From Archangium violaceum (GTDB lineage: Bacteria; Myxococcota; Myxococcia; Myxococcales; Myxococcaceae), in assembly GCF_016887565.1 (NCBI RefSeq), contig NZ_CP069396.1:12630001-12694000 (forward strand): DNA of 64,000 nt, written 5' to 3'. This document shows positions 1 through 64,000 of this stretch, piece by piece. Under the pieces are notes generated by a model. The model was not told the DNA's origin. It saw only the letters and a list, made by a program, of their open reading frames with translations, and ran no database searches. The translations under genes and the position numbers were made by a program. Positions within the stretch are counted from its first letter, which is position 1. The number at the start of each line of letters is the position of its first letter.

Positions 1-411
1 GACGTCCTCGAGTCCCACCACCCGGTGGGCCAGCTCGTCCATGGGGAGCCCGAAGAACAGACGCCCGCCGAGCGGCGTGAAGTTCACCTGCAGGCCGGAC
101 ATGGTGCCTGGGGTCTCGGTGAGGGAGTACGTGTCGTGCAGGCCGGCGACGAAGCCAGCGGTGTGCCGCGCCACCAGCGAGCCGTCACGCGAATCGAGCA
201 GATGCAGGGGCGGCCCGAAGTCGATGATGAGCACGACCTGGGGCGCGGAGAGCTCGCGGCGGCGCAGAGGATGAGGGGTCTTCTCGAAATAGCCGCAGTA
301 GTCGCGCACATAGCCCGACAGGCGCGGGTCGGGCTGGCCGAGCGCCAGCATCCAACCGCCGTTCGGCGAGTCCTGACGCACGACCTGGACGCGAGGGCTG
401 GGCGCGAGCAT
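1..411 (-). CDS. AraC-type transcriptional regulator, N-terminal part (cut by window edge)
   Basis: The reverse strand from the ATG at 411 stays open to base 1 and continues outside the window, giving 137 residues. The visible part reads like the N-terminal sensor domain (DUF6597-type) found in front of AraC helix-turn-helix domains: a stretch YFEKTPHPLRRRELSAPQVV, then IIDFGPPLHLLD, FVAGLHDTYSLTETPG and LTPLGGRLFFGLPMDELA. The DNA-binding part would lie beyond base 1 and is not seen. It starts 3 bases after the stop codon of the amidohydrolase gene on the same strand, so the two are probably cotranscribed and the regulator may respond to the same compound. The family assignment rests on resemblance of the N-domain only. 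Confidence 0.7.
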   Translation of the reverse strand, partial: MLAPSPRVQVVRQDSPNGGWMLALGQPDPRLSGYVRDYCGYFEKTPHPLRRRELSAPQVVLIIDFGPPLHLLDSRDGSLVARHTAGFVAGLHDTYSLTETPGTMSGLQVNFTPLGGRLFFGLPMDELAHRVVGLEDV

Positions 412-414
412 GTC

Positions 415-1710
415 CTACCGCCGGTACACGGTGCCGTTCTTCATGACGAAACGTACCCGCCGGAGCGAGGAGATGTCCTGGGTGGGATCTCCCTGGACGG
501 CGACGAGGTCGGCGAGGAGGCCCTGCTTCACCTGGCCGATGCGGTCCTCCATGTGGAGCATGCGAGCGTTGACGGAGGTGGCGGCCTTGAGGGCCCGCGC
601 GGGGGGCATGCCGTAGGCGACCATCAACTCCAACTCGCGGGCGTTGTCCCCGTGGGCGAAGACCCCCACGTCACTGCCGTTGCAGATCTGCACCCCCGAG
701 TCGAGGGCGGCGCGGAAGCTGGCGCGCTTCTGCTGGATGGAGGCAGGCTCGGGGTCGGAGCCCTTCTTCCAACCGCCGTACTGCTGGATGGCGTCACCGG
801 CGGCGAGCGTGGGGCAGAAGAAGACGCCGTACTGGGCCATGAGCTTGAAGACCTCCGGGGTGCCCCCATCCCCGTGCTCGATGGTCTCGACCCCGGCGAG
901 CACGGCGCGACGCATGCCCTCGGCGGTGCTGGAGTGGACGACGACGGGGCGGCCACCGTCGCGAGCGGTCTGGACGACGAGCTTCAGCTCCTCGAGAGAG
1001 AAGGTGGGGAGCGCCTCGCCCCTGGGGCCCCAGCGGTAGTCGCCATAGACCTTGATCCAATCAGCGCCCCGGCCCATCTGCCCGCGGACGGCGCGGATGA
1101 GGGCATCGGAGCCATCGGCCTCCTCGGCGCCCTGGGGGACGTGCCACTCGGGGGCATAGCCCTTGGGTGCGTAGGAGCCGGTGGCGACGATGGCGCGGGT
1201 GGTGGCGAGCACGCGAGGCCCGGGGATGATGCCCTGCTGGATGGCCTGCTTGAGACCCACGTCGGCGTCGGCGGCGCCCTCGGTACCGAGGTCGCGCACG
1301 GTGGTGAAACCCGCGAGCAGGGTGTCGTTGGCATGACGGGTGGCGCGGGCGACGCGGAGCGCGAGCGACTCTCGGAGCACCTGATCATTCCAGGACGTCT
1401 CGTTGTAGGGGTGCAGGAGCAGGTGCGAGTGCCCCTCGATGAGACCGGGAAGGAGGGTGGTGCCGGGCAGGTCGATGCGCTCGGTTCCCGAGGGAGCGGT
1501 CACCTGGGCGGCGGGGCCGACGGCGGCGATGCGGTCACCGCGAACGAGCACGACCCAGCCCTCCTGGGGCTTGTCGGAGACGCCGTCGAAGACGCGCGCG
1601 GGACGCAGCAGGAACGAGGTGGAGGGAGCCGTGGGAGCCGAGGCCTGTGCGGACGCCATGGGAGGCACGACACAGAGGATCGCGACGAAAAGGGCGGGCA
1701 GGTGGCGCAT
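415..1710 (-). CDS. Secreted metal-dependent amidohydrolase (imidazolonepropionase/prolidase-like)
   Basis: This 431-residue protein starts with a clear signal peptide ([21 protein letters not shown]), so it should act in the periplasm or outside the cell. It has the amidohydrolase (TIM-barrel) pattern: an N-terminal beta-sandwich strand region, the metal-binding HxH in [12 protein letters not shown] near residue 95, a His in [10 protein letters not shown] near 257, another in [10 protein letters not shown] near 275, and the late Asp in [13 protein letters not shown] near 340, followed by [15 protein letters not shown], typical of the family. Members cleave cyclic or linear amides such as Xaa-Pro dipeptides; the substrate cannot be read from the sequence. 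The next gene downstream, only 3 bases away, encodes an AraC-type regulator. Confidence 0.85.
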
Positions 1711-1779
1711 GGTGGGCGAGGAGCGGGTCGAGTAACGAGCCAGCGACCTATCACAAGTAAGCCCGCTCCCCCTCCACCT

Positions 1780-1817
1780 CCCTCTCCCACCGGGAGAGGG
1801 TCGGGGTGAGGGTACCC
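1780..1817. repeat. Dispersed palindromic intergenic repeat, copy 1
   Basis: Core CCCTCTCCC-acc-GGGAGAGGG followed by TCGGGGTGAGGGTACCC. It lies between the amidohydrolase and the 64-aa gene and belongs to the family seen at 3479, 12664, 12729, 17040, 22908, 25287, 26568 and 49710. It could form a 9-bp stem in RNA. Confidence 0.85.
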
Positions 1818-1843
1818 GTCACCGTGCGCCACCCCGAGGGCCC

Positions 1844-2038
1844 CTACTCGTCCTCCTCGATGGAGGAAGCATCCTTGCCAAAAGGAGGAGCGAACACACC
1901 GGAGAGCTGCCGTTCCTTGAGCTCCTTGTCGCGCTCGAGGTCGGCGTAGGTCATGCCGGGGGACTCGGGACCGGGGCGTTGGGCCTCGTCCTCGGAGTGC
2001 CCGCGAAAACGAGAGGAGAGCTTCTGCCAGAGGCTCAT
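1844..2038 (-). CDS. Small hypothetical protein, 64 aa
   Basis: The frame encodes a 64-residue hydrophilic, charged protein starting MSLWQKLSSRFRG and ending KDASSIEEDE. The start at 2038 is chosen because GGGAGA lies 7 bases upstream; a start five codons earlier (MGDTL) is possible. The first 12 residues could form a short amphipathic helix; the middle (TYADLERDKELKERQ) looks helical and the end is acidic. No signal peptide, membrane segment or known domain is visible. It is followed by dispersed repeat copy 1 and is divergent from the alanine racemase gene. I do not recognise the family. Confidence 0.55.
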   Translation of the reverse strand: MSLWQKLSSRFRGHSEDEAQRPGPESPGMTYADLERDKELKERQLSGVFAPPFGKDASSIEEDE

Positions 2039-2256
2039 GAGGGTGTCTCCCATGCGGCGAGGGGCCGCGTACGCGGAGAAGATGGGACGCCGGAGCGAAG
2101 CGTGAGGAGGTGAACCGAGCGAGCCCCTTCCGCGCGGAGCATCATGCGCTCCCATGCCTGGAAGCTCGGAAGGCACGTGCAAAGCGGCGGACTTTGACGC
2201 AGAACGCGAGAGGCGAACGAGAACGCGCCGGTGGCGCGAGGACGGACAGGCGTCAG

Positions 2257-3462
2257 ATGCACGAAGTGACTGCGGGAGCATCGGGGAAGGTGGCGTCGTG
2301 GTTGGAGCTGTCGGCGGGAGCACTCGCCGCGAACGTGACCACGTTGCGCAAGCTGTCCGCGGACGCGGGAGGGCCGAGGGCGCTGGGCGCAGTGCTGAAG
2401 GGCAACGCGTACGGACACGGCCTGACGCAGATGCTGCCGCTGGTGCACCCGCTGGTGGACGTCCTCTATTTCATCACCCCTGGGGACGCGCTGACGGTGC
2501 GGGCCCTCGAGCAGGCGCGGGGCCTGCCGCGCAAGCAGGTGTTGGTGATTGGCGCCATGGACGCGGAGGAGGCGGTGGCGCTGGCGCGGGCGGGGGTGGA
2601 GGTGGTGGTGGCGGACGGCTCGTGGGAGAACATCGTGGCGGAGCTGCGCCGCGCGAAGCTGGAGCACCCGCTGCGGGCGCACGTGCACGTGGACACGGGG
2701 CTGGGGCGCGAGGGCTTCACACCGGGACAGATCGCCGGAGGCGAGCTGGACTTCCTGCGAGAGGCTTCGGACGTGCTGAGGGTGGTGGGGGCGCTGAGCC
2801 ACTTCGCCAACACGGAGGACGTGACGGAGCAGACCTACGCGGAGACGCAGGTGGATGTCTTCGAGGGAGGGCTGATGGCGTTGCGCGCGAGCCTGCCGGT
2901 GCAGGAGCCGTTGCAGCGGCACATGGCGGCGAGCGCGGCGACGCTGGTGCTGCCGAGGGCGAGGTACGACGCGCAGCGGGTGGGCATCTCGCTGTATGGC
3001 CTGTGGCCCTCGACGGAGACGAGGCTGTCGGCGAGGCTGGTGCTGGGGCGGGTGCCGGAGCTGAGGCCGGTGTTGTCGTGGCGTTGCCCGAGCCAGGTGG
3101 TGAAGTGGCTGCCGGCGGGGAGCTACGTGGGTTACGGCTGCACGTACCGGTGCCCGGAGGCCACGAGGGTGGCGGTGCTACCGGTGGGCTACTTCGACGG
3201 CTATCCACGGTTGCTGTCGGGGAAGGCGCACGTGCTGGTGAACGGCCGACGGTGCCCGGTGTTGGGGCGCGTGATGATGAACCACATCATCGTGGACGTG
3301 ACGAGGGCCACGCACGACGAGCGGCCCCTGACGGCGACGCTCATCGGCAAGGACAGCGACGAGCACCTGCACGTGGAGAACCTGGCGGACTGGGCGCAGA
3401 CGATCAACTACGAGCTGGCGACGAGACTGGGAGCGCACCTGAGAAGGGTCGTGGTCCCCTGA
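2257..3462 (+). CDS. alr: Alanine racemase
   Basis: The product is a PLP-dependent fold-type III enzyme interconverting L- and D-alanine, supplying D-Ala for peptidoglycan. The 401-residue length is slightly above the usual 360-390. The PLP lysine is in GAVLKGNAYGHG (Lys48; the usual motif is KANAYGHG). The second catalytic residue, Tyr, is in YVGYGCTYR near residue 294, and the C-terminal signature RVMMNHIIVDVT is present. The frame is open upstream to 2110, but that extension is Arg-rich and unlike the family, so ATG 2257 is preferred. HAN... of the consensus start is replaced by SAGALAANVTTLRKL, which still fits the first strand/helix. It is transcribed away from the 64-aa gene and ends just before repeat copy 2. 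Confidence 0.9.
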   Translation: MHEVTAGASGKVASWLELSAGALAANVTTLRKLSADAGGPRALGAVLKGNAYGHGLTQMLPLVHPLVDVLYFITPGDALTVRALEQARGLPRKQVLVIGAMDAEEAVALARAGVEVVVADGSWENIVAELRRAKLEHPLRAHVHVDTGLGREGFTPGQIAGGELDFLREASDVLRVVGALSHFANTEDVTEQTYAETQVDVFEGGLMALRASLPVQEPLQRHMAASAATLVLPRARYDAQRVGISLYGLWPSTETRLSARLVLGRVPELRPVLSWRCPSQVVKWLPAGSYVGYGCTYRCPEATRVAVLPVGYFDGYPRLLSGKAHVLVNGRRCPVLGRVMMNHIIVDVTRATHDERPLTATLIGKDSDEHLHVENLADWAQTINYELATRLGAHLRRVVVP

Positions 3463-3478
3463 TCGCCAACAACAACAA

Positions 3479-3536
3479 CCCCTCTCCCTTCGGGAGAGGG
3501 ACGGGGTGAGGGTACCAGGGCCCCGGGTTGAACCCT
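3479..3536. repeat. Dispersed palindromic intergenic repeat, copy 2 (long form)
   Basis: CCCTCTCCC-ttc-GGGAGAGGG, then ACGGGGTGAGGGTACC, then AGGGCCCCGGGTTGAACCC. It is nearly identical over about 55 bases to the reverse complement of the copy at 12710-12768. It sits between convergent alr and the Cys-rich protein gene, and the stop codon of the latter (3537-3535) lies at its edge. Confidence 0.85.
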
Positions 3537-4674
3537 ACCGTTGCATATCCGGGCTGCACCCGAACACAGACATATCCTCGGTGACGGTGGAGCAAACCCA
3601 GCCAGGGCCACAGGAATTCAAGTCACCGGGGTCGCACTTGCGAAAGCAGGTGCTGACGGTGGGACTGCCCACGCCGCAGACATTGTCCGAGGGGCAGCTG
3701 TCGGAGCGGAGCGGGTTGCAGACGCGAGCGCACCAGAAGACAGCGTGGCCGCGGGACATGCGCATATTGCAGCGCTCGCCCTCGGCGCACGGGTTCTCGC
3801 GACAATCCCCCTGGGAGTCCACGAGACATTGATACCGACCCTCCGGAATACGGGTGCAGCGCTGCCCCTGGGGACAGCCGAGGCTCTGACAGTCCGGCGC
3901 GCACCCCGGGCCGTTGAGACTGTCGGTACAAACGAAGCCCGAGGCACACTGTACGGAGCCATCGAGTGAACAGGGAGCGGAGCACACCTGGTTCACACAG
4001 CGCAGCCCCTCGCGACAGGAGCTGGCGGGCGAGACGGGAAGAGAGTCACACGGCTCACCCTCGCGGCGCTGGCCCTCGGGAGTACAGCGGCGGATGACGG
4101 CCCCAGTGGCGCCCGTGGTCACGGGGCGGCACACCGAGCCGGGGAAACAGTGCGAGTCCTCCTCGCACTCGGAGGCCAGGCATTCGAAGCGGCGCGTCTC
4201 GCGGTTGGCGACACAGCCCTGACCGGCCGGACAGTCCCCGTCGACACGGCAGCTGCCACAGTCGAGCCCTTCCGCCGTGCGCCGACAGCGCATCGCGGCG
4301 GCTGGGAGCCCATCACGTGCGCGCTCCTCGGAGACCGAAGGGAGAATCGAGACGGGAGGAGGGTCGGAGGAGGCCTGGGGCTCGGGCTCGGGAGCAGGCT
4401 CGCTCCGTAATACCGGCCGGGAGTGGGCCCAGGGGACGGCGGCGACGATGCGCGAGGCGGAGGAGGCGGCGAAGCTGGCATCGACGACGGAGGCGCCACC
4501 GGGGAGGGCGCGATACCGGGGACGTTCGCGGGGGTCCTCGGGGGATGGAGGGAAGAGCCCCTGGAGAAACGGAGCGGGTGAAGCAGTGGCGAGCTGCCAG
4601 CAGACGAATACCGCCACACCGACCAGGGTCACCTTGAACGCGACCCGCCTCGAGCGTGTCGGCTCACCCCACAT
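3535..4674 (-). CDS. Membrane-anchored or secreted cysteine-rich protein
   Basis: This 379-residue protein has one hydrophobic segment near residues 12-33 (VAFKVTLVGVAVFVCWQLA), acting as signal or anchor, then a Pro-rich low-complexity linker to about residue 125. The C-terminal 250 residues hold many short repeats such as CRVDGDCPAGQGC, CEEDSHCFPGSVC, CAEGERCNM and CPSDNVC, about 12 residues between cysteine pairs. This resembles the disulfide-rich Dickkopf/EGF-like modules common in myxobacterial secreted proteins. No catalytic residues are visible; binding or adhesion is possible but unproven. The two genes upstream on the same strand also encode exported proteins. The stop codon lies inside repeat copy 2. 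Confidence 0.7.
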   Translation of the reverse strand: MWGEPTRSRRVAFKVTLVGVAVFVCWQLATASPAPFLQGLFPPSPEDPRERPRYRALPGGASVVDASFAASSASRIVAAVPWAHSRPVLRSEPAPEPEPQASSDPPPVSILPSVSEERARDGLPAAAMRCRRTAEGLDCGSCRVDGDCPAGQGCVANRETRRFECLASECEEDSHCFPGSVCRPVTTGATGAVIRRCTPEGQRREGEPCDSLPVSPASSCREGLRCVNQVCSAPCSLDGSVQCASGFVCTDSLNGPGCAPDCQSLGCPQGQRCTRIPEGRYQCLVDSQGDCRENPCAEGERCNMRMSRGHAVFWCARVCNPLRSDSCPSDNVCGVGSPTVSTCFRKCDPGDLNSCGPGWVCSTVTEDMSVFGCSPDMQR

Positions 4675-4814
4675 GTCCTGCGCCTCTCATGTCATCCCCT
4701 CCGTGACGGCCATTGCATTCACGGTGCGCCAGGCCCCCGGGGGCCCTCCTCCCTCATTGTCGAGGGAGGAGTGACGCGGTTTCCGTACCAGACTTCACAT
4801 CCGTACCGGGTCCG

Positions 4815-4988
4815 TCAGCAAGCGTAGGTCGAGCAGCACATGAGGTAGCCACCGTCCTCCGCGCAGCCGCAGGGAAGGCAGTTCCAGCACTCCCTGCCGG
4901 TAGCATAGGCGACTCCGCCCCCGATAGAGGCGGCGACAGCAATGGCCAGCAGCCAACGACGCACGTGGGACTTCTTGTTCATTTTCAT
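4815..4988 (-). CDS. Small secreted cysteine-rich peptide, 57 aa
   Basis: The frame starts MKMNKKSHVRRWLLAIAVAA and has a textbook signal peptide: a basic N-end, a hydrophobic core and an Ala-Tyr-Ala cleavage site near residue 29. The mature part is about 28 residues with seven cysteines in the order C-X2-C-X2-C-X-C-X8-CC-X4-C. A perfect AAGGAGG lies 5 bases before the ATG, strong support for a real gene. It follows the DUF2381 gene by 40 bases on the same strand, and a gene for a larger Cys-rich exported protein follows 140 bases downstream. Function is unknown; metal binding, a disulfide-stabilised peptide or an envelope component are all possible. The odd number of cysteines suggests a free thiol or a dimer. 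Confidence 0.72.
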   Translation of the reverse strand: MKMNKKSHVRRWLLAIAVAASIGGGVAYATGRECWNCLPCGCAEDGGYLMCCSTYAC

Positions 4989-5028
4989 GACGTCCTCCTT
5001 CGGGCTCACCACTGCGGAACGACACCCC

Positions 5029-5811
5029 TCAGAGCGCGACGCCCTCGGCTGCGCGCGGCTGCAACTCGAATCGGGCCGCCCCATCGCTCGGCAGGGCCCG
5101 GGTGACGACGACGAGCCACCCCCACCCTCCGGGCGGGAGCGACACGGGCCCCATGCGGAGGGCCAGCACCTCCACCTCCTCCCCTCCCTCCGCATGCCGC
5201 ACCCGCACATCGCCGGGCTCCCAGCGCCGCAGCGGGTCCGGGTTGTGCACCCTCACCACGAAGCCGGACAGTCCTCCGGCATGGAACAGCCGCCGCTCCC
5301 CCTCGAACCCCGCCCGCGTCCGCGCGAGCTGCTCGGCCCACACCTCGGACACCAGTGACGCCACCTCGCGTGCGTCCGGAGCCGGAGACGGGGTCCGCAC
5401 GGACCTGGAGACACGCACCTGAACATCCACCTCGGAGGAGCTGGGAGCGAGGACGAAGGGCACCTCGGTCCCATCCGAGAGGACGACCTTCAAGGGCACC
5501 CGCTCGCCGTGGGGAAGCGCCTCACGGGGAGTGACGACGAGGAAGCCATTGCCCACCAGCAGGGGCTCGAAGTGTCCATGCCCGTCGTCCTCCAGGCGGG
5601 TGCGCACCGCGTCGAGCGCGGTGTCGAAACGGAGTCGCGTCGCCGTCCTGGCGGCCACGCGTACCTCCTCGGTTCCACCCGACACCGTCACGGCCCGGAG
5701 CCTCGGCTTCTTCGCCTCCGGCTGCGCCGCTTCCACCGCCCCCACCGCGGAGAGACACATGGCCAGGACGGGCATGACGCGGAGAGTCATCCCGGCGTGT
5801 CCTGACCTCAT
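5029..5811 (-). CDS. DUF2381 / TIGR02268 family exported protein
   Basis: The 260-residue protein resembles the myxobacterial paralogous family TIGR02268 (DUF2381). It has a signal peptide (MTLRVMPVLAMCLSAVGAVEA) and opening strands like RAVTVSGGTEEVRVAARTATRLRFDTAL. A later domain reads FVVRVHNPDPLRRWEPGDVRV, which matches the family pattern in which a hydrophobic strand is followed by a W-P-G-x-x-R/V turn. The middle coiled-coil of longer members is mostly missing, so it is a short member. Start could be GTG-free ATG 5811 or ATG 5790; the latter gives the cleaner signal peptide. The family role is unknown, though such genes often sit beside Ser/Thr kinase genes. It precedes the 57-aa peptide gene by 40 bases. 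Confidence 0.75.
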   Translation of the reverse strand: MRSGHAGMTLRVMPVLAMCLSAVGAVEAAQPEAKKPRLRAVTVSGGTEEVRVAARTATRLRFDTALDAVRTRLEDDGHGHFEPLLVGNGFLVVTPREALPHGERVPLKVVLSDGTEVPFVLAPSSSEVDVQVRVSRSVRTPSPAPDAREVASLVSEVWAEQLARTRAGFEGERRLFHAGGLSGFVVRVHNPDPLRRWEPGDVRVRHAEGGEEVEVLALRMGPVSLPPGGWGWLVVVTRALPSDGAARFELQPRAAEGVAL

Positions 5812-5923
5812 GCGTTACCCAACCTAAGCAGGGGGGAATTTTCTGGGGAGGGCTGAAGTCGGCTTTCCGTGAACCGCCCGACTCCGACGCAAGTACGAGT
5901 CTCCCGTGTGAACACGCACGCTC

Positions 5924-5934
5924 ACGCAATGCGT
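5924..5934. promoter_or_regulatory. Candidate TetR operator ACGCA-A-TGCGT upstream of the first hydrolase
   Basis: The 11-base palindrome ACGCAATGCGT lies 137 bases before the hydrolase start at 6072 and 15 bases before a candidate -35 box. The same sequence in reverse complement (ACGCATTGCGT) is found at 16127-16137 between the tetR and SDR genes. These are the only two copies I noticed in the window. The match suggests a shared regulator, most simply the TetR protein encoded at 15366-16049. Confidence 0.55.
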
Positions 5935-5949
5935 CACGAATCCGCGTGT

Positions 5950-5979
5950 TTGACCGGCGCGAAAGGCATGGGCTATCAA
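5950..5979 (+). promoter_or_regulatory. Candidate sigma70-type promoter for the 6072 hydrolase gene
   Basis: TTGACC at 5950-5955, an 18-base spacer, and TATCAA at 5974-5979. The palindrome at 5924 lies just upstream. A short inverted repeat CCTCTCC-gcc-GGGAGAGG follows at about 6004-6021 in the presumed leader. Confidence 0.4.
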
Positions 5980-6071
5980 ACCTGAAAAATGAATCAGTCG
6001 TCACCTCTCCGCCGGGAGAGGCCGACAGCGCGAGCGCAACGCACGTGCCCAACCCCGAAGGAGCGGCGCAA

Positions 6072-7127
6072 ATGAGCGAACAGGCCCGAGTCGTGGAGCA
6101 GCGCAACATCCAGACGAAGCGGCTCACCGTGCACACGCGAGGGACGGGCGCGGAGGGATTTCCCGTGGTGTTCGTGCACGGCAACTGCTCGTCCTCGGCC
6201 TTCTTCGAGTCGCTGCTCGAGCGACTTCCCAAGGGGCTGCGCGGCATCGCGCCGGACCTGCGCGGCTACGGCGAGACGGAGCCCCAGCCCATCGACGCCA
6301 CGCGCGGCATGCGTGACTTCAGCGACGACGTGGCCTCGCTGCTGGACGCGCTGAACATCCAGAAGGCGCTCTTCGTGGCCCACTCGGCGGGCGCGGGCGT
6401 GGTGATGCAGCTGGCCATCGACCACCCCTCGCGCGTGGCCGGCCTGGTGCTGGAGGCGCCCGTGTCTCCGTACGGCTTCGGCGGCACGCGCGACGCGGAC
6501 GGCACGCCCTGCTGGTCCGACTTCGCGGGCTCGGGCGGCGGCACCGCCAACCCCGACTTCGTGCAGCGCCTGGCGAAGAAGGACCGCTCGACGGAGAGCC
6601 AGACGTCTCCGCGCAACGTGATGAACGGCTGCTACGTGAAGCCGCCCTTCAAGTCCCCCCGCGAGGAGGCGCTGCTGGACTCGGTGCTGTCCACGCGCAT
6701 CTCGGATGCGCACTACCCGGGCAACTTCGAGAAGAGCCCCAACTGGCCCGGCGTGGCCCCGGGCACCACGGGGATGAACAACGCCTTCGCGCCCAAGTAC
6801 TTCAACCTCGGCGCGTTCGCCTCGCTGTCCATCAAGCCGGACGTGCTGTGGATCCGCGGCGCGGATGACGTCATCGTCTCCGACACCTCGCTCTTCGACT
6901 TCGGCTACCTGGGCAAGCTGGGCGCCATCCCCGGCTGGCCCGGCGACGACAAGTACCCGCCGCAGCCGATGATCACCCAGACGCGCCGGCTGTTCGAGCG
7001 CTACGCCGCCAACGGTGGCCACTTCCGCGAGGAGGTGCTCACGGACACCGGCCACAGCCCCCATATCGAAAAGCCCCAGGAGTTCGAGCGGCTCGCCTTC
7101 CCGTTCCTCCTCGAGCACGCCCGCTGA
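6072..7127 (+). CDS. Alpha/beta hydrolase (cytoplasmic)
   Basis: This 351-residue alpha/beta hydrolase has no signal peptide. Visible elements are the oxyanion-hole region VVFVHGNCSSSAFF near residues 31-45, DLRGYGETEP, the nucleophile elbow AHSAGAG (Ser near residue 105), an acidic residue in WIRGADDVIVSD near 255, and the catalytic His in DTGHSPHIEKP near 326. ATG 6072 is chosen because AAGGAG lies 9 bases upstream; the frame is open to 5946. The family includes esterases, lactonases and haloalkane hydrolases, and the substrate is not evident. It is the first plus-strand gene of a locus with two further hydrolases, a barrel, an acyl-CoA ligase and a KAS III-like gene, and it shares a palindrome with the tetR/SDR promoter region. 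Confidence 0.85.
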   Translation: MSEQARVVEQRNIQTKRLTVHTRGTGAEGFPVVFVHGNCSSSAFFESLLERLPKGLRGIAPDLRGYGETEPQPIDATRGMRDFSDDVASLLDALNIQKALFVAHSAGAGVVMQLAIDHPSRVAGLVLEAPVSPYGFGGTRDADGTPCWSDFAGSGGGTANPDFVQRLAKKDRSTESQTSPRNVMNGCYVKPPFKSPREEALLDSVLSTRISDAHYPGNFEKSPNWPGVAPGTTGMNNAFAPKYFNLGAFASLSIKPDVLWIRGADDVIVSDTSLFDFGYLGKLGAIPGWPGDDKYPPQPMITQTRRLFERYAANGGHFREEVLTDTGHSPHIEKPQEFERLAFPFLLEHAR

Positions 7128-7216
7128 GCGGGTGCTCCGGCGCGCCGGCCCCGCTGGCGCGCCTCCTTCCCTCTCCCCCCACGTCGTAACTCACCTCATG
7201 TGTTGATGGAGGTTGT

Positions 7217-9160
7217 ATGAAGACGTCGTTGAAGTTGTCGCTCTCGGCCGCGACCCTGCTCGCCGCCCCCCTGGCCGGAGCCGCGCTGCCCACGGACCTG
7301 GCCCCGTATTTCGATACGAACGCCGCGCCGGCGAATACCTACCGGGTCGTCGGGGCGTACACGCCGCCCAGCTGGTCGTGGGGGCAGATCGAGCTGCTCG
7401 AGGGCCAGCAGCTCTACCGCACCGAGTACTACAACAAGCGCACGGAGAAGCTGCGCGACCAGGACACCTACCAGTCCTCGAGCTATCCGGTGCGCACGTA
7501 CTTCGGCTCGCTCAACCAGCAGCTCGTGAACACGTTCAACCTCTATTACAACAACAGCTGTGCCACGACGGCGGGGAGCACCTGTCCGGTGCCGGGTCCC
7601 ACGCGCCCCGCGGCGCGCTTCGTGCTGCTGCACAAGGGCCCGAAGACGGCGGCGCGCACGTGCAACGTGAACCTGACGCCCACGCTGCTGGTGCACGGCG
7701 CCATGCAGGACGGCAACGTGTGGCTCTTCCCCAACGGCAATGACGGGACGGGCAGCGCGTACGGCGGCGCCTCGCAGGTGACGGGCTTCGTGCAGGACCT
7801 GGAGAGCAAGAACCGCTGCGTGTACGCGGTCACCTTCGGCTCCTTCCACGGGGACAACTTCAGCCAGGCCATCAACGTGTCCAACGCGGTCAAGCGCGTC
7901 AAGGCGCTGCACCCGGGCGTGGCGCGCGTGGACGTGGTGGGGTGGAGCAAGGGCGTGCTGTCGGTGGACGCGTGGCTGAGCAACGCGCCCACGTGGACGG
8001 GCTTCAGCACCACGCGCTTCTTCGAGCGCATGGCGGCGGAGCAGGCCAAGGCGGTGCCGGCGTATGACGACTCGGTGCGCACGTATGTGGCGCTGAGCGG
8101 TCCGCACCGGGGCATCGACCTGAACTTCCGCCACCCCATCCACACGCTGACCATCGCCAGCACGTCGAACAACGCGCCGGTGGGTCGCGGCCCCATGCCG
8201 TGGACGTACTTCTCCGCCTTCCAGTGCGTGAACTGGGGCCCGGACGTGCCCTGGTACAACAACCCCTACGCGGAGAGCGTGTGCGAGGGCTCCGGCGGTA
8301 CCTGGCCGGACTACTTCCGCCGCATCTACGTCTCCAACATCACCAGCCTGGACTCCACGGGCAAGCCCGTCACCGGCGGCACGCTCAAGACGCTCAACGT
8401 GAACCAGGGTGTCTCGTCGACCTCGTTCAACTTCGACGAGTACAACATGAGCATGTTCGGCAGCGTGGACGACACGGGCAAGTACGTGAACGCCTACGTG
8501 GGCCAGCTGCAGACGTCGGATGACCTGCGCGGCCTCTACCCCATCCCGGACCGCAGCGCCTCCGAGTGGGACAACGTGGACCAGGACGAGGCGCGCTTCT
8601 TCCCGTGGGTGGACCAGAAGCTCGTCTACAACCCGTACAACCCGGCCATCGCGGCGGGCTACCTGAGCAACACGCATACCCAGTGCAAGGCGACCGCGTT
8701 CGACCCGGTGGGCAGCCCCTGCTACGCCTACCACGCGTACTACATGAACCAGAACGCCGAGGGTTACGACGCGCTGGGCTACGGCAAGTACCGCATCATC
8801 CAGAGCCTGGGCATGGCGGCGGCCAAGGAGATGGGCGGCAAGTTCATCACCCGGCTGTCCGAGCGCGGCCTGGACTCGCGGCTGCCCTCGCTCTACGTGC
8901 TGTACGGCACCACGTACGGGGCGAGCACGGACGCGCGCTACGAGACGGACGGCATGACCTGCACCAGCTGCTCGGTGAACGGTGACGGCGTGCTGTTCAA
9001 CGCGAGCATCGCGGCGGTGAACCAGCTCACCCAGGGCTGGACGTCCACCAAGAAGACCGCGGACGCCAAGCAGGAGGGCGTGCCCTACGGCCACCTGGAG
9101 GTGGGTGTCACCCCGGCCGTCTGGGCCAAGATGACCGCCCACTTCGCCTCGCGCGACTGA
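7217..9160 (+). CDS. Large secreted lipase/esterase-like alpha/beta hydrolase
   Basis: This 647-residue protein begins MKTSLKLSLSAATLLAAPLAGA, a clear signal peptide, with GGAGG 6 bases before the ATG. It has a lipase-type start strand and oxyanion region TPTLLVHGAMQDG near residue 155, and a nucleophile elbow VVGWSKG near residue 240 in which Gly-Trp-Ser-Lys-Gly replaces the common GHSMG. LSGPHRGIDL follows, as in lipases that restrain a substrate lid. A candidate His is in PYGHLEVG near the C-terminus. Cys pairs (CATTAGSTC, CTSC) suggest an exported, disulfide-bonded enzyme. Extracellular lipase or polyester depolymerase (PhaZ7-like) activity is plausible but not shown. It follows the cytoplasmic hydrolase by 89 bases. 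Confidence 0.72.
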   Translation: MKTSLKLSLSAATLLAAPLAGAALPTDLAPYFDTNAAPANTYRVVGAYTPPSWSWGQIELLEGQQLYRTEYYNKRTEKLRDQDTYQSSSYPVRTYFGSLNQQLVNTFNLYYNNSCATTAGSTCPVPGPTRPAARFVLLHKGPKTAARTCNVNLTPTLLVHGAMQDGNVWLFPNGNDGTGSAYGGASQVTGFVQDLESKNRCVYAVTFGSFHGDNFSQAINVSNAVKRVKALHPGVARVDVVGWSKGVLSVDAWLSNAPTWTGFSTTRFFERMAAEQAKAVPAYDDSVRTYVALSGPHRGIDLNFRHPIHTLTIASTSNNAPVGRGPMPWTYFSAFQCVNWGPDVPWYNNPYAESVCEGSGGTWPDYFRRIYVSNITSLDSTGKPVTGGTLKTLNVNQGVSSTSFNFDEYNMSMFGSVDDTGKYVNAYVGQLQTSDDLRGLYPIPDRSASEWDNVDQDEARFFPWVDQKLVYNPYNPAIAAGYLSNTHTQCKATAFDPVGSPCYAYHAYYMNQNAEGYDALGYGKYRIIQSLGMAAAKEMGGKFITRLSERGLDSRLPSLYVLYGTTYGASTDARYETDGMTCTSCSVNGDGVLFNASIAAVNQLTQGWTSTKKTADAKQEGVPYGHLEVGVTPAVWAKMTAHFASRD

Positions 9161-9172
9161 CACAACCCGCCA

Positions 9173-9208
9173 GGGACAGGCAGCGGTGAGGAGACCGCCG
9201 CCTGTCCC
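9173..9208. terminator. Strong hairpin between convergent genes
   Basis: GGGACAGGCAGCGGT, loop gaggag, ACCGCCGCCTGTCCC: a 15-bp stem with one mismatch in the gap between the convergent secreted lipase-like and lipoprotein hydrolase genes. Only two T follow on the plus strand. It probably acts as a two-way terminator. Confidence 0.7.
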
Positions 9209-9224
9209 TTCGCGGGGAGGCTCC

Positions 9225-10259
9225 CTACTTCCCGGAGCCTCCGGACTCCAGCCCCTTCAGGAACGCGAGCACCTGCTCGTTGTACTCCTGGGGGCAATCC
9301 ATCTGGACGGTGTGGCCGCAGCCCTCCAGCCCCACCAGTTGCGAGCGCCGGATGTGCTCGTGCCCGTACATCATGACGTCGCGCGCCTCGCCCCCGTGCA
9401 GGAAGGGGTTGGGGATGAGGCGGTCGTCCTCGCCGTAGACGATGAGCGTGTTCACGGTGATGTTGCCCAGGCTGTCGCGCACGAAGTCGTCATGGGCGAG
9501 CCCGTCCACCGTGCGCACGTTGGCGTAGGCGTAGGAGTCGAACTCGGGGCTCTTCGCCACGCGCACGCGCTCCTCGATGAGCCACTCGAGCTCGGGGCGC
9601 CAGCGCTCGAAGTTGGACTGGCGCACGCTGCCCCAGATGCCGTACTCGGGCGCGCTCTTGATGAGCTGCGTGCTGAAGGAGCGCTTGAACCAGGCCTGCT
9701 CCTTGCGGCTGAACTTCTCGAAGCCCGCGGGCGACGTGAGCACCAGCGCCGACAGGTCATCCGGGTAGCGGATGGCATACGAGAGCGCCGTCTGCCCGCC
9801 CATGGAGTGGCCCACCAGGATGGGCTTGTCGATGCACACCTTGCTCGCCAGCTCGTGCACCGCGTCGGCCATGGCCTCCATGGTGTACGGGAACGAGGCG
9901 GGCTTGTCGGACTTGCCATAGCCCGGCAGGTCCACGGCGATGACGCGGTAGCCCTGCGCGGCGAAGGTGTCGAGCTGGTAGCGCCAGAACTTCAGGTACG
10001 AGCCCAGCCCGTGGATGAAGATGATGGTCCGCTGGCCCTCGGGGTTGAGCTCGACGTAGGCGATCTCCGGCACCCGTGTCATGCCAAGGGCGGCGGCGGT
10101 GTTGGACAGCGCGAACCGCTGGAGAGGCCAGGGTTTGCCCTCGGGTGAGGAGTAGTCGAAGTCCTGGAAGGACAGCGGCGGGCGCGAGGAGTACGAGGTG
10201 GCGCACCCGGTGGAGAGGCCCGCGAGCAGGAGCAGGCCCAGCGCATTCGAGGTCTTCAT
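9225..10259 (-). CDS. Lipoprotein alpha/beta hydrolase
   Basis: This 344-residue protein begins MKTSNALGLLLLAGLSTGCATS, a lipoprotein signal with lipobox LSTGC, so it is anchored in the envelope. The fold markers are IIFIHGLGSYLKFW, VDLPGYGKSDKP, the nucleophile elbow GHSMGG (Ser near residue 154), VYGEDDRLIPNP with the acidic residue, and a C-terminal GCGHTVQMDCP with the catalytic His. It is close to typical hydrolases of meta-cleavage and ester substrates. Its ATG lies only 2 bases after the TGA of the upstream outer-membrane barrel gene, so the two are almost certainly translated from one message, supporting a joint role in taking up and cleaving an ester or lipid. Confidence 0.87.
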   Translation of the reverse strand: MKTSNALGLLLLAGLSTGCATSYSSRPPLSFQDFDYSSPEGKPWPLQRFALSNTAAALGMTRVPEIAYVELNPEGQRTIIFIHGLGSYLKFWRYQLDTFAAQGYRVIAVDLPGYGKSDKPASFPYTMEAMADAVHELASKVCIDKPILVGHSMGGQTALSYAIRYPDDLSALVLTSPAGFEKFSRKEQAWFKRSFSTQLIKSAPEYGIWGSVRQSNFERWRPELEWLIEERVRVAKSPEFDSYAYANVRTVDGLAHDDFVRDSLGNITVNTLIVYGEDDRLIPNPFLHGGEARDVMMYGHEHIRRSQLVGLEGCGHTVQMDCPQEYNEQVLAFLKGLESGGSGK

Positions 10260-10261
10260 GG

Positions 10262-11920
10262 TCAGAACGCGTACCAGGTGAAGGTGGTGAAGCCGGCCCA
10301 CGGGTTCGTCGTGACGCGCGGATTGCCGTTGTAGAAGTTGCCTCGGAACATGTAACCGCCGTGCAGGCCCACCGTCATCAGGTAGCGGATGGTGTAGCGG
10401 AGCTCGGCGTTGATCTCCGTGCCAATCACGCGGCCGCGCCCCACGCCCGGCGTGTTCTCCGGAGGTGTGACGGTGCTCTCGGCGTAGCCCGCGCCCAGCC
10501 GGAGGTTGAGCTTGTTCGGGATGAGGTCATACGCCCCGGTGGCGAGGACCGTCTTCAGGCCGAAGCCCTGGTTGGAGAGGTCCGTCACCGCGCCCGTGTA
10601 GTTGTTCGCCGTGCTGGAGAAGGGGAACAGCAGCAACATCTTGTGGTTGAACCACACCGCCCCCGGCAGGCCGTACTGGTTGAGCGTGAAGGCGCTCGTG
10701 TAGAGGCCGTCGTCCAGGTTCTTGTCGCCCGTGGAGAACATGCCCTCCAGCGTCACCAGGTCGTTCGACGTGCGCCCGAAGTTGTAGAGCAGCTCCAGGT
10801 TGGCCGACAGGCCGCTGATCTCCACCTCGCGGTTGAACGTGGTGTCCGGGTTGGTGCTGGTGTAGCGGCCCCCGTTGTACATGGCGAAGCCCGAGGCTCC
10901 GAAGGGACCCGTGCGGAAGTCGATGTTGTGGTGGAAGTTGATGCCCAGCCATCCCACCCAGCCGCTGGGCCGCTCGATGTTGAAGCGCGAGGTCCCCACG
11001 AAGGACGGCAGGCCCGTGGAGGACGGACCGCTCCGGAGCAGACCCTCGAAGGCATAGGCCTCGCCCTTGGTCTCGTCGCGCAGGTACCAGGCCGACAGGC
11101 CCACGTTCGTCCCCGGCGCCACCGGGTACGCGTAGTCGGCCATGCCCAGCACGGCGTACTTCAGCCGCGGGTCATCCCGCAGCGCCTTGTCCGCCTGTGC
11201 ACTGCCCAGCGGCAACAGGCTCAACCGCGCATGGCCCTTGGCGTTGCTGAAGACGGAGAGGCCCGTGGCGTCACTGCCCAGGAACGCCAGCTTGTAGCCC
11301 GTGCGAATGATGTCGTTGAGCGGCGTGCGCGTCGGGTCGAAGTAGGCGTCGTAGACCGGCTGCGTGCCCACCACGATGGCCAGCTCATTGGGGTTCTTCG
11401 TCGGGTAGAGGGCGACGTTGACGTTCTTGGTCTGGATGTTGACCTGGTCGGCGTTGAAGCCGCCGCCCTCGTTCTGCTGCGAGGCATTGGCCGAGCGCCC
11501 CCAGAGGTAGTCCACCTCGAGCTGGGCCCGGAAGCTGGCCAGCCCGTCCACGAACAGGGGGCTGTACTCGATGACCGGAATCCAGCGCTGCTCGATGTAG
11601 AAGGCCGGGCCTCCCCGCTCCACACGCACCGCGCTGCCCGCCGGCATGCCGATGGGTCCCAGCGTCACGCCCTTCAGGCCGGACGGGTCCGCGATCTCGT
11701 TGGTGGCCGTGGCTCGCGTGAAGAAATAGTTGATGAGGATGAACTCGCGAGGCTCCGCGTCCTCGTCGCGGTTCTTCGCCTCGTACCATCCCGCGTAGGC
11801 ACCCGGCAGGGGCGTGCTCCCCTGCGCCTGGGCGGGCAGTGAGAGCCCCACCGCCCCCAGGGCCAGCGCCAGCGCGCACCCTCGCAGCCGTCCTTCTGTC
11901 TCCGACAACCGCCACGTCAT
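10262..11920 (-). CDS. Outer-membrane beta-barrel, porin/transporter-like
   Basis: The 552-residue product has a signal peptide ending near ALGAVGLSLPAQAQ. It then alternates amphipathic strands rich in aromatic residues and glycine, for example EFILINYFFTRATAT, FYIEQRWIPVIEYSPLF, GWVGWLGINFHHNIDF and ELRYTIRYLMTVGLHGGYMF. It ends in an aromatic residue (TFTWYAF), the usual signal for insertion into the outer membrane. No plug domain is seen, so it resembles passive channels for hydrophobic compounds. I cannot assign it to a named family with certainty. It is 45 bases downstream of a lipoprotein gene and 2 bases upstream of the lipoprotein hydrolase gene, which suggests import of the hydrolase substrate or export of its products. 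Confidence 0.7.
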   Translation of the reverse strand: MTWRLSETEGRLRGCALALALGAVGLSLPAQAQGSTPLPGAYAGWYEAKNRDEDAEPREFILINYFFTRATATNEIADPSGLKGVTLGPIGMPAGSAVRVERGGPAFYIEQRWIPVIEYSPLFVDGLASFRAQLEVDYLWGRSANASQQNEGGGFNADQVNIQTKNVNVALYPTKNPNELAIVVGTQPVYDAYFDPTRTPLNDIIRTGYKLAFLGSDATGLSVFSNAKGHARLSLLPLGSAQADKALRDDPRLKYAVLGMADYAYPVAPGTNVGLSAWYLRDETKGEAYAFEGLLRSGPSSTGLPSFVGTSRFNIERPSGWVGWLGINFHHNIDFRTGPFGASGFAMYNGGRYTSTNPDTTFNREVEISGLSANLELLYNFGRTSNDLVTLEGMFSTGDKNLDDGLYTSAFTLNQYGLPGAVWFNHKMLLLFPFSSTANNYTGAVTDLSNQGFGLKTVLATGAYDLIPNKLNLRLGAGYAESTVTPPENTPGVGRGRVIGTEINAELRYTIRYLMTVGLHGGYMFRGNFYNGNPRVTTNPWAGFTTFTWYAF

Positions 11921-11965
11921 ATGCGTCTCGTCTCCAGGAGAGGAGCGCGCCGGGGAGGCCGCTCC

Positions 11966-12580
11966 TTACTGGATGGTGTAGGTCTGCACCGCGTTCCCAG
12001 TAAAGGGCTGCTTGTTGAAGATGACCGTCGGCGCGCCCACTTCCCCATCCGCGCAGCGGCTGCCCGTGGCCTGGTTCTCGAAGAACAGCTCCACCTTCAG
12101 CGTCTTGCCGTCCTGGCTCACCTGGCCCCGCCCCATCTGCTTGAAGATCCCGAAGTTGTACGTCACGTCGAAGCAGCTCCCGTCCTCCTTCACGTTCTCG
12201 ATGAGGACCGTCTTCGTCGTGAAGTCCGACTGGCCCGACTTCGTCGTGCGGTCACACTTCTGCACCCCAGGCGAGGTCTCGCGCAGCGTCCCCAGGTCGC
12301 CAACGACGCGGTACTGGCCACCCGCCACCGTCATCGTCACGAGCACGTAGCACTGCGTGTTGGGGCCCAGGTTCGTGTCCTCGCTGTACCCATTGGGATG
12401 GCTCGGGATGTTGTCCCCCGTCATCACCAGCGTCTTCCCCTCGAGGTACGTGCTGATCTTGTCCGCCGTGTTGTACTTCGGCCCCGTGTCCGGGTTGCCC
12501 GGCGTGGGAGTCGTGTCGTCACCGCAGCCCACCAGGCCCAGCGTGCACAGCATCACCGCCGACAGCAGTTGCTTCTTCAT
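11966..12580 (-). CDS. Lipoprotein of unknown function
   Basis: The 204-residue protein starts MKKQLLSAVMLCTLGLVGCGDD with a clear lipobox (LVGC) and an Asp-Asp after the Cys. The start at 12580 gives this signal; the frame is open upstream only through repeat DNA, whose translation (PLPLGEG) is not protein-like. The mature part is beta-rich with a few Cys (TQCYVLV, VQKCDRT, DGSCFDV), and looks like a small ligand-binding or scaffold lipoprotein. No enzyme motif is visible. It is encoded 45 bases upstream of the outer-membrane barrel gene on the same strand, so the two may work together in the envelope. I do not recognise the family. Confidence 0.7.
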   Translation of the reverse strand: MKKQLLSAVMLCTLGLVGCGDDTTPTPGNPDTGPKYNTADKISTYLEGKTLVMTGDNIPSHPNGYSEDTNLGPNTQCYVLVTMTVAGGQYRVVGDLGTLRETSPGVQKCDRTTKSGQSDFTTKTVLIENVKEDGSCFDVTYNFGIFKQMGRGQVSQDGKTLKVELFFENQATGSRCADGEVGAPTVIFNKQPFTGNAVQTYTIQ

Positions 12581-12663
12581 TTGACAGTCCCTCTCCCCCC
12601 GGCTCGTGCCGGCTTTTACTGACTCGACTTGTCTGGGATTGTCCCTCGTGACCCGGCGGGGAC

Positions 12664-12766
12664 GACCCTCACCCTGGCCCTCTCCCAGAGGGAGAGGGGA
12701 TTGACTCGGGTTCAACCCGGGGCCCTGGTACCCTCACCCCGACCCTCTCCCGGAGGGAGAGGGGAT
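12664..12766. repeat. Two adjacent copies of the dispersed palindromic repeat (copies 3 and 4)
   Basis: Copy 3 covers 12664-12702 (ACCCTCACCCTGGCCCTCTC...AGAGGGAGAGGGGATT). Copy 4 covers 12729-12766 (TACCCTCACCCCGACCCTCT...GGAGGGAGAGGGGAT). They are joined by a GGGTTCAACCCGGGGCCCTG segment that also flanks copy 2 in inverted orientation. They sit between the acyl-CoA ligase and lipoprotein genes and may separate the two parts of the operon. Confidence 0.85.
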
Positions 12767-12778
12767 ATTTTCTTGGGC

Positions 12779-14326
12779 TCAGCTCTTGTCGGATGCGATG
12801 GCCCGCTCTCGCAGCTCTCGCTTGAGAATCTTTCCCGCCGCCGACACCGGCAGCGCCGACACCAGCTCCACCTTCTTCGGCACCTTGTAGCGCGCCACCC
12901 GGTTCCGCAGGTGCTCCAGCAGTGCATCCGGCGTGGCCGATGCCCCCGGCTTGAGCACCACGAAGGCACGCCCCACCTCGCCCCACTTCGGGTCGGGCAC
13001 CCCCACCACCGAACAGGCCTGCACCGCCGGGTGCTCGTAGAGCACCGTCTCCAGCTCCAGCGGGTACACGTTCTCCCCTCCGGAGATGAACATGTCCTTC
13101 TTGCGCCCGACGATGAAGTAGAAGCCGTCCTCGTCCCGTCGTGCCAGGTCGCCCGTGTGGAACCAGCCCCCAGCGTCGATCGCCTCCGCCGTGGCTTCCG
13201 CGTTCTCGAAGTAGCCCGAGCACATCGACGGCGCCTTGAGGATGAGCTCGCCCGTTCCGCCCTCGGGCACGTCCCGGCCATCGTCATCCACCAGCCGCGC
13301 GTCGATGAAGTAGTTGGGCCGACCGATCGAGCCCGCCTTCGTCACCGCGAACTCCGCACCCATGCTGAAGATGCCGGGCCCGAACTCCGTCATGCCGAAG
13401 CCCTGCTTGAAGGGCACCCGGTGCACCGCCTGCCACGCCTGCAACAGCGGCACCGGCAGCGGCGCCCCTCCGCTCGTCACGAAGCGCACGCTCGACAGAT
13501 CCGTCGTCCGGAAGCGCGGCGAGTCGTACATCTGCTGGTACTGCGTCGGCACCGCGAAGAAGAGCGTCACCTTCTCGCGCTCCACCAGCCGCAGCATCTC
13601 GTCCGCGTCCCAGCGGCGCATCAGCACCACCGTGCCCCCACACGTGAGCATCGGCACCGTGTACACGAGCAGTCCGCCCGTGTGGAACATCGGCGTGTGC
13701 GTCACCGTCACGTCCCCGGGCCTCACCTCGTGGATGAGCGTGTTGAGCGTGTTCCACGCCACCATCCGGTAGCTGATCCTCGCCCCCTTCGACTTCCCCG
13801 TCGTCCCGCCCGTGAACAGCAGGCAGATGATGTCCTCCTCGCTCACCTGCTCGTTCGTCACCTTCGAGGCCGACACGTGCGCCAGCGCCTCGGCGTACGG
13901 TCGGCTCTCCGGCAACCCCTGCCCGTCCAGGTGGACGAGCTTCAGCGAGTCGCCCACCTGCTCGCGCACCGCGGCCACGCTGTCGCGGAAGTCGTCGCTG
14001 AAGAGCAGCACGCGCGGGCCGGTGTCCCGCACCAGGTCCGTCAGCTCCTGCGCGTGCAGGCGCCAGTTGAAGGGAACGAAGATGGCGCCCAGCTTCCCGC
14101 AGGCGAAGAACGCATCCAGGTTCTCCACCCCGTTGTGGGCCACCAACCCCACCCGGTCTCCCCGCGACACGCCGGCCACGTCCCGCAGCCAGCCCGCGAG
14201 CGCCTCGGCGCGCGCGTTCATCGCCCGGTAGGTGAAGCGGCCGGACTCTCCCCTGGCCACATCCACCACCGCGGTGTGCTCCGGCCAATACATGGCCCCA
14301 CGACCCATCCAGTCGCCGATGAACAT
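12779..14326 (-). CDS. AMP-dependent acyl-CoA synthetase/ligase
   Basis: This 515-residue enzyme activates a carboxylic acid with ATP to an acyl adenylate and then a CoA thioester. The P-loop-like signature is LLFTGGTTGKSKGARI near residue 165. GFGMTEFGPG follows near 315, then GWFHTGDLARRDEDGFYFIV near 398 with the conserved Asp, GRKKDMFISGGENVYPLELE, and the C-terminal lysine in LPVSAAGKILKREL near 500, so all key residues are present. The length matches medium- or long-chain fatty acyl ligases. It lies 47 bases downstream of the KAS III-like gene, in line with activation of fatty acids released by the neighbouring hydrolases. The acyl-chain preference cannot be read. Confidence 0.88.
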   Translation of the reverse strand: MFIGDWMGRGAMYWPEHTAVVDVARGESGRFTYRAMNARAEALAGWLRDVAGVSRGDRVGLVAHNGVENLDAFFACGKLGAIFVPFNWRLHAQELTDLVRDTGPRVLLFSDDFRDSVAAVREQVGDSLKLVHLDGQGLPESRPYAEALAHVSASKVTNEQVSEEDIICLLFTGGTTGKSKGARISYRMVAWNTLNTLIHEVRPGDVTVTHTPMFHTGGLLVYTVPMLTCGGTVVLMRRWDADEMLRLVEREKVTLFFAVPTQYQQMYDSPRFRTTDLSSVRFVTSGGAPLPVPLLQAWQAVHRVPFKQGFGMTEFGPGIFSMGAEFAVTKAGSIGRPNYFIDARLVDDDGRDVPEGGTGELILKAPSMCSGYFENAEATAEAIDAGGWFHTGDLARRDEDGFYFIVGRKKDMFISGGENVYPLELETVLYEHPAVQACSVVGVPDPKWGEVGRAFVVLKPGASATPDALLEHLRNRVARYKVPKKVELVSALPVSAAGKILKRELRERAIASDKS

Positions 14327-14373
14327 GCTCCGTCCCCTCCGTCGGTTGTGTTCTCAGTCGCCCAGGCGACCGC

Positions 14374-15369
14374 TCAGGCCGTCCAGCGGTACAGCGCCGA
14401 GGCCATCGCCAGGCCGCCGCCGCTCGCGCACAGGGCCACCAGGTCGCCCTTCTTCACCCGGCCCTCCACCACCGCGTCATCCAGCGTCATCGGGATGCAC
14501 GCCGAGCCCGTGTAGCCCCACTTGTCCATCGTCCAGTTCGTCTTGGACATGGGCTGCTCCAGCACCTTCATCGTCGCCTCGATGGTGCGCAGGTTCAGCT
14601 GCGTGAAGACGAAGTGGTCCACGTCGTTCATCGTCAGCTTCGCCCGCTCCAGCAGCTGCTTGAGCAGCATCGGCCAGCGCTCGGTGTTGAAGGTCGCCGG
14701 GAACTTGCGCACGAACTGCACCGCCGGCTTGCCGTTCGTCAGCGCCAGCGTCTCCGCCGTCGACGGCCGGTACGTGCCTCCCGTGTAGACGCCCAGCGCG
14801 TCGTGGTACTCGCCCGCCGCCAGCAGCTTCGCGCCCAGGAAGCCCGGCTTGTCACTCGCCCCCAGCACCACCGCGCCCGCTCCGTCCGCGAAGAGCGTGC
14901 ACGTCTTCTTGTCCTTCCAGTTGATGTACCGCGACATCCCGTACGCGCCCACCACCAGCACGCGCTGGTAGCTCTCGTCCGCGGCGATCGTCTTGCTCGC
15001 CACGTCCAGCGCCGTCACCCACCCCGCGCACGCGCAGTTGAGGTCGTACGTGCCCGCGTTGCCCGCCCCCAGCTTCGCCTGCACCACCGAGGACGTCGCC
15101 GGGCTCAGGTAGTCCGGCGTGTCCGTCGCCACCACGATGAGATCCAGCTCGCCCGGCTTCACGCCCGCGCGCTCCATCGCCTGCTTCGCGGCGGCCACGC
15201 ACAGATCACTCGTCACCTGATCATCCGCCATCAGGTGGCGCTGCTTGATGCCCACGTTCTGCTGCAGCCACGCATCCACCGGCTCGCCGATGATGCGCTC
15301 CACGTCGGCGTTGGTGAGGACCTTCTCGGGGACGTAGCGGCCAGTGGCCAGGATGTTCGCGTACCTCAT
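14374..15369 (-). CDS. KAS III (FabH)-like condensing-enzyme homologue with altered active site
   Basis: This 331-residue thiolase-fold protein matches FabH in length and layout: TGRYVPEKVLTN at the N-end, DLNCACAGW with the nucleophilic Cys (Cys114), ADGAGAVVLG and a C-terminal SGGGLAMASALYRW. FabH normally uses His in PHQAN and Asn in GNTS for decarboxylative condensation. Here the matching stretches read FTQLN (Thr256 at the His position) and GYTGSA (Tyr286 at the Asn position). So it may not decarboxylate malonyl-ACP and might be an acyltransferase or a non-decarboxylating condensing enzyme; that is inference. The ATG overlaps the TGA of the tetR gene (ATGA), which implies coupled translation. 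The acyl-CoA ligase gene follows after 47 bases. Confidence 0.85.
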   Translation of the reverse strand: MRYANILATGRYVPEKVLTNADVERIIGEPVDAWLQQNVGIKQRHLMADDQVTSDLCVAAAKQAMERAGVKPGELDLIVVATDTPDYLSPATSSVVQAKLGAGNAGTYDLNCACAGWVTALDVASKTIAADESYQRVLVVGAYGMSRYINWKDKKTCTLFADGAGAVVLGASDKPGFLGAKLLAAGEYHDALGVYTGGTYRPSTAETLALTNGKPAVQFVRKFPATFNTERWPMLLKQLLERAKLTMNDVDHFVFTQLNLRTIEATMKVLEQPMSKTNWTMDKWGYTGSACIPMTLDDAVVEGRVKKGDLVALCASGGGLAMASALYRWTA

Positions 15370-16049
15370 CGGCTCCTGCTCCGCGGGACCCGGGGCTTGC
15401 GCCGCCCCTTCCCGCTCTCTGTGTCTGCCCCGGCTGGACGTGCGTCCATGCCGTGGCGGATGAAATCCATCGCGGTGTCCAACACGTGCTCCAGCCCGCC
15501 CTCCCCCTCCCACAGCACCCAGCGCATCCCCAGGAAGTCCCCCAGCCCCATCAGGCAGTAGGCCAGCGCCTCCGGGTCCATCCGCCGCACCTCGCCCGCC
15601 TCCATGCCCTTCACCAGGCCCGACACGTACCCCTTGGCGAAGCGGTCGTAGTAGCGCCGGTAGCACTCCTCGTCGACGAACTCGGCCTGACGCACGATGC
15701 GGTACAGGTTGCGGTTGCTCCCCACGAACTGGAAGAACGCCCGCAGGCCCTCGCGCTCCACCTGCATCCGGTCCTCACACGCCGCCACCGACTCGGCGAT
15801 GAGCCGCCTCAGCCTCGCCCCCAGCTCGTCCACCACCTCCACGAAGATGGACTGCTTGTCCGGGAAGTAGACGTAGAAAGTCCCCAGCGCTACCTCCGCC
15901 TCTCGCGTAATGTCCGCGATGGAGGCATGCTCGTAGCCCTTCTCACCGAAGACGGTCTGCGCCGCCACGAGCAGCTTCTGGCGCGTGCGCTGTCCTCGCG
16001 GGGTCGCGGGCACCATGCGCTCGATTGACGAAGTTGAAGACCGATTCAT
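15366..16049 (-). CDS. TetR/AcrR family transcriptional regulator
   Basis: This 227-residue regulator has a typical N-terminal helix-turn-helix: TRQKLLVAAQTVFGEKGYEHASIADITREAEVALGTFYVYFPDKQSIF (residues 22-70), followed by an all-helical ligand domain. The ligand domain has LYRIVRQAEFVDEECYRRYYDRFAKGY, a pattern often found in regulators of acyl-CoA or fatty-acid genes. The C-terminus is basic (GRRKPRVPRSRSR). It is the first gene of a minus-strand run that continues with the KAS III-like (4-base overlap) and acyl-CoA ligase genes, and it is divergent from the SDR gene. A palindrome in the divergent region recurs before the first hydrolase, so autoregulation and control of the whole locus are likely. 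Confidence 0.88.
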   Translation of the reverse strand: MNRSSTSSIERMVPATPRGQRTRQKLLVAAQTVFGEKGYEHASIADITREAEVALGTFYVYFPDKQSIFVEVVDELGARLRRLIAESVAACEDRMQVEREGLRAFFQFVGSNRNLYRIVRQAEFVDEECYRRYYDRFAKGYVSGLVKGMEAGEVRRMDPEALAYCLMGLGDFLGMRWVLWEGEGGLEHVLDTAMDFIRHGMDARPAGADTESGKGRRKPRVPRSRSR

Positions 16050-16058
16050 CTTTCAACC

Positions 16059-16137
16059 TTGCGTAACACCCCCCTCGCGGTATTGTCAAAAGCTGTCATT
16101 CACACGCTGGCGCACACCCCGATGCTACGCATTGCGT
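16059..16137. promoter_or_regulatory. tetR/SDR divergent control region with TTGCGT elements
   Basis: ACGCA-T-TGCGT at 16127-16137 is an 11-base palindrome lying 20 bases before the SDR start. It is identical, in reverse complement, to the element at 5924-5934. A half-like element TTGCGTAA lies at 16059-16066, just ahead of tetR. On the minus strand TTGACA (16089-16084) is spaced 17 bases from TTACGC (16066-16061), a possible but weak tetR promoter. Confidence 0.5.
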
Positions 16138-16156
16138 CAGCCAGGAGAAGCACCAC

Positions 16157-16903
16157 ATGCAGCTCAAGGACTTGAAGGTCATCGTCACGGGCGGCGCCCA
16201 GGGCATGGGCGCTCACTTCGCCACCCGCCTGCACGAGGCCGGCGCCAAGGTCGCCGTGGGCGACGTCAACGAGGAGCGCCTCGCCGCCCTCCCCGCCGCC
16301 ATCCACCGCCGCCGCCTGGACGTCTCCAAGGAGGAGGAGTGTGTCTCCTTCGTCCAGTGGGCCCACGAGTCCATGGGCGGCCTCAATGGCCTCATCAACA
16401 ACGCCGGCATCCTCCGCGACTCGCTCCTGGTGAAGAAGGACAAGGCCACCGGCGAGGTGAAGAAGCTGTCCACCGCCGACTGGAACGCCGTCATCGGCGT
16501 CAACCTCACCGGCGCCACCTTCATGGTGCGCGAGGTGGTGGCGAAGATGGTCCAGACGGATCAGCGCCCCGGCGTCATCGTCAACATGAGCTCCATCGCC
16601 CGCCACGGTAACCGCGGGCAGAGCAACTACGTGTCCGCCAAGGCCGCACTCGCCGCCAACACCGTCACCTGGTCGCGCGAGTTCGCCCCCTTCGGCATCC
16701 GCGTGGGCGCCGTCGCCCCCGGCATGGTCGAGACCCCCATGACCCAGGGCATGAACCAGAAGGCCCGTGACGCCCTGGTGGCCAACATCCCCGTGGGCCG
16801 CATCGGCCTGCCCGAGGACCTGTGGATCGCCGTGAAGTTCGTCCTCGAGTGCGACTACTTCAACGGCCGCACCATCGACGTGGACGGCGGCCTCAACATG
16901 TAG
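16157..16903 (+). CDS. SDR family oxidoreductase (FabG-like)
   Basis: The 248-residue protein is a classical short-chain dehydrogenase/reductase. It has the Rossmann motif TGGAQGMG (residues 11-18), NNAG (81-84), Ser145/146 in NMSSIARHG, and the catalytic Tyr158 and Lys162 in NYVSAKAA. It also has the PG motif VAPGMVETPM and the C-terminal DVDGGLNM. Members use NAD(P)H to interconvert a hydroxyl and a keto group, often on 3-hydroxyacyl chains. The Asp in VAVGDVNEE after the second strand favours NAD(H) over NADP(H). It is divergent from tetR with an operator-like palindrome between them. A short direct repeat (TGTAGGCTGGTC) spans its stop codon. Confidence 0.88.
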   Translation: MQLKDLKVIVTGGAQGMGAHFATRLHEAGAKVAVGDVNEERLAALPAAIHRRRLDVSKEEECVSFVQWAHESMGGLNGLINNAGILRDSLLVKKDKATGEVKKLSTADWNAVIGVNLTGATFMVREVVAKMVQTDQRPGVIVNMSSIARHGNRGQSNYVSAKAALAANTVTWSREFAPFGIRVGAVAPGMVETPMTQGMNQKARDALVANIPVGRIGLPEDLWIAVKFVLECDYFNGRTIDVDGGLNM

Positions 16904-17366
16904 GCTGGTCCACGGCACGTGTAGGCTGGTCAACGGGCCGGTGCGCAGGGGTCGTCAGACCCTTTCGCCCGGCTCGTTCGTTTCAACCGAATGGTGGCGA
17001 GATACGGCTCGGTGGGGGGCACGGCAGGCGGGCGGGCAGACCCTCACCCCAGCCCTCTCCCAGGGGGAGAGGGGGCAGACGCGGACCTGTCCCGTGGGAC
17101 GAGGGCAAAAGGGGTGCAAGGTGGGACTTCTTCTCGTGGATGCAAGCGCAACGGGCGTTCAGGGGGTTGCCGCTTGGAAGTCAAGTGAGTAAATCATTTC
17201 CAGTCGGGAATAGTCGGGACGCTCGGAAGGTCGAAGAAGGCAGGCGAGGCAGCGCCCCCCCAGGAGGCGCACCGCCGTGAGCCGGGCGAACCGGAAGCTG
17301 TAGGGAAGTCCCGACCGTCGAGGGGAACCTCGAGCCCCGCTCAGGTGTCCATCCTGAGGGGCTGGC
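16904..17366. other. Gene-free stretch with one dispersed repeat
   Basis: No convincing gene. A 12-base direct duplication (TGTAGGCTGGTC) lies at about 16901-16912 and 16920-16931, across the SDR stop codon. A dispersed palindrome copy lies at 17040-17076. The rest shows no clear promoter or RNA gene. Confidence 0.5.
17040..17076. repeat. Dispersed palindromic intergenic repeat, copy 5
   Basis: ACCCTCACCCCAGCCCTCTC then CCAGGGGGAGAGGGGG: the same core as the other copies, with a slightly imperfect stem. Confidence 0.8.
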
Positions 17367-17765
17367 TCAGGTGTACATCTCGAGACCCGCGGTGCGCCCC
17401 GCCTCGAACTCCGGCGCGCGCTGCAGCTGCTCCAACACCCGGGGCGTGCAGTAGAGCGTCACCATGGGCGTGGAGCCGGGCTCGCTGATCCACCTCACGG
17501 CGCCCATGAGCTGGTGCGCCTGGAGGTAGCTCAGCACCGAGTCCCGAAACTGCTTGCTCTGCTCGCAAGCGGATTTGTGGACGAGCGAGCGGTCTCGCTG
17601 AATGGACGGGTGCCACACGGCTCCGGGCTCTTCCCGGGGCATGACCAGGGCCTCGATCCACCCTTGCGCGCTCTCCACCCGGGAACCGGGCAGGGGCGTG
17701 ACGGCGGACATCCGTGGAAAGCGGCCGGAGGTCCGGCGCGGTGAGGTGGCTGTCTTCCTGCTCAT
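17367..17765 (-). CDS. Small protein resembling a free-standing I9-type protease inhibitor/propeptide
   Basis: The 132-residue protein has no signal peptide and starts at 17765 behind GGAGG (GAGGAGGAAGTGGG-ATG). The first 35 residues are basic and probably disordered. The remainder (EALVMPREEP, then FRDSVLSYLQAHQL, then VTLYCTPRVLEQLQRAPEF) has the strand-helix-strand-strand-helix order of inhibitor I9 propeptides, in which a helix is followed by a strand and then a phrase like TPEALEALRRDP. It directly follows the subtilase gene on the same strand with a 57-base gap. I infer a chaperone or inhibitor for that subtilase; this rests on pattern likeness and position only. Confidence 0.5.
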   Translation of the reverse strand: MSRKTATSPRRTSGRFPRMSAVTPLPGSRVESAQGWIEALVMPREEPGAVWHPSIQRDRSLVHKSACEQSKQFRDSVLSYLQAHQLMGAVRWISEPGSTPMVTLYCTPRVLEQLQRAPEFEAGRTAGLEMYT

Positions 17766-17822
17766 CCCACTTCCTCCTCGACAGGCCCGGCGCTCACCTG
17801 GCGCCGGCCCTGGCTGCCGCCA

Positions 17823-19241
17823 CTACCTGTAGACCGCCAGACCCTGACCGGCACGTCCGGCAGGCGTCTTGGGCAGCTTCAACGTATTGTCCAGAATCAA
17901 ATCCCTGACTTCCAGTGCCGTCAAGTCGGGGGAACGGCAGCGATATAGCGCGGCCAGACCCGCGACGTAAGGGGCGGCCATGCTCGTTCCGCTCATTCGT
18001 TCATAGAACGCCTGATTGTTACACCTTCGTTCTGTGCTCGAGTAGACGTTCACGCCATAACCCATCACGTCGGGAACAGATCTCTGACCGACCACGCCGC
18101 TGGCCGAGAAGCTGGCCACGCGCCTCGAGAAGTCGACCGCCCCCACGGAGAGGGCCTCTGGGAAGGCCGCCGGGTAACCAGCCGTGCCAGCGCCTCCGTT
18201 ACCGGCCGCAACCACGGGCAGGACGTTGGAGTCCACCAGCCGGCGCACCAGCGTCTGCAGGGCCCGGATGTTCAGGCGGTACTCCATGTCGCTGACTCCG
18301 GGCGGAGGCTGCACGGGGAACCCCAGGGACATGTTCACCACCGCGGGACGCGTGGCGTTCTCGGGACGTGAGAACTGGTGTAGCAGCCACTCCATGCCGG
18401 CGGCTACCCGGCCCAGGCTGGTCCGTATGGTTTCGGACTCGATGACCGAGGCGACGTAGAGGTCCACCTCCGGAGCAACGCCGTGGTGGGTGCCCGCGGC
18501 GACACCCACCACGTGGGTGCCGTGGCCGTCCGGGTCGAAGCCGCGCACGTCACGCGCCGGGTTGTGCGGCGAGTTGGGGAAGAGCGAGACGTAGCGGAAC
18601 TGGATGAGGCGGTTCTGGTGCTCGGGGTGATCGGCGTCCACGCCGGTGTCGAGGATGCCGAGCATCACCCCCGCGCCCCGGATGCCCTGGGCATGCGCGG
18701 AGAGGACGCCGCACTCCTCGGGCCACTCGCGCCGCTGGAGCGAGGACAGGCCCTGGTTGCGCGGCCCCATCTGCCCGGCGGACACCGGGCCCGGGAAGGT
18801 GAGCTGCACCGTGTCCGGGATGAACTCGAAGTCGCGTCCCAGCTCCTCCCGGGCGATGCGCTCGGCCTGCTCCGTGTTGAAGTGGGCCATGGTGGCGCCG
18901 ATGAGCGGCATGTGCCGATAGGTGCCCACCTCCGAGGCGGACGCCGACTCCATCATCACCGGCCCCTCCGAGGCCGAGACCGCCACGTCGACCTCGTTCT
19001 TGCGGCCGCGGCCCCTCGCCTTGCGGCTCTTGGTGGGAGAGGTGCTCACCTCGGGCAGCCGCCCGGGCAGGGTCGCGGAGCGCAACCCGAGGCTGCGCAG
19101 CATGTCCGGAGCCCGCCCGCTGATCATGAACTGCAGGGCGGTGCTGCGCTGCAGCACCCGCTCTCCCTGCTCCGTGCCCCGCACGCCCGGATGGGCTTGG
19201 GTCTCGATCGACTCCTTCGGAACCAGGAGATAGGACTTCAT
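17823..19241 (-). CDS. S8 family serine protease (subtilase) without signal peptide
   Basis: This 472-residue subtilase carries the full triad: Asp in GILDTGVDADHPEH near residue 197, His in DGHGTHVVGVAAG near 238, the oxyanion Asn in VVAAGNGGAG, and Ser in MSGTSMAAPYVAG near 417. The first 150 residues lack a signal peptide. They include a basic linker (TKSRKARGRGRKNEVD) and a stretch PLIGATMAHFNTEQAERIA that looks like a weak I9 domain. It would stay in the cytoplasm or leave by a non-Sec route. The small gene 57 bases downstream looks like a stand-alone I9 domain, so the pair may be a protease with its own inhibitor. Confidence 0.87.
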   Translation of the reverse strand: MKSYLLVPKESIETQAHPGVRGTEQGERVLQRSTALQFMISGRAPDMLRSLGLRSATLPGRLPEVSTSPTKSRKARGRGRKNEVDVAVSASEGPVMMESASASEVGTYRHMPLIGATMAHFNTEQAERIAREELGRDFEFIPDTVQLTFPGPVSAGQMGPRNQGLSSLQRREWPEECGVLSAHAQGIRGAGVMLGILDTGVDADHPEHQNRLIQFRYVSLFPNSPHNPARDVRGFDPDGHGTHVVGVAAGTHHGVAPEVDLYVASVIESETIRTSLGRVAAGMEWLLHQFSRPENATRPAVVNMSLGFPVQPPPGVSDMEYRLNIRALQTLVRRLVDSNVLPVVAAGNGGAGTAGYPAAFPEALSVGAVDFSRRVASFSASGVVGQRSVPDVMGYGVNVYSSTERRCNNQAFYERMSGTSMAAPYVAGLAALYRCRSPDLTALEVRDLILDNTLKLPKTPAGRAGQGLAVYR

Positions 19242-19724
19242 GGTGGGTTCGCTCCTTTACAGAATAACGACGGCACTGACTGCGCGCGCGGGACCTGGGA
19301 TGGACGCCGGCCGCGCCCTGGCGGAGGCGGGGTGGGACACCGTCGTCGTTCACACGTCCGGCTCACAGTGCGACTAGAGCGGTCCCCCCTGACATGAAAC
19401 GGCGGAGTTCCCGCTGTGGACACCTCGGATGGCCCGGGGCGTTCCACTGGATGACTTTCACAACGTACGAAACCGGAAAGCATTCACAGGTAGGAAGCCT
19501 AATACGGATCGTGACAGGTCGGGAAATAGCCGCCCGGCCCCGCGCGGGCCCGACAAACCGGCCTCGAGCACGTTCAAGCTCCTCCGGGCTGTTCTGTCGG
19601 GTGGACTGACGGTCGAGCTCCCGCCCTCCGGACAGGCACGGGAAGGCCCTCCCCCCATGATTTGTTCGCCACCCTGGCGGCAGGCGGACTATGGGTGTCT
19701 TCCGTCCGCCCGCCGGAGAGTCTC
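19242..19724. other. Gene-free stretch between the divergent subtilase and lgt genes
   Basis: I see no credible coding frame or RNA gene in these 483 bases. An inverted repeat GTCGGG...CCCGAC with an inner CCCG...CGGG lies at about 19518-19554 and could form a hairpin. Promoters for both flanking genes must lie here, but none stands out. Confidence 0.4.
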
Positions 19725-20540
19725 GTGATCCCCTACCTGCACGTCCCTTCCATCAAGCTCGGCCCCCTCACCATCGAGCCCTTCGGCATCTTCGTGGCGA
19801 TGGGCATCCTCCTCGCCGCCCGCCTCCTGGTCCGCCAGGCCGAGCGAGAGGGCCTCGATTCCACGCCCCTCCAGGACTATGCCCCCTGGGGTGTCGGTGT
19901 GGGTGTCGTGGTCGGCCACCTCTTCCACCTGTTCGCCTACCACCCCGAGGAGCTCTCCAAGAGCCCGTTCCAGATCTTCAAGGTGTGGGATGGACTCTCC
20001 TCCTTCGGCGGGCTGATCGGCGGCATCCTCGCCGCGGTCTTCTTCTTCCGGGCCCGCAAGCTGCGCTTCCGCGACTACGCCGATGCCTTCGCGCTCGCGG
20101 TGGCCCCCGGCTGGGCCGTCGCCCGGCTCGGCTGCTTCGCCGTGCACGACCACCCCGGCGTCCGCACCGACTTCTTCCTCGCCATCGACTTCCCCCTGCC
20201 CCTGGGGCCCCGTCACGACCTGGGCCTCTATGACGCCGCCTTCCTCTTCGCCATCTCCGGCCTGCTCTGGGGCCTGCGCAACGCCGGCAAGCTGCGCGGG
20301 AAGCTCCTGCCCCTTCTCTCCCTCCTCTACGCCTTCGGCCGCTTCTTCTTCGACTCCCTGCGCGCCACCGACCTGTCCTATGTCGACTCCCGCTACCTCG
20401 GCCTGACGCCCGCCCAGTTCGGGTGCTTCGCGCTCGTCGCCTTCGGCCTCTGGGGGCTCGTGAAGTGGCAGGCCCCCGCCAGGAAGCCCACGCCCGCCTC
20501 CGGCGCGGGGGGCGGAAGCGTCCACGCACAGGCCCGGTAG
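19725..20540 (+). CDS. lgt: Prolipoprotein diacylglyceryl transferase (Lgt) or close homologue
   Basis: This polytopic inner-membrane protein (271 residues from GTG 19725, with GGAGAG 4 bases upstream) transfers diacylglycerol to the lipobox Cys of prelipoproteins. Lgt-like features are the N-terminal IKLGPLTIEPFGIFVAMG, the glycine-rich SSFGGLIGGILAAVFFF in place of SFHGG, the GR-G-like motif VARLGCFAVHDHPG, and a late RFFFDSLRA. There are seven or so hydrophobic segments. The loop after GRxGCF differs from well-known Lgt, so it could be a paralogue. Longer starts (19662) lack a good ribosome site. The many lipoproteins encoded nearby fit the role. A terminator-like hairpin follows. Confidence 0.8.
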   Translation: MIPYLHVPSIKLGPLTIEPFGIFVAMGILLAARLLVRQAEREGLDSTPLQDYAPWGVGVGVVVGHLFHLFAYHPEELSKSPFQIFKVWDGLSSFGGLIGGILAAVFFFRARKLRFRDYADAFALAVAPGWAVARLGCFAVHDHPGVRTDFFLAIDFPLPLGPRHDLGLYDAAFLFAISGLLWGLRNAGKLRGKLLPLLSLLYAFGRFFFDSLRATDLSYVDSRYLGLTPAQFGCFALVAFGLWGLVKWQAPARKPTPASGAGGGSVHAQAR

Positions 20541-20569
20541 GGCCCGAGCCAGACTCCGTTGGGGCACCC

Positions 20570-20615
20570 AGGGCCTTCCCATCCACCCCGCCGAGGTGAA
20601 TGGGTGGGCCCTTTC
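20570..20615 (+). terminator. Rho-independent terminator after lgt
   Basis: AGGGCCTTCCCATCCACC pairs with GGTGAATGGGTGGGCCCT (18-bp stem with three mismatches, 7-base loop), followed by TTTCTG. Confidence 0.7.
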
Positions 20616-20716
20616 TGCCATCATCCCCCGCAGCCGAAACCTCGTGGGAGCCTTGATCGATAATCCCAAAGGTTTTCGACGACAGCACACCCGCGAAGGG
20701 TGAGGGGGAAAAGCAG

Positions 20717-22240
20717 ATGAAGATCGAACGGAGCAGCCCGCAGCGGGTGGAGAGCCAGAACACGGAGAAGCCGGCCGAGGTTCGCACCCAGCAGACCCAA
20801 GAGTCGAAGCCGGGCGGCGATACGAACAAGGTGAAGAGCAGCTTCGCCCAGGACGCGTTCCAGGCCGCTTCGTCCTTCACCCAGAAGGCCGCGGCGAAGC
20901 TCGGGGGCACGGCCAGCACGAACGCCACGGCGAGCGCCAGCGGCGCGGGAGGCACCCAACCGGCGACGCTCACCCCCACCGAGATGCAGGCCGCCCAGCA
21001 GGCCATCGCCAATGCCCATGACGGCCGGGATGCCAGCTATGTGTCGGACTGGCTGAAGAACAACCCGGATCCCGCCAAGCAGTCGGCCTTCATGGACCTG
21101 ATGTTCCAGTACGGCTCCGTCGCGGGAGAGATTCTCGACAAGACGCAGAACCTGCCGGACGCCGACCGCCAGCGGCTCTCCCGCGCCCTGGACAACGCCT
21201 ACCGCTCGGGCGCCGTCACCAACCAGGAGCTCAACCAGGCCGTGGCCGAGTCCTACCGGGGCGCCGCTCCCGGCAAGACGCACGAGGCGCTCGCGCAGAT
21301 CGTCGCAGGCACGCGCAATCCGGACCTCATCGAGACCTACGCCAGGCGCGAGCTGGAGATCGTCCGGTCCGCCGATGGCAACGACACGCAGCGCAGCGCC
21401 GCCGCCGCCACGGCCCTCGCGGGGCTCTCCTCGGGCCGACTCCAGGACTTCCTGAAGAACAACTCCGCGGCCGTCGGCGACATGCTCAAGTACATCAACA
21501 CCGATGTCGACACGAAGTACTCGCCCGCCCTGGGAAAGCTGCTGGACAAGGCCAATCAGATCAATCCCCCCACGACCGAGTCCATCAACCTCTTCAACAC
21601 GTCCATCGACAAGATTGGCGAGAACACCTCCACCCGCGAGGCCGCCGCCCGGTTCTTCACCCGGCACGGTGACGCGGTGCTCGCCTCCATGCAGGACGCC
21701 TCGGGCTCGCTGGGCCTCGATGGACAGAAGAAGATGTCCGAGTTCTTCACCCGGACGCTCTTCTCGCCCCCCTCCTACGAGGGCCAGGACACCTTCCGCA
21801 AGAACGTGATGTCGCGGCTGGACAGGATGAACGACAACCTCGCCCGCCACGCCAACGCGAGCCCCCCTCCCGCCGACGCCAAGCGCCAGGCCCGCCTGAT
21901 GGGCAGCCTCGTGGGCTCCCTGGAAGGCGGCTTCCAGGTCGCCGTCGACGAGCTCAAGAAGCGCAACGACGCCGTCAAGGGCATGGTCGACCTGCTCTTC
22001 TCCGCCAAGGGCCTCATCCCCGACATGGCCCTCCCCGGCGCCGGCAAGCTCAAGGACCTGACCATCGATCAGCTCCAGAAGTGGGTGACCTCCAGCCTCC
22101 AGGAGAAGGCCCAGGACGCCTCGGACGCCATCCCCTTCCACCGCGCCTTCGGCGAGATGATCGCCAACCCGGACCTGCGCACCGACTACGACGCCGCCCG
22201 CGGCGACGCCTTCCTCAACCGCCAGCGCGGTCTGAGCTGA
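20717..22240 (+). CDS. Unrecognised 507-aa helical protein
   Basis: A 507-residue hydrophilic protein starting MKIERSSPQRVESQNTEKPA with GAGGGGGA about 9 bases upstream. The first 90 residues are Gln/Thr/Ala-rich and probably disordered. The rest looks all-helical, with segments such as MQAAQQAIANAHDGRDASYVSDWLKNN, LSRALDNAYRSGAVTNQELNQAVAESY and MSRLDRMNDNLARHA. A less polar segment, MVDLLFSAKGLIPDMALPG, lies near residue 435 and is not long enough for a sure membrane helix. There is no Sec signal. The layout recalls N-terminal parts of large myxobacterial effector-like proteins without the toxin end, but I do not recognise the family. It is flanked by its own hairpins, so it is likely transcribed alone. 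Confidence 0.7.
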   Translation: MKIERSSPQRVESQNTEKPAEVRTQQTQESKPGGDTNKVKSSFAQDAFQAASSFTQKAAAKLGGTASTNATASASGAGGTQPATLTPTEMQAAQQAIANAHDGRDASYVSDWLKNNPDPAKQSAFMDLMFQYGSVAGEILDKTQNLPDADRQRLSRALDNAYRSGAVTNQELNQAVAESYRGAAPGKTHEALAQIVAGTRNPDLIETYARRELEIVRSADGNDTQRSAAAATALAGLSSGRLQDFLKNNSAAVGDMLKYINTDVDTKYSPALGKLLDKANQINPPTTESINLFNTSIDKIGENTSTREAAARFFTRHGDAVLASMQDASGSLGLDGQKKMSEFFTRTLFSPPSYEGQDTFRKNVMSRLDRMNDNLARHANASPPPADAKRQARLMGSLVGSLEGGFQVAVDELKKRNDAVKGMVDLLFSAKGLIPDMALPGAGKLKDLTIDQLQKWVTSSLQEKAQDASDAIPFHRAFGEMIANPDLRTDYDAARGDAFLNRQRGLS

Positions 22241-22255
22241 GTCGCTGGCTCTCCC

Positions 22256-22277
22256 GCCGGGAAGCCTCCTTCCCGGC
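22256..22277. terminator. Perfect 9-bp hairpin after the 507-aa gene
   Basis: GCCGGGAAG-cctc-CTTCCCGGC, 15 bases after the stop codon, with no T run. Confidence 0.6.
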
Positions 22278-22298
22278 GCAGTGGTAGGAAGGGGAGTC

Positions 22299-22877
22299 AT
22301 GACCGCCAGGGCCCTGCTCTACGACGCCTTCATGACTCCCCTCGGATGGCTCGGTCTCGACCGCGCCCGGCATCGGCTCGTCGCGGGGCTCTCCGGACAC
22401 GTCCTCGAGGTGGGCACCGGCACCGGGCTCCTGCTCCCCTCCTACCCGCCCTCCGTCTCCTCCACCGTCGCCATCGACATCGACCCCGACATGCTCGCCC
22501 GCGCGCGCCTGCGCCGCCCCGGCGTCTCCCTCTTCCAGGCCGATGTCCAGCAACTCCCCTTCCCCGATGGCTCCTTCGATGCCGTCGTCTCCTGTCTCGT
22601 CTTCTGCAGCGTCGAGCAGCCCGCTCGCGGACTCGCGGAGATCCACCGCGTCCTCCGCCCCGGCGGCCAGCTCCGCATGCTCGAACACGTCCGCTCTCCC
22701 CGCCCCGTCCTCTCCCGTCTTCAGGAGGGGCTCGATCCTCTCTGGTGCCGGCTCTCCGGTGGATGCCATCTCGACCGGCAGACCGTTCCCCTCGTCGAGG
22801 CCTCCGGTTTTCGCATCGTCCAGCGGGCGCGCCACCTGCGCGAGGCCGTCGAGGAGCTCGTCGCCGTTCCCGTGTGA
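22299..22877 (+). CDS. Class I SAM-dependent methyltransferase
   Basis: The 192-residue protein has the SAM-binding glycine motif HVLEVGTGTGLLLP (residues 33-46), the acidic end of strand 2 in VAIDIDPDML, motif II-like ADVQQLPFPDGSFDAVVS and motif III RVLRPGGQLRMLEHV. This is the UbiE/Methyltransf_11 layout. The C-terminal part (WCRLSGGCHLDRQTVPLVEASGF) resembles the small methyltransferases near phospholipid or quinone enzymes, but no substrate can be given. ATG 22299 is preceded by GGAAGGGGAG. A direct repeat (CCCGTGTGACTCGG twice) covers its stop codon, and a dispersed repeat follows. Confidence 0.87.
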   Translation: MTARALLYDAFMTPLGWLGLDRARHRLVAGLSGHVLEVGTGTGLLLPSYPPSVSSTVAIDIDPDMLARARLRRPGVSLFQADVQQLPFPDGSFDAVVSCLVFCSVEQPARGLAEIHRVLRPGGQLRMLEHVRSPRPVLSRLQEGLDPLWCRLSGGCHLDRQTVPLVEASGFRIVQRARHLREAVEELVAVPV

Positions 22878-22907
22878 CTCGGCCTTCCCGTGTGACTCGG
22901 GGGGAAG

Positions 22908-22945
22908 ACCCTCACCCTAACCCTCTCCCAGAGGGAGAGGGGATT
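22908..22945. repeat. Dispersed palindromic intergenic repeat, copy 6
   Basis: ACCCTCACCCTAACCCTCTC then CCAGAGGGAGAGGGGATT. The stop codon and the last eight to nine codons of the sigma factor gene on the other strand lie within it. Confidence 0.85.
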
Positions 22946-23882
22946 CACTCAGGTTCGCGAGCTTGCGGGTCGCCAGTACAGAGTGCACCTCGGTGATCCG
23001 GCCGTCCGGCCCCGTTTCCACTTTCATGACGATCCTCGGGGCAGTGTGGGGGGTGCTCTCCTTCCACTCCGCCACCAGCGCCGGTAGACCGTTGCACATC
23101 CTCAGCTCCATCACCTCCGGCGAGCCTCGCAGCTCCTGCAACCGACGGAAGAAGAGCGCCACCCTCTTCACCCCCACCACCGGCACCTTCGCCGCGTGGA
23201 ACTCGCCTCCTCCGTCCGACAACGCCCTCACCGGCTCCGCCAGCAACGCCTCCGCCGCCGCCACGTCCCCTGACGCCAGCGCTCCCAGGAACCCCATCAG
23301 CGCCTCCCTCGTCCGCTCCTGCAACTCCCGCGTCGGCACGCACCTCGCCCGGTCGTACGTCTCCATCGCCTGTCTCGCCCGATGGTGCGTCACCTTCACG
23401 TTCGTCTCGCTCAGCCCCAGGCTCTCCGCCACCTCCCGCACCGAGTAGTCGAACACGTCCCTCAGCAACAGCACCGCCCTCTGCCTCGGCGTCAGCGCCT
23501 CCAGTGCCAGCAGGAACGCGAAGGACACGCTCTCCAGCAGCTCGTACCTCCCCTCCGTCGTCCCTCCCCCCGGCAGCTCCGCCTCCACCGACGGCACCGC
23601 CTCGTCCCCCGTCTCCAAAGGCGAGGGCAACCACGGGCCCTCGTACCCCTCCCGCTTCCTCCTCCTCAGCCTGTCTCGCGACAGATTCATCGCCACCCGC
23701 GTCAGCCACGGGCGCAGCTCCTCCGGTCGCGCCGGCCGCGTCATGAGCGCTCGCGCGTACGTCTCCTGCACCAGCTCGTCCGCGTCCGCCGCCCCCCCCG
23801 TCATCCGGTAGCAGAGGCCCCAGAGGAACTTCTCGTGCTCCCTCGCCGCGCTCTCCAGCGCCTCGTGTGCCGTCGACGTCAT
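22917..23882 (-). CDS. ECF41-like sigma factor with SnoaL-type C-terminal domain
   Basis: The 321-residue protein has sigma region 2 (EKFLWGLCYRMTGGAADADELVQETYARAL), the inter-domain motif GPWLPSPL that marks ECF41 factors (usually WLPEP), and region 4 (LTPRQRAVLLLRDVFDYSVREVAESL). A SnoaL-like domain of about 110 residues follows, containing SDGGGEFHAAKVP, matching the ECF41 motif DGGGK. That domain regulates activity within the sigma factor itself, so no anti-sigma factor is needed. The ATG overlaps the TGA of the FAD oxidoreductase gene (ATGA). In known ECF41 loci the partner gene encodes a redox enzyme, as here. The last residues (SPLPLGEG) are encoded by an inserted-looking dispersed repeat and replace the usual C-terminal end. 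Confidence 0.88.
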   Translation of the reverse strand: MTSTAHEALESAAREHEKFLWGLCYRMTGGAADADELVQETYARALMTRPARPEELRPWLTRVAMNLSRDRLRRRKREGYEGPWLPSPLETGDEAVPSVEAELPGGGTTEGRYELLESVSFAFLLALEALTPRQRAVLLLRDVFDYSVREVAESLGLSETNVKVTHHRARQAMETYDRARCVPTRELQERTREALMGFLGALASGDVAAAEALLAEPVRALSDGGGEFHAAKVPVVGVKRVALFFRRLQELRGSPEVMELRMCNGLPALVAEWKESTPHTAPRIVMKVETGPDGRITEVHSVLATRKLANLSESPLPLGEG

Positions 23883-25180
23883 GCCGCTCGCGCTCCCGCC
23901 TCCCTCAGCAGCTCCCGAGCCACCGTCTCGGCGCTCGCCAACGAGGCGTCCACCAGCATCCCCTCCCTCCCCACCCAGTCCCCCACCACGTACAGGCCCC
24001 TCACGTGCGCGACCCCGGGCCCCGGTCGTCCCGACAGGCCCTTCTCCTTCGTCGGCAGCGCGTTCATCACCGTCAGCCCCGGAAGGAAGCGTCTCGTCAC
24101 CACGTGCTCGCGCCAGCCCGGCTGCAGCCGCTCCAACACCTCCTCCAGCTCCCGCTCGCTCGCCTCCGTGTCCTCCCCTCCCAGGTACTTCGCCACGTGC
24201 ACCAACGCTCCTCCCTCCGGCGCCAGCCTCGCCCACCCCGAGTGCACCGACGCGTACCACGGGCCGTCCACCCCCAGCGCGAACAGCGCCCTCGGCTTCG
24301 TCAGCCTCGAGAGCCCCACCTCCAACGACGCCGCCTTCACTGGCACCGACTCCGCCGCCCACCCCGCCAGCACCTCGTCTCCCGGTAGCAGCCCCGCCAC
24401 CTCCCCCGGCGCCCCCGCCACTACCACCGCCTCCGCCTCGTACTCCGTCCCGTCCGCCAGCTTCAGTCCTCGCACCCGCCCCGGCCCCGCCCCCGTGGCT
24501 CCCGTGTCCCGCTCCACCGACTCCACCCGCGCCGACGTCACCACTTCGACTCCCGCGCGCCTCGCCACCTCCGCCAGTCCGTTCACCAGCTCCTTCCAGC
24601 CTCCGTCGATGTAGATGACTCCCTTCCTCGCCACCTGGAACTGCGACACCGCCGCGTCCGCCCCCAGCGCGTTCGTGTCCGCGCAGTACGTCGACAGCCG
24701 GAAGATGGCCGCCACCACCTCGCGCACCTCCGCCCTCGAGATGTGCTCCTCCAGCCACTCGCGCAGGCTCGTGCCCTCCAGCGCCGCCGCGTCCTCCTTC
24801 ATCAGCCTCGTCATCACCCGCCCCAGCTCCAGCTTGCCCGCCGCCCCCAGCAGATCCGTCATCAGCAGCGACACCGCACCCGCTGGCAACGCGTGCAGGC
24901 GACCGGCTCGCAGCGCCAGGCTTCCTTCCCCTCTCGGTCCCCCGCCTCGCATCGGCACTCCCAGCCCTCCCAACACCCGCGCCGCCGCTCCCCCCAGGTA
25001 CAGCGCGTGCGGCCCCAGGTTGAACTGGTAGCCCTCCACCTCCGTCGTCCGCGCCCTCCCCCCCAGCTGCCTCGACTTCTCGAAGAGCGTCACCTTCCGC
25101 CCTCCTCTCGCCAGCAGCGCCGCCACCGCCAGACCCCCCATTCCTCCTCCCACCACCGCCACGTCCGTCGTCTTCTTCAT
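23879..25180 (-). CDS. FAD-dependent oxidoreductase (phytoene desaturase/amine oxidase-like)
   Basis: The 433-residue protein begins MKKTTDVAVVGGGMGGLAVA, an FAD-binding GxGxxG fold at the very N-terminus, followed by VTLFEKSRQLGGRARTTEVEGYQFNLGPHALYLGG. That is the dinucleotide-binding and GG-doublet pattern of phytoene desaturase and protoporphyrinogen oxidase relatives. The C-terminal FAD motif is LYVVGDWVGREGMLVDASLASAE. Start 25180 is chosen for the motif position. The substrate is unknown and carotenoid-like or other hydrophobic compounds are possible. Its gene overlaps the ECF41-like sigma factor gene by 4 bases, so the oxidoreductase is likely that sigma factor's cognate target or partner. 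Confidence 0.85.
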   Translation of the reverse strand: MKKTTDVAVVGGGMGGLAVAALLARGGRKVTLFEKSRQLGGRARTTEVEGYQFNLGPHALYLGGAAARVLGGLGVPMRGGGPRGEGSLALRAGRLHALPAGAVSLLMTDLLGAAGKLELGRVMTRLMKEDAAALEGTSLREWLEEHISRAEVREVVAAIFRLSTYCADTNALGADAAVSQFQVARKGVIYIDGGWKELVNGLAEVARRAGVEVVTSARVESVERDTGATGAGPGRVRGLKLADGTEYEAEAVVVAGAPGEVAGLLPGDEVLAGWAAESVPVKAASLEVGLSRLTKPRALFALGVDGPWYASVHSGWARLAPEGGALVHVAKYLGGEDTEASERELEEVLERLQPGWREHVVTRRFLPGLTVMNALPTKEKGLSGRPGPGVAHVRGLYVVGDWVGREGMLVDASLASAETVARELLREAGARAA

Positions 25181-25286
25181 CTCCGGTCCCTTTCCGAGCC
25201 GCCCTTGTTCCTCGGGCTCTCCCCGGACCACGTCGGAGCGTTTTCAAAGGTTACACGCGGCGTTTTCACGGCTCGTTGCACGGTGG

Positions 25287-25345
25287 GGGCTCGGGGGCTC
25301 GATACCCTCACCCCGACCCTCTCCCAGAGGGAGAGGGAGGAGAGG
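25287..25345. repeat. Dispersed palindromic repeat, copy 7 (left flank of hydrolase gene)
   Basis: A 59-base segment starting GGGCTCGGGGGCTCGATACC and ending GGAGGAGAGG. It matches 26568-26626 in the same orientation with only two mismatches. Confidence 0.9.
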
Positions 25346-25406
25346 GGGTCTCGGTGTCAGGGGGGGTCGTTAGGGTCGGCCCCCTACCTCACGAGGGATT
25401 CTCCGC

Positions 25407-26324
25407 ATGAAGGCTCATCTGTTCCTGCTTCTCGCCTCCACCGCTCTCGGCGCCCCCGCTGCTCACGCCCGGACGGTCCCCTCTTCCGACCGCGTCGTGT
25501 CTCCTGACTCCGCCGCCTCCTTCCGCGAGGGCACCGTCCAGCTCTCCACCGGCGTCCAGCTCCACTATGTCGAGCAGGGTCGTCAGGACGGCCCCGTGCT
25601 CGTCCTCCTTCACGGCTACACCGATTCGTATCTCTCCTTCGACCGCGTCCTCCCCCTCCTCCCCCGCCGCTTTCACGTCTACGCCCTCGACCAGCGCGGC
25701 CATGGCGACTCGTCCCGCCCCTCCTGCTGCTACTCGCAGTCCGATTTCGCCGCCGACGTCGCCGCCTTCCTCGACTCCCAGCACATCCAGCGCGCCGTCC
25801 TCGTCGGCCACTCCATGGGCAGCTTCATCGCCCAGCAGGTCGCCCTCGAGCACCCCGAGCGCGTCCAGGCCCTCGTCCTCATCGGCTCGGCTCCCACCGT
25901 CCACGGCAACCCCGTCGCCGCCGACCTGATGTCCTACGTCGATACCCTCTCCGACCCCATCGACCCCGTCTTCGTCCGCGACTTCCAGGCCAGCACCTTC
26001 TTCCGCCCCATCCCCCCCTCCTTCCTCGACACCGCCGTCTCCGAGAGCCTCAAGGTCCCCGCTCGCGTCTGGCAGGCCTCCCTCGCCGGCCTCATCGCCG
26101 AGGACCACTCCGCTCGCCTCGGCGAGATTTCCGTGCCCACCCTCGTCGTCGGTGGTGATCAGGATGGGTTCTTCCCCGTCTCCGAACAGCAGGCCCTCGC
26201 CGATGCGCTGCCCCAGGGCTCCTTCGCCCTCTACACGCAGACCGGCCACGCGCCCCATGTCGAGCAGCCCCACCGCTTCGTCCATGATGTGATGCGCTTC
26301 CTGCACGGCCTGCGTCAGCAGTGA
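25407..26324 (+). CDS. Secreted alpha/beta hydrolase
   Basis: The 305-residue enzyme begins MKAHLFLLLASTALGAPAAHA, a signal peptide. It has the standard fold: VLVLLHGYTDSYLSF with the oxyanion hole, DQRGHGDSSRP, nucleophile elbow GHSMGS (Ser near residue 137), VVGGDQDGFFPV with the acidic residue and TGHAPHVEQPHR with the catalytic His. This pattern fits esterases, lactonases or epoxide/haloalkane-type hydrolases; the substrate is not evident. The gene is flanked on both sides by nearly identical direct 59-base repeats, 1281 bases apart, and is followed by a 25-base palindrome. It stands alone, with genes on the other strand on both sides. Confidence 0.87.
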   Translation: MKAHLFLLLASTALGAPAAHARTVPSSDRVVSPDSAASFREGTVQLSTGVQLHYVEQGRQDGPVLVLLHGYTDSYLSFDRVLPLLPRRFHVYALDQRGHGDSSRPSCCYSQSDFAADVAAFLDSQHIQRAVLVGHSMGSFIAQQVALEHPERVQALVLIGSAPTVHGNPVAADLMSYVDTLSDPIDPVFVRDFQASTFFRPIPPSFLDTAVSESLKVPARVWQASLAGLIAEDHSARLGEISVPTLVVGGDQDGFFPVSEQQALADALPQGSFALYTQTGHAPHVEQPHRFVHDVMRFLHGLRQQ

Positions 26325-26370
26325 GCACACCCGGGGGAGGCACCCCGCCCTCCCGGGCGCGCGCCGCGCG

Positions 26371-26395
26371 AACTGGTCCGACTGTCGGACCAGTT
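26371..26395. promoter_or_regulatory. 25-base near-perfect palindrome
   Basis: AACTGGTCCGAC-T-GTCGGACCAGTT: two perfect 12-base arms around one base, 46 bases after the hydrolase stop codon. With almost no loop it looks more like a protein-binding site or a cruciform than an ordinary terminator, and no T run follows. Confidence 0.55.
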
Positions 26396-26567
26396 GAGGA
26401 AAACCGCGCCCGGCGGGTCCTTCTCCCCTGGTCGGACTTCCCTTCCGACGGCGGTACGAACACCGATGCTGGCAGCCGCTGCTCCCCTAACTCGTCGGCT
26501 CCTCCCAGAAGCTCAGCTGCTCCGCCACCGCCAGGGTCTGCGTGGCTCAGTAGGGTGAGCTGGGATC

Positions 26568-26626
26568 GGGCTCGGGGTCTCGATACCCTCACCCCAACCC
26601 TCTCCCAGAGGGAGAGGGAGGAGAGG
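26568..26626. repeat. Dispersed palindromic repeat, copy 8 (right flank of hydrolase gene)
   Basis: GGGCTCGGGGTCTCGATACC through to GGAGGAGAGG; 57 of 59 bases identical to 25287-25345 and in the same orientation. Confidence 0.9.
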
Positions 26627-26694
26627 TTTGCTCGGTAGGGGGTTTGCTCGGCTGGGGTTTTGCTGCTGGGGCAGGCTCGTTGCCCCTCTCTCCC

Positions 26695-26976
26695 CTACCA
26701 GTTGTTCACCGATTTCAGGTCGAAGATGTCCGTGAAACCGTGCGCGCGGAGGATCTGCACCGCCATCGCGCTCCGGCCCCCCGCCAGGCAGTACACCACC
26801 ACCTTCGTCTGCGGCGGCCCCACCTCCCCCACCCGCTGCGGCAACTCCTGCACCGGGATGTTCCGCGCCGGCTCCGGGTGCCCCTGCCGGTACTCCTCCG
26901 GCGTCCTCACGTCCAACAGCACCCACCCCTGCCCCACCAGCTCCCGGGCCTTCTCCGACAGTTCTTTCGGCGTCAT
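26695..26976 (-). CDS. Single-domain rhodanese-like protein
   Basis: The 93-residue protein is a single rhodanese domain. It reads LLDVRTPEEYRQGHPEPARNIPVQEL (residues 20-45) and has the active-site loop VYCLAGGRSAMA with the persulfide-forming Cys. No signal peptide is present, so it is cytoplasmic. Such proteins move sulfane sulfur, sometimes to cyanide or to biosynthetic carriers. It is slightly shorter than typical single-domain rhodaneses (about 100-110). It is divergent from the GreA/B-like gene with a 64-base gap, so the two promoters must lie close together. The gene ends a few bases after a gene-free repeat region. Confidence 0.85.
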   Translation of the reverse strand: MTPKELSEKARELVGQGWVLLDVRTPEEYRQGHPEPARNIPVQELPQRVGEVGPPQTKVVVYCLAGGRSAMAVQILRAHGFTDIFDLKSVNNW

Positions 26977-27040
26977 GGGCCCCGGACTGTAGCCGGAAAC
27001 TGGAGCCCCCTCGCCACGGCGCTACAGTCCTGTCGCACCC

Positions 27041-27559
27041 ATGCCACTGCTGGACAAAGAAGAGTTGCTGGCCCAACTCGCCGAGCGTCTCCGTCAGAGC
27101 GACCGCGTCGCCCATCGCGCCGAGCTCGAGGCCCGCGAGGCCGCTCGCTCCCTGGCCACCGAGTCCGAGAAGAAGGAAGACGGCCGCGCCGTCATCGAGT
27201 ACGGCAGCCTCGCCTCCGGCCAGGCCCAACGCGCTCGCCGCGTCCAGGAGGAGCTCAAGGCCCTCTCCGACTTCCAGGACGCCGGCCTCCCCCGCTTCTC
27301 TCGCAAGGGCCCCGTCGCCCTCGGCGCCATCATCGACGTCTCCACCGAGGACGAGGATGGCTTCTCCGAGCGCACCTTCTTCCTCCTCCCCGTCGGCGCC
27401 GGCACCGAGCTCACTGGCCCCGGCGGCGATGGTTTCCTCTCCGTCATCACCCCCGCCTCCCCCGTCGGCCGCGCCCTCATGGGACGTCGGGCGGGCGACA
27501 CCATCGAGGTCAACCTCGCCGGCGAGGTACGCGAGTGGACGGTCCTCGAAGTCGTCTGA
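27041..27559 (+). CDS. GreA/GreB-family protein
   Basis: The 172-residue protein has an N-terminal helical part (residues 1-85, ELLAQLAERLRQSDRVAHRAELEAREAARSL), as in the coiled coil of Gre factors. The C-terminal FKBP-like domain has TFFLLPVGAGTEL and the Gre signature SPVGRALMGRRAGDTIEVNLAGEVREWTVLEV, close to the SPLGKALLGK family end. Gre factors enter the RNA polymerase secondary channel and stimulate RNA cleavage. The acidic tip of the coiled coil is not clearly DxxE here (EYGSLASGQ follows), so it could be a Gre-like regulator such as those in other proteobacteria rather than true GreA. It is divergent from the rhodanese gene. Confidence 0.8.
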   Translation: MPLLDKEELLAQLAERLRQSDRVAHRAELEAREAARSLATESEKKEDGRAVIEYGSLASGQAQRARRVQEELKALSDFQDAGLPRFSRKGPVALGAIIDVSTEDEDGFSERTFFLLPVGAGTELTGPGGDGFLSVITPASPVGRALMGRRAGDTIEVNLAGEVREWTVLEVV

Positions 27560-27653
27560 CACCCCCGGCTTGATCGCCGCCCCACTTCATTCCACGATTT
27601 CTCGTGAAGAGCAGGCGCTGGGGGGTCCTGCGCCAGTAGGGAGGTCACGAGCC

Positions 27654-29327
27654 ATGGCCATGCTCCGTGCCACCACCAAGGGCATCGTTCCAGAAGAGCC
27701 GGACCAGGTCATCACCGCCTCGGCCGCCCACCAGGAAGAGTGGGCCCTCGTCGCGGACCACCCCGATGGCTTCATGGCGCTCTCCGCCGTGCACGCCCCC
27801 TCCGGTGAGCTGGTGGACTTCCACTGGCAGTACGCCAACCCAGCCTCCGAGTCCATGCTGGGCATGAGCCTGACTCAAATCCGCGGCCGCGGCCTGCTGG
27901 AGCTGCTCCCGGACGTGCGCGCCCGCGGCATCCTCGCCCGCTACGTGCGCGTCGTGGAGACGGGCGAGCCCTACATCGACGAGGTGTGCTTCCCCCTCGC
28001 CAACCGCCCGCGCTGGTTCCGCGTCGTCGCCCTCAAGCGCCGCGAGATGCTCACGCTCTGGTTCAGTGAAATCACCCGCCGCAAGCGCGAGGAGATGGAG
28101 ACGGGCTTCCTCGCCGAGGTCAGCCACCTGCTCACCGCCTCGCTCGACGTGGAGAGCGCCCTGCACGAGCTGGCGCGCCGGTGTGTCCCCACGCTCGGCG
28201 ATGGCTGTGTCCTCCAGGTGCTCGACAGCGGAGGCCAGCCGCTGCTGCTCGAGACGGTGGCCACCGAGCCCGCCCAGGAAGCACTGCTCGTCGAGGTGAT
28301 GCGGCGCTTCACCCAGTCCTCCGCCGAGCCCGGCCCCGTGGGCCTGCTGTTGCCCCAGGACACCCCCCAGCTGCTCACCGGGGTGACCCCCACCCTCCTC
28401 GCCTCCCTCACCCGCGACGCCGAACACCTGCGCCTCATGCGCATGCTCGGGCCTCGCTCCCTCATGGCCGTGCCCCTGCGCGCGCGCGGACGCACCCTGG
28501 GCGTGCTCGCCCTCCTCACCTTCTCCGAGCGCTCCTATGAGCCGGAGGACCTGCGCTTCGCCGAGGACCTGGGAGACCGGGTGGCCCTCTCCGTCGACAA
28601 CGTCCTGCTCTTCCGCGAGGCCCGTCAGGCCGTCGCCCAGCGCGACGAGTTCTTCACCGTGGCCGCCCACGAGCTGCGCACCCCCACCACCTCCCTCAAG
28701 CTCAACGTGCAGTCGCTGCTGCGCGGGGCCCGCCGCGGCGAGGTGGGCGCGCTCCCCGCCCCCCTCATGGCCAAGCTGGAGAACATCGACCGCAACGCCG
28801 GCCGGCTCAACGCGCTCGTCAACGAGCTGCTCGACGTCACCCGCATCCACGCCGGCCGGCTGCGCCTGGACCTGGAGGAGGTGGACCTCACCGCGCTCGT
28901 CCAGGACGTGGCCGCCCGCTTCGAGCTGCCCGCCACCCAGGCCCAGAGCCCCCTCCTCCTCCACCTCCCCGGCCCCACCCTGGGCATGTGGGACCGGCTG
29001 CGTCTGGAGCAGGTGGTGACGAACCTGCTGTCCAACGCCCTCAAATACGGCGCGGGCAAGCCCGTGGTGGTGCGGGTGGAGGCCGACGCCGAGTTCGTCC
29101 GGTTGTTGGTGCGCGACGAGGGCATCGGCATCGCCCCGGAGAACCTGCCCCGCCTCTTCGGCCGCTTCGAGCGCGCCGTGTCGGACCGCCACTACGGCGG
29201 CCTGGGCCTGGGCCTCTACATCACCCGTCAAATCATCGAGGCCCTGAGCGGCTCCGTGAGCGTCCTGAGCACCCCCGGCGCCGGCGCCACCTTCACCGTC
29301 GAGCTGCCCCGCAAGGCCAGCACCTGA
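27654..29327 (+). CDS. Cytoplasmic sensor histidine kinase (PAS-GAF-HisKA-HATPase)
   Basis: This 557-residue kinase has no membrane segment. A PAS-like domain occupies about residues 35-135 (FHWQYANPASESMLGMSLTQ), a GAF domain 155-315 (LLTASLDVESALHELARRCVP), the HisKA phospho-acceptor is FFTVAAHELRTPTTSL near 335, and the ATPase has NLLSNALKYGAG (N box), VRDEGIGIAPENLPRLF (G1) and YGGLGLGLYITRQI (G2). GAF and PAS domains suggest sensing of a small molecule or redox state. ATG 27654 follows AGGGAGG. It is the first of three kinase genes in a row; the gap to the next is 102 bases and no response regulator gene adjoins. Confidence 0.92.
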   Translation: MAMLRATTKGIVPEEPDQVITASAAHQEEWALVADHPDGFMALSAVHAPSGELVDFHWQYANPASESMLGMSLTQIRGRGLLELLPDVRARGILARYVRVVETGEPYIDEVCFPLANRPRWFRVVALKRREMLTLWFSEITRRKREEMETGFLAEVSHLLTASLDVESALHELARRCVPTLGDGCVLQVLDSGGQPLLLETVATEPAQEALLVEVMRRFTQSSAEPGPVGLLLPQDTPQLLTGVTPTLLASLTRDAEHLRLMRMLGPRSLMAVPLRARGRTLGVLALLTFSERSYEPEDLRFAEDLGDRVALSVDNVLLFREARQAVAQRDEFFTVAAHELRTPTTSLKLNVQSLLRGARRGEVGALPAPLMAKLENIDRNAGRLNALVNELLDVTRIHAGRLRLDLEEVDLTALVQDVAARFELPATQAQSPLLLHLPGPTLGMWDRLRLEQVVTNLLSNALKYGAGKPVVVRVEADAEFVRLLVRDEGIGIAPENLPRLFGRFERAVSDRHYGGLGLGLYITRQIIEALSGSVSVLSTPGAGATFTVELPRKAST

Positions 29328-29429
29328 GGGACATCCTCCCCCCTCCCACACCTACGCCTGTCGGACGATGGACGATCCACGGACAGGTGGTGGATTTAGT
29401 GCGGGCAAGCTGCTTGGAAGGAGGGTTCC

Positions 29430-31961
29430 ATGCGCTCGTCCCCCGAGCCGGGCCCGGAAGCCGAGCCCGCGCGAACGCCACCCTTGCCCCTCACCTGGCC
29501 CGCCGCGCTGTTCGGTCTCATCTTCGGCGTGGCGATGACGTACGCGCCGTACGAGTTCCACGCTCCCTCCTTCCGGCCCCTCTACCCGTACGTGCGCGCC
29601 ATGGGCCTGGCGTACCTGGCCAGCAGCGTCGTGCTCCTGGCCACCCTCCTCTATACGCACGCCCCGCGCTGGCTGGACGTGCTGGGCCGCGTGAGCTTCG
29701 GCGCCGTCACCGGCCTGTACTGGTGGGTCCTCAACGTGCGCACCGGGAGCCTCACCGGCGCCATCCTCTACCCGCTGCTGCTGGCCGGGCTGGCGTTGGA
29801 GACGTCTCCCGCATGGCGGCGGCGCGAGGTGTTCCGCGGCGTGGTGGCGCTCACCGCGCTGTGCTTCGGGCTCATCCTGCTGGGGGCGCACCAGCACCTG
29901 CCCACCGTCTTCTACGCCGCGCTCTCCCCGCTGGCGGTGCCCATGGGGCTCGTCTTCCTGGTCGGCGGAGCCGGGCTGCTGGCCCCGGCGAGCACGCGCT
30001 GGCCCTGGCTGCCCCGCGTCCACTTCGGCCTGCTGGCGGTGGGCTTCTTCCTCATGGCCTGGGGCCTGGGCCGCAGCGGCGCGGGGCCAGCCGCCTGCAT
30101 CTACCTCATCCTCACCCTCACGTGCGCCATCCTGGCCGCCGGCCTGCGCCCCCGCGCCCCACGCACCGTGGCCTTCAAGCTGCTGCGCGGCCTGGCCTTC
30201 GCCGGACTGGTGCCGCTGCTGGCCCTGGGCGGCTTCGGCGCCTGGCTCGCCCAGCGCGCCATCGAGCGCCAGGTGCGCGACGACACCGTGCGCGCCGCGG
30301 CCGGCGAGGCGGACTTCCTCGTGCGCTACCTGGACGACGCGCGCGAGTCCCTCCAACTGCTGCTCGAGTCCCCCGGCTTCCGCAACGCCTTGGCCTCGCG
30401 AGACTCCAAGCTGTTGGAGCTCTACCTGCGCAACCTCCCCGCCCAGGCGCGCGCCTTCGACGCCGCGCTCGCCGTGGACAAGGAGGGCGTGGGGCTCGCC
30501 ACCTCCTACGGCCACCAGCAGCCAGGCAGCTTCGCCCACCGCGACTACTACGCCGGCGTGCTGAGCACCGGCGCCCCCTACGTCTCCCGCCCCTACGTCA
30601 GCCAGCTCGGCCTGCCCCACGTGGCCGTGGCCCTCCCCTTCAAACAGGACGGGAAGCTGGAGGGCATGCTCGTGGGCCTGCTCTCCCTGGAGCGCCTGTC
30701 CGCCGCGGTGACACCCGCCGCCCAGCGCTTCCGCGTGCAGGTGCTGGACAGGCGCGGCCTGCTGCTCCTGCGCGACACCCAGCCCGGCGCTCCCCTCCTG
30801 AGCGAGGCCCAGCTCCCGAGTGCCCTGCGCCTGCACCTCACCAACATCGACGAGGGCGTGGTGGAGACGTTCGACGCGGAGGACCGGCACATCCTCCTGG
30901 CCGCCGACGCGCCCGTGCCCGGCACCGAGTGGAGTGTCGTCGTCACCCAGGACCTGGGGGTGGCCTACCGCGCCATCACCCGCACCAGCGCGGCCTTCAT
31001 CGCCATGCTGGCCGTGGGCGTGCTGCTCACCCTGGCCCTCTCCCAGTTCGTCGCGAGGGACTTGATGCGCCGCCTGGACACGCTGGTGGAGGCCACCGCC
31101 GCCATCGCCCGGGGCGAGCTCAGCCGGCGCGTGCCCGAGGACGACGAGGACGAGCTGGGCGGACTGTGCCGCGGCTTCAACGAGATGGCCTCGCGCACCG
31201 AGGCCGCCCAGGGCGAGCTGCGCGAGGCGGTGCGCCTGCGCGAGGAGTTCCTCTCCGTGGCCAGCCACGAGCTGCGCACCCCCCTCACGCCCCTCAAGGG
31301 CTTCGCCGCCCTCACCCTCAACCGCATGGAGAAGGGCGGCGACTTCCCCGAGCGCGAGCGCACCCTCAAGGCCCTGCGCTCCATGGCCCGGCAGACGGAC
31401 CGGCTCACCCGCCTGGTGGATGACCTGCTGGACACCTCGCGCATCCAGGCCGGCCGCTTCGAGCTGGAGCGCGCCCGCGTGGACCTGGTGCCCCTGGTGC
31501 GCGAGGTCATCGAGCGCTTCGAGCTGAGGGGCGACGAGGGCCTGCGCTTCTTCTTCGAGTCCCCCCAGGAGCCCGTGGAGGGCGTCTGGGATGGCCCCCG
31601 CCTGGAGCAGGTGGTGACCAACCTGCTGTCCAACGCCGTGCGCTACTCCCCCCAGGGTGGCACGGTGCGCGTGGGCTTCCACATCACCCCCGAGTCCGTG
31701 GAGCTGCTCGTGCGCGACGAGGGCATCGGCATTCCGCCCGAGAGCCTCGCCTCCCTCTTCCAGCCCTTCGCCCGCGCCTCCAACGCCACCTCGCGGCACT
31801 TCGGCGGCCTGGGCCTGGGGCTCTTCATCTGCCGGGAGATCGTCCAGCGCCACGGCGGCACCATCTGGGCCGAGAGCCCCGGCGCCCAGCAGGGCAGCTG
31901 CTTCCACGTCCGGCTGCCTCGCGAGGCTCCAGCCGTCGCCCCCACCGCCGCCGTGGGGTGA
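29430..31961 (+). CDS. Membrane sensor histidine kinase with N-terminal multi-helix region
   Basis: The 843-residue kinase has several hydrophobic helices in residues 22-265 (for example WPAALFGLIFGVAMTYA and YLASSVVLLATLLYT). A long extracytoplasmic region of about 230 residues follows, resembling a dCache sensor (FDAALAVDKEGVGLATSY, YVSRPYVSQLGLPHVAVALPF). A last membrane helix (AAFIAMLAVGVLLTLALSQF) precedes HAMP near 535-585, then HisKA (LSVASHELRTPLTPL, near 608) and HATPase (NLLSNAVRYSPQGG, VRDEGIGIPPESLASLF, FGGLGLGLFI). The combination of a multi-helix module with a Cache domain is not common. It is followed after 133 bases by a hybrid kinase gene. Confidence 0.9.
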   Translation: MRSSPEPGPEAEPARTPPLPLTWPAALFGLIFGVAMTYAPYEFHAPSFRPLYPYVRAMGLAYLASSVVLLATLLYTHAPRWLDVLGRVSFGAVTGLYWWVLNVRTGSLTGAILYPLLLAGLALETSPAWRRREVFRGVVALTALCFGLILLGAHQHLPTVFYAALSPLAVPMGLVFLVGGAGLLAPASTRWPWLPRVHFGLLAVGFFLMAWGLGRSGAGPAACIYLILTLTCAILAAGLRPRAPRTVAFKLLRGLAFAGLVPLLALGGFGAWLAQRAIERQVRDDTVRAAAGEADFLVRYLDDARESLQLLLESPGFRNALASRDSKLLELYLRNLPAQARAFDAALAVDKEGVGLATSYGHQQPGSFAHRDYYAGVLSTGAPYVSRPYVSQLGLPHVAVALPFKQDGKLEGMLVGLLSLERLSAAVTPAAQRFRVQVLDRRGLLLLRDTQPGAPLLSEAQLPSALRLHLTNIDEGVVETFDAEDRHILLAADAPVPGTEWSVVVTQDLGVAYRAITRTSAAFIAMLAVGVLLTLALSQFVARDLMRRLDTLVEATAAIARGELSRRVPEDDEDELGGLCRGFNEMASRTEAAQGELREAVRLREEFLSVASHELRTPLTPLKGFAALTLNRMEKGGDFPERERTLKALRSMARQTDRLTRLVDDLLDTSRIQAGRFELERARVDLVPLVREVIERFELRGDEGLRFFFESPQEPVEGVWDGPRLEQVVTNLLSNAVRYSPQGGTVRVGFHITPESVELLVRDEGIGIPPESLASLFQPFARASNATSRHFGGLGLGLFICREIVQRHGGTIWAESPGAQQGSCFHVRLPREAPAVAPTAAVG

Positions 31962-32094
31962 GGGAGGGGGTCCGCGGACACCCGGTTTCTCGGTGTTTGA
32001 TGCAGGAGGAGGGGAGGACGGGGTATCGTCCCCTCCACGAGCGAGGCGGTTCCCCCCACCCACCCCGCTCGGTGGTGCCGACCCCCCTCACCGC

Positions 32095-34572
32095 ATGCAT
32101 TCGAAGCCTCTGCCGACCGACGCGAGCCCCCGTCCTCCTGAGTTGCACGGCACGACGGCCGCACTGGCCCGGCGCGAGCGCTACCTGACCGCACTGGTGG
32201 AGATTCAGCAGCGGCTGCTGGCGGCCTCGCCCACGGAGAATTTCCACGAGACCCTGGTGGAGCCGCTGGGAGAGGCCTCGGGAGCCAGCCGGGCCTACAT
32301 CTTCGAGGCCCACCGCTCCCCGGACGGCAACCTGCTCTTCAGCCAGCGCGCCGAGTGGTGCGCGCCCGGAGTGAAGCCGGAGATCGCCAACCCGGAGCTG
32401 CAGGAGATGCACCTCGAGCAGCAGCTGCCGCACGTCTACGAGCTGCTGTCGCGAGGGCAGATCCTCTCCTCGCTGGTGAAGGACCTGCCCGACGAGGAGC
32501 GCAGGCTCCTGGAGTCGCAGGACATCCTCTCCGTGCTCTCACTGCCGCTGTGGGTGCACGGCACGCTGTCGGGCTTCATCGGCTTCGACAACTGCGTGGA
32601 GGCGCGGGAGTGGGAGAAGCTGGAGGTGGACCTGCTGTGGGCGGCGGCCGGAGCCATCGCGCTGGCGATGGAGCAGCGGCAGTCGGCGCGGTCGCTGCGC
32701 GAGCGGGAGCTGCGCTTCCGGCGCATCGCGGAGAACGCCTCGGACGTGCTGTACCGCTACCAGCTGGCGGGCACGCGCAGCTTCGCCTTCGTCAGCGGCG
32801 TGGTGACGAAGAACCTGGGCTTCACCCCGGAGGAGCACTACCGGGACCCCGAGCTGTGGCACCGGCAGATGCACCCGGAGGACCGGGAGGTGCTGGAGCA
32901 GCTGCTGGCCGAGCCCGAGAAACATGACTCGCCGGTGGTGGTGCGCTTCACCCGGCGGGACGGGCGCACGGTGTGGCTGCAGCACGTGGTGACGCCGGTG
33001 ATGGACGCCTCGGGGCTGTGCGTGGCGGTGGAGGGCATCGCCCGGGACATCACCGAGCGGCGCCAGTTCGAGGAGGCCCTCAAGCTGTCCGAGGCCAGCT
33101 TCCGCATCCTCCTGGAGGGCGTGCCGGACCCGGCGGCGATTCAACGCGACGGGCGCATCGTCTACGCCAACGCGGCGCTGGTGTCCTCGCTGGGCTTCGC
33201 GCGCCCGCAGGAGCTGATGGGGCGGCGGCTGCGGGAGTTCGTGCTGGACGAGTCACCCGCGCCCGAGGGCTCGGTGGCGCTGGTGACGGGCGAGCGGCGG
33301 CTGATGCGGCGGGACGGGAAGGTGCGCGTGGCGGAGTTCGCCTCGCTGCCGCTGCTCTTCGATGGCGAGCCGGCCGTGGTGTCCATCGCGCGCGACGTCA
33401 CCGAGCAGCGCCAGTTGCAGAGCCGCCTGTCCCTGGCGGACCGGATGGCCTCCATGGGCACGCTGGCGGCGGGCATCGCCCATGAAATCAACAACCCGCT
33501 GGCCTTCGTCATCTCCAACCTGGGCTTCCTGGCGGAGGAGATGAGCCGCTCGCCCGTGCTCGCGCGGGGCCCGGAGGAGTGGCGCTCGGTGCTGGCCGAG
33601 GCCCGCGAGGGCGCCGAGCGCGTGCGTCAAATCGTGCGCCAGCTCAAGGCCTTCTCGAGGCCGGACGAGGAGCGGGTGGAGCCGGTGGACGTGCACGCGG
33701 TGCTGGAGTCGGCGGTGACGCTGGCCGACAACGAAATCAAGCACCGGGCGCGGCTGCGGCGCGAGTACGGGCCGGTGCCGCGCGTCATGGGCAACGAGGG
33801 TCGGCTGTGCCAGGTGTTCCTCAACCTGGTAGTGAACGCGGCGCAGGCCATCCCCGAGGGCGCGGCGGAGCGGAATGAAATCCGCCTGGTGACGCGCGGG
33901 GCCCCGGACGGCCGGGTGACGGTGGAGGTGCAGGACACGGGCTCGGGCATCCCCCGGGAGGTGCTCGGGCGCATCTTCGACCCCTTCTACACGACGAAGC
34001 CGGTGGGCGTGGGCACGGGCCTGGGCCTGTCCATCTGCCACGGCATCATCACCAGCCTGGGCGGGGACATCTCCGTGGAGAGCGAACTGGGCCAGGGCAC
34101 CACGGTGCGCGTGGTGCTGCCCGCCGCCGAGGAGTGCGCCCGGGTGGACAAGCCGGTACAGGCCCCGCAGCTGGCACCCACGGCGCAGCGGGGACGGGTG
34201 CTCATCGTGGACGACGAGCCCGCGGTGGGACGCTCGCTGAGGCGGATCCTGCGCGAGCACGACGTGGAGCTGGCCACCAGCGGGCGGCAGGCGCTGGAGC
34301 GGCTGACGGTGGATGGGCGCTTCCACGTCATCCTGTGCGACGTGATGATGCCGGACCTGGGAGGCAAGGACCTGTACGAGGCCATCCAGCAGGGCGGCTC
34401 GGGGCTGGAGCAACGCTTCGTGTTCGTCTCCGGCGGGGCGTTCACCCCGGGGGCGAGGGACTTCCTGGCGCGGGTGCCCAACCCCACCCTGGAGAAGCCC
34501 TTCGACGAGGCCGCGGTGAAGCGCGTGGTGCGCGAGCTGGTGCTGCGCAACGCGGAGGCCGTGGGGCTCTGA
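32095..34572 (+). CDS. Hybrid sensor histidine kinase (GAF-PAS-PAS-HisKA-HATPase-REC)
   Basis: The 825-residue protein is cytoplasmic. A GAF domain covers about residues 25-200 (ASGASRAYIFEAHRS), two PAS domains follow at 205-330 and 335-450 (each ending in ARDITERRQFEEAL or ARDVTEQRQLQSRL), then NtrB-like HisKA with AAGIAHEINNPLAFVISN near 457. The ATPase has NLVVNAAQAIPEG and QDTGSGIPREVLGRIFDPF. The C-terminal receiver has VLIVDDEPAVGRSL near 702 and phospho-acceptor Asp in LCDVMMPDLGG near 748. The fused receiver explains why no separate regulator is needed for this one. Output is unknown. The start at 32095 was chosen by frame and domain position. Confidence 0.92.
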   Translation: MHSKPLPTDASPRPPELHGTTAALARRERYLTALVEIQQRLLAASPTENFHETLVEPLGEASGASRAYIFEAHRSPDGNLLFSQRAEWCAPGVKPEIANPELQEMHLEQQLPHVYELLSRGQILSSLVKDLPDEERRLLESQDILSVLSLPLWVHGTLSGFIGFDNCVEAREWEKLEVDLLWAAAGAIALAMEQRQSARSLRERELRFRRIAENASDVLYRYQLAGTRSFAFVSGVVTKNLGFTPEEHYRDPELWHRQMHPEDREVLEQLLAEPEKHDSPVVVRFTRRDGRTVWLQHVVTPVMDASGLCVAVEGIARDITERRQFEEALKLSEASFRILLEGVPDPAAIQRDGRIVYANAALVSSLGFARPQELMGRRLREFVLDESPAPEGSVALVTGERRLMRRDGKVRVAEFASLPLLFDGEPAVVSIARDVTEQRQLQSRLSLADRMASMGTLAAGIAHEINNPLAFVISNLGFLAEEMSRSPVLARGPEEWRSVLAEAREGAERVRQIVRQLKAFSRPDEERVEPVDVHAVLESAVTLADNEIKHRARLRREYGPVPRVMGNEGRLCQVFLNLVVNAAQAIPEGAAERNEIRLVTRGAPDGRVTVEVQDTGSGIPREVLGRIFDPFYTTKPVGVGTGLGLSICHGIITSLGGDISVESELGQGTTVRVVLPAAEECARVDKPVQAPQLAPTAQRGRVLIVDDEPAVGRSLRRILREHDVELATSGRQALERLTVDGRFHVILCDVMMPDLGGKDLYEAIQQGGSGLEQRFVFVSGGAFTPGARDFLARVPNPTLEKPFDEAAVKRVVRELVLRNAEAVGL

Positions 34573-34607
34573 GCGGAGCGGCCACGGCCAGGCGAACGCG
34601 CGGGAGA

Positions 34608-35411
34608 CTACGGGTAGAGCGCGCGGCAGCCCGTCTTGTCCAGGGGGGTCAGCACCAGGTCGCCCGTCTGCGTGCCGGAGCACTGGGGGTAGTGCATGAC
34701 GGAGGACGTGTCGTAGCTGGTCAGCGCACGCCAGTTGGAGTCCTCGTAGCAACCGGAGGTGGTGGACCGGGTGTGCTCGTGGCGGAAGCCGAGCACGTGG
34801 CCCAGCTCATGGCGAATCACTCCGGTGAGCGTCCAGGCGCCCAGGCTGCCGAACGCGCTCGAGTCGATGAGGAGGTTGCGGCTCGCGCGGCTGGTGCAGG
34901 GGAAGAACGCGCGCGCCACGTAGCCGGCGCCACTCACCTGACGCACGTCGAACACCACCGCCGTCTGGCTCGCGGTGCAGTTGGAGTCGTAAGCGCTGCT
35001 GTGGATGAAGTTGACGTTGCAGGAGGCCTCCCAGGCCGCGGCCGCGCTGTTCATCGCGCTCACCACGGTGCTGTAGCGCGAGCCGAAGGACGAGGAGCTC
35101 ACGCAGTAAGTGAGATTACGAGCCTGGGTAGAGCTCCACTTACAGTCCGCTCCATTCACGTAATAGACGGCCAGTCCCTTCCCGCTCGTGCCCGTACCCT
35201 TGATGAAGTTGTCGTAGTACTCGCGCAGCCCCTCGACGCGCTCGACCGCCTCGTCTCCGTTGACGACGTAGACCTCGCCCTCGTCCTGGATGGCCCCGGC
35301 CTTGAACTCCTCGAAAGAGGGAACCTTCTCCTGGGGGGCCTCGGAACCACCGCAGGCGACACCGAAGAAGGCCACACCCGCGAGCAACGTCATCGAACGA
35401 GCAGTCCGCAT
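34608..35411 (-). CDS. M57-like HExxH metalloprotease lipoprotein
   Basis: This 267-residue metzincin-like protease starts MRTARSMTLLAGVAFFGVACGG with a lipobox (GVAC). It has the zinc motif HELGHVLGFRHEH near residue 205 (HExxHxxGxxH) and the Met-turn VMHYPQC near 240, so all zinc ligands are present. It resembles the M57 (dual-action HEIGH) or matrixin-like proteases frequent in myxobacteria. Disulfides are likely (CKWSS, CVSSS, CNVNF, CTAS, CTSR, CYEDS, CSGTQ, CRALYP). A propeptide-like acidic region (EKVPSFEEFKAG) precedes the catalytic part. It is divergent from the VWA gene by 200 bases and convergent with the hybrid kinase gene, 35 bases apart. Confidence 0.82.
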   Translation of the reverse strand: MRTARSMTLLAGVAFFGVACGGSEAPQEKVPSFEEFKAGAIQDEGEVYVVNGDEAVERVEGLREYYDNFIKGTGTSGKGLAVYYVNGADCKWSSTQARNLTYCVSSSSFGSRYSTVVSAMNSAAAAWEASCNVNFIHSSAYDSNCTASQTAVVFDVRQVSGAGYVARAFFPCTSRASRNLLIDSSAFGSLGAWTLTGVIRHELGHVLGFRHEHTRSTTSGCYEDSNWRALTSYDTSSVMHYPQCSGTQTGDLVLTPLDKTGCRALYP

Positions 35412-35613
35412 CGAATCCCCACTTTCGCCAATCTTCCAGTCCTGACGGCTTAGGCAGGGTAGCATGATGGGCTGGCCTCAATGGCAGACACCTGGCCGAG
35501 GGAATCGGGGGCATCGGTCGATTGCCGGACCCTCCTCCTCCTGACGGATGCGGCGGGCGCTTCACCTGGGACAGGCTGCGATCCCGTCCTCCCCCGCATT
35601 CCGAGGTCTCTCG

Positions 35614-37020
35614 ATGAACCGGACAACGCTGCTGCTGGCCACCGCCGCACTGCTCGCCCTCGTGGCGGGGGTGGTGGGCCTGCCCCGCCAGAAGGACACG
35701 AGCCACACGGTGGCCCAGCCCGGCGAGGCGCCCACGGGCGTGGTGCTGCAACCCGTCGCGGCCAGGAACGGCGTGCTGACGCTGGAGGGCAAGCTGTCCG
35801 GCGCATACCTGATGGCCGGACCGAGCGAGGCCTATGCCGCCCTCACGGTGCGCGCGGACAAGGCCCGGAACGCGGAGACGCGGCAGCCGGTGAGCCTGGC
35901 GCTGGTCATCGACCGCTCGGGCTCCATGCGCGGGCAGAAGCTGGAAGACGCCCGGCGCGCGGCGCGCACGCTGGTGGAGCGCCTGGGCCTGGAGGACCGG
36001 CTGGCCCTGGTGCACTACGGCACGGACGTGAGCGTCTTCCCCAGCACCGCGGTGACGGAGGAGGCGCGCGCGAGGATGCTGGCCTTCGTGGACGCCATCG
36101 AGGACGAGGGCTCCACCAACATCAGCGGAGGCCTGGAGGCGGCGGCCCAGGAGCTGCGGGCGTACGCGAGGAGCTTCCGGGTGAGCCGCATCGTGCTGCT
36201 GAGCGACGGGCAGCCCACCGCGGGGCTCATGGAGGAGAGCGAGCTGCGGCGGCTGGCGAGCAACTTCCAGCGCGAGGGCATGACGGTGAGCGCCCTGGGC
36301 GTGGGCGAGGACTTCAACGAGCGGCTGATGCGGGGCATGGCCGAGGAGGGCGGCGGCTTCTACGGCTACATCCAGGACTCGGAGCAGCTGGCGGACATCT
36401 TCCGGCGCGAGCTGGAGCAGGCGGCGGGCACGGTGGCGCGCGGGGTGGAGCTGCGGCTGGAGCTGCCCGAGGGCGTCACGGACGCGGAGGCCATGGGCAT
36501 GCCGTCACGGCGCGAGGGCCGCACCCTGGTGGTGCCGCTGTACGACCTGGCCGGCGGCCAGGACACGCGGGTGGTGGTGAAGCTGACACTCGCGCTGGAC
36601 GCCACCGAGGCCCCCCGGGGCGTGCTGAGCACGCGGCTGAAGTACTGGGACGTGCTGGCCGAGCGCCAGACGGAAGTGGTCCTGAGCCTGACGGCGAAGG
36701 TGACGGAGGACGAGGCGCTGGTGCGGGCCAACCTGGACCAGGAGGTGCGGGTGCACGCGGTGCGGGCGCTCGGGGCCCGGGAAATGCAAGCGGCGGCCGA
36801 GCAGATGAAGCAGGGCAACCGGGAGAAGGCCCTGGGCATGCTGGACAACGCCCGGCGGCTCTTCGGCTCGTCGGCCGAGGCGCTGGCGGGGGAGGTTGCG
36901 GACGTGGACCGAACGAAGGCAGCCTACCTCAACGCCCAGGATGAAACCTCCGTGCGGCGTGAGGCGTTACAGCTTCATCGCAAGTCGCTGAAGACCTTCG
37001 GACAGAACAACGCCTACTGA
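35614..37020 (+). CDS. Exported/anchored von Willebrand factor A (VWA) domain protein
   Basis: The 468-residue protein starts MNRTTLLLATAALLALVAGVV with a hydrophobic anchor. The VWA domain at residues 90-270 has an intact MIDAS: DRSGSMRG, the Thr region in STNISGG, and LLSDGQPTAGL. A C-terminal helical part (ALGAREMQAAAEQMKQGNREKALGMLDNARRLF, residues 385-430) has a TPR-like rhythm. VWA proteins with this layout bind metal-dependent partners at the envelope. ATG 35614 is chosen for the hydrophobic N-end with GAGG upstream. The next gene begins 14 bases downstream and encodes a membrane/coiled-coil protein, so the two are probably one operon and perhaps one complex. Confidence 0.82.
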   Translation: MNRTTLLLATAALLALVAGVVGLPRQKDTSHTVAQPGEAPTGVVLQPVAARNGVLTLEGKLSGAYLMAGPSEAYAALTVRADKARNAETRQPVSLALVIDRSGSMRGQKLEDARRAARTLVERLGLEDRLALVHYGTDVSVFPSTAVTEEARARMLAFVDAIEDEGSTNISGGLEAAAQELRAYARSFRVSRIVLLSDGQPTAGLMEESELRRLASNFQREGMTVSALGVGEDFNERLMRGMAEEGGGFYGYIQDSEQLADIFRRELEQAAGTVARGVELRLELPEGVTDAEAMGMPSRREGRTLVVPLYDLAGGQDTRVVVKLTLALDATEAPRGVLSTRLKYWDVLAERQTEVVLSLTAKVTEDEALVRANLDQEVRVHAVRALGAREMQAAAEQMKQGNREKALGMLDNARRLFGSSAEALAGEVADVDRTKAAYLNAQDETSVRREALQLHRKSLKTFGQNNAY

Positions 37021-37033
37021 AAGGCCCGTCGTC

Positions 37034-38128
37034 ATGCCCCTGTCGGTGCAGCTCCAGGAACGCGAGGACTTCGAGGTACGCACGCTGCGAGCGCTGGGAG
37101 GAGGCGCGCTCGCGGGCGTGTGCGCGGTGGTGGCCTCGCGGCTGCGTGTGCCCGTGGACCTGGGCCTCCTCGCGGTGACGGGGGCGGCCCTCGCCAGCGC
37201 GCGGGTGGACTGGAAGGTGCGGGTGGGGATGCTGGTGGGCCTGCCCGTGCTCCTCGGCATCCCGGATGTGCTGAATCTCCCGACCCCCCTGGCCGAGTCC
37301 TGCATGGGCGCGCTGGCGGCCGGAGTGGTGGGCTGGCTGGGCACGAAGTGGCGGCCGAAGCCGTTGCAGGTGCTGGCCGGAGCGGTGGGCGCCGGGGCGC
37401 TGGTGCCCCTGGGATTCTTCGTGAAGCAGGTGATGGACGCGCGGCTGTTCGACGGCCGGCTGGGGGCGCTGGGCGCGGTGGTGGGCCTGGCGACGGTGGC
37501 GCTCTTCTGGAGCGTGGGGACGCTGGCGGCGCACGTGCAGGTGCACGGGGACGCGCTGGAGGCGCGGGGCACGGGGCTGGAGAAGCAGCTGTCCGGCGAG
37601 GCCCAGGAGCTGGTGGCTCGCGCGGTGGAGCTCTACCGCCAGTGCCAGAAGGAGGCGGGGCGGCTGACGGCGGGGCCGGGGAAGACGGAGCTGGTGGGCG
37701 TGCTGGAGAAGATGGCGCGCGAGGTCTTCTCCCTGGCGGAGACGCACGCGGGGCTCGAGGCGCAGCTCAAGGCGGTGCAGAAGGGCAGCGTGGACGCACA
37801 GGTGAAGGAGCTGCGGGCGAAGGCGGCCGCGGCGACGGACGCGGTGGCGCGGCGGCAGCTGGAGCTGGCGGCCTCGTCCCTGGGCGAGGAGCTCAACAAC
37901 CTGGAGGTGCTGGGGCGCAAGCGCGAGCGTCTGCTGGCGCAGCTGCACGCACAGGTGGCGCTGCTGGAGCGGGCGCGGGTGTCGCTGGTGGGCGTCCAGG
38001 GCGGTGACCTGGGCTCGAAGGGCGCGCAGGCCGCGCAGCTCGCGCGCAAGCTGGCCGCGCTGGGCGAGGACGGCTCGGGCGAATCCGCCCCGGCCCCGGT
38101 GCCCGAGTCCACCAAGGTGCTGGGCTGA
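37034..38128 (+). CDS. Membrane protein with long C-terminal coiled coil
   Basis: The 364-residue protein has about five hydrophobic segments between residues 20 and 165 (GGALAGVCAVVASRL, VGMLVGLPVLLGIPDVL, CMGALAAGVVGWLG, VLAGAVGAGALVPLGFFV and GALGAVVGLATVALFWSVGTL). They are followed by a long soluble coiled coil (residues 170-335) rich in Glu, Gln, Lys and Leu. The last 25 residues are low-complexity (SGESAPAPVPESTK). No catalytic motif is seen. It follows the VWA gene by 14 bases on the same strand, so it may serve as a membrane partner of the VWA protein. I do not recognise the family. Confidence 0.7.
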   Translation: MPLSVQLQEREDFEVRTLRALGGGALAGVCAVVASRLRVPVDLGLLAVTGAALASARVDWKVRVGMLVGLPVLLGIPDVLNLPTPLAESCMGALAAGVVGWLGTKWRPKPLQVLAGAVGAGALVPLGFFVKQVMDARLFDGRLGALGAVVGLATVALFWSVGTLAAHVQVHGDALEARGTGLEKQLSGEAQELVARAVELYRQCQKEAGRLTAGPGKTELVGVLEKMAREVFSLAETHAGLEAQLKAVQKGSVDAQVKELRAKAAAATDAVARRQLELAASSLGEELNNLEVLGRKRERLLAQLHAQVALLERARVSLVGVQGGDLGSKGAQAAQLARKLAALGEDGSGESAPAPVPESTKVLG

Positions 38129-38279
38129 TCCGGGAATTGAAGCCCCAGCGGACTTAATAAGTCGTAACACAACGGATTGGATCTTCTTCCGGTAATCTCG
38201 GAAAGCGAGACGGGTCCCCACAACCCGCTCTCGCCGTCCCACCCCCCCTCACTCCAAGTCCTGGAGAAGGATCCGACCC

Positions 38280-39986
38280 GTGCGCATGACAGAACCCTCC
38301 CCGAGGTACACCCTCCTCGGTCGCCTCCTGGCGGCCGTGCTCTCCCTCACCCTGGCGGCCTGCGGTGGCGTGCCGCAGGACGGGGCGGGCGATGACATCA
38401 CCAGCACCCAGGAAGCGCCGCTGGCCAGCGTCCGGCTGCGGCTGATGGCGGCCAACATCACCAGCGGCAACCTGCAGAGCTACGACCCGGGCGAGGGCAT
38501 CCGCATCTTCCAGGGCACGAAGCCAGACGTGGTGATGATCCAGGAGTTCAACTACGGGGACAACTCGGCCAGCGCCATCCGCGGCTTCGTCAACACCGCG
38601 TTCGGCTCGAGCTTCTCCTACTACCGCGAGGCCGGCGCGCAGATTCCCAACGGCATCATCAGCCGCTACCCCATCATCGCCTCGGGCGAGTGGGACGACA
38701 CGCAGGTCACCAACCGCGACTTCGCCTGGGCGCGCATCGACGTGCCGGGGCCCAAGGACCTCTGGGTGGTGAGCGTGCACCTGCTCACCGCGGATGCCAC
38801 CACGCGCAACACCGAGGCGAGCAACCTCGTCAACTTCATCAAGTCCAACATCCCCACGGGCGACTACCTGGCCATCGGCGGTGACCTCAACACCGACAGC
38901 CGCTCCGAGTCCTGCTTCACCACCTTCGCCCAGGTGGTGACGACGAGCAGCCCGTACCCGGCGGATCGCAACGGCAACACCAACACCAACGCGGCCCGCG
39001 CCAAGCCGTATGACCACGTGCTCGTGGACTCCGACCTGCGCGCCTACCAGACGTCCACCGTCATCGGCTCCAGCTCGTTCAGCGCGGGCCTGGTGGCGGA
39101 CACGCGCGTGTACTCGCCCCTGGCGGACATCTCCCCGGCGCAGAGCGCGGACAGCGGCGCCACCAACATGCAGCACATGGGCGTCATCAAGGACTTCCTC
39201 ATCCCCAGTGACACCACCACCACGGGCGTCACCGTCACCTCGCCCAACGGCGGCGAGAGCTGGGTGGTCGGCAGCAGCCACGCCATCACCTGGACGGCCT
39301 CGGGCGTGACGAACGTGAAGGTGGAGTACACGCTCAACGGCTCCACCTGGACCGTCCTCACCTCCAGCACCTCGGCCTCCACGGGCAGCTACACCTGGAC
39401 GGTGCCGAGCACCGCCACCACCACCGCCCGGGTGCGCGTGAGCGATGCCTCCAACTCCGCCATCACCGACACGAGCAACGCCGCCTTCACCCTCACCACG
39501 TCCACCGGCGGCGGCTCCGCGGTGGTGTTCATCAACGAGGTGCTCGCCAACGAGGCGGGCTCGGACGTGAACGGCGAATTCGTCGAGCTCGTCAACTCGG
39601 GCGGCGCGGCGGCGGACCTCTCCGGCTGGACCGTCTCCGACAGCACAGGCGTGAAACACACCTTCGCGAGCGGCACCACGCTGGCGGCGGGCGCCGCCAT
39701 CGTCGTGTTCGGCGGCTCCTCGGGGATTCCCTCGGGCCTGACCAACGCGGTGGCCGCCACCACGGGCACCCTCGCCCTGGGCAACAGCGGCGACACCGTG
39801 ACGGTGAAGAACGCGTCGGGCACGACGGTGAACACCACCACCTATACCTCGTCGCTCGCGGGCACCGACGGCGTGTCGATGAACCGCAGCCCGGATGGCT
39901 CCAGCAGTGGCTCCTTCGTGCTGCACACCACCCTGTCGAGCGCGTCGACCTCACCCGGCAAGCGCGTGAGCGGCTCCGCCTTCTGA
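38280..39986 (+). CDS. Exported EEP-family nuclease/phosphatase-like protein with lamin-tail domain
   Basis: The 568-residue protein begins at GTG 38280 or ATG 38286 and has a lipobox-type signal (LSLTLAACGG). Residues 45-300 look like an endonuclease/exonuclease/phosphatase (EEP) fold: MAANITSG, VVMIQEFNYGDN with the catalytic Glu, DLWVVSVHLLT, GGDLNTDSR and YDHVLVDSDL with Asp-His. A PNGGESW-type Kre9/Ser-Thr-rich sandwich domain lies near 320-410. Near 420-540 a lamin-tail domain (FINEVLANEAGSDVNGEFVELVN, DLSGWTVSDSTG) follows. This trio is typical of secreted nucleases that degrade extracellular DNA, but EEP enzymes also include sphingomyelinases and phosphatases. It stands alone on the plus strand. 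Confidence 0.82.
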   Translation: MRMTEPSPRYTLLGRLLAAVLSLTLAACGGVPQDGAGDDITSTQEAPLASVRLRLMAANITSGNLQSYDPGEGIRIFQGTKPDVVMIQEFNYGDNSASAIRGFVNTAFGSSFSYYREAGAQIPNGIISRYPIIASGEWDDTQVTNRDFAWARIDVPGPKDLWVVSVHLLTADATTRNTEASNLVNFIKSNIPTGDYLAIGGDLNTDSRSESCFTTFAQVVTTSSPYPADRNGNTNTNAARAKPYDHVLVDSDLRAYQTSTVIGSSSFSAGLVADTRVYSPLADISPAQSADSGATNMQHMGVIKDFLIPSDTTTTGVTVTSPNGGESWVVGSSHAITWTASGVTNVKVEYTLNGSTWTVLTSSTSASTGSYTWTVPSTATTTARVRVSDASNSAITDTSNAAFTLTTSTGGGSAVVFINEVLANEAGSDVNGEFVELVNSGGAAADLSGWTVSDSTGVKHTFASGTTLAAGAAIVVFGGSSGIPSGLTNAVAATTGTLALGNSGDTVTVKNASGTTVNTTTYTSSLAGTDGVSMNRSPDGSSSGSFVLHTTLSSASTSPGKRVSGSAF

Positions 39987-40046
39987 CCCGAAGGTCCCGC
40001 GTCGGACCCCCTCGTTATGGTGGCGCCCCCTTTTACGAGGAGCGCC

Positions 40047-40901
40047 ATGTCACGCTGGATACTCGGATTGTTCGTTCTCACCTGGCTCGGCTGTGCCACC
40101 ACGCGCACGGCCGCGCCGGGGAGTCAGGAGCCGACCACCACCATCGAAGGAGGCGCGGGACAGCTCCGCGTCTCCGACGGCGGCAGCGGCGGCATCCCCG
40201 TGGTCTTCGTCCATGGCCTCGGCTCCAACCTCGAGGCCTGGAGCGCGCAGCTCGACCACGTCCGGGCCTCGCGCCGCGCCGTGGCGTATGACCAGCGCGG
40301 CCACGGCGGCTCGCAGCCCGCGCGGGATGGCGTCTACACCATCGAGGCCCTCGCGGAGGACCTCGACCAGGTGGTGCGCACCCTGGGCATCGAGCGCTTC
40401 GTGCTGGTAGGCCACAGCATGGCCGGCGAGGTCATCACCGCCTACGCCGAGCGCCACCCGGAGAAGCTGGCCGGGCTCGTCTACGTGGACGCCGTGGGCG
40501 ATGTCAGCCAAGCGCCTCCGGAGGTGAAGGCCTGGTTCACCCAGCCGCAGCCCGACTATGGACCCCAGCAGGCCCAGGCCGAGTTCCAGGAGATGCTCGG
40601 CCCCAACGCGAAGCCGAAGACGCGCGAGCAGGTGCTGGCCTCGGTGGCTCGAGTCGAGCCCGCCACCATCCTCGCCATCCGCCGCGCCATGGGCGCCTAC
40701 GCGCCGGGCCCCGGGCTGGCCCGCTACACCGGGCCGCGCGTCGCCATCGACGCCGAGGGGCCGCACGTCCCCTTCATGGCCGCGCACAGCATCCCCGAGG
40801 TCACCCGCGTCACCCTGCCCAACGTCTCGCACTGGCTGATGATGGACGACCCCGAGGGCTTCAACCGCGCCCTCGACCCGGTGCTGGACCGGGCGCGCTG
40901 A
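40047..40901 (+). CDS. Lipoprotein alpha/beta hydrolase
   Basis: The 284-residue protein starts MSRWILGLFVLTWLGCATTR, a lipoprotein signal with lipobox (WLGC). Fold markers are VVFVHGLGSNLEAW, DQRGHGGSQPA, nucleophile elbow GHSMAGE (Ser near residue 130), and a late His in LPNVSHWLMMDDPEG. The expected acidic residue of the triad is not obvious; the VAIDAEGPHVPFM region near residue 235 might supply it. ATG 40047 is supported by GAGGAG 7 bases before it. This is the third lipid- or ester-type lipoprotein/secreted hydrolase in the window. It is convergent with the small basic protein gene, 9 bases apart. Confidence 0.83.
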   Translation: MSRWILGLFVLTWLGCATTRTAAPGSQEPTTTIEGGAGQLRVSDGGSGGIPVVFVHGLGSNLEAWSAQLDHVRASRRAVAYDQRGHGGSQPARDGVYTIEALAEDLDQVVRTLGIERFVLVGHSMAGEVITAYAERHPEKLAGLVYVDAVGDVSQAPPEVKAWFTQPQPDYGPQQAQAEFQEMLGPNAKPKTREQVLASVARVEPATILAIRRAMGAYAPGPGLARYTGPRVAIDAEGPHVPFMAAHSIPEVTRVTLPNVSHWLMMDDPEGFNRALDPVLDRAR

Positions 40902-40910
40902 ACCGGGCGC

Positions 40911-41270
40911 CTACTTCGCGTGCTTCGACGACCGGCTCGTCCTCGCGCTCTTCTCATGGGGCTCGGGCGGCTTGAGCGCGCGCAGCCGGGCCCTGGCCGT
41001 CAGCTGGGAGAGGAGCGTGCTGGCCTCGCTCTCCTCTTCCGCCAGCCGCTGGTCGATGCGCTTCTCGATGTCCTCGCGCATCCTCCGGCCCTCGGCGAGC
41101 GCGGCGTCGATGCGGTCCCGCACCTCGCCGATGAACTCCTCCGAGGCGGCGCGGCGATACGGCGCCGTATCCCGGCGCACCGCGAGCCGACCCGCCGTGC
41201 CGCCCTTCGCCGCCCGGCGCCGCCTCACCACCGTGCGCTTGCCCGTTCCAGTCTTGCGCTTGTCCGCCAT
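40911..41270 (-). CDS. Small basic protein with coiled-coil middle, unknown function
   Basis: The 119-residue protein starts MADKRKTGTGKRTVVRRRRAAKGGTA, very basic for the first 30 residues, then a helical charged stretch ASEEFIGEVRDRIDAALAEGRRMREDIEKRIDQRLAEEESEASTLLSQL, and ends basic (SARTSRSSKHAK). The start at 41270 follows GGGAGG and removes an Arg-rich upstream extension. The basic ends suggest nucleic-acid binding and the middle a helical dimer, but no known domain is visible. It is divergent from blaI with a 229-base gap holding the operator region, so its promoter could be affected by BlaI binding. Confidence 0.65.
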   Translation of the reverse strand: MADKRKTGTGKRTVVRRRRAAKGGTAGRLAVRRDTAPYRRAASEEFIGEVRDRIDAALAEGRRMREDIEKRIDQRLAEEESEASTLLSQLTARARLRALKPPEPHEKSARTSRSSKHAK

Positions 41271-41425
41271 CCCAGCCTCCCGCTGCACATTCCGATCTCC
41301 CCGGAAGGTGGAGCGTGCGCCCTCGGCCCGGAAGTCCCCTTCCAGGGCAGTCCCCCTGCGGCCGAGCAGACAGTCGGACCACTTCCTGCCCGTCCTCTCT
41401 CCCCTCCACCCGACACCCGCTCCAT

Positions 41426-41468
41426 CTACGAAGACCTTCGTTGACATCTACGAATCCCTTCGTATACC
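41426..41468 (+). promoter_or_regulatory. blaI promoter with two tandem BlaI-type operators
   Basis: TTGACA (41441-41446), 16-base spacer, TATACC (41463-41468) is a near-consensus sigma70 promoter. Two palindromic elements of the form CTACGAA-N3-CTTCGT begin at 41426 and 41448, exactly 22 bases apart. The first leads into the -35 box, and the second covers the spacer and reaches the -10 box. This is the classical arrangement for repression by BlaI dimers. It lies 32 bases upstream of the blaI start codon, behind GGGAGGG. Confidence 0.82.
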
Positions 41469-41499
41469 TTCTGGGAGAAGCTGACGGGAGGGAAGCGCG

Positions 41500-41895
41500 A
41501 TGAGCGAGACGAAGCTGCCGCGTCCAACGGACGCGGAGCTGGGCATCCTGCAAGTGCTGTGGGAGCGAGGCCCGAGTACGGTGCGTGAAGTGCACGAGGC
41601 CCTCAACAAGGGCGCGGAGGGCACCGGCTACACCACGGTGCTCAAGCTGATGCAGATCATGACGGAAAAGGGACTGGTGGAGCGCGACGAGTCCCAGCGG
41701 GCCCACGTCTACAGGACGAGGGTGACGCAACAGAAGACGCAACGGCAGCTGGTGACGGACCTGCTGGACAGGGCCTTCGGTGGCTCGCCGGCGCAGCTGG
41801 CGATGCAGGCGCTGTCGACGAAGAAGGCCTCGGCGGAAGAGCTGGCCGAGCTGCGCAAGCTGCTGGACACCCTCGAAGGGGAGGAGGAGTCATGA
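41500..41895 (+). CDS. BlaI/MecI-type transcriptional repressor
   Basis: The 131-residue winged-helix repressor reads PTDAELGILQVLWERGPSTVREVHEAL (recognition region), TGYTTVLKLMQIMTEKGLVERDESQRAHVYRTRV, and a C-terminal dimerisation helix AEELAELRKLLDTLEGEEE. In the classical system a membrane M56 protease senses a beta-lactam and triggers cleavage of this repressor. Its own promoter has two palindromes with the TACGAA...TTCGTA pattern. Its TGA overlaps the ATG of the M56 gene (ATGA), the usual blaI-blaR1 layout. No beta-lactamase or PBP gene lies nearby, so the regulated target here seems to be something else, probably the downstream genes of the same operon. Confidence 0.93.
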   Translation: MSETKLPRPTDAELGILQVLWERGPSTVREVHEALNKGAEGTGYTTVLKLMQIMTEKGLVERDESQRAHVYRTRVTQQKTQRQLVTDLLDRAFGGSPAQLAMQALSTKKASAEELAELRKLLDTLEGEEES

Positions 41896-43955
41896 GCGGA
41901 GCCGTGTCGCAGTCCCTGGGCTGGGCGTTGCTGCACCTGGTGTGGCAGGGCGCGCTGGTGGCGGCGGCGCTGGCGGTGGCGCTGCGCGTGCTCGACCGGC
42001 GCGCGGCCTCCCTGCGCTACCTGCTGGCGTGTGGCGCGCTGGCGCTGATGCTCGTGCTGCCCGCCCTCACCGGCTGGTACCACTACGCCTCGTACCAGGA
42101 GACGGAGTCGCTCCCGGCGGCTCCCGCTCCGGTGCCGGCCGCCACGGTGAGGGTGGACCCCGCCCCCATGGTGACACATGCGGTGGTGCCCACCCCGGAA
42201 GCCGCGCGAGCCACCGAGCCTTCCCCCGTGCTGGAGCGGGTGCTGGCGCCGCTGGGCGAGCACATGCACTGGCTGGTGCTGGCCTGGAGCCTGGGCGTGG
42301 CGGTGTCGTCGCTGCGGCTCCTGTCCGGATGGCTGAAGCTGCGCCGGCTGGTACGGGAGGCGGAGCCCGCGCCCGCCGAGTGGCAGGAGACGCTGGAGCG
42401 GCTGGCTCGGCGGCTGGACATGACGCGCCCGGTGCGGCTGCTGCGCTCGGCGGCGCTGGACGTGCCCGCGGCGGTGGGCTGGCTGCGGCCGGTGGTGCTG
42501 CTGCCCGTGTCGGCGCTCACCGGGCTGTCGGCGCGCCAGCTGGAGATGGTGCTGGCGCACGAGCTGGCCCACATCCGCCGCTACGACTACGCGGTGAACC
42601 TGGTGCAGACGCTGGTGGAGACGCTCTTCTTCTACCACCCGGCGGTGGCGTGGATGTCGCGCGTCATCCGCGTCGAGCGCGAGCACTGCTGTGACGACAT
42701 CGCCGTGGGCACCAGCGGCAACGCGGTCTCGTACGCCCGGGCCCTCACCGCGCTGGAGTCCCTGCGGGTGATGCCGCTCCAGGCAGCGAGCCCGGCGATG
42801 TCCGCCCTGGGCGGCTCGCTCACGGAGCGTGTCCGCCGGCTGGTGGTGGCGCCCGCGGCGCGCTGCTCCTCGCGGTGGGTGGCGGGCGCCTCGGTCCTCA
42901 CGCTGATGAGCGGCGTGGCGGTGGCGGCCCCCCTGGCGGCCCTCATCCTCCCCGAGCATCCCTCGGCGGTGTCCGAGGCCCCCGCGGCCCCCGTGCCCGC
43001 GAGCGCTCCGCTCCCGAGCCTCGGCGTGGTGCCTCCGCTTCCGGCCCTCTCGGCCCCGGGTGCCTCGGCGCTCGCGTCGATCGTGACGCCGATCGTGGGG
43101 GGCGTGGTCGAGGCCGTCCTCGCACAGGCCCCCGTGCCCCCCGCCCCCGTGCCCGTGCCGAAGCCCGCGCCCGCCGCCAAACCGGCTCCGGGCCTCCGGG
43201 GCGGAGACGTGGACGTCGATGTGGACGTGCCGGACGTGGACGAGGACACCACCCGCGTGGATGAAAGGCTCTCGGTGGACCAGCTCATCGGGCTCAAGGT
43301 GGCCGGAATCACGCCGGAGCGCGTGAAGGAGCTGGAGTCGCTCGGCTACGAGCCCACGGTGGGCAACCTGGTGCAGTTCGGCCACGCCCACGTGACGCCC
43401 GAGTACGTGAAGGAGATGACGGGCGCGCTGGGCCGCAAGCCCTCCGCCGAGGAGCTGGTGGAGATGAAGCACCTCGGGGTGTCGCCGGAGCGCGTGAAGG
43501 CACTCGAGGCGGCCGGGTACGGCAAGCTCTCGGGAGACGAGCTGACGCAGGCGGCGGCACTCGGAGTGGACGCGGGCTTCATCAACGAGCTGAAGGCCGC
43601 TGGCTACGACAAGCTGCCCTTCGATGACCTCGTCCAGCTGCGCGCCCTGGGAGTGAAGGGCCCGTACGTGCAGGCGCTGAAGGACGAGGGCTACGACAAG
43701 CTCCCGGTGGAGGACCTGGTGCAGTTCAAGGCGCTCGGCGTCAGCCCGGAGTACCTCCGCTCGCTGCGCGAGTCGGGGCTGGACAAGCTGCCCGCGGATG
43801 ACGTGGTGCAGCTGCGCGCCCTGGGCGTGAGCGCGGACTTCATCCGCAAGCTGCGCGACGAGGGGCTGGAGAAGCTCTCCGTCGACGAGCTGGTCCGCCT
43901 GCGCGCCAGCGGTGTGGACGCGGACTTCATCCGCGAGCTGCGCAAGAAGAAGTAA
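41892..43955 (+). CDS. M56 family membrane metalloprotease (BlaR1-like antirepressor) with C-terminal 29-residue repeats
   Basis: The 687-residue protein has several hydrophobic segments in the first 330 residues, with the M56 zinc motif HELAHIRRYDYAVNLVQ near residue 222 (HExxH) and FFYHPAVAWMSR, RVEREHCCDDIA after it. So the proteolytic module is intact. Residues 340-455 are a Pro/Ala-rich linker with an Asp run (DVDVDVDVPDVDEDTT). Residues about 461-687 are eight repeats of about 29 residues (seven full, one partial), consensus VDDLVQLRALGV-SPEYVKALREAGYDKL. Classical BlaR1 has a penicillin-binding domain there instead, so this sensor must recognise something else. The gene overlaps blaI by 4 bases. 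The next gene encodes a secreted protein with the same repeat. Confidence 0.9.
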   Translation: MSGAVSQSLGWALLHLVWQGALVAAALAVALRVLDRRAASLRYLLACGALALMLVLPALTGWYHYASYQETESLPAAPAPVPAATVRVDPAPMVTHAVVPTPEAARATEPSPVLERVLAPLGEHMHWLVLAWSLGVAVSSLRLLSGWLKLRRLVREAEPAPAEWQETLERLARRLDMTRPVRLLRSAALDVPAAVGWLRPVVLLPVSALTGLSARQLEMVLAHELAHIRRYDYAVNLVQTLVETLFFYHPAVAWMSRVIRVEREHCCDDIAVGTSGNAVSYARALTALESLRVMPLQAASPAMSALGGSLTERVRRLVVAPAARCSSRWVAGASVLTLMSGVAVAAPLAALILPEHPSAVSEAPAAPVPASAPLPSLGVVPPLPALSAPGASALASIVTPIVGGVVEAVLAQAPVPPAPVPVPKPAPAAKPAPGLRGGDVDVDVDVPDVDEDTTRVDERLSVDQLIGLKVAGITPERVKELESLGYEPTVGNLVQFGHAHVTPEYVKEMTGALGRKPSAEELVEMKHLGVSPERVKALEAAGYGKLSGDELTQAAALGVDAGFINELKAAGYDKLPFDDLVQLRALGVKGPYVQALKDEGYDKLPVEDLVQFKALGVSPEYLRSLRESGLDKLPADDVVQLRALGVSADFIRKLRDEGLEKLSVDELVRLRASGVDADFIRELRKKK

Positions 43956-44060
43956 CCCGCAGTCCCCCTCCCCTCACCTCCCACGGGCCCACGGCCGCGC
44001 TCCCCGCGCGTGCCGCTGGGCCCCCTCTTGCCCGAAGTGTCCCCAGAAGGAGCCCGAACC

Positions 44061-44852
44061 ATGCGAACCACCCGAACGCCGTACCTCCTCGCCGCCACCG
44101 TCCTGCTGTGGAGCGTCTCCGTGCTGGCCGCGCCGCTCTCCAGCACGTGGACGGGCAAGGTGCTCGATGCCGACCGCCTGAACCTCAACCTCCGCTTCGA
44201 GGAACGCGGACAGATGGGCTTCACCGTTCCGCGCTCCGCCCTCCAGGGGCTGAGCACGGCGGATGGCGACACGAAGTTCCAGCTCGTGCGCGAGGCGGGC
44301 ACCGTGAGCTTCGAGGGCCGCTTCTCCAACGACGAGGGCGCGGGCCACTACCGCTTCGAGCCGAACGCCACCTACCCCCAGGAGATGGCGAAGCTCGGCT
44401 ACACGAACCTCTCCCCGAACGAGCAGTTCCAGCTCGCCATCTTCGACGTGGGGCCCGCGCGGGTGAAGGCGCTGGCGGAGCTCGGCTACGCGAAGATGTC
44501 GCACGAGCAGCTCCTCCAGGTGGCCATCTTCCAGGTGACGCCCGAGCACATCCGCGCGATGAAGGCGGCCGGCTACGACAAGCTCTCCCTGGACGAGCTC
44601 GTCCAGTCGCGCATCCACGGCGTGACGCCCGAGCACATCCGCGAGCTCGCCGCGCTGGGCTTCCAGAAGCTGGATTTCGACGACCTGGTGGCGACGCGCA
44701 TCCACCGCGTCACGCCCCAGTACATCCGGGAAATGCGGGAAGCGGGGTACCCGGATGTCACGCTCGAGCAGCTCGTGCAGATGCGTATCCATGCAATCGA
44801 CGCGGACTACGTCCGTTCCCTCTCGCGGAATAAGAACGGACGCCAGAAGTAG
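44061..44852 (+). CDS. Secreted protein with the same 29-residue repeats as the M56 sensor
   Basis: The 263-residue protein starts MRTTRTPYLLAATVLLWSVSVLA, a signal peptide behind AGAAGGAG. Residues 25-115 form a small domain (GKVLDADRLNLNLRFEERGQMGFTVPRSALQ, FEGRFSNDEGAGHYRFEPN), unlike anything I can name. From about residue 116 to the end come about five 29-residue repeats: NEQFQLAIFDVGPARVKALAELGY, HEQLLQVAIFQVTPEHIRAMKAAGY, LDELVQSRIHGVTPEHIRELAALGF and so on. They match the C-terminal repeats of the M56 protease encoded 105 bases upstream. Such protein may bind the sensor or the same ligand outside the membrane. This is inference. Confidence 0.72.
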   Translation: MRTTRTPYLLAATVLLWSVSVLAAPLSSTWTGKVLDADRLNLNLRFEERGQMGFTVPRSALQGLSTADGDTKFQLVREAGTVSFEGRFSNDEGAGHYRFEPNATYPQEMAKLGYTNLSPNEQFQLAIFDVGPARVKALAELGYAKMSHEQLLQVAIFQVTPEHIRAMKAAGYDKLSLDELVQSRIHGVTPEHIRELAALGFQKLDFDDLVATRIHRVTPQYIREMREAGYPDVTLEQLVQMRIHAIDADYVRSLSRNKNGRQK

Positions 44853-44880
44853 AGATGCCCGCGAGGGGGAGACCTTTCAC

Positions 44881-47448
44881 ATGCTGCGCGAGTGGGCATT
44901 GACCGCGGGAGTGTTGTGGGCGGGGGTGGGAGCGGCGGCCGTCGAGGGACCGGGCCGAGACCAGTTCCTCCGGGCGGCGCGGGCGAGCGGCCCGGTGGCG
45001 GTGGACGGCAGGGTGGATGAGGAGACGTGGGCGAAGGCTCCGGTGTTCGACGCCTTCGTGCAGCGCTTCCCGGAGGCGGGCAAGGCCCCCAGCGAGCGCA
45101 CCGAGCTGCGCGTCCTCTACGATGACCGGAACGTCTACTTCGCCATCACCTGCCACGACTCGCAGCCGGCGCTCATCAACCGCAACCTGGGGCGGCGTGA
45201 CAGCGACCTGTACTCGGACCGGGTGCGGGTGCTGCTGGACACGACGCACGACCACCGCACCGCCTACGTCTTCACGGTGAACGCGGGCGGCGTGCAGACG
45301 GACGGGCTGCACTACGACGACCAGAACTACACCTCGGACTGGGACGGGGTGTGGGACGCGGCGGCGGGGAGCTTCGAGGGGGGCTGGGTGGCCGAGCTGG
45401 CCATTCCCCTGTCGCTGCTGCGCTTCCCCGAGGCGCCGCTGCAGACGTGGGGCTTCTCGGTGCGCCGGGACATCGCCCGCCGCAACGAGGAGCTGGAGAC
45501 GGTGCTCAACCCGCGCACCAGCGGCGCCATCGTCTCGCGCCTGGGGCACCTGACGGGGATGGAGCAGCTCAGGCCGCAGCGGGCGGTGGAGCTGGTGCCA
45601 TACCTGGCGGCGCGCACGGTGGCCCGGCCGCAGTTCTCGGACGCGGCGAGGCCCTGGCCCCGGCTGGTGGACCCGTCGCTGGACGTGGGATTGGACCTGA
45701 GGGCGGCCCTCACGAGCAACCTGGCGCTGACGGCCACGCTCAACCCGGACTTCGGCCAGGTGGAGGCGGACCAGCTCATCCTCAACCTGTCCAGCTTCGA
45801 GGCCTTCTTCCCGGAGAAGCGCACCTTCTTCACGCAGGGGATGGAGCTCTTCAACCAGGTGGGCGGAGAGGGGATGCCGCAGACGCTCTTCTATTCGAGG
45901 CGCATCGGCCTGCACACGCCCATCCTCGGGGCGGCGAAGCTGACGGGCACGGTGGCCCCGGGCGTGGAGGTGGGCGTGCTGGACGCGGTCGTCACCGGGC
46001 CGTGGCTGCGGGACGTGGACGAGGAGCGGCCGGACCGGAGCATGGGCCTGCACCTGACGCGTCCGCTGCACCTGGGCCCCAACAACGCGCTGCCCACCGA
46101 CCCGATGGTGCCCATGAACTACCTGGCGGCGGTGGTGCGCGGGAAGGTGGGCACGAGCTCGCGCGTGGGCGGCATGGTGACGATGGCCACGCCCCTCACC
46201 GGCGGCTGCACGGCCGAGGACGCGGCGCTCGACGAGGAGCTGCAACCGATGCCGTGCCTGGCACGCGGCGGCAACGCGGCGGCGGTGGACTTCGACCTGC
46301 GGACGGCGGACGGGCAGTACGGGCTGATGGGACAGCTGGAGGCCTCGCAGGGGGTGGGCGGCCCGCCCGAGCGCACGCTGCGCGATGGCACCGTGCTGCG
46401 CCGGGGGGACACGGGTTTTGGAGGCTACGTGCGCGCGGGGAAGTACGGCGGCGAGGGCTTCCGCTGGGACGTAGGCGATGACTTCACCACGCCCCGGCTG
46501 GAGCTCAACCCGAGCGGCTTCCTGCGCACCCAGAACCAGCACGCCCCGCGCGCCGCGCTGCACTACGAGCGCCCCAATGGCATGGGGCCGCTGAAGTCCT
46601 TCTCCGCCAACCTCTCCGGGGGCACGCAGTGGACGACGGACGGCCGGGGCCTCAACCGTGGAAGCTGGGTGAACTTCAACACGGGCGCGCAGCTGCCGAG
46701 CTTCGACTACTTCGGGCTGGAGGCGGGCGTGAACTTCGGCAGCTGGGACGTGCGCGAGCTGAAGAGCTCGGGCGTGCCGCTGGAGGGGGCGAGCGATGCC
46801 TTCCTGGTCCTCATCGCGGAGAGCAACGAGAACCGGAAGGTGTCCGGGGGAGGCTTCGTGGCGGCGGCCTACCACCTCCAGGCGGGCCCGGTGGCGCCCG
46901 CGTGGGGCTGGCAGGCGGACCTGTACGGGACGGTGCGGCCGCACCCGGCGCTGGAGACGCGCCTGGAGCTCCTCCTGGACCGCACCCCCACGGCACCGCG
47001 CTTCATCGAGGACCTGGGAGACAACCACTTCATCCTGAGCCCGCTGCTCTCGGACACGCTGTCGCTGACGCTGCGCCAGCAGTGGGTGGTGACCCCGAGG
47101 CTGACGCTTCAGGCATACGCGCAGCTCTTCACCACGTATGGCGCGTATGGCACCTACTACGAGGGCGTCTCTGACGCGTCGCACACGCCCATCCGCTTCT
47201 CCAGCCTGAGGCCGGTGGAGCGGGAGAACACGGACGACTTCCACGACGTGGGGCTCAACCTGAACGTGGTGCTGCGCTGGGAGTACCGGCTGGGCTCGAC
47301 GCTGTACGTGGTGTACACGCGCGGCCAGCAGCGCCTCCCGGTGGCGGACGGGGCGCGCCCGCCCCACACGCTGATGCCACACGGGCTGCTGGCGGGAGCG
47401 GCCAACGACGCGCTGCTGGTGAAGTGGGCCTGGTACTGGGGCGCATGA
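44881..47448 (+). CDS. DUF5916-type outer-membrane protein with CBM9-like N-terminus
   Basis: The 855-residue protein starts MLREWALTAGVLWAGVGAAAVEG (signal), behind GGGGGAG. Residues 30-200 look like a carbohydrate-binding (CBM9-like) domain: VDGRVDEETWAKAPVFDAFVQRFPEAG, ELRVLYDDRNVYFAITCHDSQP. The rest is beta-rich with aromatic strands and a DUF5916-like centre (NPDFGQVEADQLILNLSSFEAFFPEKRTFFTQGMELF); it ends in WAWYWGA, barrel-like. Its substrate is unknown and a sugar or glycoconjugate ligand is possible. It is 28 bases downstream of the repeat protein gene and probably the last gene of the blaI operon, so it may be the real regulated effector. Confidence 0.8.
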   Translation: MLREWALTAGVLWAGVGAAAVEGPGRDQFLRAARASGPVAVDGRVDEETWAKAPVFDAFVQRFPEAGKAPSERTELRVLYDDRNVYFAITCHDSQPALINRNLGRRDSDLYSDRVRVLLDTTHDHRTAYVFTVNAGGVQTDGLHYDDQNYTSDWDGVWDAAAGSFEGGWVAELAIPLSLLRFPEAPLQTWGFSVRRDIARRNEELETVLNPRTSGAIVSRLGHLTGMEQLRPQRAVELVPYLAARTVARPQFSDAARPWPRLVDPSLDVGLDLRAALTSNLALTATLNPDFGQVEADQLILNLSSFEAFFPEKRTFFTQGMELFNQVGGEGMPQTLFYSRRIGLHTPILGAAKLTGTVAPGVEVGVLDAVVTGPWLRDVDEERPDRSMGLHLTRPLHLGPNNALPTDPMVPMNYLAAVVRGKVGTSSRVGGMVTMATPLTGGCTAEDAALDEELQPMPCLARGGNAAAVDFDLRTADGQYGLMGQLEASQGVGGPPERTLRDGTVLRRGDTGFGGYVRAGKYGGEGFRWDVGDDFTTPRLELNPSGFLRTQNQHAPRAALHYERPNGMGPLKSFSANLSGGTQWTTDGRGLNRGSWVNFNTGAQLPSFDYFGLEAGVNFGSWDVRELKSSGVPLEGASDAFLVLIAESNENRKVSGGGFVAAAYHLQAGPVAPAWGWQADLYGTVRPHPALETRLELLLDRTPTAPRFIEDLGDNHFILSPLLSDTLSLTLRQQWVVTPRLTLQAYAQLFTTYGAYGTYYEGVSDASHTPIRFSSLRPVERENTDDFHDVGLNLNVVLRWEYRLGSTLYVVYTRGQQRLPVADGARPPHTLMPHGLLAGAANDALLVKWAWYWGA

Positions 47449-47451
47449 GGC

Positions 47452-47480
47452 GCGCCGGGCCTCTGTCTCAGGCCAGGCGC
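47452..47480. terminator. Hairpin between convergent DUF5916 and ohr genes
   Basis: GCGCC-g-GGCCT-ctgtctc-AGGCC-a-GGCGC: a 10-bp stem with one mismatch. It begins 4 bases after the DUF5916 stop codon and overlaps the last codons of ohr. Confidence 0.65.
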
Positions 47481-47902
47481 AGGTCCACGACGATGTTGCC
47501 GCGCGTGGCGTTGGAATAGGGGCACACCTCGTGGGCGGCGCGCAGCAGCGCCTCCGCCTGCTCGCGCGGCAGCTCGGGGATGGACGCGATGAGTTCCACG
47601 GCCAGCCCGAAGCCCTTGCCCACGGGCCCGATGCCGACGTTGGCCGTGATGGAGACCGGCCCCGTGGCGATCTTCTGGGTGCGGGCCACCAGCGCCAGCG
47701 CGCTTCCGAAGCACGCGGCGTAACCGCCCGCGAAGAGCTGCTCCGGGTTGGTGCCGGGGGCGCCATTGCCGCCGAGCGCGCGCGGGGGCACGAGGGCGAC
47801 ATCGAGGTTGCCGTCATCACTCTTCACGCGGCCCTCACGACCCGCGGTGGCGGTGGCGGTGGCGGTGTAGAGGCGCTTCTCGAGAACGGTGGGAGTGCTC
47901 AT
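47468..47902 (-). CDS. ohr: Organic hydroperoxide resistance protein (Ohr/OsmC family)
   Basis: The 144-residue protein is an Ohr peroxidase that reduces organic hydroperoxides using two cysteines. The peroxidatic Cys64 is in YAACFGSAL and the resolving Cys127 in EVCPYSNATRG; the N-terminal YTATATATAGREGRVKSDDGNLDV and NPEQLFAGGYAACF are standard. All catalytic residues are present. It sits in the cytoplasm. Its promoter region contains CAATT-A-AATTG and ATTGTGCGCAATACAA, the latter shared with the intergenic region before the ohrR gene. So it is probably repressed by OhrR (encoded at 49165) until peroxide oxidises that repressor. The gene is convergent with the DUF5916 gene. Confidence 0.93.
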   Translation of the reverse strand: MSTPTVLEKRLYTATATATAGREGRVKSDDGNLDVALVPPRALGGNGAPGTNPEQLFAGGYAACFGSALALVARTQKIATGPVSITANVGIGPVGKGFGLAVELIASIPELPREQAEALLRAAHEVCPYSNATRGNIVVDLRLA

Positions 47903-47945
47903 CTGGATTCTCCTTGAGTGTGTCGGCGTCAGTGGCCGCGGGAGT

Positions 47946-47979
47946 TATGTAGCCCCCAATTAAATTGTGCGCAATACAA
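47946..47979 (-). promoter_or_regulatory. ohr promoter with candidate OhrR operator
   Basis: On the minus strand TTGCGC (47974-47969) and TACATA (47951-47946) are 17 bases apart. Between them CAATT-A-AATTG (47957-47967) is a perfect palindrome. ATTGTGCGCAATACAA (47964-47979) matches 13 of 16 bases of 49110-49125. Confidence 0.62.
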
Positions 47980-48044
47980 TCCGCGTGACGCGGTCGATGG
48001 AGCGAAGGGCCACCCGCTGGCCGCGGCTCCACCGACGAGGTGCT

Positions 48045-49055
48045 TCAGCTCGCGCGGGCGAGCGCGTCCCGGGCCTGCGCCGTGATTTCGAACGAACGCA
48101 GGCGGGCGGCATGGTCGAACATCTGGGACGTCACCATGAGCTCATCGGCACCGGTGCGGGCGATGAAGTCCGCCAGCCCCCGCCGGACGGTCTCGGGCGA
48201 GCCGACGACCGAGCAGGACAGCGCCTGCTCGAGGTTCGCGCGCTCCATGGGGGTCAGCTGGTTCTCGAAGCCCGGGACGGGGGGCCGCAGGGGACCCGGC
48301 TGGCCGCGGCGCAGGTTGACGAAGGCCTGCAGCAGGGAGGTCATCAGCCGGTGGGCTTCCTCGTCGGTGTCGGCCGCGAAGACGTTGAGGCCCAGCATGA
48401 CGTGGGGCCGCGCGAGGTGCTCCGAGGGACGGAACCGGGCGCGGTAGATTTCGATGGCCTCCATCATCTGGCCCGGGGCGAAGTGCGAGGCGAAGGCGTA
48501 GGGAAGGCCCAGGGCGGCGGCGAGCTGCGCGCCGAAGAGGCTGGAGCCGAGGATCCAGACCGGCACCTTCAGGCCGGCACCGGGGACGGCCCGTACCCGC
48601 TGGCCAGGCTCGGCGGGGCGGAAGTAGCCCATGAGCTCGACGACATCCTGGGGGAAGGAGTCGACGTCACCGGTCAGACTGCGCCTGAGCGCATACGCGG
48701 TGACCTGGTCGGTGCCCGGAGCGCGCCCCAGCCCCAGCTCGATGCGCCCCGGATAGAGCGCCGCCAACGTGCCGAACTGCTCGGCGATCACCAGCGGCGC
48801 GTGATTGGGCAGCATGATGCCGCCCGCGCCGACGTGAATCGTCGACGTGCCACCGGCCACGTAGCCAATCACGACCGAGGTCGCGGCACTGGCCACACCG
48901 GGCATGTTGTGGTGCTCGGCGAGCCAGAAGCGCTGATAGCCCCACCGCTCGACATGGCGGGCGAGGTCGAGCGTGTTGCGCAGGGCCTGGGAGGCGTCGC
49001 CCCCTTCGACGATGGGCGAGAGGTCGAGAACGGAAAAGGGAATCTTCACCGGCAT
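48045..49055 (-). CDS. LLM-class flavin-dependent oxidoreductase (bacterial luciferase-like)
   Basis: The 336-residue protein belongs to the luciferase-like monooxygenase superfamily, the MsnO8/LLM class: [68 protein letters not shown], with the flavin-phosphate region [37 protein letters not shown]. It should use FMNH2 or F420, with FMN more likely in this group. Substrate is unknown. The start at 49055 gives the family N-end. It is divergent from ohrR, with an OhrR-like operator in the intergenic gap, suggesting it is part of the peroxide-stress response. Confidence 0.88.
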
Positions 49056-49109
49056 GGGGAGCTCTCTCGTGAGCAGACCAGGGGAGCGGAAAGAAGGACG
49101 TGGGATTCC

Positions 49110-49146
49110 ATTGCGCGCCATATAACGGTGCACTAGGTGAAGTGCA
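49110..49146. promoter_or_regulatory. Candidate OhrR operator region between the LLM and ohrR genes
   Basis: ATTGCGCGCCATATAA (49110-49125) matches the ohr-promoter element in 13 of 16 bases. TGCACT-aggtga-AGTGCA (49129-49146) is a perfect 6-base inverted repeat 18 bases before the ohrR start codon. Confidence 0.58.
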
Positions 49147-49164
49147 TCAGGGCCGAGGGACGGC

Positions 49165-49686
49165 ATGGCGGAAAAGAAGAAGAGCGGGACTGTGGCAGTG
49201 GCGCGTGAGGCGGGCACGGCGCGCGGAGGAGAGATGGAGGAACTGCTCCGGCTCGAGAATCAGCTCTGCTTCGCGCTCTACTCGGCCAGCAATCTGCTCA
49301 CGCGTCTCTACCGGCCGTTGCTCGAGCCGCTGGGCATCACCTATCCGCAGTACCTGGCGCTGCTGGCGCTCTGGGAGCACGCGCCGCGCACGGTGGGGGA
49401 GTTGGGACAGGCACTGGGGCTCGACTCCGGCACGCTCACACCCCTGCTCAAGCGGATGGAGGCCAACGGGCTCGTGGTCCGCAAACGGGCCGCGGAGGAT
49501 GAACGGCGGGTGCAGGTCGAGCTCACCCCCGCCGGTCAGCAACTGCGCGCGCGTGCGGTGTCCATTCCCGTGGAGATGTTCTGCAAGCTCCAGCTCTCAC
49601 CGGACGAGGCCGCGGAGCTGAGGGACTCGCTCAAGCGGCTCACGCGAGGCATGCGCGAGATGGACGCGGAGGGCGAGCCCTCCTGA
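49165..49686 (+). CDS. ohrR: OhrR-type MarR-family peroxide sensor repressor
   Basis: The 173-residue protein has the OhrR signature [43 protein letters not shown], with the sensing Cys35, and a MarR wing [40 protein letters not shown] second Cys140 in PVEMFCKL lies 105 residues after Cys35, the same distance as Cys22-Cys127 of the two-Cys OhrR of Xanthomonas. So it probably belongs to the 2-Cys group, which forms an intersubunit disulfide on oxidation. The N-terminal extension (about 25 residues) is basic. It is divergent from the LLM gene and near ohr, with a shared promoter motif. Confidence 0.92.
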
Positions 49687-49709
49687 GCGGACGAATCGTG
49701 TTGCGCATG

Positions 49710-49735
49710 CTCCCTCTCCCTCTGGGAGAGGGGAC
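49710..49735. repeat. Dispersed palindromic intergenic repeat, copy 9 (short form)
   Basis: CTCCCTCTCCCTCTGGGAGA followed by GGGGAC. The core stem is present without the GGGGTGAGGGTACC arm. It lies between convergent ohrR and the dienelactone hydrolase gene. Confidence 0.75.
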
Positions 49736-49781
49736 ATCCACGGGCCCCAGGACCGCACCCAAGGACTTCACGGACACTCCA

Positions 49782-50522
49782 CTACGCGAGGACCTCCTCC
49801 AGGAAGGTCCGCATCGCGGCCCAGGAGCGCCGGTCGGCTTCGGGGTGATGAACGATGCCGCGCTCGGGCATGTTCGCGCCCACGAAGGTGAAGGCATGCT
49901 GGGCGTGACCGTAGGCATGCAGCTCCCAGGGAGCCTTCGCCTCGGTCAGCTCGCGGGCGAGCGCCACCACGTCGGCCGGAGGAGCCAGCGGATCCGACCA
50001 ACCATGGAGCAGGAGCACCCGGGTGGTGATGGGCCCCTGGGCCCCGAGGTTCGGCGGCTGGAACACGCCATGGATGCTCACGACGCCGCGAAGGTCCGGC
50101 GGAGCGGCGCGCGCCAGATCAAGAACACAGAGCCCGCCGAAGCAATAACCAATCGCCGCGATCCTATCGGCGTCGACCGCCGGATGCCGCCGGGCCGCGG
50201 CGAGCCCCGCCAGCAGGCGCCGGCGCAACAGGGCCCGGTTCCCCATGAGGGGGCCCATCAGATGGGAGTTGTCACCGGTCTCGGAACCCCGGATGCCCTT
50301 GCCGTAGACGTCGAGGGCGAAGACGACATAGCCGAGCCTGGCCACCTTCTCGGCCATGGCGCGCATGGACCCATTCAGTCCGCTCCACTCATGGGCGAGC
50401 AGGACGCACGGACGCGGGGTGCCCACGTCGGGCGGGTGGGCGACATAGGCCTCGAACACGGAATCGCCCTCGGAGTAGTCGAGGAACCCGGTGTGCAACT
50501 TCGCGGACGGCTCGATCGGCAT
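49782..50522 (-). CDS. Dienelactone hydrolase family protein
   Basis: The 246-residue protein has the dienelactone hydrolase fold with a Cys nucleophile: GYCFGGLCVLDL near residue 128, the acidic residue in LLHGWSDPLAPPADVV near 178, and His in YGHAQHAFTFVGAN near 210. An Asp/His-rich N-terminal region (LLAHEWSGLNGSMRAMAEKVARLGYVVFALDVYGKG) is also typical. Members cleave lactones from aromatic ring breakdown, but many act on other esters. ATG 50522 is 8 bases after the subtilase stop codon; a TTG at 50534 overlapping that stop would be an alternative start. It thus looks cotranscribed with the large subtilase. Confidence 0.87.
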   Translation of the reverse strand: MPIEPSAKLHTGFLDYSEGDSVFEAYVAHPPDVGTPRPCVLLAHEWSGLNGSMRAMAEKVARLGYVVFALDVYGKGIRGSETGDNSHLMGPLMGNRALLRRRLLAGLAAARRHPAVDADRIAAIGYCFGGLCVLDLARAAPPDLRGVVSIHGVFQPPNLGAQGPITTRVLLLHGWSDPLAPPADVVALARELTEAKAPWELHAYGHAQHAFTFVGANMPERGIVHHPEADRRSWAAMRTFLEEVLA

Positions 50523-50530
50523 GGAAGCTC

Positions 50531-53500
50531 TCAATTGCTCACGGTGACGGAGACGTTGGCGCTGTTGGCGTAGTTGCCCGTGGGGTCGTAGGCGCGCGTC
50601 TTGAGGAGATAGGAGCCATTGGCGCGGGTGGTGGTGTCCCAGGAGAAGGAGTAGGGCGCGGTGGTGACGGTGCCCAGCAACGTGGAGCCCAGGTAGAGCT
50701 CGACCTTGGAGACGGTGCCCCGGTCATCGTTGGCGGTGGCCTCGACGAGGACCGTGCCCTTGAGGATGGCACCGGCGGAGGGCGAGGTGATGGAGGAGGT
50801 GGGCGCCGCCAGGTCGTTGTCGAAGACGACGTTGACGGCGGAGGAGAGGGTGATGTTCCCGGCGGCGTCATAGGCCCTGGCGGTGAGGACACGAGCGCCG
50901 CTGGAGAGATTGCGGGTGTTGTAGCTGCACGAGTAGGGGGCCGAAGTGTCGGTACAGCCGACGGAGGTACCGACGAGGATCTCCACTTTGGACATGGCCC
51001 TGTCATCGCTGGCGGTGGCGGAGAAGGTGACGGTGCCGGTGAGGGTGGCACCTTCGGCCGGAGCGGTGAGGGAGACGGAAGGCGGAGTGAAGTCGTTGTC
51101 GGCGGTGACAGTGATGGCGGCCGAGGTCGTGCTGTTGCCCGCGGCATCCAGGGCCCTCGCGGTGAGGGTGCGCGGGCCGTTGGCGCCATTGCGGCTGTTC
51201 CAGGAGAAGGAGTAGGGCGAGGAGGAGTCGGAGCCCAGCAGCGTGGAGCCGTCGTAGAACTCCACCTTGGTGACGCCCACGTTGTCGGAGGCGGAGGCCG
51301 AGAGGGTCAGGGTGCCGGAGACGGTGGCGCCAGCGGCCGGAGCGGTGAGGGACACCGTGGGGGAGATCAGGTCATTGCTGACGGTGACGGCCACGGCGGA
51401 GGTCGTGGAGAGACCCGCGGCGTCGGAGGCGACGACGGACAGCGAGTGGGCACCATTGGAGACGGAGCGGGTGTCCCAGGAGAAGGAGAAGGGGGCGGTG
51501 TTGTCGGAGCCCAGCAGCGTGGAGCCGTCGTAGAAGTCGACGCGAGCCACGCCGAAGTTGTCGGAGGCGGAGGCCGAGAGGGTGACGGTGCCGGAGAGGG
51601 TGGCGCCAGCGGCCGGAGCGGTGAGGGAGACGGAAGGCGGAGTGATATCCGCGTCCGAGCCCACGGGGAACACCAGGTCATCATGGTCGTTCAGCGTGCC
51701 CACCGAGCACTCGGAGGTACTCCCTCCGCTCCGGTAGACGGCGCGCAAGGCCTGCAGGGAGCCCGAGGGGAGCAGATACGTGGTCGACAGGACCCGAGCG
51801 CCCGAGCCGGTAGGCGCCAGGGTCGTGAGGTATGTCCACGAGGGCGCGTTCGCATCCGCGGCGTAGAACAGGTCCAGCCGCTCATTGCTCGACACGCCCG
51901 TCCAGACGGTGACGTCGACCTTCACTTCCTTGCCGGCGGCGAAGGGCGTTCCATCCACTCGCGAGATCAGGATCTGGTCGATGGAAGGACTGGAGTGGAA
52001 GGTGCCACTGGTGCCATCCGGGCAGGAGCCGCCCAGGGTGTTGGGCTGGTGGGGCTCGGGGCCGAGATTGGCACGGCCCTTCACCAGGGTCGTGGTGTCG
52101 CAGCGGTGCGTCACCGCCGAGCACCGGGGCACGCCGAGCGTGGCGTCGTACTCGGCGGTGCCGAGCTGAAGGAGGGTGACGGAGACGTTGGCGCTGTAGG
52201 CGGAGTTGCCCGTGGGGTCGTAGGCGCGCGTCTTGAGGAGATAGGCGCCGTTGGCGCGGGTGGTGGTGTCCCAGGAGAAGGAGTAGGGCGCGGTGGTGTC
52301 GGAGCCCAGCAGCGTGGAGCCCAGATAGAACTCGACCTTGGAGACGGTGCCCCGGTCATCGCTGGCGGTGGCCTCGATGAGGACGGTGCCGTGGAGGATG
52401 GCGCCCTCGGAAGGAGAGGTGATGGAGGAGGTGGGCGCCGTCAGGTCGTTGTCGAAGACGACGTTGACGATGGTGGAGAGGGAGGTGTTCCCGGCGGCGT
52501 CATGGGCCCTGGCGGTGATGAGACGGGAGCCATTGGCGAGATTCCGGGTGTTGTAGCTGCACGAGTAGGGAACCGAGGAGTCGGTGCAGACGACGGAGGT
52601 GCCGATGAGGAACTCCACCTTGGACATGGCCCTGTCATCGCTGGCGGTGGCGGAGAGGGTGACGGTGCCGGTGAGGGTGGCGCCTTCGACGGGAGCGGTG
52701 AGGGTGGCGGAGGGCGGAGTGAAGTCGTTGTCGGCGGTGACGGTGACGGCGGCCGAGGTGGCGCTGTTGCCCGCGGCGTCGAGGGCCCTCGCGGTGAGGG
52801 TACGCGGGCCGTTGGCGCCATTACGGCTGTTCCACGAATAGGAATAGGGGGAGGAGGTGTCGGAGCCCAGCAGGGTGGAGTCCTCATAGAACTCCACCTT
52901 GGTGACGCCCACGTTGTCGGAGGCGGAGGCGGTGAGGGTCAGGGTGCCGGAGATGGTGGCGCCGGAGACCGGGGCGGTGAGGGACACCGTGGGGGCGGTC
53001 CGGTCGTTGTTGACGGTGACGGCCACGGCGGAGGCGGCGGAAGAGGCGAGTCCCACGGCATCGAAGGCGACGACGGACAGGGAGTGGGCGCCATTGGGAA
53101 CGGAGCGGGTGTCCCAGGAGAGGGAGAAGGGCGGGGAGGAATCGGAGCCCAGCAGGGTGGAGTCGTCGTAGAAGTCGACGCGGGCCACGCCGAAGTTGTC
53201 GGAGGCGGAGGCCGAGAGGGTGACGGTGCCCTTCACGGTGGCGCCGGAGGCCGGGGCGGTCAGGGACGCGGAGGGCGGAGTGGTGTCCACGTCCGTGCCC
53301 ACGACGGGGAACACCAGGTCATCGTGGTCGTCCATCTCGCCCGCGGAACAGGCCGAGGGAATGCCATAGCTCCGGTAGACGCCGCGGACGGCCTGCAGGG
53401 AGCCCGAGGGGAGCAGGTACGTGGCCGAGAGCGTCTGGTAGCCGCTGGAGAACGGGGCCAGGGTGGCGAGGTACGTCCAGGACGGCGCGTTCGCATCCGC

Positions 53501-55342
53501 CGCGTAGTACAGGTCCAGCCGCTCGCCGGCGGGCTCGAGGCTCGCCCAGAAGCTGGCCTCGAGCGTCACCTCCTTGCCGGTGGCGAAGGGCGTCCCATCC
53601 ACCCGCACGACCTTGAGCCGCTCCAGCGAGGGGTCGAACTGATACACCCCGTAGAGACTCCCCTCCCCGTCCGCGCAGGTGCCGCCCAGGGTGTTGGGCT
53701 GGTTCTGCTCGGGACCGAAGGTGGCGCCCCGGCCGGCGAGCAGCTCCATCGAGTCGCACTGGCTGCTCGGGCTGGCGCAGCGAGGGACGCCCAGCACCGG
53801 GTCGAAACTGGCGATGCCCGGGTTGTCGAGCGTCACCGTGACGGAGCTGGCCGCGCTGTTGCAGCCACTGTCGAAGGCCCGCGCGGTGAAGGTGGCCCCA
53901 CCGTTGTTGTGCTCCCTGCTGTCCCAGACGAACGCGTAGGGCGTGGTGGTGTCGGAGCCGACGAACTGGCCGTCGACATAGAAGTCCACCCGGGTGACGC
54001 CCACGTCATCGGAGGCCGTGGCGGTGAGGGTCACATCGCCCCGGAGCGTGGCGCCGTCCGCGGGCGCGGTGAGCAGGGCCTGCGGGCGCACCGCGTCGTT
54101 CTTCCCCATGCAGGCCGAGTGCAGCAGCCGGTTCGGAGAGCCCAGACCGGGCTCGATGACACGATTGGGGCTGGAGCGGGCGAGGATCTCCTCGGTGACC
54201 TCCTGCGGCGCCGCCGTGGGGTGCCCCTCCAGATAGAGGGCGACGGCACCGGCGACATGGGGCGTGGCCATGGAGGTGCCGTCACCGAACTCCATGTCCG
54301 TGTCGCCCGTGAACCAGGCCGAGAGGATGCCCTGGCCCGGGGCGAAGAGGTCCACGCAGGAGCCATAGTTGGAGAACCAGGCCCGGGTGTCGGCGTCGTC
54401 CGTCGCGCCGACGGTGATGGCTCGCGGCGCGCGAGCGGGCGACGTGGAGCACGCATCCCAGCCATCGTTGCCCGCGGCGACCACGAAGGTGACGCCCGCC
54501 GCGATGGTGGCCTCCACCGCGTCATCCAGGGCCTGCGTCGCCTCGCCTCCCAGGCTCAGGTTGGCCACCGCTGGCGTCTCGTGATGGGCGGCGATCCAAT
54601 CGATGCCCGCGAGCACCTGCTCCAGCGTCCCCTCCCCTTCACAGTTGAGGACGCGCACCGGGTGGAGCAACACCTCCTTGGCCACGCCCACCGTGCTGCC
54701 GCCCACGGTGCCGGCCACGTGGGTGCCATGCCCGCGGCAGTCCTCCGTCTCCAAACCGTCCCCGATGGCGTCGAAGCCGGGGCGCATCCGGCCCGTGAAC
54801 TCCACGTGCGTGGAGAGCACACCGGTGTCGACGATGTACGCGTGCACTCCGGCGCCCGTGTACTCGTAGGAGTAGGTGCCGTTGAGCGGCAGACTCCTCT
54901 GGTCGATGCGGTCCAGGCCCCAGATGGCATCGTTCTGCGTGCCCGACTGGCGGAAGAGGCGCTCCTGCTCGATGTAGCGCACGCGCGGGTCCGCGCTCAT
55001 GCGCCGCGCGGCCTCCTCCGACATCGTGGCCGTGAAGCCCTTCAGCGCGTGGGTGTACATGCGCCGCACCCCGGCGCCATGCGCCCCGGCCAGCGCCGTG
55101 ATGCTCCCGCGGGTCTCCGCCGGGGTGCCCGTCAGGCCCTTCCCGCCCTCGAGGACGACGATGTAGCGGTCCGGGATGGCCCGGGCAGGGCTCGCGAGCA
55201 GGAGCTTGCCACCCACCACGCTCCGCGCCCCCGGTGTCTGGGCGGCGGTGCCCTCCGGGGAGGCCGTCTCCTGCCGCTGCTCGCACCCCGGAAGGAGCCA
55301 GCACGCTCCGAGAAGGACGACGGTCCACAGCTGCGTTCGCAT
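50531..55342 (-). CDS. Large lipoprotein subtilase with I9 propeptide and Ig-like repeats
   Basis: The 1603-residue protein starts MRTQLWTVVLLGACWLLPGC, a lipoprotein signal with lipobox LPGC. An I9 propeptide follows (RYIVVLEGGKGLTG, to VRYIEQERLF, residues 55-135). The S8 catalytic domain has Asp in AYIVDTGVLSTHVE near 172, His in DCRGHGTHVAGTVGG near 205 and Ser in DGTSMATPHVAGAVAL near 358. From about 415 the protein is Ig-like repeats (APTVSLTAPVSGATISGTLT, SASDNVGVTKVEFYEDSTLL) in the order Ig, [Cys-containing domain plus 4 Ig], [the same again]. The last two blocks come from a 1.63-kb tandem duplication. It should be a surface protease. The DLH gene follows after 8 bases. Confidence 0.9.
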   Translation of the reverse strand: MRTQLWTVVLLGACWLLPGCEQRQETASPEGTAAQTPGARSVVGGKLLLASPARAIPDRYIVVLEGGKGLTGTPAETRGSITALAGAHGAGVRRMYTHALKGFTATMSEEAARRMSADPRVRYIEQERLFRQSGTQNDAIWGLDRIDQRSLPLNGTYSYEYTGAGVHAYIVDTGVLSTHVEFTGRMRPGFDAIGDGLETEDCRGHGTHVAGTVGGSTVGVAKEVLLHPVRVLNCEGEGTLEQVLAGIDWIAAHHETPAVANLSLGGEATQALDDAVEATIAAGVTFVVAAGNDGWDACSTSPARAPRAITVGATDDADTRAWFSNYGSCVDLFAPGQGILSAWFTGDTDMEFGDGTSMATPHVAGAVALYLEGHPTAAPQEVTEEILARSSPNRVIEPGLGSPNRLLHSACMGKNDAVRPQALLTAPADGATLRGDVTLTATASDDVGVTRVDFYVDGQFVGSDTTTPYAFVWDSREHNNGGATFTARAFDSGCNSAASSVTVTLDNPGIASFDPVLGVPRCASPSSQCDSMELLAGRGATFGPEQNQPNTLGGTCADGEGSLYGVYQFDPSLERLKVVRVDGTPFATGKEVTLEASFWASLEPAGERLDLYYAADANAPSWTYLATLAPFSSGYQTLSATYLLPSGSLQAVRGVYRSYGIPSACSAGEMDDHDDLVFPVVGTDVDTTPPSASLTAPASGATVKGTVTLSASASDNFGVARVDFYDDSTLLGSDSSPPFSLSWDTRSVPNGAHSLSVVAFDAVGLASSAASAVAVTVNNDRTAPTVSLTAPVSGATISGTLTLTASASDNVGVTKVEFYEDSTLLGSDTSSPYSYSWNSRNGANGPRTLTARALDAAGNSATSAAVTVTADNDFTPPSATLTAPVEGATLTGTVTLSATASDDRAMSKVEFLIGTSVVCTDSSVPYSCSYNTRNLANGSRLITARAHDAAGNTSLSTIVNVVFDNDLTAPTSSITSPSEGAILHGTVLIEATASDDRGTVSKVEFYLGSTLLGSDTTAPYSFSWDTTTRANGAYLLKTRAYDPTGNSAYSANVSVTLLQLGTAEYDATLGVPRCSAVTHRCDTTTLVKGRANLGPEPHQPNTLGGSCPDGTSGTFHSSPSIDQILISRVDGTPFAAGKEVKVDVTVWTGVSSNERLDLFYAADANAPSWTYLTTLAPTGSGARVLSTTYLLPSGSLQALRAVYRSGGSTSECSVGTLNDHDDLVFPVGSDADITPPSVSLTAPAAGATLSGTVTLSASASDNFGVARVDFYDGSTLLGSDNTAPFSFSWDTRSVSNGAHSLSVVASDAAGLSTTSAVAVTVSNDLISPTVSLTAPAAGATVSGTLTLSASASDNVGVTKVEFYDGSTLLGSDSSSPYSFSWNSRNGANGPRTLTARALDAAGNSTTSAAITVTADNDFTPPSVSLTAPAEGATLTGTVTFSATASDDRAMSKVEILVGTSVGCTDTSAPYSCSYNTRNLSSGARVLTARAYDAAGNITLSSAVNVVFDNDLAAPTSSITSPSAGAILKGTVLVEATANDDRGTVSKVELYLGSTLLGTVTTAPYSFSWDTTTRANGSYLLKTRAYDPTGNYANSANVSVTVSN
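50544..53808. repeat. Two-unit tandem duplication inside the large subtilase gene
   Basis: The phrases GTGACGGAGACGTTGGCG (50544 and 52176) and CGCGGGCCGTTGGCGCCATT (51171 and 52803, one mismatch further on) recur exactly 1632 bases apart, i.e. 544 codons. The ends of the units, near 52165 and 53808, drift by about 21 bases (GCCCAGGGTGTTGGGCTGGT at 52031, and its relative 1653 bases on), so small indels exist. Each unit encodes one Cys-containing domain and four Ig-like modules. Confidence 0.8.
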
Positions 55343-55676
55343 GGGAAACCCCCGGGGGTTGGGCGGTAGCGCGTGGACGAATCATCCCAGGTTCGGTACT
55401 CGCCGGACCAGCCCCCCACTCCCGAAAGTCAGGAGTCACCCGGTATTCTCGTTCAGCACCTGGAGCCACTCCAGCCCTCGAGGGCATTTCGGCTGGCGCT
55501 TGCCTCCATCCTCCGCCGGCCTTCCGACCGACGTGCCTCGGAATGGCTCCGGCCAGATGTTCAGTAAGGCGAGGAGTCGCATCAGGGGGTTTCGCGGCCT
55601 GGACATGTCTCACGGCAGGCAACCAGGAGGATGTATCGTCCGTCGGAGTGCCTCCCGCCCAAGCGAGGAGTCCGCG
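55343..55676. other. Divergent intergenic region without further genes
   Basis: These 334 bases separate the divergent subtilase and kinase-fusion genes. No convincing small gene is visible. Both promoters must lie here; none matches the consensus well. Confidence 0.4.
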
Positions 55677-58600
55677 ATGCTCGAGGCAGTCAGCAATGGG
55701 GGGATGCGGGAAATCTACCGCGGGCGCCGCTACGTCGTGCTGCGAGGACGGAAGCAGGACGGCGAGCCCCTGGTGCTCAAGAAGGTCCGCGTCGGCCCGC
55801 TGGCCTCCAGCAGCAGCGCGATGCTGCACCACGAATTCTCCATGCTGCGCTCCCTCCACGAACAGGTGCCTGGCGTGGCCAGGCCCGTCGCGCTGGAAGA
55901 GGACGCGGCGAGTCTGCCAGCGCTCGTCTTGAAGGATGCCGGCCCCCTGAATCTCCAGGAGTGGCTGCACCGCAAGCCGGTGACCGTGGATGTCTTCCTG
56001 GAGCTCGCCGTTCAACTGGCCGGCATCATCGAGAGCCTCCACCGCCAGCACGTCATCCACCGCGACATCAATCCCACCAACCTGGTGGTGGACGCTGGCA
56101 GCAAACACCTCACCCTCGTCGACTTCGACCTGTCCACGAAGGTCGCGGGGCTCGCGCCTCCGGGCGATGCACCCGCGGAGCTCCAGTGGGCCCTGCCCTA
56201 CGTCGCGCCCGAACAGACCGGGCGGATGAACCGCCCCATCGACCACCGCGCCGACCTCTACTCCCTGGGCGCGACCTTCTACGAGATGCTCACCGGTCTG
56301 CCGCCCTTCGTCTCGACGGACCCCGTGGAGCTGGTGCACGCCCACCTGGCCAGGCCGCCCGTCCCCCCGGCCTTCGCCAACCCCGCCGTCCCCAAGCTGC
56401 TCTCGGACGTCGTGCTGAAGCTGCTCGCGAAGATGCCCGAGCAGCGCTACCAGAGCGCCGAGGCCCTCCTGGCCGACCTCCACGAAGCCCGGCGCCGGAA
56501 GTCCTCGGGCGCCCTGGACTCCTTCGAGCTGGGCCGGCTCGACCTGGCCCGGCAGCTCTCCCTTCCCGAGCGGCTCTACGGCCGCGAGCGCGAGCAGGCG
56601 GAGCTGGGCGAGGCCCTGGAGCGGGTGCGCCGCGGCGCCAGCGAGGGAGTCATCCTGGAGGGGGCCGCCGGCATCGGCAAGTCGGCGCTCGTCCAGGAGC
56701 TGCGCGGGCGGCTGGGGCGCGGAGCCCACTTCCTCCAGGGCAAGTTCAACCAGCTCCGGGGCAACGTGCCCTACTCGGCCTTCGTGGAGGCCTTCAACGA
56801 GCTGCTCCATGCGCTGGGGGAAGAGCCCCCGGCGATCCGGGACGACTGGCGGGACCGGCTGCTGTCGGCACTGGGCGCCAACGCCCGCGTCATCGTCGAC
56901 ATCGTTCCGGAGCTGGAGAAGCTCCTGGGCGAGCAACCCGCGCCCGCCCGGCTCGAGCCGGTGGAGGTGGCGGCCCGCCTGCACCTCGTCTTCCAGTCCT
57001 TCATCCAGGCCCTCACTTCCGACGAGCACGTGCTCGTGCTCTTCCTGGACGACCTGCAATGGGTGGATCCCGGCTCGCTCCAGCTGCTCAAGAGCCTGGC
57101 CATGGACCCGGAGTCGCGTCACCTGCTGTTCATCGGTGCCTACCGGGCCGAGGAGGTCGAAGCCAACCATCCCCTCCGCGCGGCCCTGGACGCCATCCGC
57201 GCATCCGGAGCGATGCGCTTCCAGACGCTTCGGATTCCGCCCCTGGACGCACCGGCCCTCACCGCGCTGTGCGGCGACACCTTCCTCCAACCCCCCGAGC
57301 GCACCCGTCCCCTCGCCGACCTCGTGTTGCGCAAGACGGCCGGCAACCCGCTCTTCGTCCACCGGCTGCTGCGCTTCCTCCACCAGTCCGGCCTGCTCGT
57401 CTTCGACCTCGAGGAGAGCGCCTGGCGGTGGGACCTGGCCCGCATCGAGCAGGTGGAGGTGACGGAGAACGTGGTGGAGCTGATGATCGCCGCCATCCGC
57501 CGGCTCCCCGAGCACGCCCAGTACGTCCTCGAGGTCGCCGCGTGCCTGGGGGACCGCGTGGAGCTGTGGTTGCTCTCGGACCTGGTGGGGGACCGCCACG
57601 GCGATGCGGCCTCCGCGCTGTGGAGCATCCTGAGTGAAGGGCTGCTCCTGCCGGAGAAGGAGGGCTCCCGGCATCCCCGCGCCGACGGCCCCGGGACGGC
57701 CTCGGAGTCCCCCCTCCAGGACGCGACGTACCGCTTCGCGCATGACCGGGTCCGGCAGGCCGCGTACTCGCTGCTCTCCGAGGAGCAACGCACACGGCTC
57801 CACCACGAGGCGGGGCGCCGGCTGCTGCGCTCCTCTTCCGGAAACCTGCTCGACGAGCGGCTCTTCGCCATCGTGGACCACCTCCACCTGGGCCTGGAGC
57901 GGGTGAGTGGACTGGAGGAGCGGCTCGAGCTGGCCGGGCTCAACCATCAGGCGGGTCTCAAGGCCAAGGCCGCCGCCGCCTTCGGGGCCGCCCTGGTGTA
58001 CCTGATGCGCGCCATCGCGCTCCTCCCCCGGGAGCAATGGCCCGAGCGCCGCGAGCAGGTCTTCCACCTGCACAAGGAGGCGGCGGAGTGCGCCTACTTC
58101 GCGAGCGACCCGGAGCTGTCCGGGAAGCTGGTGCGCACCGCCCTGGCGTACGCCCCCTCCCACCTGGAGAAGGTGGACCTCTACGTCATCCAGATCCTCG
58201 CCCGCCTGGTGCACGCCAACTACCAGGAGGCGCTCCAGTGGGGCCGCGAGGGGCTGCGGCTGTTCGGCATGGAGCTGCCGGAGCGGGACATCCCCCAGGC
58301 GCTCGCGCTCGAGCTGGCGCAGGTGGAGGAGAACATGAGGGGCCGCTCGGTGGAGGAGCTCCTGGAGGCGCCCAGGATGGAGGACCCCGAGCGGCTCGCG
58401 TGCGTGCGGCTGCTGTCGGAGATCGTCTCCGCCGCCCTCCTGGCGGATCCGAACCTCTTCGCGCTGATCATTACCCGCGCGCTCAACCTGTCGTTGAAGC
58501 ATGGCAACACGCCCTGGTCGCCCGTGGTGTACTCGTGTCACGGCGCGATGCTGGCCATCCAGCAGCGGTATGCGGCCGCCTACGCCTTCGCCAACATGGC

Positions 58601-61403
58601 GGTGGCGCTGGCGCGGCGGCAGGGAGACCCGCGCCAGGAGTGCCGGGCACTCATCGCGCTCGTGCTTCAGGTCAACCACTGGAGGGCCCCGCTGCGCACG
58701 AGCATTCCGCTGCTGCGCCGGGCCCTGGCCACGGGGCTCGCCAGCGGAGACCTGCAGTTCGCCGCCTACTCGCTCACCACCGCCATCACCACCGAGCTCT
58801 CGCTGGGCACCGAGTTCAACCGCGTGCTGAGCTCCATCGACACCTGGCTGTCCTTCCTCAAGAAGAGTGGCGTGCAGGTGGCGAGCGATGCGGTCCTCGT
58901 CCGCCGGCAGGCCATCCGCGCGCTTCAGGGGCGTACCCACCAGCCCGCGCGCTTCGACGACGACGACTTCCAGGAGCGGTCGGTGATCGGCTCGGACCAG
59001 ACGACGCCCGCCACCCTCTTCATGTTCTACCTGTTGCGCACCCAGGTGTCGTACCTGCTGGGCGACCTGGAGGAGGCCCTGCGGGCATCCCGGGCGGTGG
59101 TGCCGTACCTCGGGCACGTCCGGGGTTTCATCGCCCTGGTGGATTGCAACTTCTACACGGCCCTGACCCTGGCGGCCCACGGCGGCGCCACGCCCCAGGA
59201 GCGGAGCGAGGTGATGGCCCGGCTGGCCGCCCATCAGCACCAGTTCGACGCCTGGGCGGAGGAGTGCCCGGAGAACTTCCGCCACAAGAGCCAGCTCCTC
59301 CGGGCCGAGGGGGCCCGCCTCGAGGGACGGCACCTGGAGGCGATGGAGCTCTACGACGCCGCCATCGACGGAGCCCATGCCGAGGGCTTCCTCCAGGACG
59401 AGGCGCTCGCGAACGAGCTGGCCGGGCGCTTCTACCATTCGCTGGGCCGCAAGCGCTTCGCCGCGCTTCACCTGCGAACGGCACTGGAGGTCTACGCTCG
59501 CTGGGGCGCGACGGCGAAGGTGTCACTGCTGGAGGAGGAGTTCTCCGACCTCGAGCCGGTGGGAGGCAGGGCGTGGGGCGCGCCCGCCGCGGCGCCCGGG
59601 AGCGGGATGCCGGCGGGGGCCTCCCTCGACCTGCTCAGTCTGCTCAAGGCCTCCGAGACGCTCGTGGGCGAGGTGGTGCTGGACCGCCTGCTCGAGAAGC
59701 TGATGGCCGTGTGCTTCGAGGCGGCGGGCGCCACGCGCGGCGCGCTCGTGCTGGACGAGGCGGGCGCCCTCATGGTGCGTGCCGTGGGAGCCATCCCGGA
59801 GCCCATCAGCCTGGAGCGCGCGGCGCTGTCGTCCTCGGACCAGGTTCCGGCCACGGTGGTGGAGCACGCCTATCGCACGGGCGACACGCTCGTCCTGGCG
59901 GATGCCGCCCACCAGGGCCGCTTCGTCGGCGACCCCTACGTCATCCGGCGCACGGTGAAGTCCGCCCTGGCCGTGCCCATCCAACGCCAGACGCGGACCG
60001 TCGGGGTGCTCTACCTGGAGAACGACCTGGCCACCCGCGCCTTCACGCCCGAGCGCGTCGGCGTGCTGCGCACCCTGTCCACGGAGATCGCCATCTCGCT
60101 GGAGAACAGCCAGCTCTTCGAGCAGCTGAAGGTGGAGGTGCAGGAGCGAAGGCGGGCCGAGGAGGCCGTGCGCTTCCTGGCCGAGGCGGGCCTGACGCTG
60201 GCCGAGTCGCTGGACCCGGAGCGGATGCTGTCCAAGGCGACACGTCTGGTGGTGCCCTTCCTCGCCGACTGGTGCACCGTCACCATGATCGAAAAGGGAG
60301 AGCGGCTGCGCCAGGTGGCGATGACCCACGTGGACCCCGAGAAGGAGGTCACCCTGCGTGCGCTGCTGGCGCGCTACCCGGCCGACTGGAACTCCCCGGC
60401 CGCCCTGGCCCGCGTGCTGCGCACGGGACAGGCCATTCTGCGTCCGGTGCTCTCCGACACCACGTTCCAGGAGCATGGCTTTGGCCCCGACTACGTCGAG
60501 GGAATGCGGATCATCGGTGCGAAGTCGGTCATGCACGTGCCCCTCATCTCGAGGGGAAGGACCCTGGGGGCCATCAGCTTCGTCTCGGGCGCACCCGGCC
60601 GCCGGTATCGCGACGCGGATCTGCGCCTCGCGCAGGAGTTCGCGCGACGGGTCGCCGTGTGCATCGACAACGCACGGCTGTACAGCGACTCACAGGAGGC
60701 CATCCTCTTGCGAGACGAGTTCCTCAGCGTGGCCTCGCACGAGCTCAAGACGCCGCTCACCTCGCTGCGCTTGATGGTCCAGGGACTCATGAGGCACGTC
60801 CCGCCGGGACTGCCAGAGCGCTCCTTGCGTGCCATGCGCACCATCAACCAGCAGACCCTCAAGCTGGCGCGGCTCATCGAGGAGATGCTGGATGTGTCTC
60901 GCATCCAGTCGGGAGAGTTGGAGCTCGAGCTGGAGCAGGTGGACCTCGCCGGGGTCATCCAGGGCGTGGCCGAGCGGCTGCGCGAGCCGCTGGAGCGGGC
61001 GGCGAGCCCCCTGGTGTTGCACGTCCAGGGGCCGCTGGTCGGGAGGTGGGACGCGGCGAGGCTGGCGCAGGTGCTGGTCAACCTGCTCTCCAACGCCATC
61101 AAGTTCGGCGCGGGAAGACCCATCGAGCTGGCGGCGGGAGCGGAGGGAGGCACCGCGTGGTTCTGTGTCCGGGACCAGGGAATCGGCATCGCCCCCGACC
61201 GCCTGCCCCACATCTTCGAGCGCTTCGAGCGGGCGGTGTCGGTCCGCTCCTATGGCGGCCTCGGATTGGGGCTGCACCTGGTCCGGGAGCTCGTCACCGC
61301 GCTGGGCGGCACGGTGCGGGTGGAGAGCACCGTCGGAGCCGGGACCACGGTGCGGGTGGAGCTGCCCCGCGCCGGGCCGCCAGCGGATGAACGGAAGGGC
61401 TAG
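55677..61403 (+). CDS. Ser/Thr kinase-AAA ATPase-TPR-GAF-GAF-histidine kinase fusion
   Basis: This 1908-residue cytoplasmic protein belongs to the trifunctional kinase/ATPase/histidine kinase group. A protein-kinase domain (residues 10-275) has LVLKKVRVG, the loop VIHRDINPTNLVV, DFD in LTLVDFDLST instead of DFG, and APEQTGR. An AAA/NTPase has P-loop GAAGIGKSAL near 330. A helical repeat region (about 690-1300) follows. Two GAF domains lie near 1320-1480 and 1498-1655. HisKA has LSVASHELKTPLTSL near 1684, and HATPase has NLLSNAIKFGAG near 1800 with YGGLGLGLHLVREL. The start ATG 55677 is behind GAGGAG. It is divergent from the subtilase gene, and its stop overlaps that of the next gene. Confidence 0.92.
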   Translation: MLEAVSNGGMREIYRGRRYVVLRGRKQDGEPLVLKKVRVGPLASSSSAMLHHEFSMLRSLHEQVPGVARPVALEEDAASLPALVLKDAGPLNLQEWLHRKPVTVDVFLELAVQLAGIIESLHRQHVIHRDINPTNLVVDAGSKHLTLVDFDLSTKVAGLAPPGDAPAELQWALPYVAPEQTGRMNRPIDHRADLYSLGATFYEMLTGLPPFVSTDPVELVHAHLARPPVPPAFANPAVPKLLSDVVLKLLAKMPEQRYQSAEALLADLHEARRRKSSGALDSFELGRLDLARQLSLPERLYGREREQAELGEALERVRRGASEGVILEGAAGIGKSALVQELRGRLGRGAHFLQGKFNQLRGNVPYSAFVEAFNELLHALGEEPPAIRDDWRDRLLSALGANARVIVDIVPELEKLLGEQPAPARLEPVEVAARLHLVFQSFIQALTSDEHVLVLFLDDLQWVDPGSLQLLKSLAMDPESRHLLFIGAYRAEEVEANHPLRAALDAIRASGAMRFQTLRIPPLDAPALTALCGDTFLQPPERTRPLADLVLRKTAGNPLFVHRLLRFLHQSGLLVFDLEESAWRWDLARIEQVEVTENVVELMIAAIRRLPEHAQYVLEVAACLGDRVELWLLSDLVGDRHGDAASALWSILSEGLLLPEKEGSRHPRADGPGTASESPLQDATYRFAHDRVRQAAYSLLSEEQRTRLHHEAGRRLLRSSSGNLLDERLFAIVDHLHLGLERVSGLEERLELAGLNHQAGLKAKAAAAFGAALVYLMRAIALLPREQWPERREQVFHLHKEAAECAYFASDPELSGKLVRTALAYAPSHLEKVDLYVIQILARLVHANYQEALQWGREGLRLFGMELPERDIPQALALELAQVEENMRGRSVEELLEAPRMEDPERLACVRLLSEIVSAALLADPNLFALIITRALNLSLKHGNTPWSPVVYSCHGAMLAIQQRYAAAYAFANMAVALARRQGDPRQECRALIALVLQVNHWRAPLRTSIPLLRRALATGLASGDLQFAAYSLTTAITTELSLGTEFNRVLSSIDTWLSFLKKSGVQVASDAVLVRRQAIRALQGRTHQPARFDDDDFQERSVIGSDQTTPATLFMFYLLRTQVSYLLGDLEEALRASRAVVPYLGHVRGFIALVDCNFYTALTLAAHGGATPQERSEVMARLAAHQHQFDAWAEECPENFRHKSQLLRAEGARLEGRHLEAMELYDAAIDGAHAEGFLQDEALANELAGRFYHSLGRKRFAALHLRTALEVYARWGATAKVSLLEEEFSDLEPVGGRAWGAPAAAPGSGMPAGASLDLLSLLKASETLVGEVVLDRLLEKLMAVCFEAAGATRGALVLDEAGALMVRAVGAIPEPISLERAALSSSDQVPATVVEHAYRTGDTLVLADAAHQGRFVGDPYVIRRTVKSALAVPIQRQTRTVGVLYLENDLATRAFTPERVGVLRTLSTEIAISLENSQLFEQLKVEVQERRRAEEAVRFLAEAGLTLAESLDPERMLSKATRLVVPFLADWCTVTMIEKGERLRQVAMTHVDPEKEVTLRALLARYPADWNSPAALARVLRTGQAILRPVLSDTTFQEHGFGPDYVEGMRIIGAKSVMHVPLISRGRTLGAISFVSGAPGRRYRDADLRLAQEFARRVAVCIDNARLYSDSQEAILLRDEFLSVASHELKTPLTSLRLMVQGLMRHVPPGLPERSLRAMRTINQQTLKLARLIEEMLDVSRIQSGELELELEQVDLAGVIQGVAERLREPLERAASPLVLHVQGPLVGRWDAARLAQVLVNLLSNAIKFGAGRPIELAAGAEGGTAWFCVRDQGIGIAPDRLPHIFERFERAVSVRSYGGLGLGLHLVRELVTALGGTVRVESTVGAGTTVRVELPRAGPPADERKG

Positions 61404-63016
61404 AAGAGGAAGTCGGTGGTGAGGAAGTCCGACTCCCGGCGGGTGAGGATGGACTGCACCAGGGTGGTGTTCTCCTTCGTCGTCTTCGCCGCGACGAGGG
61501 TGCGGATGGAGAACACGCGGAGCGCATCCGCCACGGACAGCGTGCCCTCGGCGGAGTCCTTGCGGCCATTGAAGGGGAAGGTGTCCGGCCCGCGCTGGCA
61601 CTGGCAGTTGAGGTTGATGCGGCCCACCTGGTTGGCGAACGCGTCGATGAGCTTCCCGATGCGCGCCGAGTCCTGTCCGAAGATGCTCAGCTGCTGGCCG
61701 AAGTTGGAGTCGACGACGAAGCGAACGACCTCCTCGTCATTGTCGAACACCATCACCGGCACCACGGGGCCGAACTGCTCCTCGGTGGCGAGGCGCATGT
61801 CGCGCGTCACCGGGTACACCACGGCGGGCGAGTAGAAGGACTGGTGCGTCTTCCCACCGAGCTTGTTGACGACGCGGGCGCCCTTGGCCACGGCGTCGTC
61901 GACGAGGCCCTGCAGGTACGCCGTCTTGCCCGGCTCGGGCAGGGGGGTGATGGCGACACCGGGGTCCCAGGGCATGCCGGGCTTGAGCTTGTCCACCGCG
62001 GCGGAGAAGCGCTCGAGGAACTGCCCGACGATGCTCCGGTGCACCATGAGCAGCTTGAGGGCGGTGCACCGCTGGCCGTTGAAGGACAGCGTGCCGGTGA
62101 TGCACTCCTTCACGGCGTTGTCGAGGTCGGCGTCCTCGAGGATGATGCCGGGGTTCTTCGCATCGAGCCCGAGCACGGCCTTGAGGCGATGGGGCCGGGG
62201 GTGCATGCGCTTGAGCTCGCTGGCGCCCTTGTTGGTGCCGATGAAGGCGAAGACGTCGACCTTGCCGCTCTCCATCAGCGCGCCGACGGTCTCGCGGCCC
62301 CGGCCGTAGATGATGTTGATGACGCCGGGCGGGAAGCTGTCGCGGAAGGCCTCCAGCAGCGGGCGGATGAGCAGCACGCCGAACTTGGCCGGCTTGAAGA
62401 CGACGGCGTTGCCCATGAGGAGGGCGGGGAAGAGGGTGCTGAAGGTCTCGTTGAGGGGGTAGTTGTAGGGGCCCATGCACAGGGCCACGCCGATGGGAGC
62501 CCGGCGGATCTGCGCCATGATGCCCTGCTCCTGAACGAAGCGGGACGAGGTGCGGTCGAGCTCCTTGAGGGCGCGGATGGTCTCGACGATGAGGTCGACG
62601 GTGCGGTCGAACTCCTTCTCGGAGTCGGCCTGGGTCTTGCCGATCTCCCACATGAGGAGGTTGACCACGGCGGTGCGCTGGGCGCGCATGGCGACGAGGA
62701 AGCGCTCGACGTGCTCGATGCGCTCGGCGACGCGCATGGAGGGCCAGACGCCGCGACCGTTGTCATAGGCCCGCACGGCGGCATCCAGCGCGGCGAGGGA
62801 CTCCTTGGAGGTGAGAAGGGGCGTGGCGCCAATCACCTTGGGCTCGTGGCCCCGGGGCGTCTTCATGAAGACGGGGCTCTGCACCGGGTTGAGCTCACCG
62901 GCCCAGGTCAACAGCTCGCCACCGACGAGGTACTCTCGCTGCTCGAGATAGGCGGGGAGCCGCACGCTGGCGGGAATTTGTTCGTCCGATGGGAAGAGGT
63001 CGTCGAGGGTCGTCAT
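61400..63016 (-). CDS. Aldehyde dehydrogenase, NADP-dependent glyceraldehyde-3-phosphate dehydrogenase (GapN)-like
   Basis: The 538-residue enzyme has the ALDH fold: GVALCMGPYNYPLNETFSTLFPALLMGN, the Rossmann FAFIGTNKGASEL, the catalytic Cys in TLSFNGQRCTALK near 310 and the Asn in MGPYNYP. The usual general-base motif ELGGK is replaced by VLGLDAKNP, as in a distinct ALDH group annotated as NADP-GAPDH, so the usual Glu is missing at that exact place. It may oxidise glyceraldehyde-3-phosphate irreversibly to 3-phosphoglycerate with NADP. ATG 63016 is behind AAAGGA. The minus-strand stop TAG overlaps the plus-strand TAG of the kinase fusion gene within the four bases CTAG. Confidence 0.85.
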   Translation of the reverse strand: MTTLDDLFPSDEQIPASVRLPAYLEQREYLVGGELLTWAGELNPVQSPVFMKTPRGHEPKVIGATPLLTSKESLAALDAAVRAYDNGRGVWPSMRVAERIEHVERFLVAMRAQRTAVVNLLMWEIGKTQADSEKEFDRTVDLIVETIRALKELDRTSSRFVQEQGIMAQIRRAPIGVALCMGPYNYPLNETFSTLFPALLMGNAVVFKPAKFGVLLIRPLLEAFRDSFPPGVINIIYGRGRETVGALMESGKVDVFAFIGTNKGASELKRMHPRPHRLKAVLGLDAKNPGIILEDADLDNAVKECITGTLSFNGQRCTALKLLMVHRSIVGQFLERFSAAVDKLKPGMPWDPGVAITPLPEPGKTAYLQGLVDDAVAKGARVVNKLGGKTHQSFYSPAVVYPVTRDMRLATEEQFGPVVPVMVFDNDEEVVRFVVDSNFGQQLSIFGQDSARIGKLIDAFANQVGRINLNCQCQRGPDTFPFNGRKDSAEGTLSVADALRVFSIRTLVAAKTTKENTTLVQSILTRRESDFLTTDFLF

Positions 63017-63183
63017 GGGCAATCCTTTCCGCGACACTATCTACGACCCGGGACGCCTCCGCGCTCTTGAACTTTGAAGCCGGGAGGGCTCGCACTGGTG
63101 CGTTGACAGGATGGAGAATCCCAGGCACAGACTGCCTCTCAAGGACGTGTCCCCTCCGCGCACGAATTCGCGCTGGTGGAACC

Positions 63184-63966
63184 ATGACGAGCCTTGCTGA
63201 TCTCGCGAACGCGCACCCCGTGATTGGGAAGCGTTGGAGTCCGGACCAACTCCCCGAACAGGCGCGAATCCTTGGCCTGGCACGAGACGCTCTGGATTTC
63301 ATCTTCGCCACGGGCCAGCGCTACGGCTTCGAGGACTTCTTCAAGAGTCCCGACTCCCGCCGCCCCCCACCGAGAGGTGACGCCACGGAGCTGAGCGAGC
63401 GCATGGACAGGACGAAGCGCTTCTTCGAGCAGCTTCGCGATGAGCCCGAATCCACCGAGGAGGCAGCTCAGTGCCAGGCCATCCTCGACGCGATTCGCTA
63501 CATCGAATCAACGGGACAGCAGGGTGCTTTCGCTGCCTTTCAGGAGCATGTCGCGGCCAACGCTCCGCCCTTCGTCGTGGCCTCGTTCGACACGTTGGAG
63601 GACGCGGAAGCCTGGCTCGAGAGCCACTCCCATCCACCCGACCCCGCCAACGTGCTCATCGCGAACGCGTACCATGATGTCGTTCATGAGCGCGAAACGA
63701 ACCTTCGCCGATTGCCGCGCAACCGTGCTCTCGAGTGGTACCTCTCCGAGCTCGAACAGGAAGAGAGCCCCGTTGCCGTCGCCTCATTCGAGACTCGCGA
63801 AGAGGCCGACGCCTGGTTGAGGGCGCAGGCCGAGCCGGCCAGACGGGCCTGGGTGCGGGTGGGGGGCGAGCTCCATCTCGCCGCGTATTACCCCAACATC
63901 CACCACCGAGCCTTGTTCCCCCTTTCCCTGGCCAAGGGCCAGCGGCGCAACCCCGCCCCAGGGTGA
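63184..63966 (+). CDS. Uncharacterised protein with two similar C-terminal modules
   Basis: The 260-residue soluble protein has an N-terminal helical part (residues 1-100, HPVIGKRWSPDQLPEQARILGLARDAL). Two related modules follow: PFVVASFDTLEDAEAWLESH...VLIANAYHDVV (about 128-168) and PVAVASFETREEADAWLRAQ...VRVGGELHLAAYYP (about 195-240). Each is a strand-helix-strand unit with the phrase VASF-T-E-A-AWL, a fold reminiscent of SPOR-like or SAM-less barrels, which I cannot name. It has no signal peptide. ATG 63184 is favoured over upstream starts because the upstream frame is Arg-rich. It is divergent from the aldehyde dehydrogenase gene. I do not recognise its function. Confidence 0.7.
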   Translation: MTSLADLANAHPVIGKRWSPDQLPEQARILGLARDALDFIFATGQRYGFEDFFKSPDSRRPPPRGDATELSERMDRTKRFFEQLRDEPESTEEAAQCQAILDAIRYIESTGQQGAFAAFQEHVAANAPPFVVASFDTLEDAEAWLESHSHPPDPANVLIANAYHDVVHERETNLRRLPRNRALEWYLSELEQEESPVAVASFETREEADAWLRAQAEPARRAWVRVGGELHLAAYYPNIHHRALFPLSLAKGQRRNPAPG

Positions 63967-64000
63967 CCCGACATCACAAGGCCGCGGCGAACTTCGCGGC

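Follow-up and report, generated by a model that had tools for sequence, protein, structure and literature searches.

A near-constant partner gene for a cysteine-rich small peptide gene suggests a two-part cell-envelope system in predatory myxobacteria

Within the 13.2-Mb genome of Archangium violaceum, a 64,000-nucleotide stretch (the window) carries a small gene for a cysteine-rich peptide with an export signal, termed A', followed by a gene for a larger cysteine-rich protein, termed B'. Together, the two genes are best read as a two-part cell-envelope system of predatory myxobacteria that was previously undescribed. Conservation of the peptide, its pairing with B' and the joint loss of two of its cysteines are the main evidence. 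The features of the locus are as follows.

3535 to 4674, minus strand: partner gene B', 379 aa, with an N-terminal hydrophobic helix, a low-complexity linker and a cysteine-rich domain
3538 to 4314, minus strand: 34-cysteine domain of B', its 34 cysteine columns aligned in the partners
4675 to 4814, minus strand: A'-B' spacer of 140 bases, with a predicted stem-loop (arms 4746-4755 and 4762-4771)
4815 to 4988, minus strand: peptide gene A', 57 codons plus stop, supported by homologue, profile and substitution evidence
4818 to 4901, minus strand: predicted mature part of A', 28 residues with seven cysteines, if cut after A-Y-A
4902 to 4988, minus strand: predicted signal peptide of A', residues 1-29, by inspection (charged start, RRW, hydrophobic stretch, A-Y-A)
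4994 to 5000, minus strand: ribosome-binding site AAGGAGG, the ATG 5 bases downstream
5029 to 5811, minus strand: DUF2381 gene just upstream of A' (PF09544, 108.5 bits against a cut-off of 29.2)

The minus-strand translation of 4815-4988 is MKMNKKSHVRRWLLAIAVAASIGGGVAYATGRECWNCLPCGCAEDGGYLMCCSTYAC (57 aa), in which the seven cysteines of the mature part follow the order C-X2-C-X2-C-X-C-X8-CC-X4-C. The preliminary description had reported this reading frame, the cysteine order, an Ala-X-Ala motif, a 28-residue mature part and the ribosome-binding site, all of which were found, as were the two neighbours it named, a DUF2381 gene and a gene for a larger cysteine-rich protein, one at each side of A'. 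All three genes run in a single direction. It is close to certain that A' is a real gene. A profile built from 30 sequences retrieves 31 true copies from 26 of the 96 genomes of the GTDB family, which argues that A' is no chance open reading frame. Moreover, among 127 ATG open reading frames of similar size in the window, only one has at least seven cysteines in its last 30 residues, and 60 trinucleotide-block shuffles of the window gave a mean of 0.017 such frames. In close pairs, dN is well below dS: 0.07 and 0.27, respectively, for the window copy and locus L040, whose mature parts differ by seven synonymous changes and one non-synonymous change, and nine synonymous and no non-synonymous changes separate loci L053 and L054. 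On these homologues, profile matches, substitution patterns and shuffles, a spurious frame was rejected. A lack of homologues with conserved cysteines in related genomes had been named beforehand as grounds for abandoning the peptide; the search for them was run, and such homologues were found.

The peptide appears to be restricted to its family. Across the 195 phylum genomes searched, the profile matched nothing outside the GTDB family. An initial scan of genome contigs with one protein found nothing. When the 96 family genomes were searched with the protein, 34 matches came up at E<=0.01; by eye, 30 were accepted as true and four rejected as false (G090, G030, G015 and the second of G037, all left out); the profile gave 33, two of them marginal (G017 and G087, E 0.002-0.003) and also left out. 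One paralogue, with 57% identity, is present in the window's genome, and related loci include those of Archangium violaceum Cb vi76, A. lansinium, an Archangium MAG and Hyalangium versicolor. The copies are 53-58 residues long and share a common start position, mostly preceded by a G-rich site, which in Archangium-type loci is a GGAGG-type site at the equivalent position; the mature core is kept across genera. Searches of Pfam, NCBIfam and PDB sequences gave no family match to A'. Sub-threshold Pfam and NCBIfam matches of individual members (best E 0.00082, CU044_5270; 4 of 30 members) were regarded as signal-peptide or chance matches and were dropped. Furthermore, no paper on this peptide or pair was found, as far as the open-licence literature shows.

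By inspection, A' has the charged start, hydrophobic stretch and A-X-A motif of a Sec-exported protein, and A-X-A stands at the expected position in 30 of the 31 copies, the exception being L068. The preliminary description had called the peptide secreted; the signal-peptide features point to export, and release from the cell is at most predicted from them. No lipobox is present in A', in which the residues up to the first cysteine are AYATGREC, or, by eye, in any of the 31 copies. Export by the TAT route was rejected because the twin arginine varies in relatives (LRW, CRW, HW, YW), and the sole NCBIfam TAT match was sub-threshold (E 0.015). As for a RiPP precursor, no modification enzyme was found among the seven other window proteins scanned, and only B' is common to genera.

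The principal result concerns the partner. The preliminary description had seen the larger cysteine-rich neighbour but had missed its constancy: a B' homologue is the next same-strand gene in 28 of the 29 loci retrieved for other A' copies and, with the window and L092 added, lies directly downstream in 30 of 31 copies. The single A' copy without B' is L055. Conversely, 30 of the best 35 B' matches have A' upstream. The five without a recognised A' are G000 12997227, G080 C733, G031 C3, G041 C68 189370 and G080 C131; upstream of B' in G031 C3 lies only a C-terminal remnant of the peptide, G041 C68 189370 stands second in a tandem, and because G080 C131 sits at a contig edge, B' copies without peptide number four or five. 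A broken B' in two frames, around which the peptide was not found, was also observed in the window's genome (L090, G000:C1:1083130-1084078). The two proteins are co-inherited: their distances correlate with a Mantel r of 0.85 for whole A', 0.87 for the mature part and 0.69 for the signal, values reached by none of 2000 permutations, with shared ancestry contributing to the correlation. One genome holds the two most divergent cassettes, L051 and L092, and in each of them the peptide and B' match in type. The B' domain keeps every one of its 34 cysteines in all of the 29 partners aligned. It is likely that A' functions with B', and from gene order the two are presumably co-transcribed.

Two other accounts of the pairing can be considered. 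In the first, A' would be a disulfide-rich bacteriocin or predation peptide from which B' protects the producer. Toxin/immunity genes of this kind would suit the two-gene units, the varied contexts, the patchy spread (26 of 96 genomes) and the B' copies without peptide, one with a remnant, but the mature core is kept rather than diversified across genera with dN below dS, the cysteine-invariant domain is unlike a polymorphic immunity protein, and PADLOC gave no match; the account is accordingly improbable. In the second, A' would act alone outside the cell and B' would merely be co-transcribed, as the copy in L055 might suggest. Retention of B' in all other copies while the remaining neighbours change makes this a poor prospect.

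Those remaining neighbours vary by genus. Archangium-type loci have DUF2381, alanine racemase and lipase genes, some Hyalangium-type loci have regulators and traA, and others are found elsewhere. DUF2381 lies upstream of A' in 6 of 30 loci examined, all of them Archangium-type; at L042 (G002), the match to DUF2381 is spread over two overlapping frames, suggesting a frameshift. The gap between A' and B' is about 140 bases in most Archangium-type loci, and elsewhere B' opens near, or overlaps, the peptide stop. The spacer stem-loop has no Rfam match; compensatory changes occur at 4 of 29 predicted pairs across seven Archangium-type loci (including L040-L044 and L046), and the covariation energy term is slightly positive, so that covariation favours the structure weakly. 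By eye, a strong GGAGGGG site stands ahead of a mini-ORF of 8 or 9 codons that spans the start of B', both in the window (about 4665-4700, minus strand) and in L040-L043 and L046, an arrangement that would suit translational coupling of B'. The ATG of that mini-ORF is in frame with B' in L044.

The cysteines of A' point to disulfides. Seven are present in 25 of the 31 copies, five in four copies and six in two, giving an odd number in 29. Every five-cysteine form (L063, L067, L068 and L092) lacks both C37 and C52, and an AU test on the B' tree rejects these four as a single clade (p 0.0011). C37 and C52 were thus probably lost jointly, in two parallel events. L063 is a long branch in the B' tree. 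Because C37 and C52 disappear together, a disulfide between them is indicated, in keeping with the pairwise gain and loss of cysteines in disulfide peptides, whereas C42 was lost singly in two other copies. These are the six-cysteine forms L042 and L055, the latter being the copy without B'; since both lack C42, this residue is the one most likely to be unpaired. The number of cysteines in the B' domain is even, so the odd cysteine of A' has no balancing extra cysteine there, and it may be free, dimerising or binding something else. In eight copies (g19), CC stands at 36/37 and C34 is absent. Like disulfide-rich secreted peptides in general, A' has a signal peptide, a short mature part and cysteines lost pairwise; unlike them, it has an odd cysteine number, a fixed partner gene and no family match.

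The preliminary description had offered disulfide-rich or metal-binding as alternatives, and the first of these gains support from the C37/C52 co-loss. A different use of the cysteines would be redox chemistry: a CWxC peptide might shuffle disulfides as the 34-cysteine B' folds. The near-constant, very cysteine-rich partner, the odd cysteine number and the CWxC present in most copies fit such a folding helper; against it, CxxC is gone from the four five-cysteine forms and rearranged in the eight g19 copies, and distant B proteins, described below, fold beside a different small protein, all of which renders the idea unlikely. Metallothionein-like metal binding, to which the dense cysteines and C-X2-C-X2-C-X-C spacing might point, went unsupported and is very unlikely, as paired C37/C52 loss and an export signal fit disulfides better and no metal genes lie among the scanned window neighbours of A'.

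The two-gene envelope system can be set out as a mechanism, which as a whole is judged to have an even chance of being correct. A' would be exported by Sec and cut at A-Y-A; after oxidation in the periplasm it would be a mini-protein of about 28 residues stapled by disulfides, one of them probably C37-C52, and C42 would be its least needed cysteine. B' would be held by its N-terminal hydrophobic helix and would present the 34-cysteine domain, with up to 17 disulfides, on a flexible linker. A' would then belong to an envelope complex, as the small subunit or ligand dedicated to B', and the complex would most likely act in surface recognition or adhesion; the role is the weakest step of the scheme. 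Structure models are of limited help. AlphaFold models of both proteins, from alignments of only five sequences, were poor: for A' the pLDDT was 55, and for B' the mean pLDDT was 60, with a helix at 9-29, a disordered linker at 29-126 and then small beta-hairpins. At E<=0.001, Foldseek returned no match (best 3.7e-3, prob 0.11), VIA-align gave none at Z>=5 and PDB sequence searches returned nothing significant, so no fold was assigned. A Dickkopf_N match of B' was discounted (14.5 bits against a 25-bit cut-off).

B' belongs to a larger set of proteins. Matches to B at E<=1e-15 occur in 53 of the 195 phylum genomes, all within the GTDB family of A', and the window's genome has 13 B-type matches, two being pieces of one broken gene. 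Distant B genes were examined in seven genomes, 15 in all, and 13 of them are directly preceded by a gene for a small protein, including all eight in the window's genome. In most cases the small protein is a lipoprotein whose lipobox has CP and which carries four further cysteines; one of the 13 is without an in-frame lipobox. Like the A'-B' cassette, these pairs place a small exported cysteine-bearing protein directly upstream of a membrane-anchored cysteine-rich protein, and the B domains are homologous. Unlike it, they have a lipoprotein as the small partner, 32 rather than 34 domain cysteines (save in one split copy) and a shorter pre-domain stretch. No homology between the small lipoprotein and A' was detectable (hhalign probability 7.4%), so what they have in common is position, their ancestry being unproven. 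By eye, a lipoprotein with MRWLLL and SCWEEHC before a 34-cysteine B is possibly an intermediate (L095, G013:C113). The libraries searched gave no family name for the distant pairs. Distant B genes adjoin mostly unrelated genes (10 neighbours scanned), so this context yields no function; in the window's genome, a second DUF2381 gene adjoins one distant B cassette (L097, 1670-2536, minus strand).

A further comparison is with TraA/TraB, the outer-membrane exchange receptor system of myxobacteria. PMC3325183 gives the cysteine repeats of TraA, which form its stalk, as TIGR04201, and PMC6372800 describes TraB as having OmpA and TSP_3 domains. As with TraA/TraB, the A'-B' cassette is a two-gene unit encoding an exported cysteine-rich protein with weakly similar cysteine repeats, and some cassettes adjoin traAB. 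In a scan with the TraA model NF033759, traA was found within 35 kb of 8 of the 31 A' copies, at 0.8, 1.7 and 3.1 kb in G039, G040 and G041 and at 30-34 kb in G000 (second copy), G002, G031, G032 and G033. The chance expectation, worked out for 12 genomes, is about 0.1 copies within 40 kb of traA, but shared gene order accounts for much of the linkage, which may thus amount to perhaps two independent facts rather than eight. This proximity, together with the weak repeat similarity, is what hints at a role in recognition. The gene that follows traA in L049 encodes OmpA and TSP_3 domains and was identified as traB. Several small helix-turn-helix regulator genes accompany the cassettes beside traA in L045, L049 and L050. 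The differences are equally clear: the window's A' copy is 1.75 Mb from traA round the circle, and traAB has no counterpart of A'. Across nine B or B' proteins, TIGR04201 (Myxo_Cys_RPT) reached at best 21.7 bits, below its 25-bit cut-off, and NF033759 matched none, although it did match the neighbouring TraA fragment of L045. For L074, TIGR04201 scored 14.4 bits. Likewise, the window's B' had no match to TIGR04201 at E<=1 or, in NCBIfam at E<=1, to a MYXO-CTERM sorting tag.

Taken further, the A'-B' and lipoprotein-B pairs might form one modular surface recognition system of the Myxococcaceae, each unit consisting of a small cognate disulfide ligand and a cysteine-rich receptor rod, with about ten units in the window's genome; the system would exist alongside TraA/TraB kin recognition and, in some genera, would adjoin it on the chromosome; this extension is speculative and rather doubtful. 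What began as a lone small open reading frame is now one half of a two-gene unit whose partner is fixed and which can be tested; roughly a quarter of the family genomes searched have it and, judging by the distant B proteins, the window's genome may hold about ten units of this kind. Even if the pair is not a ligand and its receptor, a 34-cysteine domain that has lost no cysteine over several genera makes B' an unusual protein. If it is, social, predatory bacteria, for which few molecular recognition systems are known, would gain another.
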